Made by a program: the position numbers and the translations under genes | Shown: positions 1-40,604 of the stretch, piece by piece | Layout: every line of letters begins with the position of its first letter | How positions within the stretch are numbered: the stretch's first letter is position 1 | The notes under the pieces: model-generated | The model's database searches: none | What the model was told of the DNA's origin: nothing | Seen by the model: the letters and a program-made list of their open reading frames with translations, nothing else | Source of the DNA: Gammaproteobacteria bacterium | Lineage (GTDB): Bacteria > Pseudomonadota > Gammaproteobacteria > Steroidobacterales > Steroidobacteraceae | DNA: 40,604 nt | Assembly (NCBI GenBank): GCA_030038755.1 | Contig: JASHSK010000295.1 | Coordinates: 1 to 40,604 of the forward strand | Direction: 5' to 3'

Positions 1-1127
1 GCTCGGCCAAGCAGGGGCGCGACCGCCGCACGCAGGCGATCCTGCCGCTGAAGGGCAAGATCCTCAACGTCGAGAAGGCGCGCTTCGACAAGATGCTCGC
101 CTCCGCCGAAGTCGGCACGCTGATCACCGCGCTCGGCTGCGGCATAGGGCGCGAGGACTTCGATATCGAGAAGCTGCGGTATCACCGCGTGGTTCTGATG
201 ACTGACGCTGATGTTGACGGCAGCCACATCCGCACGCTGCTGTTGACCTTCTTCTACCGGCAGATTCCGCTGTTGATCGAGCGCGGTCATATCTACATCG
301 CGCAGCCGCCGCTCTACAAGGTCAAGCGCGGCAAGCAGGAGGTCTACGTCAAGGACGACAACGAGCTCAACGCGCTGCTGCTGAACGCCGCGCTCGAGGA
401 GGCGGCGCTGTTCGTGAACGCCAGCGCGCAGGGGCTGTCCGGCTCGGCCTTCGAGATGCTTGCACGCCGCTATATGGAAGTGCAGTCGATCATCCATCGC
501 TGGGCGCGGCGCTACGACGAACGGCTGCTCGAGGAGCTGATCTACGTACCCGAAGTCACGGCGGCGCAGTTCAGCCAGCTGGAATTCATGCGCGGCTGGA
601 CCGCGCAGCTCGAGGCACGGCTGAACGCGCGCAGCGAAGGCCGCAGCCAGTACAAGCTCGCGGCGCGTCCCGGCGCCGACGGGCAGCCGCTGCGCGTGGG
701 CGTGCGCAAGACCGAGCACGGCTTCACCGCGGAGAAGCTGCTGCACCGGGAGTTCTTCGAGTCGGCCGAGTACCGTCGCATCGCGGATCTCGGCCGCACG
801 CTCGCCGGCCTCATCGGCGAGGGTGCCTACGTGACACGCAGCGGCGAGCGCGAGGACATCAGCTCCTTCAAGCAGGCGATGGCGTGGCTGTTCGAGCAGG
901 CGCGCAAGGGTCAGACCATCCAGCGCTACAAGGGGCTCGGGGAGATGAATCCCGAGCAGCTGTGGGAGACCACCATCAACCCGCAGACCCGCCGGCTGAT
1001 GCAGGTGCGGATCGAGGATGCCGTCGCCTCGGACGAGATCTTCACGACCCTCATGGGTGATCAGGTCGAGCCGCGGCGCGAATTCATCGAGAAGAATGCG
1101 CTGACGGTGACGAACCTGGATATCTGA
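1..1127 (+). CDS. gyrB: DNA gyrase subunit B, C-terminal part (5' end outside the window)
   Basis: Frame 3 is open from the window edge ([32 protein letters not shown]). Toprim motif [23 protein letters not shown]-terminal [19 protein letters not shown]. Confidence 0.98.
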
Positions 1128-1497
1128 CGGCGCGCCACGCCCCGGAGATCCGGCGGGCCAGGCCGTGTCCGATTCCCATGGCGATGAGACCCACCAGCAG
1201 ATGCACCCACTGGATGAGCAGGCGATGCGGGCCCGCCAGCAGCCGCACCTGCTCCACACCGAGCGCGGGAACGATCAGGCTCCAGATCAGAACGATGAGC
1301 GGTAGCGGCGCGCGCAGGCGCGCGTAGAAACCCAGCGCGACCAGGCCCCACAGGCACAGGACGAACAGCACGCCGAGCAGCATGTGCAGCGGTATGAGCG
1401 TCAGCGCGCGGTTGGCCCAGAACAGGGCGCCGAGCACGATGAGCGCGATGCCGAAGAGACTGACCAGCGCCCGGAGGATGAGGACGGCCTTCTGCAT
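1084..1497 (-). CDS. Small multi-pass membrane protein, function unknown, convergent with gyrB
   Basis: 137 aa ORF with about four hydrophobic helices; overlaps the gyrB 3' end by 44 nt. Confidence 0.7.
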
Positions 1498-1586
1498 GAC
1501 GACCTCGCAAGGGAGGCGCGGGGGGTGGCGCTTGCGGCCACGAGCGCCGATCCCGGAACGTTGACTATACCTGGAGGCCCCGGGCG

Positions 1587-1748
1587 CTACTTCAGGTTCT
1601 GATCAAACCAGCGAAAGCCCACCCACAGACCCACTGCGCTGCCGAGGCAGCTGAGCAGCAGCGCAGTGCCGATGCCGATGATGCCACCGAGCCACCAGCC
1701 CAGTGAGCCGAGCACCAGCGCGCAGAGCCAGCCGATCAGCGATCGCAT
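1587..1748 (-). CDS. Short glycine-rich membrane protein (53 aa)
   Basis: Below the ORF-track cutoff; reverse-strand reading gives MRSLIGWLCALVLGSLGWWLGGIIGIGTALLLSCLGSAVGLWVGFRWFDQNLK followed by a stop. Two glycine-zipper-like helices. Confidence 0.6.
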   Translation of the reverse strand: MRSLIGWLCALVLGSLGWWLGGIIGIGTALLLSCLGSAVGLWVGFRWFDQNLK

Positions 1749-1864
1749 GCGCGCGAGTTTGCCAGCGGGCCGGGCAGCCGCCCTGTCGACTGGATCGCGT
1801 TCCCGCGATCACGCCGGGTGACGGCCCGCCGGGCGCAGGAATGAGCGAGCGGCGTGCGCGGCCG

Positions 1865-3142
1865 CTATTGCGACGGCACCAGCTGGAGCTGCGTCGCGCC
1901 GGGGGTGGGCGGAGTCGGCGTATCGGTGCCGACCGTGTGGCCGTCCGGGGTGCGCCACTGATACTGGGGTCTATCGTCGAGATCGTAGCGCTGCCCGTCC
2001 GGCGCGACGTAATGCGCGGTGTCGGTGATCGCATCGTCCACCTGCTGGAATTGCTGCTGCTCGCCCTGCCATCGGGCCATCGCACCGGCGGCGAGCGATC
2101 CCGCCGCCGTCTCCTGCCGCCTCGTCCACTCGTCGTTCTGATGCAGGCTGGCAACGATGTGATTCAACAGCTGGTCTGCCGCATTCTGCTGCCCGCTCGT
2201 CGTTACGAACCCGGCGAGTGTCTGTGCGTGCCCGTTGCGCACACTCGGCTGGAACTGCAGCACCGCAATGGCTTCTCCGGACATACCCGCCTGTCGGTCG
2301 CCGTTGCAGGTAAACGATGCGTGGGCCGCGCTCCATTGGTAGGCCACGAGCGAGTTGGCGTTGGCAAACCGCACCACGTCGGGCAAGTCGGCGACGTCGC
2401 TGATGTTCAACCCCATGCACGCCACGCTCATGGCGCCTTCGGTGAAACGGCGCACGTAGTCGCGGGCTTCGATGGGCTCGCTGTAGGGAACGCTATCCGG
2501 GTCGCCGACCGCGATCAGGGTGCGTCGGTCGGGCGACAGCACGCGCAGCACCAGGCGCGGCCACAACGGGTTGGGGTCCTTGCGAACCACGCCGCCGACC
2601 ACCTTCCAGCCTTGCGGAACCTCGATGGTGAATGCATCTTCGTAAGGATCGGTAAAGGTGGTCCAGGAGACGTCGGTCAGCCCTCGTGCCGGGGTACCCG
2701 AGGACGCCGCCCGCCCCGGCGCCGCGGGGCTGCCGGCCGCCGGGACAGCGGCGCCGAGACTGCCCTGGCCGCCCGCCGAACCGAGCGTGGCGGCGAGCTG
2801 GATGTGTGCGAAGGACCCGCCGTTCCAGCGCATCACGGTGAACGTGATGCGATCGCCCGCGCGATGGCTGGTGACGTAGGTGGTCAGATCGGTGGCCGAA
2901 GAGATCGGCTGCGAGTCGGCTTCAACGATCAGGTCCTGTATTTGCAGCCCGGCTTGTGCGGCAGCGCTGCCGGGTGCGACGCGCGCGACCAGCGCGCCAT
3001 GGAACTGCGGCGGTGGATTGGTAACCACCACGCCGAGCACTCCCTTCCCCGTCGCCGACGCACCATCCGCCGTGGCCAAAGACAGCCCCGCGGCCAGCAC
3101 GGCGGCGGTCAGACCGCAGCCAAGAAGACGCCTGAGGGACAT
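1865..3142 (-). CDS. Exported PDZ-domain protein
   Basis: Signal peptide MSLRRLLGCGLTAAVLAAGLSLATA; PDZ-like GVLGVVVTNPPPQFHGALVARVAPGSAAAQAGLQIQDLIVEAD. Confidence 0.75.
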   Translation of the reverse strand: MSLRRLLGCGLTAAVLAAGLSLATADGASATGKGVLGVVVTNPPPQFHGALVARVAPGSAAAQAGLQIQDLIVEADSQPISSATDLTTYVTSHRAGDRITFTVMRWNGGSFAHIQLAATLGSAGGQGSLGAAVPAAGSPAAPGRAASSGTPARGLTDVSWTTFTDPYEDAFTIEVPQGWKVVGGVVRKDPNPLWPRLVLRVLSPDRRTLIAVGDPDSVPYSEPIEARDYVRRFTEGAMSVACMGLNISDVADLPDVVRFANANSLVAYQWSAAHASFTCNGDRQAGMSGEAIAVLQFQPSVRNGHAQTLAGFVTTSGQQNAADQLLNHIVASLHQNDEWTRRQETAAGSLAAGAMARWQGEQQQFQQVDDAITDTAHYVAPDGQRYDLDDRPQYQWRTPDGHTVGTDTPTPPTPGATQLQLVPSQ

Positions 3143-3251
3143 GCGCGCGAACCTCCCTGTTTCCGCGTAAGTATAGGTAGCGACGCGCCGGATGGCGAGA
3201 CAACGGCTGCGGCGGCGTAATCGGCGACCCTTTCATGGGATCTGAGCTCCC

Positions 3252-4757
3252 TCAGCCGGCGACCTGGATGTATCCGTAGGCGCGATTACTGCGCGGATAG
3301 CCCCGCGCGCGATAGGCAAGACGATGCTGCTCGAGCGCATCGTTGCGCTCCCAGCGTGGCGTCACGGACAGCGGCTGCAGTCGCGCGGCGTTCATGCCGA
3401 AGACCGCGCTCTTGATCGGTCCATTGGCCGGGCCGAGCGGGGCGAAACCGTGATTGCGCTGCATGGCCTCGGGAATTTCGAGGCGCCGCAGCGCCTCGAT
3501 CTGCCACTGCGGAGAGCCGAACCAGATGGAGTCGGTGCCCCAGACGACGTGGTCGGCGCCCAGTCCCTTCACCAGAATACCGAGCATCGCCGCGGCCGTG
3601 TGCGGCTCGGTGACGCAGCAGGCGGCGAAGCTCGCACCGATGTCGGCATAGACGTTGTCGACGCCAAAGCGGGCGGGGATGTCGGCCAGATCGCTGACCC
3701 ACTGCATACGGCCGGTTCGCTCGAATTCGCCGAGGGCGATCGACGGTTCGCCCTCTCCGCTGTAGCGATAGCCGGCGTGATAGATCAGGAAGTTCAGCTG
3801 CGGCCAGTCGCGCGCCGCCCTGCCGACGTCGTCCACCCGGGCGTACGGCTCGAGGTGCGGGAAGTGCCGCGCGTCACTCAGAGTGAACAGACCCTTGTGG
3901 ACCGCGACGTTGCGGATGCCGGCCCTGAGGAATTTTTCATAGCCCCTGTAGGCGATGCGCTCGTCATCCATGCGCCACGGATAGCGGCTCAGATCCTTGT
4001 GGGTGTTGTCGCCGATCGTATACCCCTTGAAGGCATCGGGCCTGAGCTCCTCGATGCCCCGGTCGATCGCGTCGAGCCAGCCGGGCTGCCCCGGAGTGAA
4101 GATGAAGTGCGACAGCGACCGTCGCGAGCCGGCGAAGCGATTGATGCTGGCGCGCGCCGCCGCGATCGCGTGGTTGGGCAGCAGCCAGTCGCTGCGCGTG
4201 TCGGAGGGCGCGCCGGACAGCGCGGCGATCTTGGTATCGCTGTCCAGCCAGATCTCGCGCACGTAGGTGCACAGATGCGGATCGCTCAGCGTTGCAACCC
4301 GCTCGGACAGCGCGGGACTCTCGAGTCTCTCGCGCGTGCGCTCGCGCAGCTCCGCGAAGTACTGCAGACCCGGGCCGGAAGCGTCGCGCACGCAGTGCGT
4401 GTGCAGATCGATGATGGTCTGCGTACCGAGGGCGGCGGCGCGTTCGGCCGCGGCGCCCGGCTCGGCCGCCTCGGCGGGGTCGACGCCGAACAACGCGCCG
4501 TAGACGGCATTCATCGCCGTGAAGGCCGCGGCCATACCGGCGGGGCTTGCGAGGAAAGCCCGGCGGTCGAGGCCGTGGTGGGGGGCGAGTGCGTCGGCAA
4601 GGAGGCGTATGCGTGATGCCACTTCCCGCTGCCGCGCGTTCTGCGGCGCGGGCAGGAATTCCCCGTTGGAGATGACCTGGGTGGGAATCGGCCAGGGGAA
4701 CGCGTGTGCCGCGGACTGCAGGCGCGCCAGCTGCCACGGTATCAATCGCTCATCCAT
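3252..4757 (-). CDS. Amidohydrolase-family (TIM-barrel metal-dependent hydrolase) protein
   Basis: Start taken at MDERLIPWQLARLQ (ORF 3252..5231 over-extends). IIDLHTHCVRDAS, LIYHAGYRYSGEG, VVWGTDSIWFGSPQWQIEALRRLEIPEAMQ are typical of amidohydrolase_2. Confidence 0.8.
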   Translation of the reverse strand: MDERLIPWQLARLQSAAHAFPWPIPTQVISNGEFLPAPQNARQREVASRIRLLADALAPHHGLDRRAFLASPAGMAAAFTAMNAVYGALFGVDPAEAAEPGAAAERAAALGTQTIIDLHTHCVRDASGPGLQYFAELRERTRERLESPALSERVATLSDPHLCTYVREIWLDSDTKIAALSGAPSDTRSDWLLPNHAIAAARASINRFAGSRRSLSHFIFTPGQPGWLDAIDRGIEELRPDAFKGYTIGDNTHKDLSRYPWRMDDERIAYRGYEKFLRAGIRNVAVHKGLFTLSDARHFPHLEPYARVDDVGRAARDWPQLNFLIYHAGYRYSGEGEPSIALGEFERTGRMQWVSDLADIPARFGVDNVYADIGASFAACCVTEPHTAAAMLGILVKGLGADHVVWGTDSIWFGSPQWQIEALRRLEIPEAMQRNHGFAPLGPANGPIKSAVFGMNAARLQPLSVTPRWERNDALEQHRLAYRARGYPRSNRAYGYIQVAG

Positions 4758-4924
4758 AGCGCCCTCCTCGCGAAGTGGGCGAATGGGATACCACACGCGG
4801 CGGCGGCGGCGCTGTAGGCGCCCTTCGACATTGCTCCGTGGCGCGATTGCCGGGGACGATCCCCGCGACCGAAGGCCGTAGACTGCGGCCGCAGCGTCGA
4901 GCCGGGCCGGCATGGCCTCGATCC

Positions 4925-5674
4925 TTACGGCGCCGGACCCGCTGCCTCTCCCGAAGCTCTCGCGGGCCCCGAGTGCGCCTCGATCCAGCGCTGCGCTTCG
5001 AGATTGACCTCGCGCGGATCGCGTTCCACGGCGCTGATCGGCGGACCAATGACCACGCGGATCACGCCGCTCTTCTTCATCAGACCACGGCGCGGCCAGT
5101 AGTAACCCGAGTCGTGGGCGACCGGCACGATCAGCTTGCCGGTGGCGGCCGCGAGCATCGCTCCGCTGACGCCGTACTTGCGCGTCTCCCCGGGCGGCAT
5201 GCGCGTACCTTCGGGGAAGATCACGACCCACTCGCCCTCGCGCAGGCGCCGCTTACCCTGCTCGAGCACGTCGCGTACTGCCGCCGAGCCGCCGCGGCGA
5301 TTGACCGCGATCGCATGCAGCTGGCAAATGCCCCAGCCGACGAACGGGATCCAGGTCAGCTCGCGCTTGAGCACCCAGACCTGGGGCGGCAGCAGCAGCG
5401 CCTGTGCGACCGTCTCCCAGCTCGAGGAGTGCTTCATCAGCACCACATGGTTGCCGGGTGGCAGGCGTTCGGTGCCCTCGACGCGGTGCTCGAGCCGGCA
5501 CATCCGGCGCAGCACCCACAGGATCACGCGCGCCCACACGCGTGCCAGCTGGAAACGCCCCCGGAACGGCAGGAACAGGCACGCCACCACGAAGAAGATG
5601 GCGTAGAAGAAGGTCCAGGCCATGAAGAACACGGTGAACAGCAGCGAGCCGATGGCCTGGCGCACGCCCATCAA
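4925..5674 (-). CDS. plsC: 1-acyl-sn-glycerol-3-phosphate acyltransferase
   Basis: NHVVLMKHSSSWETVAQALLLP and VVIFPEGTRMPPGE motifs; N-terminal TM. Confidence 0.85.
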   Translation of the reverse strand: MMGVRQAIGSLLFTVFFMAWTFFYAIFFVVACLFLPFRGRFQLARVWARVILWVLRRMCRLEHRVEGTERLPPGNHVVLMKHSSSWETVAQALLLPPQVWVLKRELTWIPFVGWGICQLHAIAVNRRGGSAAVRDVLEQGKRRLREGEWVVIFPEGTRMPPGETRKYGVSGAMLAAATGKLIVPVAHDSGYYWPRRGLMKKSGVIRVVIGPPISAVERDPREVNLEAQRWIEAHSGPARASGEAAGPAP

Positions 5675-8007
5675 CCCGGCAGCAACGACAGCTCCGCGAT
5701 GCGCGCGAACAGTGCGCGCAGCTCCGCCAGCAGCATCAGGCGGTTGGCGCGCAGCGCCGCGTCCGGATCGTTGACCAGCACCTGGTCGAAGAACGCGTCC
5801 ACGGTCGGCCGCAGGCCCGCGAGACGGTCGAGGGCAAGCTCGTAGTCCCGCTGACCGATCGCCGCGAGCACCTCGGCGTGCAGCCCCCGCAGCGCCGCGT
5901 GCAGGGCGTGCTCGGCCTGCTCACGCAGCAGCGCCGCGTCCACGCGCGACCGTGCCGGGCTGCCGTCGCCGGCCTCGCCGGCCGCGTCAGCGTTCACGCG
6001 CGATCCATCGGCGTCGCTCGCGCCGGCGTCCGCGTTCGCGGCGGATTTACGCAGGATGTTGGCGATGCGCTTGTTGGCGGCGGCGAGGCTCGCGCCCTCG
6101 GGTCGCGCCATGAAGCCGACCAGCGCCCGCAGCCGTGCATCCACATCCAGCACGGAGTGTGGGCGCGTGGCGAGCACCGCGTCGAACAGCTCGGTGCTGA
6201 TGCCGTTCTCGGCGCTGCGCTCGAGATACTGTGCGCGCAGCCGCTCCATCAGGTAGTCGTAGATTTCATCCAGCAGCGCCGCGCTGCGCGCTTCGATGCC
6301 CGGCAGCGGCTGGGCCCGTACGGCCACATCGAGCAGCGCGCGCACGTCGAGCTCGAGGCGGTGCTCGAGCACGATCCGAAGGGCGCCGATGGCCGCGCGG
6401 CGCAATCCGAACGGATCGCGTGTTCCCGACGGCTTCTGGTCGATGGCGAAAATACCGGCCAGCAGATCGAGCTTGTCGGCCAGCGCGAGCGCATCCCCCA
6501 CGCGGGAGGCCGGCAGACGGTCCCCGGCGCCGCGCGGCAGATAGTGTTCGGCGATCGCCTCGGCAACGCGCGCGCCCTCGCCGTCCGCGAGCGCGTAGTA
6601 GCGGCCCATGACGCCCTGAAGCTCGGGGAATTCGCCGACCATCGCCGTGAGCAGGTCGCATTTGCACAGCTGCGCGGCCCGCGCCGTCTCATCCGCATCG
6701 GCGACGATCGCGCGGGCGATGATCGCGGCGAGCGACGCGATGCGCTCGGTGCGCGCGCCGAGTGAGCCCAGCTGCGCCTGGAAGCTGACCGCATCGAGCG
6801 CCGGGCGGCGCGCCGCGAGCGCGAAGCGGCGGTCCTGCTCCCAGAAGAAGGCCGCGTCGGCCAGGCGCGGCCGGACCACGCGCTCGTTGCCGGCGCGCAC
6901 GAGCTCGGGCTCGGGACTGTCGATGTTGGCCACGGTGATGAATCTGGGCAGCAGCTCCCCGCCGCCGTTCTGGACGGCGAAGTAACGCTGATGTGCCTGC
7001 AGCGTTGCCAGCAGCACCTCGCGCGGCAGCGCGAGGAAGCGCTCCTCGAAGGAGCCCGCCAGCGCCACCGGCCACTCCACCAGCGCGGTCACCTCATCGA
7101 GCAGTGCGGGCTCGATGATCGCCCGGCCGCCGAGCTGCTCGGCGAGCGCGGCCACCTGCGAGTGGATTTCGGCGCGGCGGCTCTCGAAGCGGGCGATGAC
7201 CTTGCCGCGTACCCACAGCGACTGCGCGTAGCTGCGCGGGGCGCGCAGCCGCAGCGGGCGCGGCGCCATGAAGCGGTGCCCGTAGGAGACATCACCGGCG
7301 TTCACGCCCAGCAGCGTCGCGGGCAGTACCTCGCCTCCGAACAGCAGCACCAGCCAGTGCACCGGGCGCACGAATTGCTCGGTCAGGTGCCCCCAGCGCA
7401 TGCGCTTGGGAATGGGCAGCGCCTCGAGCGCGTCGCGCAGGATCTGCGGCAGCAGTTGCTGGATGCTCTGCCCGCTGCGCCGGCCTTCGAACGCGAGATA
7501 CTCGGTGCCGCGCGCATCGCGCTCGCGGCCGAGCGCCTCGACGCTGACGCCGCAGCCGGCGGCGAAGGCCGTGGCCGCGCGCGTAGGGACCCCTGCGGCA
7601 TCGAAGCCTACGCCGAGCGGCGGCCCACGGCGCCGGATCAGCTGATCGGGCTGCTGCGCGGCGACGCGGCGTACCAGCACCGCGAGACGCCGCGGCGTCG
7701 CGAAATGCTCGAGGGCAGTCGCATCCCTGCCGGCGCCAGTACCGGCGCCAGCGCCAGTTCCGGCGTCAGTTCCGGCGTCGGCGTCGGCGCCGGTCCCGGC
7801 GCGGAGCAGCGCGGCGCGCACCAGTCCGGCGTGCACGGCGGCCGCAAACGCCTCGCCGAGGGCCCGGAGCGCCTTGGGGGGCAGCTCCTCGGTGCCGAGC
7901 TCCACCAGCAGGTCGCGCCGTTCGGAGCGCGCGCGCGCGGCCGATGGCGCGGCGCTCGTCGCCGCAGCCTCGGCAGACGGTGCTGTATCGGAGGCTGCGC
8001 CACTCAT
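5671..8007 (-). CDS. glyS: Glycyl-tRNA synthetase beta subunit
   Basis: [60 protein letters not shown]; 4-nt overlaps with plsC and glyQ. Confidence 0.96.
7728..7802. repeat. Imperfect GC-rich tandem repeat within glyS
   Basis: Iterations of CCGGCGTCAGTT / CCGGCGCCAGTA-like units encoding [23 protein letters not shown]. Confidence 0.75.
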
Positions 8008-8960
8008 GCCGGCGCGCTGCCCTTCGGCAGTGGGCCCTTCGGCAGTGGCCCCTTCAGCAGAGGAAAGCCGGCGGCCTCGCGGCTCGCGTAGTAGGCGCGG
8101 GCGACGGCGCGCGCGAGGGTGCGCACACGCAGAATGTAGGCGGCGCGCTCGGTGACGGAGATCGCGCGGCGCGCGTCCAGCAGGTTGAAGGCATGCGAGG
8201 CCTGCAGCACCTGTTCGTAGGCCGGCAGGGGGAGCGAGGCCGCGAGCAGCTCGTTACAGGCGCGCTCGTGCTCGTCGAAGTGCCGCAGCAGCACCGCGGT
8301 ATCGGCGTATTCGAAATTGTATTTGGATTGCTCGACCTCGTTCTGGTGGAACACGTCGCCGTAGGTGACCACGCCCTGCGGTCCCTCGGCCCAGACGATG
8401 TCGAACAGGCTCTCCACGCCCTGCAGGTACATGGCAAGGCGCTCGAGACCATAGGTGATCTCGCCGCTGACCGGCTGGCAGTCGAGCCCGCCGACCTGCT
8501 GAAAATAGGTGAACTGCGTGATCTCCATGCCGTTGAGCCACACCTCCCAGCCCAATCCCCAGGCGCCGAGCGTCGGGGACTCCCAATCGTCCTCGACGAA
8601 GCGCACGTCGTGCACCCGCGGATCGAAGCCGAGCGAGCGCAGGCTGTCGAGGTACAGCTCGAGGATGTCGAGGGGCGAAGGTTTGATGAGTACCTGAAAC
8701 TGGTAGTAGTGCTGCAGGCGGAACGGGTTGTCGCCGTAGCGTCCGTCGGTGGGACGGCGAGAGGGCTGCACGTAGGCGGCTCGCCAGGGCTCCGGGCCGA
8801 TGGCGCGCAGGAAGGTCGCGGTATGGAAGGTGCCGGCCCCGACTGCCATGTCGTAGGGTTGCAGGATCACGCAGCCGCGCTGCGACCAAAAGCGCTGCAG
8901 AGCAAAAATCAGGTCCTGGAAGGTGCGCGGTGGGAATGCGTTGGGGGTGTGCTTTGCCAT
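8004..8960 (-). CDS. glyQ: Glycyl-tRNA synthetase alpha subunit
   Basis: Start at [81 protein letters not shown]. The longer ORF to 9332 is an over-extension. Confidence 0.96.
8019..8063. repeat. 15-bp tandem repeat x3 at the glyQ 3' end
   Basis: GCCCTTCGGCAGTGG, GCCCTTCGGCAGTGG, CCCCTTCAGCAGAGG; encodes the [10 protein letters not shown] tail. Confidence 0.85.
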
Positions 8961-9076
8961 CCAGGATTGAGACGACGCTGTGCCAATAGGGCCTTCCGGC
9001 GCGAAGCGCGCGAGTATATACGGGCACGCGCGCTGGCTACCCGCATGCTCAAGACTGGGGCGCAGTCCGGCCCGGC

Positions 9077-9091
9077 GCACTATAATCGTGC
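9077..9091 (+). promoter_or_regulatory. Candidate NtrC binding dyad GCAC-N7-GTGC upstream of glnA
   Basis: GCACTATAATCGTGC; same dyad geometry as enterobacterial glnA sites (GCACCAACATGGTGC); centre about 107 nt upstream of the predicted sigma54 start. Confidence 0.6.
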
Positions 9092-9164
9092 GTCGGCGAG
9101 ACCAGGCCGCGGGACGGCCTTTGTAATCCACTGAAATTCCAAGGCTTTGTAGCGGGCGGGCAGG

Positions 9165-9180
9165 TGGCACAAGCCCTGCA
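9165..9180 (+). promoter_or_regulatory. Candidate sigma54 (-24/-12) promoter for glnA
   Basis: TGGCACAAGCCCTGCA contains GG-N10-GC; 52 nt upstream of the glnA ATG. Confidence 0.75.
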
Positions 9181-9231
9181 GTCGTGCGGGGCCTGCGTGC
9201 ACCAAAAGAAGCAGATTCATTCGGAGGCGAT

Positions 9232-10641
9232 ATGACTTCAAGCGATGTGGTGAAACTGATCAAGGACAAGGAGGTGAAGTGGGCCGACCTGCGATTCACC
9301 GATACCCGGGGCAAGGAACAGCACGTCAGCATCCCTTCCCGCTACGTGACCGAAGGGTTCTTCGAAGAAGGCAAGATGTTCGACGGGTCGTCGATCGCCG
9401 GGTGGAAGGGCATCAATGACTCGGACATGATCCTGATGCCCGACGCCTCCACGGCCGTGATCGATCCGTTCTTCGAGCAGACTACGGTCAATATCCGCTG
9501 CGACGTCATCGAGCCCACGACAATGCAGGGCTACGGACGCGATCCGCGCTCGCTCGCCAAGCGCGCCGAGGCGTATCTCAAGTCCACCGGCATCGCCGAT
9601 ACGGCCCTGTTTGGGCCGGAGAACGAATTCTTCATCTTCGATGGAGTGCGCTGGGGCGCGGAAGTCAACGGCGCCTTCTACCACGTCGACTCCGCCGAGG
9701 GCGCCTGGGCCTCCGGGACCGCCTTCGAGGAGGGCAACCGTGGCCACCGGCCGGGCATCAAGGGCGGTTACTTCCCGGTGCCGCCGGTGGATGCCTACCA
9801 GGACCTGCGCAGCGCGATGTGCAAGGCCTGCGAGGACATGGGGCTGACCGTCGAGGTGCATCACCACGAGGTCGCCACTGCCGGACAGGCGGAAATCGGT
9901 ATCGGCGCGAGCACCCTGGTCAGGAAGGCCGACCAGGTGCAGATCCTCAAGTACGCGCTGCATAACGTCGCACACAACTTCGGCAAGACCGTGACCTTCA
10001 TGCCCAAGCCGCTCGTCGGCGACAACGGCAACGGCATGCACGTGCACCAGTCGCTGGGCAAGGGCGGCCAGAACATCTTCGCCGGTGACAAATACGCCGG
10101 GCTCTCGGACACCTGTCTGTACTACATCGGCGGGATCATCAAGCACGCCAAGGCGCTGAATGCGCTCACGAACGCCACCACCAACAGCTACAAGCGGCTG
10201 GTGCCGGGGTTCGAAGCGCCGGTGATGCTGGCGTATTCCGCGCGCAACCGCTCAGCTTCGATCCGGGTACCGTGGGTGTCGAGCCCCAAGGCGCGGCGCA
10301 TCGAGGTACGCTTCCCGGACGGCACCGCCAACCCATACTTCGCCTTTGCGGCGATGATGATGGCGGGGCTCGACGGCATTCAGAACAAGATCCATCCGGG
10401 CGATCCGGCCGACAAGGATCTGTATGACCTGGAGCCCGAGGAAGCGAAGCACATCCCGACCGTGTGTCACTCGCTCGATATGGCGATCGAGCAACTGAAC
10501 GCGGACCGCGAGTTCCTGCTGAGAGGTGGTGTGTTCACGGATGATCTGCTGGACGCCTATGTCGAACTGAAAATGCAGGAAGTCACGCGCCTGCGTATGA
10601 CCACGCATCCGGTCGAGTTCGATATGTACTACAGCCTCTGA
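9232..10641 (+). CDS. glnA: Type I glutamine synthetase
   Basis: [55 protein letters not shown]; adenylylation-site context [13 protein letters not shown]. Confidence 0.98.
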
Positions 10642-10678
10642 GGTGGTCGTGAAATTCGGCCCACCGGCGGGTCGCTCA

Positions 10679-10715
10679 ATGGGTGACGGCGCGCACAGTG
10701 CCGTCACCCATTTTT
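10679..10715 (+). terminator. Rho-independent terminator after glnA
   Basis: Perfect 12-bp stem ATGGGTGACGGC / GCCGTCACCCAT, 9-nt loop, then T-run. Confidence 0.9.
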
Positions 10716-10751
10716 GTGCGTGCGGCACGCGCGGCGTTATGCTCCGAGCCG

Positions 10752-11402
10752 ATGCGAAACGCTCTGTCTCGTTATGTCGAACCAGGGCCGCGCACGCGGC
10801 GGCCCGGGCTGCTCGCGGCGATGCTCACGGCGATGTTGGCCGTGATGCTTGCGGGTGCAGCGGCGCTGGCGGCCGATCCCGGCGGCAGCAGCGGGGCGAC
10901 CACGACCTATCGCTGGGTGGACGCACAGGGCGTGGTGCACTATTCGGATACACCGCAGCCGGGCGCTCAGAAGCTCGAGATCGCTCCCGCGCAGACCTTT
11001 CAGCCGACGCCGGTACCGACGGCGCAGACGGAGTCCGCGCCGGCGCCTGCTGCCGACCCGTACACGACCTGCCTCATCACGCAGCCCGAGGCGCAGCAGT
11101 CGTTCTACGCGCCCGATTCGGTGCCGGTCACCCTGCAGCTGGCCCCGGACCTGCGCCCCGGAGATCATGTGCAGGTGACCTACGACGGTCAGAGCGTGGC
11201 CCCGGCGGACGACAGCGGCGTCAACTTCCAGATCGATATGCCGGTTCGAGGGCAGCACACGGTGGCTGCCAATGTCATGGACGGCAGCGGCAGGACCGTC
11301 TGCACGGCGCAGGCCGTGATCTTCTATGTTCGACGCCCCTCGGTGGACTCCCCGCAGTCGCCGACGGCGCAGCATCCCGCTTCGGCTCCTCCGGGGCGCT
11401 GA
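10752..11402 (+). CDS. Exported DUF4124-domain protein
   Basis: Signal peptide, then TYRWVDAQGVVHYSDTPQPGAQKLEI, the DUF4124 signature; lies between glnA and ntrB. Confidence 0.75.
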   Translation: MRNALSRYVEPGPRTRRPGLLAAMLTAMLAVMLAGAAALAADPGGSSGATTTYRWVDAQGVVHYSDTPQPGAQKLEIAPAQTFQPTPVPTAQTESAPAPAADPYTTCLITQPEAQQSFYAPDSVPVTLQLAPDLRPGDHVQVTYDGQSVAPADDSGVNFQIDMPVRGQHTVAANVMDGSGRTVCTAQAVIFYVRRPSVDSPQSPTAQHPASAPPGR

Positions 11403-11420
11403 CCAGCAGCTCCACCGCTT

Positions 11421-12548
11421 TTGCAGGGCCCGACGGTGGCGGCTGAATCGCTGGCTGCCTCGCCGCTCGCGCACTTCGACTCCGCGGAGCTGCTCGATGC
11501 GCTATACACCGGCGTCGTGGTACTGGACGCGCACTGCTGCGTCGTCTACGCCAACGTGGGCGCGCAGGACCTGCTGGCCGTGGGACTCAACCAGGCGCGT
11601 GGTCGACCGATCACCGAGCTGTTCGCGCAGTGCGAAGCACTCGAGCAGATCCTGCATCGTGCCCTGCAGCGCGAGGAAGCCTGCGCCGGCCACGAGATCG
11701 TATTGATGCCCGCGGCTCTGCCGCGCACACACGAGTCGGCCGTGGTGGATGTCACGGTGACGCCTCTGCCGGCGCAGCTGACCGGCACGCACCTGCTGCT
11801 GGAGCTGGCCGATGCGCGCACCCGGGCTCGCCTCGCGCGCGAACGCGAGATGCTCTCGCGGCTGGACGGCAACCGCCTGATGATCCGGCAGCTGGCTCAT
11901 GAGATCAAAAACCCGCTTGGCGGACTGCGCGGGGCCGCGCAATTGCTCTCCCGGGAGCTGCAGGACGGGGCGCTCACCGAGTACACGGCGGTGATCATCA
12001 ACGAGGCGGACCGGCTGCGCGCCCTGGTCGACAGCATGCTCGGCCCGTCACGCCCGCCGATGAAGAGCCTCGTCAACGTGCACGAGCTGTGCGAGCACGT
12101 GTTTCGGTTGGTGCGCGGGGAGGCACCGGCGGGCGTGACCCTGGAGCGCGACTACGATCCGAGCCTGCCCGCGGCGCAGCTGGACCGTAACGAGATCATC
12201 CAGGCGCTGCTGAACGTGGCGCGCAATGCGTTGCAGGCCCTGCCGAGCGTGGGCGGGCGGGTGGTGCTGCGCAGTCGAGTGGCCGGCAATATCACCATCG
12301 GGGCCCGGCGACACCGGCTGGTGGCCAAGATCCAGGTCGAAGACAACGGGCACGGTGTGCCGCCGGAGCTGATGAAGAGTCTGTTCTATCCGCTGGTGAC
12401 CGGCCGGCCGAACGGCTCGGGCCTGGGTCTGGCGGTTGCTCAGGAGCTGCTTGCGCGTCACGACGGCATCGTTGAGTTCGACAGCGAGCCGGGACATACG
12501 GTGTTCTCCCTGCTGCTGCCGCTTGCGGCCGAGGAGGCTATTGCATGA
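11421..12548 (+). CDS. glnL: Nitrogen regulation sensor histidine kinase NtrB
   Basis: PAS-like N-terminus, H-box QLAHEIKNPLGGLRGAAQLL, N-box EIIQALLNVARNALQAL, G-boxes. Exact start uncertain. Confidence 0.92.
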   Translation: MQGPTVAAESLAASPLAHFDSAELLDALYTGVVVLDAHCCVVYANVGAQDLLAVGLNQARGRPITELFAQCEALEQILHRALQREEACAGHEIVLMPAALPRTHESAVVDVTVTPLPAQLTGTHLLLELADARTRARLAREREMLSRLDGNRLMIRQLAHEIKNPLGGLRGAAQLLSRELQDGALTEYTAVIINEADRLRALVDSMLGPSRPPMKSLVNVHELCEHVFRLVRGEAPAGVTLERDYDPSLPAAQLDRNEIIQALLNVARNALQALPSVGGRVVLRSRVAGNITIGARRHRLVAKIQVEDNGHGVPPELMKSLFYPLVTGRPNGSGLGLAVAQELLARHDGIVEFDSEPGHTVFSLLLPLAAEEAIA

Positions 12549-14086
12549 GTGCAGTCAACATTTCGAATCTTGCCGGGGCCGGGGCCGCACCACTGCGCGT
12601 CTGGCTGGTCGATGACGACAACTCCATCCGCTGGGTGCTCGAGCGCGCCCTGCGCAACGGCGGCATGCTGCCCAAGGCTTTTGACGCCGCGGAGCCCGCA
12701 CTGGCTGCTCTGCGCAGCGACACGCCCGACGTGCTGATCACCGATATTCGCATGGCGGGGCAATCGGGGTTGGACCTGCTGCGGCGTGTCCACGACGTGC
12801 ACCCGGGTCTGCCGGTGATCGTGATGACGGCCTATTCGGACCTGGGCAACGCGGTGTTGGCTTACGAGGGAGGAGCGTTCGAGTACCTCGCCAAGCCATT
12901 CGACATCGATCAGGCGGTGGAGCTGGTGCGGCGCGCCGCGGGCGTGGCCACCGGCACGGGCCGCGGAGCGGGTGCATCGGCGGAAGGGCAGTCGGGCTTT
13001 GCCGCAGCCGGTGCGACTGCGCGCGGCGCTTTTGCGCCGGGCGCGGTCGCGCGCATCCCGGAGCTGCTTGGCCGTGCGCCGGCCATGCAGCAGGTATTTC
13101 GGGCGATCGGACGGCTGTCGCGCTCGGCCGTGAACGTGCTCATCACCGGGGAGTCGGGCACGGGCAAGGAATTGGCCGCGCGCGCCCTGCACGAGCACAG
13201 TCCGCGCGCGCACAAGCCGTTCATCGCGCTGAATACCTCGGCGATCCCCAGCGAGCTGCTGGAGTCGGAGCTGTTCGGGCATGAGAAGGGCGCCTTCACC
13301 GGCGCGGATGCCCTGCGACGCGGGCGCTTCGAGCAGGCCGACGGCGGCACGCTGTTCCTCGACGAGATCGGGGACATGTCCGCGCCGCTGCAGACGCGGC
13401 TGTTGCGCGTGCTCGCCGAGGGTGAGTTCTATCGCGTCGGCGGACAGATGCCGATCCGCGTGGATGTGCGCGTGATCGCGGCCACGCACCAGAATCTCGA
13501 GGAGCGCGCGCGCGCGGGGCTGTTTCGCGAAGACCTGTTTCACCGTCTGAACGTCATCCGTATCGAGCTGCCGCCGCTGCGCGCGCGACGCGAAGATATC
13601 GCCGATCTGCTGCACCACTATCTGCACATCGCCGCGCAGGAGCTGGGTGTGGAGCCCAAGTCGCTGAGCTCCCAGGCGCGCGAGCGGCTCATCAGTTATG
13701 GCTGGCCCGGCAACGTGCGTGAACTGGTCAACCTCTGCCGTCGACTGACCGTGCTGGCTCCCGGTAATGAAATTCGACTGGAGGATCTGCCACCCGAGAT
13801 GCTCGCGAGCGATGCGGCAGCCGCCGCCGACGCCGACTGGACCGGCGAGCTCGCGCGCTGGGCCGACGTTCAGGCGCGCTCGCCCGCCCGCCCATTGCTG
13901 GAAGACGCGATGCCCGCCTTCGAGCGCACGCTGATCACGGTGGCCCTGCGCCACACGCAGGGCCACCGCCAGGATGCCGCCAAACTCCTCGGGTGGGGTC
14001 GCAATACGCTGACGCGCAAGCTCAAGGAGCTGGGCATGCAGGGTGCCGGGACGCAGGACGAGGACGGGGAGGCGGAGGAGGCGTAG
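12545..14086 (+). CDS. glnG: Nitrogen regulation response regulator NtrC (sigma54 activator)
   Basis: Receiver VWLVDDDNSIRWVLERAL, Walker A GESGTGKELAARALHEHS, sigma54-contact GAFTGAD, C-terminal Fis-type HTH; 4-nt overlap with glnL. Confidence 0.96.
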   Translation: MSAVNISNLAGAGAAPLRVWLVDDDNSIRWVLERALRNGGMLPKAFDAAEPALAALRSDTPDVLITDIRMAGQSGLDLLRRVHDVHPGLPVIVMTAYSDLGNAVLAYEGGAFEYLAKPFDIDQAVELVRRAAGVATGTGRGAGASAEGQSGFAAAGATARGAFAPGAVARIPELLGRAPAMQQVFRAIGRLSRSAVNVLITGESGTGKELAARALHEHSPRAHKPFIALNTSAIPSELLESELFGHEKGAFTGADALRRGRFEQADGGTLFLDEIGDMSAPLQTRLLRVLAEGEFYRVGGQMPIRVDVRVIAATHQNLEERARAGLFREDLFHRLNVIRIELPPLRARREDIADLLHHYLHIAAQELGVEPKSLSSQARERLISYGWPGNVRELVNLCRRLTVLAPGNEIRLEDLPPEMLASDAAAAADADWTGELARWADVQARSPARPLLEDAMPAFERTLITVALRHTQGHRQDAAKLLGWGRNTLTRKLKELGMQGAGTQDEDGEAEEA

Positions 14087-14347
14087 CGGCTGACGTCATT
14101 CATCGGGAGGTCTCAGGCTGTATCACTAACGATTCAATCTCGCGGCCTGACAGCGGGATTGCTTCGATAAGGCCTCGATAAGGCAGCGACAGTTCGAAGT
14201 GGCATGCCCCGGGGATGCGCCGGTGCTGGAGTGCTGCGCGCGCACCAGGCGCTGCGCGCGCGCCAGGTGGACACGCATCTCACTGTCCGCTGGCGGGCCG
14301 ATGCTAGCATCGCCGTGCGCTCGATCCTGATGCACCGAGGAATCCAC

Positions 14348-17300
14348 ATGGCCGCAACCCGGCCTGCTGCGGCCAGGGCCGCCATGACAGCGGTCATCGC
14401 TGCCGTGGTCGTGCTGCGCACGGCGGCTGCCGCGGCGCCGTTTGCGAGCGCCCCCTTCGCCGCCGCGGGGGCGAGCGATCCGCCCGATGCCACGCCCGCC
14501 CCCGCTCCGGATACGACGCTGATGCGCTTCCCGACCCTGCACGGCGGGCGGATCGTGTTCGTGGCACACGGCAATCTATGGGAAGTGGCGCGCGCCGGCG
14601 GAGTGGCACAGCGCCTCACGAGTGATCCCGGCAGCGACTGGATGCCGCGCTTTTCTCCCGACGGGCGCTGGATCGCATTCACGGGCAACTCCCAGGGCAG
14701 CACGGATGTGTACGTCATGCCGGCCAGCGGCGGCCCGGCGCGCAGGCTGACCTACTGGTCGGATGTGATGACGGACGCACCGCTGCGCTGGGGACCCAAC
14801 AATCTGGTCGTCACCTGGACGCCCGACTCGCGGCGGATCGTGTTTCTGTCGCGGCGCAAGGCCTGGAACCTGTGGGACAGCCAGCTCTACGAGGTCGGCC
14901 TGGACGGCGGCCTGCCGCGCGCGCTGCCGCTGGATCGCGGCGGGCTGATGTCCTTCAGCCCCGACGGGCGGCGCATCGTCTACAACCGCATCTTCACGAA
15001 TTTCCGCAACTGGAAGCGCTACGACGGCGGGCTCGCGCAGGACGTCTATCTCTACGATTTCACGACGCAGCGCCTGCAGCGCCTGACCGATTGGAAGGGC
15101 ACGGACACGGCGCCGATGTGGTATCACGACACCGTCTACTTCCTTTCCGATCGCGACGCCGCCCGCCGCGAAAATATCTGGGCGCTGGATCTGGCCACGC
15201 ACGCGCTGCGGCAGGTCACGCACTTCACCGATTACGACATCGATTTTCCCAGCCTCGGGGATGACGGCATCGTATTTCAGCAGGGCGGCTGGCTGTACGT
15301 GCTCGACCTGCCTGCCGAAACGCTGCATCGTCTGTCGGTCAGCGTTGCCGATGACGGCGGGCGCACGGGTGCGCGCGTCGTGGATGCGAGCCGCTACCTT
15401 CGCGACCCCGACAACGCACAGCTGACCGATTACGATCTGGCGCCGAACGGACGGCGCGCGCTGCTGGTCGCGCGCGGCGATGTGTTCTCGGTTGCGGCCG
15501 CGCCGGGGGAAACCCGCGACCTGACCGCCACCTCCGACGCCGACGAGGACCATCCGGCCTGCTCGCCCGATGGGCGCTGGGTCGCCTACACGACGGATGT
15601 CTCGGGAGAGCAGCAGATCGCGGTGCGAGCGGCGCAGGGCGGCCCGCAGCGGCTGCTCACGCACTTCGCGAGCGGCTATTTCTATCGGCCCGCATGGTCT
15701 GCCGACTCCGCGCGCATCGCGTTCTCCGATAACGAGCACCGCCTGTGGTACCTTGCCGTCACCGGCGCCAGCGTCCGCGCCGGCGCTGCTGCTGCTGGTG
15801 CCGGCGCTGGCGCCGGCGCGCCGATGCTCGTCGCGCAGGACCTCTACCAGGAGATGCACGATTACAGCTGGTCGCCCGACGGTCGCTGGCTCGCCTATAG
15901 CCTCACCGACGCCGCGCAGCAGCGGCAGATCTGGCTGTATGAGCTCGCGACGCGCCGCGCCACGCGTGTGAGCGAGCCGGGGTCCGATGACTTCCAGCCG
16001 CGGTTCGACGCCAGCGGACGCTACCTGTTCTTCCTGTCGAGCCGCCAGGAGAATCCGGTGCTGGCGGAGAACGAATTCGACATCGCCGATCTGAAGACCA
16101 CCGGACTCTATGTCGCCACGCTGCAGGCAGATGAGCTTTCGCCGTTCGCGCCGCGCGCCCCCGAGGCGGCGGCTGGCAGGGCAGCGGCCGATGACCGCGC
16201 ATCGGCAGGTGTGAGCGTGCCGCTGCACATCGACCTGCTCGGGCTGATGCAGCGCGCGGTGCCGGTGCCGATTCCGCAGGCGACGCTCACCGGCTTCGAC
16301 CTGCGGGGCAGCGGGATCGGCACGCAGATCTACTATCAGACACAGCCGCCGTCCACGATCGCGGCGCCGCTCGCGAATGAGCCGAGCGACCTGCACCTCT
16401 ACGATCTCGGCGCGCGGGCGGACAGCGTGCTGATTCACGACATCACGAGCTACGTCGTCAGCGCCGACGGCACGGCACTGATGTACCGGCACGATGGGAC
16501 CGGCGGTCCCTTCTTCTACATCGTTCCTGCCGGCAGCGCGGCCGCGCACCCCGCCGCCGCTGCCCGCCCACTGGACCTTTCGCACATGCGGGTGCGCGTC
16601 GATCCGCGCCGGGAGTGGGATGAAATGTTCCATTCGGCCTGGCGGCTGGAGCGGGACTTCTTCTATCGCCCGCAGATGAACGGTGTCGATTGGGTCGGCG
16701 TGCGTCGCGCATACGAGCGGCTGCTGCCGCTCGCCGGCTCACGCGATGACCTGAACTACCTGATTGGAGAGATGCTCGGGGAGCTCGGCAACTCGCATAC
16801 CTACGTCGCCGGCGGGGACCGCGGCGGCGGCAGCGGCGGCGGCGGCACGACGCCTGCGCCGGGCGCCTACCTGGGGGTCGACTACGGCGTCGATGCGCGC
16901 ACCGATCGTTACGTCTTCAGCCGTGTGTACGCGGGCGACAACACGCGCCCCGAGTATCGCTCGCCGCTGACCGAGCCGGGCATCCGCGTGCACGCGGGCG
17001 ATGAGCTGGTCGCGATCGACGGACAACGCGTGCCGATCGGCAGGCCTCCGGAGAGCTATCTCCTCGGCAAGCAGGGCCACACGGTGCGGCTCACCGTCGC
17101 CGGGCAGGGCGGCACGCGCGACGTGCTCGTCACGCCGCTCGACGATGAGCTGTCATTGCGGGCGAAAGCCTGGGTGGACCACAACCGCTCGCTGGTCGAT
17201 GCAGCCTCGGGCGGCCGCATCGGCTACGTCTACCTCGGCGATACGGACGAGTCGGGCATGGAAGCGTTCATCCGGCAGTTCTACGGGCAGCTCGATCGTC

Positions 17301-17833
17301 AGGCACTGATCCTCGACCTGCGCTGGAACACCGGCGGTGTCGCCGACCCGCTCGTGCTCGAGCGGCTGCGTCGCGTCCTGGTGGGGATGACTACCAACCG
17401 CGAGGGTGCGGCGCTGACGGTGCCGCAGCGATTGCTCGCGGGACCGAAGGTGTGCCTGATCAACGAGTACACGGTGTCCGATGGCGAGCTGCTCGCCTAT
17501 TACTTCCGCCAGTACGGTCTTGGTCCTCTCATTGGTACGCGCAGCTGGGGCGGCGTGCGCTTCTACCGCGGCGACTGGGCTCTGCTCGACGGCGGCTACA
17601 TCACCATTCCCGAAACCGCTTCCTACGATCTGCAGTCGCGGTGGATCATCGAGAATCACGGCGTGGATCCGGACCAGGTCGTGCAGGACTCTCCCGCGCA
17701 GCTGCTGTCGGGCACCGACGCGCAGCTGCAGGCCGCGGTCAATGACCTGTTACAGACGCTGTCTCAGCACCCTGCCATCGTGCCGCCCCCACCGTCCGCG
17801 CTCCCCGCCTATGCCAACCAACCACCACGCTGA
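14348..17833 (+). CDS. Tricorn protease homolog (beta-propeller/PDZ/S41-type peptidase)
   Basis: WD40-like PD40 repeats (FSPDGRWIAFTGN, WSPDGRWLAYS), PDZ (YLGVDYGVD...GDELVAIDGQRV), S41-like core (ILDLRWNTGGVADPLVLERL, INEYTVSDGELLAYYFR). Start at MAATRPAAARAAMTAV assumed. Confidence 0.88.
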   Translation: MAATRPAAARAAMTAVIAAVVVLRTAAAAAPFASAPFAAAGASDPPDATPAPAPDTTLMRFPTLHGGRIVFVAHGNLWEVARAGGVAQRLTSDPGSDWMPRFSPDGRWIAFTGNSQGSTDVYVMPASGGPARRLTYWSDVMTDAPLRWGPNNLVVTWTPDSRRIVFLSRRKAWNLWDSQLYEVGLDGGLPRALPLDRGGLMSFSPDGRRIVYNRIFTNFRNWKRYDGGLAQDVYLYDFTTQRLQRLTDWKGTDTAPMWYHDTVYFLSDRDAARRENIWALDLATHALRQVTHFTDYDIDFPSLGDDGIVFQQGGWLYVLDLPAETLHRLSVSVADDGGRTGARVVDASRYLRDPDNAQLTDYDLAPNGRRALLVARGDVFSVAAAPGETRDLTATSDADEDHPACSPDGRWVAYTTDVSGEQQIAVRAAQGGPQRLLTHFASGYFYRPAWSADSARIAFSDNEHRLWYLAVTGASVRAGAAAAGAGAGAGAPMLVAQDLYQEMHDYSWSPDGRWLAYSLTDAAQQRQIWLYELATRRATRVSEPGSDDFQPRFDASGRYLFFLSSRQENPVLAENEFDIADLKTTGLYVATLQADELSPFAPRAPEAAAGRAAADDRASAGVSVPLHIDLLGLMQRAVPVPIPQATLTGFDLRGSGIGTQIYYQTQPPSTIAAPLANEPSDLHLYDLGARADSVLIHDITSYVVSADGTALMYRHDGTGGPFFYIVPAGSAAAHPAAAARPLDLSHMRVRVDPRREWDEMFHSAWRLERDFFYRPQMNGVDWVGVRRAYERLLPLAGSRDDLNYLIGEMLGELGNSHTYVAGGDRGGGSGGGGTTPAPGAYLGVDYGVDARTDRYVFSRVYAGDNTRPEYRSPLTEPGIRVHAGDELVAIDGQRVPIGRPPESYLLGKQGHTVRLTVAGQGGTRDVLVTPLDDELSLRAKAWVDHNRSLVDAASGGRIGYVYLGDTDESGMEAFIRQFYGQLDRQALILDLRWNTGGVADPLVLERLRRVLVGMTTNREGAALTVPQRLLAGPKVCLINEYTVSDGELLAYYFRQYGLGPLIGTRSWGGVRFYRGDWALLDGGYITIPETASYDLQSRWIIENHGVDPDQVVQDSPAQLLSGTDAQLQAAVNDLLQTLSQHPAIVPPPPSALPAYANQPPR

Positions 17834-18779
17834 CACGCAGTCGTGCAGGGCGCCGCTGCTTGTACTGCTGCTCGGGCCGCTACTGGTGCTCGCGCTGTCG
17901 GGCCCGCCGCGTGCCTGGGCGCTGGACGCGGACCAGGCGCGCGGTGGCTGGGAGAGCGGCACCGGTCGCGCGCAACACATCTTCGACTTCGAGATCCAGG
18001 GCAATCGCGTCAGCGGTGTCTACTGCACGGATTGCGCCGATGCCACGACGCTCGCGTTCATCGAGGGCACGCTGCAGGGCGATGACATGCGCTTCATCGT
18101 CAGGCACGTGCGCGCTGACGGCACGACGCTCTACGAGGATCAAGCGACCGCGCGCATCGAGGGCGATCACCTCATGGTCAGCGGCCGGGCCGGTGGTCGC
18201 GGGGGCGGCGCCTTTCGCTGGATACTGCACAAGGATCCGCGTGGCCCGGCGAACCTCGGTCAGGCGGTCACCCCCGTACTGCCGCAGCCGGGCGCGCCCG
18301 CGAGGAACGTGGCCGTCTACGAAGCGCACCGCCCGCCCTCGGGCCGTCGCCCGCCGCCCGTCGGGTTGTTCAGACCACAGCCCTACCAACCGCCGGGGCC
18401 CTGGGAACGGATCACCCCGGAACGGCTCGTCGGAGTCTGGTTCGCCGGCACCGGACACGACAAGCAGCACTTCTTCTTTCATGAGGTAGGGAATCGGCTG
18501 CTCGGCATGGTCTGCGGCCCCTGCGACAATCCGTACACGATGGCTGCCATCGACGACTTCCGCATCCAGGGCGATACCGTGACCTTCGAGATCCATCACG
18601 AGGACTTCGGCGGGGTGAGCCTGCCGTTTCATAACACCATTACCGCTCATCTCGCCGGCAACGAGCTGCGAGTGATCAGCGCCATTGCCAACAACGTCCC
18701 GATCGAACAACAGCCGCTGGCTTACTTCCCCTTCTCGATGATCGGCCCGGTGTCGTTCGAGGCGACCTCCGCGAATTAG
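17811..18779 (+). CDS. Exported protein with two internally repeated CxxC domains (paralog A)
   Basis: Signal peptide; GVYCTDCADATTLAFIEGTL and GMVCGPCDNPYTMAAIDDF; overlaps the tricorn ORF end by 23 nt. Confidence 0.75.
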   Translation: MPTNHHADTQSCRAPLLVLLLGPLLVLALSGPPRAWALDADQARGGWESGTGRAQHIFDFEIQGNRVSGVYCTDCADATTLAFIEGTLQGDDMRFIVRHVRADGTTLYEDQATARIEGDHLMVSGRAGGRGGGAFRWILHKDPRGPANLGQAVTPVLPQPGAPARNVAVYEAHRPPSGRRPPPVGLFRPQPYQPPGPWERITPERLVGVWFAGTGHDKQHFFFHEVGNRLLGMVCGPCDNPYTMAAIDDFRIQGDTVTFEIHHEDFGGVSLPFHNTITAHLAGNELRVISAIANNVPIEQQPLAYFPFSMIGPVSFEATSAN

Positions 18780-18781
18780 CA

Positions 18782-18805
18782 TAGATTCGCAGCTAGATTC
18801 GCAGC
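18782..18805. repeat. Perfect 12-bp tandem duplication
   Basis: TAGATTCGCAGC TAGATTCGCAGC directly after the paralog A stop codon. Confidence 0.9.
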
Positions 18806-18960
18806 GGCGGCGGGACCGCAAAGCCCTCTGCCTCGCGGCCCGCTGAACGGCGCGCGGGAGGTCGGGCCGTCGCGACCCCCGGAGGGATCTGCTATGCTCG
18901 CTCGTAAACTAGAATCGGATCATCGGGGGTTTTTCAAATGCCGCACTCGGGGGTAGCCGC

Positions 18961-19920
18961 ATGCTGAAACGCCATCAGGCAGCGCTCGCGGCGGGTGTCT
19001 ATATGGGCCTGGCCGTGGCGGTCGTAGCGCCGGCGCTTGCGCAGACCGACATCGAGGGTACCTATAACAGCCAGGACGCGGTGGATTACCGCTCGATGCT
19101 CCTCGGACCGCGCGCCGCTGATTTTCTGGGGATCCCGCTGAATGCGCAGGGTCGCGCCGGCGCGCTCGCCTACAGCCAGGACACCGTGTCGGTGCCCGGC
19201 CATCAGTGCGAGTCCTGGGGGCCGCAGTACCTCGTGGAGGCCGGCTTCAACATCCGTGTCGAGCCGACCTTCGATGATACCGGCTACGTGACCGCCTGGA
19301 CCATCAGCGCCTGGAACGACTACCAGCCGCTGGTCATCCACATGGATGGACAGAAGGCTCCCGATCCCAACGGGCTGCGGCGCGCCACCGGCTTCACCGT
19401 GGGACACTGGGAAGGCGATACGCTGCAGACCATCACGACCGATATGAAGGATGGAGTGCTGACGCGCAACGGCGTGCCCTCCTCGGATCGCGAGTCCATG
19501 CTGCTGTGGATCACGCGTCACGATGAGCAACTGACCGTCACCGGCATCATCCAGGATCCGGATTTTCTGGCGGAGCCGTGGGTGCAGGCGCGCGAGTTCA
19601 TCTATACCCACAATCCGCCCGACGCCGGTCTTCACTATCAGTATCCGTGCATGCAGGTCGATGAGGTTCCCGAGCTCGGGCGCGGCGTGGTGCCGTTCTT
19701 CCTGCCCGGTAAGAATCCGGATCGCGACAGCATGATGACCCGCTTCCACATTCCGGAAGATGCGGCGCAGGGCGATCCCGCGGCGATGTATCCCGAGTAC
19801 CGCAACAGGATCAAGGGGCAGTACGTACCTCCCGGCAAGTGCACGCTCGACTGCTGCGGCTGGGGGGATTTCCGCGCCACGAACAATCCCAAGATGGAAT
19901 GCAAGGACGAGGGTCTCTAG
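18961..19920 (+). CDS. Exported hypothetical protein
   Basis: Signal peptide MLKRHQAALAAGVYMGLAVAVVAPALAQ; ATGFTVGHWEGDTLQTITTDMKDGVLTRNGVPSSDRESMLLWITRHDEQLTV resembles a widespread uncharacterised family. Confidence 0.75.
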   Translation: MLKRHQAALAAGVYMGLAVAVVAPALAQTDIEGTYNSQDAVDYRSMLLGPRAADFLGIPLNAQGRAGALAYSQDTVSVPGHQCESWGPQYLVEAGFNIRVEPTFDDTGYVTAWTISAWNDYQPLVIHMDGQKAPDPNGLRRATGFTVGHWEGDTLQTITTDMKDGVLTRNGVPSSDRESMLLWITRHDEQLTVTGIIQDPDFLAEPWVQAREFIYTHNPPDAGLHYQYPCMQVDEVPELGRGVVPFFLPGKNPDRDSMMTRFHIPEDAAQGDPAAMYPEYRNRIKGQYVPPGKCTLDCCGWGDFRATNNPKMECKDEGL

Positions 19921-19922
19921 TC

Positions 19923-20972
19923 ATGCGTCTGCGACACACTGCAACGCTGGCGGCAGCGCTGCTGGCGGCGCTGTACGGTGCGGCCGCGGCCGCCGCCGAT
20001 GCTCCCGCCGCTCCCGCCGGGGCTGACGCCGCGACCGCCGGGCAGATGGAGATGGGCACGGATATCGTGCCCGTGAGCAACAACATCGACATGCTGATGG
20101 TTCACGGCGAGAACATCGCCGTGCAGTACGGTCCGGACGGCGTGGTCGCCGTGGATAGCGGCGCGCCCGGCGACAGCGCCGCGGTGCTCGCCGCGATCCG
20201 CAGGATCAGCCCGCTGCCGATCCGCTTCGTCATCGACACGAGCGGCTCCGCGGACCGCGTCGGCAACAACGCCCAGCTGTCGCTCGCGGGGACCGGCCTG
20301 GTGCCGACCGAGAACGGCTTCGGCGGCAACCGCTTCCAGCAGAATGACCCCGCGCCCATCATCGCGCAGCTCAACGTGCTGACCGCGATGAGCAGCGCCG
20401 CCGGTGCGGGCTACTCCTCGGATGCGATGCCGACGATCACCTACACGGCGGCCGCCACCGGTCAGCGGGACATGACGCTCAATGGCGATTCCATCGAGGT
20501 AGTCCCGGTCCCGCCCGCGCACAGCGACGGTGACAGCATGGTGATCTTCCGCCGGGCCGATGTGATCGTGTCGGGCGACATCGTCGATATGCAGCACTTT
20601 CCGGTGATCGACGTGTCCCATGGAGGCAGCATCGACGGGGAGATCGCGGCGCTGAATCGTCTCGTCGACATCGTGGTGCCCGGGCTGCCGTTGTACTGGC
20701 ACGGCGGCGGCACGCTGCTCATTCCCGCGCGCGGGCGTCTCGCGCAGTCGCTGGAGGTCGTGCAGTACCGCGACATGGTCACGATGGTGCGCGATCGGAT
20801 CAAGGCTCTGGTGGATGCGCACCGCAGCCTCGCGCAGGTGCGTGCGTCGGATCCCACACAGGGATTCGACAGTCGCTATGGCTCGGAGAGTGGCCCCTGG
20901 AGCACGGACCAGTTCGTGACGTCGGTGTACGAGAGTCTGACGGGTTCGCGTGCGCGCAGGAGGGGTCAGTGA
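19923..20972 (+). CDS. Exported metallo-beta-lactamase-fold protein with degenerate zinc site
   Basis: MBL-like layout (AVQYGPDGVVAVDSGAP, PAHSDGDSMVIFRRADVIVSGD, VVQYRDMVTMVRDRI), but the HxHxDH position reads TSGSADR. Start MRLRHTATLAAALLAAL. Confidence 0.75.
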   Translation: MRLRHTATLAAALLAALYGAAAAAADAPAAPAGADAATAGQMEMGTDIVPVSNNIDMLMVHGENIAVQYGPDGVVAVDSGAPGDSAAVLAAIRRISPLPIRFVIDTSGSADRVGNNAQLSLAGTGLVPTENGFGGNRFQQNDPAPIIAQLNVLTAMSSAAGAGYSSDAMPTITYTAAATGQRDMTLNGDSIEVVPVPPAHSDGDSMVIFRRADVIVSGDIVDMQHFPVIDVSHGGSIDGEIAALNRLVDIVVPGLPLYWHGGGTLLIPARGRLAQSLEVVQYRDMVTMVRDRIKALVDAHRSLAQVRASDPTQGFDSRYGSESGPWSTDQFVTSVYESLTGSRARRRGQ

Positions 20973-21853
20973 GCGCGCGGCAGATGCTCCGGCGCGTGCG
21001 CGCGTGCTGCGCGGTGCGCGGTATCGGCACCGTGGCGCTGGCTGGCGTGCTCGCCTGCGCCGCGCTGCACGCCGCTGCCGCACAGGCGCAGGGTCGCAGG
21101 GGCGGCCGGGCCGCAGGTGGGGCGGGGCCGGCCGGTGCACCAGCCGGGCCGCCGCCAACGGCAAAGGCCCAGGCGCCGTTTGATTCCAGCGGCTACTGGG
21201 TGTCCCTGATCACGGAGGCCTGGCGCTTCCGTATGGTCGTGCCCGGCCCTGGAGATTACGACGAAATCCCACTGAGTCTCGCCGGCAAGCAGCTCGCGGA
21301 TACCTTCAACGCGTCGGCCGAGGAAGCGAAGGGGGACGCGTGCAAGGCCTATGGCGCGCCGGTGCTGCTATGGTTGCCCACGCGGCTGCACATCAGCTGG
21401 GCCGATGACAATACGCTGCGCGTGGATACGGACGCCGGAATGCAGACGCGCCTGCTGCGCTTCAAGCCGACTGCCGAGGACAAGGCACAGCCGCCCAGCC
21501 TGCAGGGGCTGACGGCGGCGGAGTGGGTCATTTATGGCGCGGGCGGATTTGGTGCCGGGCGTAACGGCGGTGCGCCTGCGCCGGGGCCGCGTTACGGCTA
21601 CATCAAGGCGACGACGACCGATCTGCTGCCGGGCTACCTGCGCAAGAACGGCGTTCCCTACGGGGGCAAGACCACCCAGATGACCGAGTACTGGGAGCAG
21701 CACACCGCTCCGGGTGGCGCGCAGTGGCTGATCGTCACCACGACACTCACCGATCCGGTGTACCTGGCGGATCCGTACGTGTTCTCTCCGACCTTCCGCA
21801 AGGAGTCCGACGGGTCCAAGTGGGATCCGCAGCCCTGCTCGCTGCGCTGGTAG
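20969..21853 (+). CDS. Exported hypothetical protein
   Basis: Signal peptide; FDSSGYWVSLITEAWRFRMVVPGPGDYDEIPLSLAGKQLAD; 4-nt overlap with the preceding gene. Confidence 0.75.
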   Translation: MSARQMLRRVRACCAVRGIGTVALAGVLACAALHAAAAQAQGRRGGRAAGGAGPAGAPAGPPPTAKAQAPFDSSGYWVSLITEAWRFRMVVPGPGDYDEIPLSLAGKQLADTFNASAEEAKGDACKAYGAPVLLWLPTRLHISWADDNTLRVDTDAGMQTRLLRFKPTAEDKAQPPSLQGLTAAEWVIYGAGGFGAGRNGGAPAPGPRYGYIKATTTDLLPGYLRKNGVPYGGKTTQMTEYWEQHTAPGGAQWLIVTTTLTDPVYLADPYVFSPTFRKESDGSKWDPQPCSLRW

Positions 21854-21892
21854 GGTGTGCAGGCAGGGGCGGGTTCGACGGCATTTCGGGGG

Positions 21893-22855
21893 ATGAAGAT
21901 GCGCACGCCGCTCCTCGTGTCGCTGCTGATGCTGGCCGTGCCGCTGGCGATGCCCGGTGCCGCGCAGGCCCAGGCTGCGGGGGCACGCAACCCCGACGAA
22001 GGTCCGGGGGACCAATACCGCGGCGGCTGGGAAACCGACCTCGCGAACCACCACATCTACGAGTTCTCGATCCGCGGCTCGACAGTGCGCGGAATCTATT
22101 GCGGACCCTGCGACGATGCCACCACGCTGGCCTTCGTCGACGGCACGCTCGGGCCGCAGGGCCTGCGCTTCGTGGTGACGCACGTGCGCGACGACGGCAG
22201 CACCGCCTATCAGGATCACGTCGCCGCAAGGCTCGAGAACGGCCAGCTCATGGTGACCGGCACCAGCGGCGCACCGGCCGCCCCTGACGGCGGACGCTTC
22301 CGCTGGAGCATGCACAAGGACCCGCGCAGTCCGGCGCCGCTGGTATTTGTTCCCGTGCAGCGCCTGCCGCGCGGGAGCCCTGCGGTAGCCCCGATCCGGC
22401 CGCCGGCGGGAGCGGTCAGGCGGGCGGCAGCACCCTACCAGCAGCCTGGGCCCTGGGAGCAGCTCACGGCGGCCAGGGTGGCGGGCGTGTGGCTCGGCTT
22501 CGGGTTCGGCATCGACAAGCAGTTCTTCATCATCCGCCGCGTGGGCGGCAGGCTGCGTGGCATGGTCTGCGGCCGCTGCAACAACCCGTGGACCATGGCG
22601 GCGCTGGATAACTTCAGCATCGACGGCGATACGCTGCACTTCGACATCATGCACGAGGACTGGGGTGATGCCGACAGTGACAGCGGCATTCCGTTCTACA
22701 AGCACGTGACCGCGCATATCTCGCAGAACGAGATGCGCGCCGTGTTCCTGCCCGACCATCCCGCGAAGGAGTACGCCCTGTTTCGCGGCAGCGCGAGCGT
22801 AGGGTCCTCGCTGATGGGGCCCATCCCGGTCGAGGCGACCGCCGGAAACGACTGA
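21893..22855 (+). CDS. Exported protein with two internally repeated CxxC domains (paralog B)
   Basis: GIYCGPCDDATTLAFVDGTL and GMVCGRCNNPWTMAALDNF; clear paralog of 17811..18779. Confidence 0.75.
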   Translation: MKMRTPLLVSLLMLAVPLAMPGAAQAQAAGARNPDEGPGDQYRGGWETDLANHHIYEFSIRGSTVRGIYCGPCDDATTLAFVDGTLGPQGLRFVVTHVRDDGSTAYQDHVAARLENGQLMVTGTSGAPAAPDGGRFRWSMHKDPRSPAPLVFVPVQRLPRGSPAVAPIRPPAGAVRRAAAPYQQPGPWEQLTAARVAGVWLGFGFGIDKQFFIIRRVGGRLRGMVCGRCNNPWTMAALDNFSIDGDTLHFDIMHEDWGDADSDSGIPFYKHVTAHISQNEMRAVFLPDHPAKEYALFRGSASVGSSLMGPIPVEATAGND

Positions 22856-22931
22856 GCGTCTGCCGATGCTCCGCCGCAGGCGAACTGCCGCATGCCGCCG
22901 TCGCGGCGCTAACTAACCAAGCCGCGCGGGC

Positions 22932-24101
22932 TCACGTCGCGCGCAGCGCCACCGTCACCGGCACACGGGCCGCCCGGACGGCCGGCATCAGTCCGCCGAT
23001 CAGGCCCATGCACAATGCCCAGGCGACGCCCAGCAACGTCAGGGATGACGTGACCACGAGGTGAAACTGCGTTCCAAAGGGGCTGGCCGCGCGACCATTG
23101 AAGAACAGCCAGGCGAGCCCTGCGCCTATCAATGCGCCGGGCAGCGCCAGAATGATCGCCTCGCATAGGATCGAGACGACGATGGGGAGGCCGTTGAACC
23201 CGACGGCGCGCAGCGTCGCGAGCTCGCGACGGCGGCTGTCCACGACGGCATACAGGGAATTGGCCGCTCCTATGGTCGCCGCCAGCGCGAGGATCGTGCC
23301 GATGAAGTAGCTGACGAAGTTCAGTATGCCGTTCACCTGCTGCATGTCCTGCGCGACCAGGTCGGCCTCGTGCCTGGCCTCGACGCGCAGCACCGGGTTG
23401 GCCCTGATCGCATCGACCAGCCGCGTAAAGGCCGCGGGAGATTGCAGCATGACATTGACCTGGTTGTAGCTGTCGCGCCCGAAGGCGGACAGGACGGTGT
23501 CGGCGTCGGCGTACACGACGCAGGTCCCGCCGGTATGCCCGAGATCGAAGTTGCCGACGACGCGCCAGTCGCGGCCCTGTATCGTGCGCGTATCTCCCAC
23601 GCCAAATTGCTGGTATTGCTGGGCACAGTAGTTGCTCGCGATGAGCTCGCGCAGCCCGGGGCGAAACATGCGTCCCGAGGTCAGCACCAGTTCCGGGGTG
23701 TAGTCGCCGAGCTCCATGCCCGAGCCGACGATCGGGAAGCCGACCGGTGTACCGGAGGCTTTTCTTCGAGCCGTCATGAAAACCGACGCCTGCGGAACCA
23801 CGATCGGCTCGCCCTTCGCGTTGCGCCGTATGCCGGGAAGGTCCTGAATCAGCACCGCCATATTCCTTGCAATGCTGCTTTGTCCGGGGCCCAGAGCGCC
23901 CACGCTCAGCAGAGTCACGCGATCGGGCCGAACGTTGCCCATCGCCTGCCGACGTGCGCCGACGCCCATCGCCAGCATGGAGACCAGTACGCCCACGGCG
24001 CAGGTCACCCCGATGACGGTGGTGCATACCAGACCCAGGCGCTGCGGCAAGCCCAGCAGGTTCATGCGCAGCAGAGCGCTCAATTGCCGCAGGAAGTTCA
24101 C
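22932..24101 (-). CDS. ABC transporter permease, FtsX/MacB type
   Basis: N-terminal TM, periplasmic domain, C-terminal three TMs with DSRRRELATLRAVGFNGLPI. Confidence 0.85.
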   Translation of the reverse strand: MNFLRQLSALLRMNLLGLPQRLGLVCTTVIGVTCAVGVLVSMLAMGVGARRQAMGNVRPDRVTLLSVGALGPGQSSIARNMAVLIQDLPGIRRNAKGEPIVVPQASVFMTARRKASGTPVGFPIVGSGMELGDYTPELVLTSGRMFRPGLRELIASNYCAQQYQQFGVGDTRTIQGRDWRVVGNFDLGHTGGTCVVYADADTVLSAFGRDSYNQVNVMLQSPAAFTRLVDAIRANPVLRVEARHEADLVAQDMQQVNGILNFVSYFIGTILALAATIGAANSLYAVVDSRRRELATLRAVGFNGLPIVVSILCEAIILALPGALIGAGLAWLFFNGRAASPFGTQFHLVVTSSLTLLGVAWALCMGLIGGLMPAVRAARVPVTVALRAT

Positions 24102-24104
24102 GGG

Positions 24105-25250
24105 CTAGCGTCCCGCCAACGCATCGATGACGTTCAGGCGGGCGGCGCGCAGACCCGGAAGGGTCACGCTGAGCAGCGCCACCAGCACGGCTCCGACGAT
24201 ACCGAGCACGACGACCTGCACCGGCATCGACAGTCCCGGTATGTACTTGCCCGCCAGAGGGAATGCGATCCAGGCCAGCGCGAGTCCTGCGAGCGAGGCG
24301 ACGACGCACACCAGCAGCGCCTCCGTCGCCACCAGCAGGAACACCGCCGGATTGCCGAAACCGACCGTCTTCAGTACGGCCAGTTCGGGCGCGCGCTCGC
24401 GCATCGTCTGCATCATCATCGTGGCGGTGGAGAATACGATCGCCACCAGGACGGCACCGATGATCGAGCGGATCGCGAAGTTCAGATCGCCGATCGATTG
24501 CATCGCCTGCTGCGCATTCTCGCGCAGCGATGTCGTTCGCGTCCCGCTCGGAGAGTTGGCGAAAGTGCGGTCGATGGTCTCGCCGATCGACGCCGCCTGT
24601 TTGGGATCCGATACGATCACGTAGAAGTTTCGGACCGTTCCCTTGTCGAGCGCCCGCGCCGCATCCAGATAGCTGTAGCTGGTCACGATGAGCCCGGATT
24701 CGCCGGGCTCGTGATCCGTGACCATGCCGACGATGTCGAAGAACCAGGTACCAGACCCGTTGCTCTGCAGAGTGGACGTGGTCAGGGCGATACGCTCGCC
24801 GATATGCCAGCCGTATTTCCTGCCGATATCCGCCGTGATCAGTGCGCCGGTGCGGGTGCTGCGCAGGGCGGCGAGGGCCTGGGGAGATACCGTGAAGATA
24901 TCCGGGACGAGCGTCAGCCAGAGATCGCTGGTCTCGATGGCCAGCACGCCCACGGGCTGCGTCGGCTTCTGGTAGGTCCCGCCCAGGTCTCCGGCGTACG
25001 TCACCGCCTTCACGCCGCGGATCGATTGCAGCTGCTGCAGGTCCGCGAGCGGCAGGGGCGTTGCGCCCACGGCGCTCGGCGCGACGAACAGCAGGTCTGC
25101 GCGGACCTTGGCGACGGCCTCGGCCATGCCCGTCTTCATGCCCTGCAGGACCCCGAACAGGCCGAAGGCCACCGCGATCTGCAGCAGGATCAGCATCGTG
25201 CGCCCGGGCTTGCGCCAGATTCCGGACCAGATGAGCGGGAGGTATTTCAC
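24105..25250 (-). CDS. ABC transporter permease, FtsX/MacB type
   Basis: MKYLPLIWSGIWRKPGRTMLILLQIAVAFGLFGVLQGM; C-terminal MRERAPELAVLKTVGFGNPAVFLLVATEALL. Confidence 0.85.
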   Translation of the reverse strand: MKYLPLIWSGIWRKPGRTMLILLQIAVAFGLFGVLQGMKTGMAEAVAKVRADLLFVAPSAVGATPLPLADLQQLQSIRGVKAVTYAGDLGGTYQKPTQPVGVLAIETSDLWLTLVPDIFTVSPQALAALRSTRTGALITADIGRKYGWHIGERIALTTSTLQSNGSGTWFFDIVGMVTDHEPGESGLIVTSYSYLDAARALDKGTVRNFYVIVSDPKQAASIGETIDRTFANSPSGTRTTSLRENAQQAMQSIGDLNFAIRSIIGAVLVAIVFSTATMMMQTMRERAPELAVLKTVGFGNPAVFLLVATEALLVCVVASLAGLALAWIAFPLAGKYIPGLSMPVQVVVLGIVGAVLVALLSVTLPGLRAARLNVIDALAGR

Positions 25251-25354
25251 GAAGGGGGCGCGCTACGGCGTTCTCGTGCAGCTTCGCATCCCGATAAGAC
25301 CCCGCAGGCATGCAAAAGGTTGCAGGCGTGCGATCCCGGCCCCGGCGCCGCGGC

Positions 25355-26248
25355 TCAGTTCCACAGCCGGGCCGCCCCGCGCACCCCGCTGGAGTCGCCG
25401 TGCAGGGCGGGTACGACAGCCGTATCCAGACCATCCGAGAACGCGTAATGCGCCATCCGCCGCGGCAGTTCGGCGTACAGCTCGGCGATATTGGAGAGCC
25501 CTCCGCCCAGCACCACCGCATCGGGATCGAGCAGATTGACCACCGAGGCGAGACTGCGGGCAAGCCGGTCCGTGTAGATCTCCATGCACGCACGCGCCTC
25601 GCCGTCCCCGCGCGATGCCGCACTGCTGACTTCCTGAGCAGAGTACGGTTTCCCGGTGCGAGAGCGGTAGTCGTGCGCCAGGCCCGCACCCGATAAAAAC
25701 GTTTCGATGCAGCCGGTCTTCCCACAGTAGCACCGGCGGCCTGCGAGCTCGTCTTCGCGAGCCCAGGGCAGGGGATTGTGCCCCCATTCGCCTGCGATGC
25801 GATTGCGACCCGCCAGCAGTCGTCTGTCCACGACGATGCCCCCACCGACGCCGGTACCGATGATGACACCGAACACCACTCCCGCCTGCGTCGCGGCGCC
25901 GTCAATGGCTTCGGATAGCGCCAGACAGTTGGCGTCGTTTTCCAGACGCACGGGCCGCCGCAGGCGGTGGGCCAGGTCCCGGTCGAGCGGCTTGTCGTTC
26001 AGTGCCAGGGTGTTGGAATTCTTCAGCACACCGCTTCTGGGCGAGATGGCGCCGGGGGTTGCGATGCCGATGCTCTGGGCAGGTCCCACCGAGCTCTCCG
26101 CGAGCGCCACCAGCCGCGCGACGGTCTCCAGAATGGCCTCATAGTCCTGCGCCGGAGTGACCTCACGGTGACGAAACAGACTGACTCCGCGTTCCTCCAG
26201 CACGACGATTTCGGTCTTGGTGCCGCCCAAATCGATACCGATCCGCAT
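25355..26248 (-). CDS. ROK-family sugar kinase (fructokinase/glucokinase-like)
   Basis: MRIGIDLGGTKTEIVVLEERG; GTGVGGGIVVDRRLLAGRNRIAGEWGHNPLPW; CYCGKTGCIETFLSG zinc motif. Confidence 0.92.
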   Translation of the reverse strand: MRIGIDLGGTKTEIVVLEERGVSLFRHREVTPAQDYEAILETVARLVALAESSVGPAQSIGIATPGAISPRSGVLKNSNTLALNDKPLDRDLAHRLRRPVRLENDANCLALSEAIDGAATQAGVVFGVIIGTGVGGGIVVDRRLLAGRNRIAGEWGHNPLPWAREDELAGRRCYCGKTGCIETFLSGAGLAHDYRSRTGKPYSAQEVSSAASRGDGEARACMEIYTDRLARSLASVVNLLDPDAVVLGGGLSNIAELYAELPRRMAHYAFSDGLDTAVVPALHGDSSGVRGAARLWN

Positions 26249-26275
26249 TCCGACATCCTGCGCCTGTGCGCGGTG

Positions 26276-27772
26276 CTAGAGCCAGTCGATCGATCGATCG
26301 AGCGCCTTGCGCCAACAGCCATAGAGCCGCTCACGCTCGGCAGCCCGCATCTGCGGCTCCCAGCGCCGCTGCACGCGCCAGTTCTGGCGCAGATCCTCAC
26401 GGTCCTTCCAGTAGCCGACCGCTAATCCCGCAGCATAGGCCGCGCCGAGCGCCGTGGTCTCGGTGACCTGCGGTCTCACCACCGGCACGTCGAGGATGTC
26501 GGCCTGGAACTGCATCAACAGTTCGTTGACCGCCATGCCGCCGTCGACGCGCAGTTCCCGCAATGGCGTGCCGCAGTCGTGCTCCATGGCGGTGAGTACA
26601 TCGCGCGTCTGGTACGCGGTTGCCTCGAGCACCGCGCGCGCGAGATGACCGCGGCCGGCGTACGCCGTCAAACCGGCGATCACACCGCGCGCGCCGGAGT
26701 TCCAGTGCGGAGCAAACAGCCCGGAGAAGGCCGGCACGAAGTAGACGCCGCCGTTATCCGCGACCTCGGAGGCGAGACGTTCGATCTCGGCACTGCTTTT
26801 GATCAGGCCCAGTCCGTCTCGCAGCCACTGCACGAGCGCGCCGGTCACCGCGATCGAGCCCTCGAGCGCATAGCACGGCGGCTGACTGCCGAGCTGGTAG
26901 GCGACCGTCGTGATGAGCCCCGCCGTGGAGGACACCGGAGTGCCGCCGGTGTTCACCAGCAGAAAGCAGCCGGTGCCGTAGGTGTTCTTGCCCTCTCCCG
27001 GCAGCAGTGCCGCCTGACCCACCAGTGCCGCCTGCTGATCGCCGAGAATTCCGGCGACCGGCACGCCGGCGAGTCCCGTGGTGCGTACCTCGCCGTAAAT
27101 CCGGCTGGAGGGGCTGATACGGGGCAGGCAGGCGCGCGGGATGTCGAAGGCCGCCAGCAGCCCGGGCTCCCAGTCGAGCGAGGCGAGGCCCATCAGCTGC
27201 GTACGGCTGGCATTGCTGACATCGGTCAGGTGTACCCCGCCGTGTGCCCCGCCGGTGAGATTCCAGAGCAACCAGCTGTCCACCGTTCCAAAGAGTGCAT
27301 CGCCCGCCTGCGCCGCGCGTCGCGCACCGGGCACCTGATCGAGCAGCCACTGCAGCTTCAGAGCACTGAAATAGCTTGCGAGCGGTAAGCCGGTCAGCGA
27401 GCGGAAGCGGTCCTGCCCGCCGGCGCGTGCATAGGCCATCACCCGGTCTTCGACCCGCGTGTCCTGCCACACGATGGCATGGGCAAGCGGAGCGCCGGTG
27501 ACGCGGTCCCACAGTACCGTCGTCTCGCGCTGATTGGTGATCCCGACGGCCGCGAGCGCGGACGGGGCGATGCGCCCCTGCGCCAGCGCAGCGTCGATGA
27601 CCTCCTGAGTATTGCGCCAGAGCTCCGCTGCATCGTGCTCCACCCAGCCGGGATGCGGGTAGATCTGGCGGTGCTCCCTGCTCGCACTGGCCACGATCTC
27701 GCCGCGCCGCCCGAACACGATGCAGCGGGTGCTCGTGGTCCCCTGATCAATCGCAGCGATCAGCTGCGTCAT
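26276..27772 (-). CDS. glpK: Glycerol kinase
   Basis: [79 protein letters not shown]. Confidence 0.97.
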
Positions 27773-27868
27773 GGCTTAGGTGCTCGGGTTGGCTGCAGGA
27801 TGGGTGAGAGCGTAAGCTCAGCGCACGGGCGTGGCCAGGATCCCGGATCATCTTCGCGGGGGGCTGCT

Positions 27869-28837
27869 ATGAGAGCATGGAGTGTTGCCGCCGCATCGGC
27901 GGCGCTGGCATTGAGCCTGTCCAGCACGGCCACGGCGGCCTCCGCCGGCTGCAATCGGCGCTGCCTCGACCGCATGGTCGATGCCTACCTGGCGGCGCTG
28001 GTCGCGCACGATCCGAGCCGGGTACCGATCGCGCCGCAGGCCAGGCTCGTCGAGAACACCGTGCCGATGCGGCCGGGCGACGGCTTGTGGAAGACAGCCA
28101 GCGCAGTACCGACGACCTTCAGGATCTATGTCGCCGATCCGATTGCCGGGCAGGTCGGTTTCATCGGTGTCATGCAGGAGAACGGCAAGCCGATCGAGCT
28201 GGCGCTGCGTCTGAAGGTACAGCACGGGCAGATCGTGGAGATGGAGCACCTGGTCGCGCGCAATCTGACCCCCGCCGGACTGAAGAACCTGGTCACCCCG
28301 CGCCCGGGCTTTCTCGCGGATGTCGCGCCGGCTGAGCGCAGCACGCGCGCGCAGCTCCTGAAGATCGGAGCTTCCTACTATGATGCGCTCACCGAGAGCC
28401 GGGGCAGCGCGGCGCCGTTTGCCGCCGACTGCGTGCGCCACGAGAACGGCATGCAGACTTCCACCAATCCGCGTCCGGCTGCCACGCCGGCAGCCGCGTC
28501 GGGCGCGCCTCCGGCGATGGCGGTGCTGGGTTCCCTGGGCTGTGCGGCGCAGATGAACACGCGCATGTTCGCCTACATCACCCGTATAGAGCCGCGGCGG
28601 GTCTGGATCGCCGATGTGCAGAAAGGGCTGGTGTTCGGGCTGTCCCAGTTCCGCCAGCCGATGCGCCAGAAGCTCGAGACGATCGTGGGCGTGCCCGGAG
28701 TGACCTCGCTGCCGATGAATTTCGCGCCCTTCGATCTGCCGGCGGCACACATCTTCAAGATCAGCGGCGGCCAGATCCACGACATCGAGGCCATGGGCTT
28801 CGTCATGCCGTACGACTCCAGGACCGGATGGGAGTGA
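27869..28837 (+). CDS. Exported hypothetical protein
   Basis: Signal peptide MRAWSVAAASAALALSLSSTATAASAG; C-terminal HIFKISGGQIHDIEAMGFVMPYDSRTGW. Confidence 0.7.
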   Translation: MRAWSVAAASAALALSLSSTATAASAGCNRRCLDRMVDAYLAALVAHDPSRVPIAPQARLVENTVPMRPGDGLWKTASAVPTTFRIYVADPIAGQVGFIGVMQENGKPIELALRLKVQHGQIVEMEHLVARNLTPAGLKNLVTPRPGFLADVAPAERSTRAQLLKIGASYYDALTESRGSAAPFAADCVRHENGMQTSTNPRPAATPAAASGAPPAMAVLGSLGCAAQMNTRMFAYITRIEPRRVWIADVQKGLVFGLSQFRQPMRQKLETIVGVPGVTSLPMNFAPFDLPAAHIFKISGGQIHDIEAMGFVMPYDSRTGWE

Positions 28838-28895
28838 GGGTCGCCGCACGCGCTGGCGGCACGGCGCTGCGCCTCAGCCCGGACCGCGCGCTTCG

Positions 28896-29420
28896 CTAAG
28901 GGGCCGACCGCATCGGACCCGGCGACAGTTTCTCGAGCTGCTGCTGTACCGCGCTGCGAAACTTCAGTGGGTGCGCAATCTTATGGAACGGCTCGGAGGT
29001 GCCACCGGTGCCGATCACCGTGATACTTCCATAGCCCAGCATTCTGCCGATCGTCGGCTCGCTGACCTCGATCGCCTCGACCTTGTTCAGCAGCAACTCG
29101 ATCGTCCTGCGGCTCAGGAGGCCCTGCTTGACCACGACCCGGCGGGTCGTGACGGCCATTTCAGTCGCGCTTCGGCGCACCGCACCCGCCAGGATCGCCA
29201 CGACGCCGCCGGCGAACAGGGCGGCCACGCCGCCCTGCATGAGATGCCGGCTGGTGTCCGCGAAGCGCTGCTGATTGAGCAGGTAGAAGCTCAGCAGCGC
29301 ACCGCCCATGGCAAACAGCAGAGCGCCGAGCAGCACATGCCGCAGCATCACGATCCAATGCAGGCGTGTCTGGTAGACGATCGCCTCCTGCGGAATCAGG
29401 TTTGACTCGATATAGCTCAC
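28896..29420 (-). CDS. PH-domain (bPH2-type) membrane protein
   Basis: Two TMs then MAVTTRRVVVKQGLLSRRTIELLLNKVEAIEVSEPTIGRMLGYGSITVIGTGGT; GTG start overlapping the upstream gene by 4 nt. Confidence 0.8.
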   Translation of the reverse strand: MSYIESNLIPQEAIVYQTRLHWIVMLRHVLLGALLFAMGGALLSFYLLNQQRFADTSRHLMQGGVAALFAGGVVAILAGAVRRSATEMAVTTRRVVVKQGLLSRRTIELLLNKVEAIEVSEPTIGRMLGYGSITVIGTGGTSEPFHKIAHPLKFRSAVQQQLEKLSPGPMRSAP

Positions 29421-30079
29421 GTCAGCACCCGGCGCACGGCGATTCCCGCCAGCACGATCAGGGCCACGGCAGACAGATGCAGCGCCAGGTCGATCACGGT
29501 CACATCGAACGGATGAAAGAATTCCAGCACGAAGGCGGCCAGTGCCGCGACGCCCAGAGTTGCCAGGGCCGCGACGCGCAGCGGTGCGATCGGTCGGGCA
29601 CGCCGCAGTACCCAGAACAGCGCGGTGGCGAGCGGGACGCTCACGCCGACGATGAAGACGAAGCAGTGGGGACTGTCGCCGAGAAAGCCGCCGGGGCCGT
29701 GCAGGCTCCAGCCGTTCTGCAGACAGCCCAGGCCACTGCCGGCGAGCCACAGAGCCAACGGCGGCACGGGGAGCGCCGCCCACCAGCGCGAGCGTCCCGG
29801 CACCGAGCTGACGAATGCGGCGAGCACTGCCGTGACGGCGGTCACACCGGTAGCGGCGCACTCCAGCGCGCGGCGTGGCACCGCCATGCGTGCGAGGAAG
29901 GTGTGCCAATCCGCGAACAGGTACAGCGCCATGCCGACCAGCACGAAGACAGTCGCGAGCCACAGCGTGGCGCGCACGGCCGGAGGGCGCAGGCGATGTA
30001 CCGGCTGCAGGTCCGCAGAGAGCTTGCGGATGAGTCGTTCGGTGAGCGCCGATTCGGTCTGTACACCCGGCTCCATCAT
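29417..30079 (-). CDS. DUF1109/NrsF-family predicted anti-sigma membrane protein
   Basis: About six TMs, next to an ECF sigma factor; MMEPGVQTESALTERLIRKLSADLQPVHRLRPP start, typical of NrsF-like proteins. Confidence 0.82.
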   Translation of the reverse strand: MMEPGVQTESALTERLIRKLSADLQPVHRLRPPAVRATLWLATVFVLVGMALYLFADWHTFLARMAVPRRALECAATGVTAVTAVLAAFVSSVPGRSRWWAALPVPPLALWLAGSGLGCLQNGWSLHGPGGFLGDSPHCFVFIVGVSVPLATALFWVLRRARPIAPLRVAALATLGVAALAAFVLEFFHPFDVTVIDLALHLSAVALIVLAGIAVRRVLT

Positions 30080-30690
30080 CGGCCCTCCGACACGAGCCCG
30101 CGCAGCCTGCGCAGGGCGCGATGCACATTGACCTTCAGCGCGCCGACCGTCTGACCGCTGGCCAGCGCCGCCTCTGCAAGACTCATCTCCTGAAGCTTGA
30201 GCATCCGCAACGCCTCCCGCTGGCGCGCGGGCAGACGTTGCAGCAGCTCGGCGAGCCGTGGGCCGGCCGACGCAGCCTCTTCGGCGGCCTGCGCCGTGTC
30301 GGTACGCTCCTGCAGCTCGCCCGCCTCGTCGAGCTCGAGCGGCGTGAGCTCGACAGTTTCGTGGCGACCGATGCGTGTGCGCCGCCGCAGACCGTCGATC
30401 GACCGCCGCATGGCGATGGCGGTCAGCCACGGCAGAAAGGGGCGGCGCGGATCATAGGTGTGACGCACACGGTGCACCGTGAGCAATGAGTCCTGTACCG
30501 ACTCCTCGACGTCGGCCGCGTTCTGACAATGACGCCGGGCACAGGCTCGCACGATCGGAATGATCCGCCGCAGCAGTTGATCGTAGGCGTCCCGATCGCC
30601 CTCCTGCACCGCGCGCATCAGCTGCCGAAGTGCGTCGTCCTGCCGCCGGACGGTGTCTTCGTCGGTGCGCGCCGCCGTCTCGTCCTGCAT
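30076..30690 (-). CDS. ECF RNA polymerase sigma factor
   Basis: AYDQLLRRIIPIVRACARRHCQNAADVEESVQDSLLTVHRVRHTYDPRRPFLPWLTAIAMRRSIDGLRR (region 2) and LPARQREALRMLKLQEMSLAEAALASGQTVGALKVNVHRALRRLR (region 4). Confidence 0.93.
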   Translation of the reverse strand: MQDETAARTDEDTVRRQDDALRQLMRAVQEGDRDAYDQLLRRIIPIVRACARRHCQNAADVEESVQDSLLTVHRVRHTYDPRRPFLPWLTAIAMRRSIDGLRRRTRIGRHETVELTPLELDEAGELQERTDTAQAAEEAASAGPRLAELLQRLPARQREALRMLKLQEMSLAEAALASGQTVGALKVNVHRALRRLRGLVSEGR

Positions 30691-30750
30691 CCGGTCAGTG
30701 TACTGCAGGGTGATTGATCCGGGGCAGGCCAGCGGCAGGCTCATATCGGC

Positions 30751-31278
30751 TCAGGAATCGGCGGCGCGAGCGCGTCCGAACCCACTCCACACCAGAGCAT
30801 GGTCGAGCGACAGCGCTCCGGGCCCGAGCGCCATGATCGCGAGGGCCAGGCCAGCCCAGGGCAGGTGGAAGTTGGCCCACCCGTCAGGCACGGTGAGCTG
30901 GATCACCCCGGTCATGATGAGCAGGCCGAGCGCGCTGAAGCGTGTCGCGAGCCCGAGCACCAGCAGCACCGGCAGGCCGATTTCGGCCACCGCGTCGATG
31001 TGGGCCAGCAGGTCGGGGGCCGGGAAGGGGAAGGTTCTGCCGAACAGATGCAGCTGGAACTGTGCCTCGAACAGGTACTGAGCCGTCGGTGAGAGCGTGA
31101 GGAAGCCGCTCCACTTGGTGAGGCCGGACCGAAAGAACGGGACGGCGAGTGCCACGCGCAGCACCACCGGAGCGATGAGCGTGGCGGCCGCGCCGAGGCG
31201 CAGGGCGATGTGATGCGTGCGCTCGATCAGCCCGCCGCTGCGCGCAGCTGACGTTCCATTCCCGGAGGCTACGGCCAT
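30751..31278 (-). CDS. DoxX-family membrane protein (bufferin/gig operon-type)
   Basis: LRVALAVPFFRSGLTKWSGF, AEIGLPVLLVLGLATRFSALGLLIMTGVIQ; starts within the end of the upstream gene. Confidence 0.85.
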   Translation of the reverse strand: MAVASGNGTSAARSGGLIERTHHIALRLGAAATLIAPVVLRVALAVPFFRSGLTKWSGFLTLSPTAQYLFEAQFQLHLFGRTFPFPAPDLLAHIDAVAEIGLPVLLVLGLATRFSALGLLIMTGVIQLTVPDGWANFHLPWAGLALAIMALGPGALSLDHALVWSGFGRARAADS

Positions 31279-33155
31279 GGCGTTGCTCCCGTGCCCGTGT
31301 CCGCGCTCGTCTCGCCCCGCTGGCGGTGCCTGTCTCGCGAGCGCGTCACCGCGCCCAGGCTGCGCATGGCACGCGCTTCCAGCGAGAAACCCTGCAACGC
31401 GCCGCTGTCCAGCAGGAGCGCCAGATGCGCGGCCAGGTCGAAGCCGCTCGGATGCCCCGCGCGCGCCACGGTGGCCGCGGCCGCCGCTGCTGCGTCGGCC
31501 AGCGTCTGCCCGCGTGCCAGCGAGCGCAGAAACGCTCCCCCGCCGGCCGGCAGGGCGCGCACCTGTACCTCGGCCTCAGGTCGTGCCAGCAACGCGTCTT
31601 CCCCGCCGGCGCTGAGGTCGATCGGCGGCGGTGCGGCACTCGCCACATTCGTCCGCCAGATCGTGAGCGCAGGGTAGGGCGAGTGCACCCAGCGTACCGA
31701 AGGATGCAGCGTGAAGCGGATCTCACCGGACCGTTCGCCCGGGACGTGCGCGAGCGCCTGCGGATTCAGCGCGGCAGAGTCGGGGGCATGATAGGCCGTA
31801 AGCCACGCACGCTCGATCCGTGCGACGTCGGCCAAATAGGGCAGCGATGCCGCGGGCGCGAAGCCTGCGATGAAACGCGGAAACCCGGCGCCGTATTCCC
31901 ACAGCATCGGGGAGCGGGGCGGGTGGGCCGTCGCGTAGGTGCCTGCCATGGCGCGAAAGAAGCGTTTCCCCACGAGCCGGCAGACCGCCGGAAAGCCGGC
32001 CTCGAGCGCCTCCATCAGGCTCACGGCGACATTGTTGCGATAGACACGGAAGCGCCGTGGACAGGCCTGGCCGTCCGGCCCCTGCACGCCCAGCGGCGCA
32101 CTCCAGGCGTCGTCGAGCAGCGCGCGCGCGAACCCGTGCTGTCGCCGCGCCAGCGAGGGCGCCTCGGCGGCGATGCGGATCGGGAGAGCGCGGCGGGGAG
32201 GGCTGGCGAGGGGCAGCGCGCGCGCGGCGCGCGGCGGCATGCGGTTGGCGTCGGCAGCTGCGCGCAGCACCGTATCGGCACGCTGCGCCTCGCCCGCCAG
32301 CGTGGGCCATGCCGGCACGCTCGCATCCCATTCGATCAGGGTCGGGGTGGGACCGAGGCGGGCAATCACCTGCTCGTACAGGCGCCATACGCGACCTGCG
32401 ACCGGGCGATCGTGCGTGTCGACGAGCAGCGGCTGTCCGTGATCATCGTGGCTGCGCCGGTGACCGGCCAGATGGATTTCGCGCACCTGTGCGAGCGGAT
32501 AGTGCGCCAGGTAGCTCTCCGGGTCCCAGCGCTGATTCGTGCAGGAGATATGCAGATTGTTCACGTCGAGCAACAGCGCGCAGCCGCAGCGGCGCACGAT
32601 CTGCGCGATGAAATCCCATTCCGCGTAGGAGCTCTCCGCGAAGGCGACGTAGGTGGATGGATTCTCGAGCAGCAGCTGTCGACCGAGCGTCTCCTGCGTC
32701 TCGTCGATATGGCGCACGACGCGACGCAGCGTTTCGGCGGTGTAGGGCAGCGGCAGCAGATCGTCGAGGAAGGCCGAGCCATGCGACGACCAGGCCAGAT
32801 GTTCGGAGAACAGCGCCGGCTGATAGCGATCCAGCAACGCGCGCAGACGCCGCAGATGACGGCGGTCCAGCGCTCGAGCCGCGCCGATCGAGAGCCCGAC
32901 CCCGTGCAGCGAGAGCGGATAGTGCTCGCGGACCGCCGTCAGATAGCGGTGTGGCGGCCCCCCCGCTCCCATGTAGTTCTCGGCGTGCACCTCGAAGAAG
33001 CCGACGGCGGGGCGGTGCTCGAGGATGGTCCGATAGTGCGGCGCCTTGAGACCGACGCCGGCGCGCGGCGGCAGCGGGTGCACCACCGGCGCGGCAGGGG
33101 GCGCGGCAGCGGGCGAGGTCGCGGCGCTTGGCGTGGCGGTCATGCGAGTGTCCAT
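31269..33155 (-). CDS. Fused DUF692 (MNIO, BufB-like) - DUF2063 (BufC-like) bufferin maturase
   Basis: N-half: GVGLKAPHY, FFEVHAENYM, LSLHGVGLSIG, FSEHLAWSSHG, LLLENPSTYV, LLLDVNNLHIS, IHLAGHRR, LLVDTHDRPV, LIEWDASVP. C-half: RRFRVYRNNVAVSLMEALEAGFPAVCRLVGKRFFRAMAGTYATAHPPRSPMLWEYGAGFPRFI. Confidence 0.92.
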   Translation of the reverse strand: MDTRMTATPSAATSPAAAPPAAPVVHPLPPRAGVGLKAPHYRTILEHRPAVGFFEVHAENYMGAGGPPHRYLTAVREHYPLSLHGVGLSIGAARALDRRHLRRLRALLDRYQPALFSEHLAWSSHGSAFLDDLLPLPYTAETLRRVVRHIDETQETLGRQLLLENPSTYVAFAESSYAEWDFIAQIVRRCGCALLLDVNNLHISCTNQRWDPESYLAHYPLAQVREIHLAGHRRSHDDHGQPLLVDTHDRPVAGRVWRLYEQVIARLGPTPTLIEWDASVPAWPTLAGEAQRADTVLRAAADANRMPPRAARALPLASPPRRALPIRIAAEAPSLARRQHGFARALLDDAWSAPLGVQGPDGQACPRRFRVYRNNVAVSLMEALEAGFPAVCRLVGKRFFRAMAGTYATAHPPRSPMLWEYGAGFPRFIAGFAPAASLPYLADVARIERAWLTAYHAPDSAALNPQALAHVPGERSGEIRFTLHPSVRWVHSPYPALTIWRTNVASAAPPPIDLSAGGEDALLARPEAEVQVRALPAGGGAFLRSLARGQTLADAAAAAAATVARAGHPSGFDLAAHLALLLDSGALQGFSLEARAMRSLGAVTRSRDRHRQRGETSADTGTGATPWP

Positions 33156-33186
33156 GTGTGCGTCATCCCTCGAGTCGGCACGGCGA

Positions 33187-33214
33187 CTGCGGCGGCCCGG
33201 GGGCGCCGCCGCAG
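33187..33214 (-). promoter_or_regulatory. Intercistronic GC hairpin between precursor and maturase genes
   Basis: CTGCGGCGGC / GCCGCCGCAG perfect 10-bp stem with 8-nt loop. Confidence 0.6.
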
Positions 33215-33227
33215 CGCGCCGCCGGTC

Positions 33228-33581
33228 TCAGGTCGACTTCGGGCTCAGGCTGCCCGGACCCTTGGGCGTGTGAATCGAGGTGCAGGTGCCCTTGGGAACC
33301 AGTTTGAAAGCGTTACCCTGGTAGTTCGCCGTGCTGGTCGCCGCGCAGGTGGTGCCGGGCCCCGCGTAGCAGTCGTTGTGACCGGCCAGTGCCACGCCGT
33401 AGCACTTGTCGAATTTGCCGGTATTCAGACGCTCCGCGGTCATTTTCATGTTCTTTTCCATCATCATCTGCATCTGCTGCGGTGTCTCGGCGGCCCCGGC
33501 AACTGACGGCAGCGCGACGAGGGATCCCAGCGCGGCGGCGAGCGCGCCGGCGACCAGGGCGGATGTGGCTCGATTGGACAT
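33228..33581 (-). CDS. bufA: DUF2282-family bufferin precursor (BufA/GigP-like RiPP precursor)
   Basis: Signal peptide, Met-rich segment, core [43 protein letters not shown] with 4 Cys. Confidence 0.9.
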
Positions 33582-33659
33582 GGATTGTCTCCAAATGAGA
33601 TGCGTGGTGGCGGGAGCTTCAGCGTCGCCCGCCGGTAAGAAACTGCAACCATCTGCTTA

Positions 33660-33684
33660 TTCGCCGCAGAGGCGCGGAGGTTAC
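33660..33684 (-). promoter_or_regulatory. Candidate ECF-sigma promoter upstream of the bufA-like gene
   Basis: Minus-strand reading GTAACC-N15-CGAA (gtaacctccgcgcctctgcggcgaa), about 80-100 nt upstream of the bufA ATG. Confidence 0.5.
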
Positions 33685-33774
33685 AGACGCACCTGTGGCG
33701 CCGCCCGCGGGGCGTGATGCGGCGGCGCCGTTCAGAACAACGTCGGCAGCGGCGGCCTGAGCCGCGCTCGGGGG

Positions 33775-34770
33775 TCAGTCGAGGCTCGCGCCGCCATGAC
33801 GCTGCAGTTGCAGCGTCGCCTCGCCGATCATCTGTTCCACGATGGCCGCGGCCGGCTCGATGGATTGGATGAGCCCGGCGGCTTCGCCAAACCAGACTGC
33901 CGCATTCTCCGGGTCACCTTCCGCGAGAGCCTGCCGATAGCGTGGACCCTCGACAGCGGCGTGACCTGCGAGCTCCTGCTCTCGACCGTGCCAGCGCTCC
34001 GTGAAGGCGTTGCGGCGAATCCTGGCGGTGAATTCCGCGGGCCACGGCAGCTGCCTGACGATATCCGGTACGTGCGTGCGCAGTGTGTCATCGCCATTGG
34101 CGGCGAGCATGGACAGGTGATGGCGTTCCGCGACCAGCGCTTCCCTGGATGCCCACAGGCGCGTGCCCACCAGCACTCCGTCCGCGCCCAGCATCAATGC
34201 CGCGGCCAGACCTCGCCCGTCGGCGATGCCACCGGCTGCCAGCAGCAGCGTCTGCGGAGAATAGGCCGCGATGAAGTCGGCGGCTTCGGGGACGAGCGTC
34301 ACTGTGCCGCGCAGTGCGCCGTGTCCGCCGGCTTCAGCGCCCTGCGCCACGACCACATCGGCACTCACATCGAGCGCTTGCTCGACGTGCTCCATGTTCT
34401 GACACTGACAGATCAACAGCGCGCCGGCCCCGCGGATAGCATCGACGAAGGGGCGCGGATCGCCAAAAGACAGCATCACGGCTCTGGGGTGGTATTTGAG
34501 CACCTCGCTCAGCAGCGAAGCAGAGCGGTGCAGCGACCAGGTGATGAAGCCTACGCCCACCGGCTCACCGTGGGTCAGAGCAAATTGCTCCTCGAGCCAC
34601 GCGGCCTCACCGTAGCCACCGCCGATCAGGCCCAGACCGCCCGCACGGCTGACGGCCGCCGCCAGTGCCCCTCCCGCGGCGAAGGCCATCGGCGCCGACA
34701 CGATCGGATAGCGAACGTTCAGCGCACGCGTGAATCGCGTCGACAGGTTTACCGGGCCGGCAGCGTCCAT
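33775..34770 (-). CDS. Nitronate monooxygenase-like (NPD/2-nitropropane dioxygenase family) flavoprotein
   Basis: RYPIVSAPMAFAAGGALAAAVSRAGGLGLIGGGYG; VVAQGAEAGGHGALRGTVTLVPE; LLAAGGIADGRGLAAALMLGADGVLVGTRLWAS. Confidence 0.9.
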   Translation of the reverse strand: MDAAGPVNLSTRFTRALNVRYPIVSAPMAFAAGGALAAAVSRAGGLGLIGGGYGEAAWLEEQFALTHGEPVGVGFITWSLHRSASLLSEVLKYHPRAVMLSFGDPRPFVDAIRGAGALLICQCQNMEHVEQALDVSADVVVAQGAEAGGHGALRGTVTLVPEAADFIAAYSPQTLLLAAGGIADGRGLAAALMLGADGVLVGTRLWASREALVAERHHLSMLAANGDDTLRTHVPDIVRQLPWPAEFTARIRRNAFTERWHGREQELAGHAAVEGPRYRQALAEGDPENAAVWFGEAAGLIQSIEPAAAIVEQMIGEATLQLQRHGGASLD

Positions 34771-36218
34771 ACGTCCAGCACCCCGCGGGTGGCGCGATCG
34801 TTGGCATCGCCCTCGGGGAGAACAATCCTCCCATCGACCACGATGGGGCTGTTCCAATGGCCCGGGCCGCAGGGCAGCGTCGCAATACGCTTGCCGGAAG
34901 ACGCCTCGTACACGTTCAGTCCGCCCGCCGGTGCATAGACGAACAGCAGGCCGTCGGCCTCGAAAGGACTGGTGCCACCGGTGCCGTTGCTCCATTCCTG
35001 GTGGAGCGTCCCGTTCCGCAGCTGCCAGGCTGCGGTGCCGCCGTTGTCCGCGGCGAACATCCAGATCTGGCCGCCGTTGCGCCACACTGCCGGCTGAGTG
35101 AATAGCTCGCTGCCGCTGGGGGTGGAAATGCTCTGCAGCTCGCGGCCCTCATGAGGACTGCGGCCGGCCATCGCCTGCCGGCTGAGCAGGCGGATCTTGC
35201 CGTCCTTGCCGCCCTGCGCGAGCCACTGATCATTCAGCAGCACGGGCGACGTGGACCCCAGATCAAGATCGCTGTCGTTGAGTTCCTCGGTGTTGGCCGG
35301 AGTGTAGTTGCCCAGGATCTGCGTGGCGCTGGAATCGAGCTCGACGATCGCGTCGCCCCAGTCCGTCGTGCCGTTCCAGTCGCCGTTGCCGGTGGCGATG
35401 AAGATATGGCCGTCGCCGGGATCGATCACCGCGCCCGCACGGCCCCAGATGGCCGAGCGCGTCTCTCGGCAGGAGCGCGGCTGCAGCAGTCCGCTCCGAT
35501 CGCTGCACAGCGAGTTCCATACCTGCAGGAGCTCACCGGAGCCGGCGTCGAGGACGGCGACATGGCCCTGGTAGGGCGCCCGGTCACCGATATAGCCCGC
35601 CGTCACTGCGATCAGATGGCCCTGCAGGAATTTCAACGGCGAATCCATCTTCTCCCGCAGCGGCAGCTCGGTAATGGCGGTGCGCCAGAGCAGGTGCCCG
35701 TCGCCGACAGCCAGCTTCTGAATGTAGCCGTCGGGCGACGCGGCGTAGATGGCATTCGCACCAGGGTCGACCACGGGGGTCGAGTTGGTGAACTGGCGCG
35801 TGCCGGCCAGCCTGCCGTAGCTCGCCGGCGTGTATTCCCACAGAACATCGCCGTCATCGGCGTCCAGCGCGATGGTCCTGCCGTAGCTGGTCGTCACGAA
35901 GATGGTGTCATGGCGGGTGCCGTGGATGGTCGCGCCGTGCACGTAGACGGCGCTGGCATCCACGAGACCATCCAGCGCTACCTGTCGGCGCCGAAGGTGG
36001 CCGACATTGGCGGCGGTGATTCCCGTCGGCTGAGGATTCGCGCTGGTGCTTTGCACATTGCCGCCGAACATCGGCCAGTCCCGTGCGGTCATGGCCTGTA
36101 CGGGCGTAGCCTGCACGGGCGCGGCCTGTATGGGCGTAGCCTGGGCCGCCGCGGCCCGGGTGGCCGCTGTGAGCGCGAGACTCACCCCCAGCAGCAGCGC
36201 AGTCGCACGCCGTCCCAC
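34749..36218 (-). CDS. PQQ-like beta-propeller repeat protein, exported
   Basis: RDWPMFGGNVQSTSANPQPTGITAANVGHLRRRQVALDG; repeated blade motifs; start uncertain (GTG at VGRRATALLLGVSLALTAATRAAAA). Confidence 0.78.
   Translation of the reverse strand: MGRRATALLLGVSLALTAATRAAAAQATPIQAAPVQATPVQAMTARDWPMFGGNVQSTSANPQPTGITAANVGHLRRRQVALDGLVDASAVYVHGATIHGTRHDTIFVTTSYGRTIALDADDGDVLWEYTPASYGRLAGTRQFTNSTPVVDPGANAIYAASPDGYIQKLAVGDGHLLWRTAITELPLREKMDSPLKFLQGHLIAVTAGYIGDRAPYQGHVAVLDAGSGELLQVWNSLCSDRSGLLQPRSCRETRSAIWGRAGAVIDPGDGHIFIATGNGDWNGTTDWGDAIVELDSSATQILGNYTPANTEELNDSDLDLGSTSPVLLNDQWLAQGGKDGKIRLLSRQAMAGRSPHEGRELQSISTPSGSELFTQPAVWRNGGQIWMFAADNGGTAAWQLRNGTLHQEWSNGTGGTSPFEADGLLFVYAPAGGLNVYEASSGKRIATLPCGPGHWNSPIVVDGRIVLPEGDANDRATRGVLDVWTLPAR
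36094..36153. repeat. 15-bp tandem repeat (about 4 copies) in the PQQ-like gene
   Basis: GCCTGTACGGGCGTA / GCCTGCACGGGCGCG / GCCTGTATGGGCGTA / GCCTGGGCCGCCGCG, encoding an AQATPIQAAPVQATPVQA-type linker. Confidence 0.8.
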
Positions 36219-36252
36219 GACAAAATCGCACAGCCAGGAATGGCCGAGGTCG

Positions 36253-37350
36253 TCAGGGTCCGGAGGGCGGTGCGTATTCGAGAACCCGGAAGCTGCCCGG
36301 AACCATCGTCGGAAAGCGCCGCGGGTTCTGCGGGGTTGCCTTGGGTCGCGGACCCATGGTGGCGGTGACGAGGAAAACATGATGCGTGCTGACGTCCAGC
36401 GCCATGGTGCGTGCTGCCGGCTGAGTGCTGACCTCCCCCAGCTCCACGAAGTGATCGGGTGAGTCCTCATGCACGACCGTCAGGTTGCCGGACATGCCGT
36501 TGGAGCTGAAGGCCAGCTGCGTGCCCGGATCGAAGCGATTGGCATCGACACCGGCGCCGATCGGCACCGTGGTGATCACGCGATGCGCGTCCGCGTCAAC
36601 GATCGCCATGAACCCGTTGCGGCAGCCGGCGAACAACCGGCGGTGTACGCTGTCCATCGCCAGTCCCGAAGGATGTTCGCACGGTGCGAGCGGCCAGCGG
36701 TCGGTGACCTGCAGCGTGCGCGAGTCGATCTGCACCTGCTCGCTCTTATCCTCCAGGTTGTTGTACAGGTGCCCGGCGCCGTCAGCCACCGCGTATTCCG
36801 GTGACCCACCCAGGGCGATCGTGCCCAGCACGCGGTCGGTCCTGGCATCAATGGCCGTGGCGCTCTGGTCATCGCCGTTGAACGTGAAAACGCGCTGCGT
36901 CGCCGGGTCGTAGATGATGCAATCGGAATCCTTGTTCGGCATCTGCACCACGGTGATGACCTTGAGGGTCTTCATGTCGAACACGATGACGTGCGAGGGA
37001 TCGGTACCGTCACTCACGAACCCGCGATCGAGCTCGGGCGCCAGCGCGATGCCATGCTCGCGATGGCCATCGGGAATGTCGCCGACCACCTTGCCGGTAT
37101 CCACGTCCATCACGACCACATGGTCGCCGCGCGAGATGTACAGCCGCCGCGCGCCGGCGTCGAGCATCAGGTAATCCCAGAAGCCGGCCCCGCCCAGCCG
37201 ATAGGTGTGCACCAGGTGATAGCCCGCGGGGGGCGCGGCGGCGGCCGGGAGGGCGAACGCTGCGGCTGCCGCGGCGAGCATCCACGCGAGTGCCGTGGCG
37301 ACGCGGCCCGTGTTCGATGCGCTGTCAATCCCCATGAGCGAACGCCCCAT
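36253..37350 (-). CDS. YncE-like beta-propeller protein, exported
   Basis: Signal peptide; GFWDYLMLDAGARRLYISRGDHVVVMDVDTGKVVGDIPDGHREHGIALAPELDRGFVSDG. Confidence 0.82.
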   Translation of the reverse strand: MGRSLMGIDSASNTGRVATALAWMLAAAAAAFALPAAAAPPAGYHLVHTYRLGGAGFWDYLMLDAGARRLYISRGDHVVVMDVDTGKVVGDIPDGHREHGIALAPELDRGFVSDGTDPSHVIVFDMKTLKVITVVQMPNKDSDCIIYDPATQRVFTFNGDDQSATAIDARTDRVLGTIALGGSPEYAVADGAGHLYNNLEDKSEQVQIDSRTLQVTDRWPLAPCEHPSGLAMDSVHRRLFAGCRNGFMAIVDADAHRVITTVPIGAGVDANRFDPGTQLAFSSNGMSGNLTVVHEDSPDHFVELGEVSTQPAARTMALDVSTHHVFLVTATMGPRPKATPQNPRRFPTMVPGSFRVLEYAPPSGP

Positions 37351-37473
37351 TGTCGTTAGTCGATCGAGCCTAGCGCCGCGCGCGACGGCCGGTCAAGAAA
37401 TGCGAAATGCGATCGGTGGGTGGGCGGCGCGCCGTGGTCCGCAGGGAGGGGAACGGGCAGCGGCCCGGCGCGA

Positions 37474-37502
37474 TTGACGTAGCGTATATGTGCGAGTATA
37501 AG
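37474..37502 (+). promoter_or_regulatory. Sigma70-type promoter of the toxin-antitoxin pair
   Basis: TTGACG-N17-TATAAG. Confidence 0.7.
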
Positions 37503-37521
37503 TGCCGTGAGGATACCGGCC

Positions 37522-37749
37522 GTGCCGCAGATTACGCTGTACATCGACGAGGAGACAGACGCAAAGGCACGCGCGGCGGCGCGCGGCGCGGGCATCTCCT
37601 ACAGCAAATGGGTGACGCAACTCATCCGCTCGCACACGCGTGACGAGTGGCCCGAGATGGTTCGCGGGTTTTCGGGGAGCAGACCCGACTTTCCGCTGCG
37701 TGGGTCCGATATCGATAGCGTGGATGTAGCGCGCGTGTCGTTCGATTGA
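37522..37749 (+). CDS. Antitoxin, VapB-like
   Basis: PQITLYIDEETDAKARAAARGAGISYSKWVTQLIRSHT; GTG start with upstream GAGG assumed (alternative GTG at 37507). Overlaps the toxin start. Confidence 0.75.
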   Translation: MPQITLYIDEETDAKARAAARGAGISYSKWVTQLIRSHTRDEWPEMVRGFSGSRPDFPLRGSDIDSVDVARVSFD

Positions 37750-38144
37750 TTTACGCCCTCGACACCAACACGGTCGGCTACTTCTTTCGCGGCGAGGGAC
37801 TCGTAGGGCAGCATCTGCTCGCGACGCCTCCGCGTGATATCGCCGTTCCCGCGGTCGTGACCTATGAGCTCCGCTACGGTGTGGCTCGGGTTCCAAAGTC
37901 AAAGCGCCTCGCCGAGCAGCTCGAGGCACTGCTCGGCTGGGTGACCATTCTCCCGTTCGACGACGCCGTTTCGCGGGTCGCGGCTCGCATTCGAGTGCAG
38001 CTCGAGCGCGCCGGCCGGCCGATCGGACCGCTCGACACGCTGATCGCTGCGACGGCGCTCGCGGCCAACGCAACGCTCATTACCCGCAACACCTCGGAAT
38101 TCGGCAGAGTGCGGGAGTTGCGGGTCGAAAACTGGTTTGTGTGA
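37746..38144 (+). CDS. PIN-domain ribonuclease toxin, VapC-like
   Basis: TTG start; YALDTNTVGYFF, VTYELRYGVAR, GPLDTLIAATALAANATLITRNTSEFGRV contain the PIN acidic residues. Confidence 0.92.
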   Translation: MIYALDTNTVGYFFRGEGLVGQHLLATPPRDIAVPAVVTYELRYGVARVPKSKRLAEQLEALLGWVTILPFDDAVSRVAARIRVQLERAGRPIGPLDTLIAATALAANATLITRNTSEFGRVRELRVENWFV

Positions 38145-38214
38145 AAGCCCCGCGTGCTTGTCGGCAGGCAGCGGGGTGCCACGCAGCGCGCGGTTCAACG
38201 GCTCAGAGAGGGGG

Positions 38215-38243
38215 TTGACTTTAATTCGGTAATTGCCTAAATA
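38215..38243 (+). promoter_or_regulatory. Sigma70-type promoter of the SdpR-like gene
   Basis: TTGACT-N17-TAAATA; -10 ends 6 nt before the ATG. Confidence 0.7.
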
Positions 38244-38249
38244 GCGTAC

Positions 38250-38558
38250 ATGGAACCGGTCTTCAGGGCGCTCGCCGATCCGACGCGGCGGCGGATTCTG
38301 CAGCTGCTGCACACGCGACAGATGAGCGCCGGTGAGATCGCCGGGCGCTTCACACTCGCCAAGCCGACTCTGTCGGGGCATCTGGCGATACTGCGGGCGG
38401 CCGATCTCGTCAGTGCGGACAGGCAGGGCACGAGCATCATCTACCGCCTCAATCTGTCGGTGTTGCAACAGGCGCTGCTCGGCTTTGCGCAGGTCTTCGG
38501 CATCGGCCTGGCAAAAGCGCCGCTGGGGCGTCGCCGTCTGCGCACCGGCGCCGGCTGA
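38250..38558 (+). CDS. ArsR-family regulator, SdpR-like autorepressor
   Basis: MEPVFRALADPTRRRILQLLHTRQMSAGEIAGRFTLAKPTLSGHLAILRAADLVSADRQGTSIIYRLNLSVLQ. Confidence 0.88.
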   Translation: MEPVFRALADPTRRRILQLLHTRQMSAGEIAGRFTLAKPTLSGHLAILRAADLVSADRQGTSIIYRLNLSVLQQALLGFAQVFGIGLAKAPLGRRRLRTGAG

Positions 38559-38582
38559 GACGCGCGGATCCGGCGGCATACC

Positions 38583-39233
38583 GTGATCAGTCGCCGGGCT
38601 GCCATGATCTGTGCCGCCCTCATCGCCGGTATGCTGGCCGCGGGCGCCTGGGCTCTCGTGCACGTGGGAGGCCCGATCGCCACCCACTTCGATGTTCGCG
38701 GGCGGCCCGATGGCTGGGCGACGCCGGCGCACGCATTCTTTACTCTGCCTGCGATCGCGGTGGCCGTGTGGGCGCTGCTGGCGGTCCTGCCGCGGATCGA
38801 TCCGCGCGGCGCCAATCTGGCGCGCTCCGAAAGTGCTTACGGGACGATCTGGATCGCGCTCACTGTGCTGCTGTTCGTGCAGCAGGGCGCGTTGGTCATG
38901 CGAGCGATGGGCTCGGTGGTACCGATGACCCGGCTGGGTGCGGCCCTGGTGGGTGCGCTGTGCATCCTCATGGGAAACGTCATGGGCAAGGTGCGCTGGA
39001 ACTACACGGTGGGCATCCGCACACCCTGGACACTGGCCGATGAGTGGGTCTGGGACCGCACGCACCGCTTCGGCGGTTGGGCGTTCGTGTTTGCCGGGGC
39101 GCTGCTGCTGATCGCTGCGTTTGCAGCGCCGGCCGCAACGCCGGTGCCGAGGCTGATCGTGCTGGTGCTCCTGACCGTCACCACCGCGACGGTGCTCAAG
39201 TCCTATCTGCTGTGGAGGGAGCGACCGCGCTGA
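38583..39233 (+). CDS. SdpI/YhfL-family membrane protein
   Basis: DUF1648-like IATHFDVRGRPDGWATPAHAFFTLPAI, then MGKVRWNYTVGIRTPWTLADEWVWDRTHRFGGWAFV. Confidence 0.88.
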   Translation: MISRRAAMICAALIAGMLAAGAWALVHVGGPIATHFDVRGRPDGWATPAHAFFTLPAIAVAVWALLAVLPRIDPRGANLARSESAYGTIWIALTVLLFVQQGALVMRAMGSVVPMTRLGAALVGALCILMGNVMGKVRWNYTVGIRTPWTLADEWVWDRTHRFGGWAFVFAGALLLIAAFAAPAATPVPRLIVLVLLTVTTATVLKSYLLWRERPR

Positions 39234-39364
39234 CCGGCCGGCCGGCAGCGCGCCCACGGCACTTGACCTGAGCGGCGCTGAAGGCGTCAATTGGGCGCGA
39301 AAAGGGGGAGCGATGAGCGGACACGACGGTTCACCGCTGCCCCATCACCCTGAGGAGACGCTGC

Positions 39365-39865
39365 ATGGATCCCAGCATGACGCCCAAGACGCTGCCCCGC
39401 CGCGAGCTGCTGGCTCTGGCCGGCTCGGGACTCGGAGCCCTCGCCATGGCCACACTGGCGCCGGGCCGTGCCCAGGCGGCCGAGCTCACCGGCAGCGCGC
39501 TTCACGACCTCGAGCAGGCCAACCTGCGCACGGTGCGCGACTTCTGCGCCTCCTGGTCGACGCTCGATGTCAGCCGCGTTGCGCCGTTCTTTCACGACGA
39601 TGCCGTGTATCGCGTGCTCGAGACCGCAAAGCCGATCGCGGGTCGCGACGCGATCACCAGGTTCATCGGCACTGCCCTGATGCGCTCGCGGAAAGTGCAC
39701 TTCGACATTCATCGCCAGTACGCCGCCGGTCCGATCGTGCTCAACGAGCGGCACGATCACTTCACCTCGCAGCAGGGCGCGGAGCGCGTGTTTCACGTTG
39801 CCGGCATGTTCTTCGTCAAGGCCGGCAAGATCGCCGAGTGGACCGACTATGTGGTCGGCACTTGA
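39365..39865 (+). CDS. Exported (Tat-type signal) SnoaL/limonene-epoxide-hydrolase-like protein
   Basis: Twin-Arg PRRELLALAGSGLGALAMATLAPGRAQA; FCASWSTLDVSRVAPFFHDDAVYRVLETAKPIAGRDAITRFIGTAL. Confidence 0.8.
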   Translation: MDPSMTPKTLPRRELLALAGSGLGALAMATLAPGRAQAAELTGSALHDLEQANLRTVRDFCASWSTLDVSRVAPFFHDDAVYRVLETAKPIAGRDAITRFIGTALMRSRKVHFDIHRQYAAGPIVLNERHDHFTSQQGAERVFHVAGMFFVKAGKIAEWTDYVVGT

Positions 39866-40371
39866 GTGGGCTCGCGCGCGCGTCTGAGCACGCCGAGGTT
39901 GTAGAGCACGTAGTAGCCGACCAGCAGGCCGAAGAGGGCGAGCGTCAGCGGATTCTGCCGGTAGATGGCCAGCGGATCCGCCCGGGGCGGGAGCCCGGTG
40001 CGGGGCTGATTGTAGATCGCCACGAATTCAAAGATCAGGCGGCCGACGAACAGGGCGAGGACGACGGCCCCGATATAGGCGTGGGGCGTGTAAAAGCGTC
40101 CCTGCGGTGTCGTCTCGAAGCGCGTGTGCCGCAGACTGACCTCGGACAGCACGGCGCCGCAGACAGCACCGCCCAGCAGCGTGACGAGCAGTGTCGAGTC
40201 GCGCCACAGCGTCGATAGAAGCAGGAGTCCGAGCAGGCCCAGTATCCCGGCTCTGAGGTAGAGGCGCGTGGGGTTGACCGCCTGGCGGCCAAAAAGGCGG
40301 CGCACGCGCCGATAGAGGGCGAACAGCACCAGCGCGGTGACCAGCAGCGGCGTGATGAGGTGCGGATTCAC
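39847..40371 (-). CDS. Multi-pass membrane protein, function unknown
   Basis: 174 aa with about five hydrophobic segments; convergent 19-nt overlap with 39365..39865. Confidence 0.7.
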   Translation of the reverse strand: MNPHLITPLLVTALVLFALYRRVRRLFGRQAVNPTRLYLRAGILGLLGLLLLSTLWRDSTLLVTLLGGAVCGAVLSEVSLRHTRFETTPQGRFYTPHAYIGAVVLALFVGRLIFEFVAIYNQPRTGLPPRADPLAIYRQNPLTLALFGLLVGYYVLYNLGVLRRAREPTQVPTT

Positions 40372-40604
40372 GGCAATCTGTCAAGACCTTCCGGGGCGCG
40401 GGTTGCGCACGACTCACAGGATACGGCGCCGCCATCCTAGCGCTGTTTGCGACGCTGCGTCGCGAAGGCGTGGCGGGGTTCATGCTCCTGTCAACGCCAC
40501 CGACCCGCGGGTCGTTAGGTCCGCTGTTGCCTGCGTTGCAGGCCACCAGCCAGGGTCTACCAGTCAGGTCCCTCCCCGATGCAACATAGATCGCCCCGCC
40601 CCAA

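Follow-up and report, generated by a model that had tools for sequence, protein, structure and literature searches.

In bufferin operons the MNIO enzyme BufB and its DUF2063 partner BufC are usually two proteins. Within a stretch of 40,604 nucleotides from a member of the Steroidobacteraceae (the window), a single open reading frame appears to encode both, which raises the question of whether this protein is real, where it came from, and what joining an enzyme to its partner would bring. The reading we favour, with a probability of roughly 0.8, is that of a probably horizontally acquired Buf1 operon whose bufB and bufC genes have merged, and which would be induced by copper stress, mature BufA with a tethered enzyme and buffer copper in the periplasm.

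The operon and its fused maturase gene

Six genes follow one another on the minus strand, with the coordinates and Pfam families that a preliminary description had suggested. The first, bufA (33228-33581), encodes a 117-aa DUF2282 (Buf1) precursor (PF10048, 7e-23) and is separated by a 72-nt gap from bufBC (31269-33155), a single ORF for a 628-aa fusion of MNIO with DUF2063-RRE. The next gene, doxX (30751-31278), overlaps bufBC by 10 nt and encodes a DoxX-family membrane protein (PF07681, 5e-17; 54.8 bits against the HvfX model, under its cut-off of 80). A 6-nt gap leads to an ECF sigma factor gene with sigma-70 regions 2 and 4 (30076-30744; Pfam and NCBIfam), which overlaps by 4 nt (ATGA) with nrsF (29417-30079), the gene for a membrane anti-sigma NrsF/DUF1109 protein (PF06532, 5e-18), whose start was picked from this very overlap. 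A further 4-nt overlap (GTGA) joins nrsF to a gene for a membrane protein with a bPH_2 domain (28896-29420; Pfam bPH_2, 5e-14). Several junctions had been said to overlap by 4-10 nt, and the overlaps measured are indeed 10, 4 and 4 nt. What did not stand is the place of the PH-domain gene in the set: since a homologue was found in none of the related bufferin loci fetched, this gene is probably a neighbour, likely outside the bufferin system, and not one of its conserved genes. An Rfam search found no RNA elements in the window.

The fused product divides into an MNIO (BufB) catalytic domain (residues 32-297, 32265-33062, minus strand; MbnB_TglH_ChrH/DUF692 in Pfam, 1.5e-105), a linker rich in Ala, Pro and Arg (residues 298-337, 32145-32264), a DUF2063 domain forming the N-terminal part of BufC (residues 338-429, 31869-32144; PF09836, 1.6e-25) and a C-terminal RRE-type region of BufC (residues ~430-600, 31356-31868), which was delimited by alignment with split BufC and by its fold match to TglI and 3dee. 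Against the MNIO_BufB equivalog NF050167 (cut-off 310) the MNIO half reaches 388 bits, while the partner half, which its DUF2063 match and fold place with the DUF2063-RRE partners of PME type 1, obtains 30.6 bits against the HvfC model, under the cut-off of 142. The proposed DUF692-DUF2063 fusion is thus borne out by HMMs that assign both halves, and the locus passes the HMM tests for a bufferin-type system (DUF2282, MNIO_BufB and DUF2063). The genome, 86% complete, holds one MNIO match and one DUF2063 match, both in the bufBC ORF.

A missed stop or a frameshift between the domains would have been the obvious objection, but over bufBC residues 276-360 all three forward frames proved free of stop codons. 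The split relatives usually have bufB and bufC close together, often with an overlap in which bufC uses a different frame, and in some the two share a frame with one stop between them. Where BufC begins, the split relatives have the BufB stop within GCTGGCTGA, and the window reads CGCTGGCGC at this place, a difference of more than one base; the linker of bufBC, about 40 residues long (40-42), also exceeds its counterpart in the split locus L041 by 74 nt. Because of the stop-free frames, the altered stop site and the extra linker nucleotides, a one-base error is insufficient, and correcting a single base cannot, judging by these sequences, turn the fusion into the usual split layout. It is very improbable that the organism has two distinct genes and that a draft of 376 contigs lost a stop or shifted a frame. 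In favour of such an artefact, the near relatives are all split, many of them with the two genes in different frames, and the fusion in the window is the only one in its own clade; against it stand the features just listed and the presence of this architecture, unbroken, in finished genomes of another genus. At the level of sequence, then, the bufBC fusion is confirmed. Separate translation of BufC from an internal start (ATG at codon 306 or GTG at codon 296) was also considered and judged unlikely, there being no obvious Shine-Dalgarno sequence upstream of either.

All candidate metal-ligand motifs named in the preliminary description are present, and the fused sequences keep the conserved His, Asp, Glu and Asn residues of the MNIO domain. 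Across 125 MNIO sequences, fused and split together, conservation is 1.00 (rounded) at each of E55, N60, H84, H119, E164, N165, D197, N200, H228, D246, H248, E275 and D277. An AlphaFold2 model of bufBC (mean pLDDT 83.7, pTM 0.83) predicts two folded domains joined by a disordered linker, with residues 307-332 mostly below a pLDDT of 50 and the termini disordered as well. The MNIO half matches the folds of 3bww (TMt 0.89), TglH and MbnB, which are also its matches by sequence. The partner half, modelled alone (pLDDT 90.7), matches TglI (8hi7_A) and NGO1945 (3dee) in fold; a profile search of this half against PDB sequences gave nothing useful. TglHI and MbnBC (8hi7, 7tcr) therefore resemble the window protein in the fold of the MNIO half, and TglI also in that of the partner half, but they consist of two chains and act on other precursor types with other chemistry. 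How the two domains are placed relative to each other is a prediction, made from 19 aligned rows in which homologues were read past a stop. For alignment, the fusion was set against single-frame homologues read through one stop, and a joint alignment with separate MNIO and DUF2063 rows was dropped because its partner rows were misaligned (21-29% identity).

Regulation and predicted chemistry

Among the closest known counterparts of the locus is the Buf1 operon, as in Caulobacter (CC3252-CC3257), which shares with it the four-Cys DUF2282 precursor, MNIO_BufB, the DUF2063 partner, DoxX, the ECF sigma factor, NrsF and a sigma-F-type promoter. The window departs from such operons in that BufB and BufC are one protein, separateness being usual but not defining, and in that the sigma and nrsF genes follow downstream on one strand with the rest, an order also found in many rhizobial relatives. 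The gig operon, unlike the window, encodes MNIO and DUF2063 as separate genes. PMC12452194 regards this operon (gigPABT; Cupriavidus metallidurans, Legionella) as actually belonging to the bufferin gene clusters.

A candidate promoter of the ECF16/sigma-F type, TGTAACC-N15-CGAA (33660-33685, minus strand), sits ~80 nt upstream of bufA and is the one match in the window, against 0.02 expected. It matches the Caulobacter SigF consensus GTAACC-N16-CGAA (PMC3511200) with a spacer one nucleotide shorter. Of 55 split loci bearing a sigma gene, 17 have the same motif ahead of bufA, a count somewhat inflated by loci that are the same sequence fetched twice, compared with 0.0016 per shuffled 400-nt region. 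In addition, the ECF sigma gene adjoins nrsF, as the SigF-NrsF (ECF16) regulon requires. Among 22 aligned NrsF proteins, an alignment without that of Caulobacter, one Cys is common to all, probably the counterpart of C131 in the Caulobacter pair C131 and C181. The subclade of the window NrsF is without the C-terminal Cys kept in other NrsF proteins, and most of its members carry a different Cys, which lies ~20 columns before the common one; this altered pattern is seen in the window nrsF together with L002, L025-L050 and L126-L129. The pattern suggests a rearranged metal-sensing Cys pair, and with a different Cys in place of an equivalent of the C-terminal one, sensing may differ in these proteins.

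The SigF regulon, with bufferin genes in it, is induced by copper, and a sigF mutant is copper-sensitive (PMC8224329). An operon serving some other stress, be it gold, silver, chromate, cadmium or oxidative, is in our view unlikely. The altered Cys pattern of NrsF would fit such a role, as would the induction of Caulobacter SigF by Cr and Cd (PMC3511200) and the behaviour of the gig operon, which is induced by Au, Ag and Cu but has no effect on Cu resistance in C. metallidurans (PMC8224329). However, the sigF mutant is Cu-sensitive, whereas for Cr and Cd its sensitivity profile was similar (PMC8224329), and characterised MNIO-PME1 systems install 5-thiooxazoles and yield products that generally bind Cu (PMC13097082).

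Under copper-responsive control, copper-type metal stress would inactivate the membrane anti-sigma NrsF, and the freed ECF sigma factor would transcribe the operon from TGTAACC-N15-CGAA. The BufA so produced has a signal-like hydrophobic segment at its N-terminus (residues 5-31 by hydropathy) and four Cys, at 60, 71, 79 and 100, in columns common to its homologues; in Buf1, according to PMC12452194, modification falls on the central Cys, and the outer two are disulphide-bonded. The DUF2063-RRE half would hold this precursor, Sec signal region included, and feed it to the tethered MNIO, whose iron centre would use O2 to convert Cys71 and Cys79 to 5-thiooxazoles, while Cys60 and Cys100 would form a disulphide. 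After export by Sec the product would serve as a periplasmic copper buffer, and DoxX would play an accessory part. We infer the copper function and induction, the peptide chemistry and any benefit of tethering from relatives of this locus.

Distribution and origin of the fusion

In the genomes surveyed, fused BufBC is rare overall and yet near-universal in one genus. None of the 80 nearest named relatives has it. Samples of 369 genomes at class level and 396 at order level yielded, among the long-frame candidates in the matches listed, at least one further true fusion, that of genome G274 from another family. A profile built from the fusions of the window and G274 led to genome G1037 in a phylum sample and from there to its genus, g383, in which 42 of the 43 MNIO-bearing genomes carry an unbroken MNIO-DUF2063 ORF; in the one exception (L198) the fused gene is broken by a frameshift inside the MNIO part. 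The DUF2282 precursor adjoins the fusion on its upstream side in nearly all of them, and in examples of the fusion both domains were confirmed by Pfam and NCBIfam. Genus g383 is Burkholderiales-like, its rRNA operon being nearest to those of Cupriavidus and Burkholderia among plasmid records. The 12 further candidates of the phylum search were all split, and plasmid records held only two-gene pairs among the annotated matches listed; candidates chosen by open-frame length proved mostly split once they were tested as true stop-to-stop ORFs. The fusion is thus not unique to the window, being near-universal in g383 and present in a third lineage.

Linkers of fused BufBC are low in complexity, mostly rich in Ala and Pro, and not conserved, with lengths of 28-86 residues in g383, 57 in G274 and 42 in the window. 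Among the g383 loci L143, L146-L150 and L162-L197, DoxX lies next to the fusion in L178 only, and g383 loci have no matching sigma gene within the stretches examined, so that theirs is apparently a two-gene bufferin unit. Some split loci (L026, L027, L031, L033, L034, L036, L037, L043, L044, L051 and L055) have ~1 kb between MNIO and DUF2063, which leaves room for an inserted gene and possibly corresponds to the adjamnio-VI type of PMC12452194.

Three switches between the split and the fused state are required on a tree of 125 MNIO domains, and well-supported branches force each of them, although G274 sits on a long branch and its placement is less sure. The BufBC fusion has arisen independently at least three times. 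The MNIO domain of the window falls in a clade of 43 rows (SH-aLRT 96) in which split loci, rhizobial, burkholderial and others, predominate and some members of the source family are found. It is 72% identical to that of Mesorhizobium, against 46-52% to congeners. One congener (G010) has a different, split locus, and in another (G009) no MNIO match was found. Because the locus groups with rhizobial-type loci and not with its own genus, it was probably acquired horizontally, and such acquisition followed by fusion is the simplest reading. The glpK gene, which precedes the operon in window coordinates, argues against a foreign contig, being 65-83% identical to its matches in two same-genus genomes. 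Many rhizobial loci, among L002-L023, have bufB and bufC in one frame, with just one stop codon keeping them apart, so that a single mutation, or readthrough, would give a fusion. From a same-frame ancestor like L002, with a spacer and one TGA, the fusion could have arisen by mere loss of the stop.

An enzyme tethered to its partner

Natural fusions of MNIO with DUF2063 are absent from the main text of the MNIO survey PMC12452194, which does list an MNIO-nitroreductase fusion and bufferin fusions, and we found no description of them in the open-licence literature. The architecture thus seems to have escaped notice in print and not to be missing from sequence databases. MovX is cited as an MNIO with a C-terminally fused RRE (PMC13419390); like the window protein it joins the enzyme to a recognition domain, but the window has the full DUF2063 domain plus the RRE. 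Another close parallel is an artificial fusion of the related HvfBC pair (PMC13419390, a 2026 preprint), in which the MNIO likewise precedes a DUF2063-RRE partner in one chain. That fusion is engineered, has no linker and acts on an oxazolin (EGKCG) substrate, whereas the window's is natural, with a linker of ~40 aa and a Buf1 substrate. With the artificial fusion the product was fully modified and activity was markedly higher than with co-expressed HvfB and HvfC; the mixed-valent iron state was seen only when HvfC was there (PMC13419390). Because an artificial fusion of the same domain order outperformed the co-expressed pair, the natural BufBC fusion is likely to be active. By this analogy, covalent joining would fix enzyme and partner at 1:1 and secure the contact needed for the active mixed-valent iron state, which gives the stoichiometry argument of the preliminary description an outside parallel.

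Whether tethering was selected is harder to judge. We hold, tentatively and at somewhat less than even odds, that covalent BufBC is a repeatedly evolved adaptive architecture, in which an MNIO locked with its partner would always have the mixed-valent iron available and be dedicated to its own precursor, and which would have replaced the two-protein Buf1 system almost totally in one genus. Alternatively, stop loss or an indel may have joined the genes into a protein that works like the pair, with no advantage from tethering. This is a serious contender, if on balance doubtful: little is needed where many rhizobial relatives are one stop codon from a fusion, the linker is of low complexity and not conserved, and there are just three changes among 125 sequences, but the near-universal retention across g383 and the higher activity of the artificial fusion speak against it.

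For either course of evolution, what these proteins offer to the study of the family is the same. Weak interaction between enzyme and partner hampers work on the role of the partner in MNIO enzymes, and the authors of PMC13419390 had to build their HvfBC fusion by hand. The independent natural fusions are ready-made single-chain MNIO enzymes, and fused against split, or long linker against short, they provide a natural comparison for the role of the partner.
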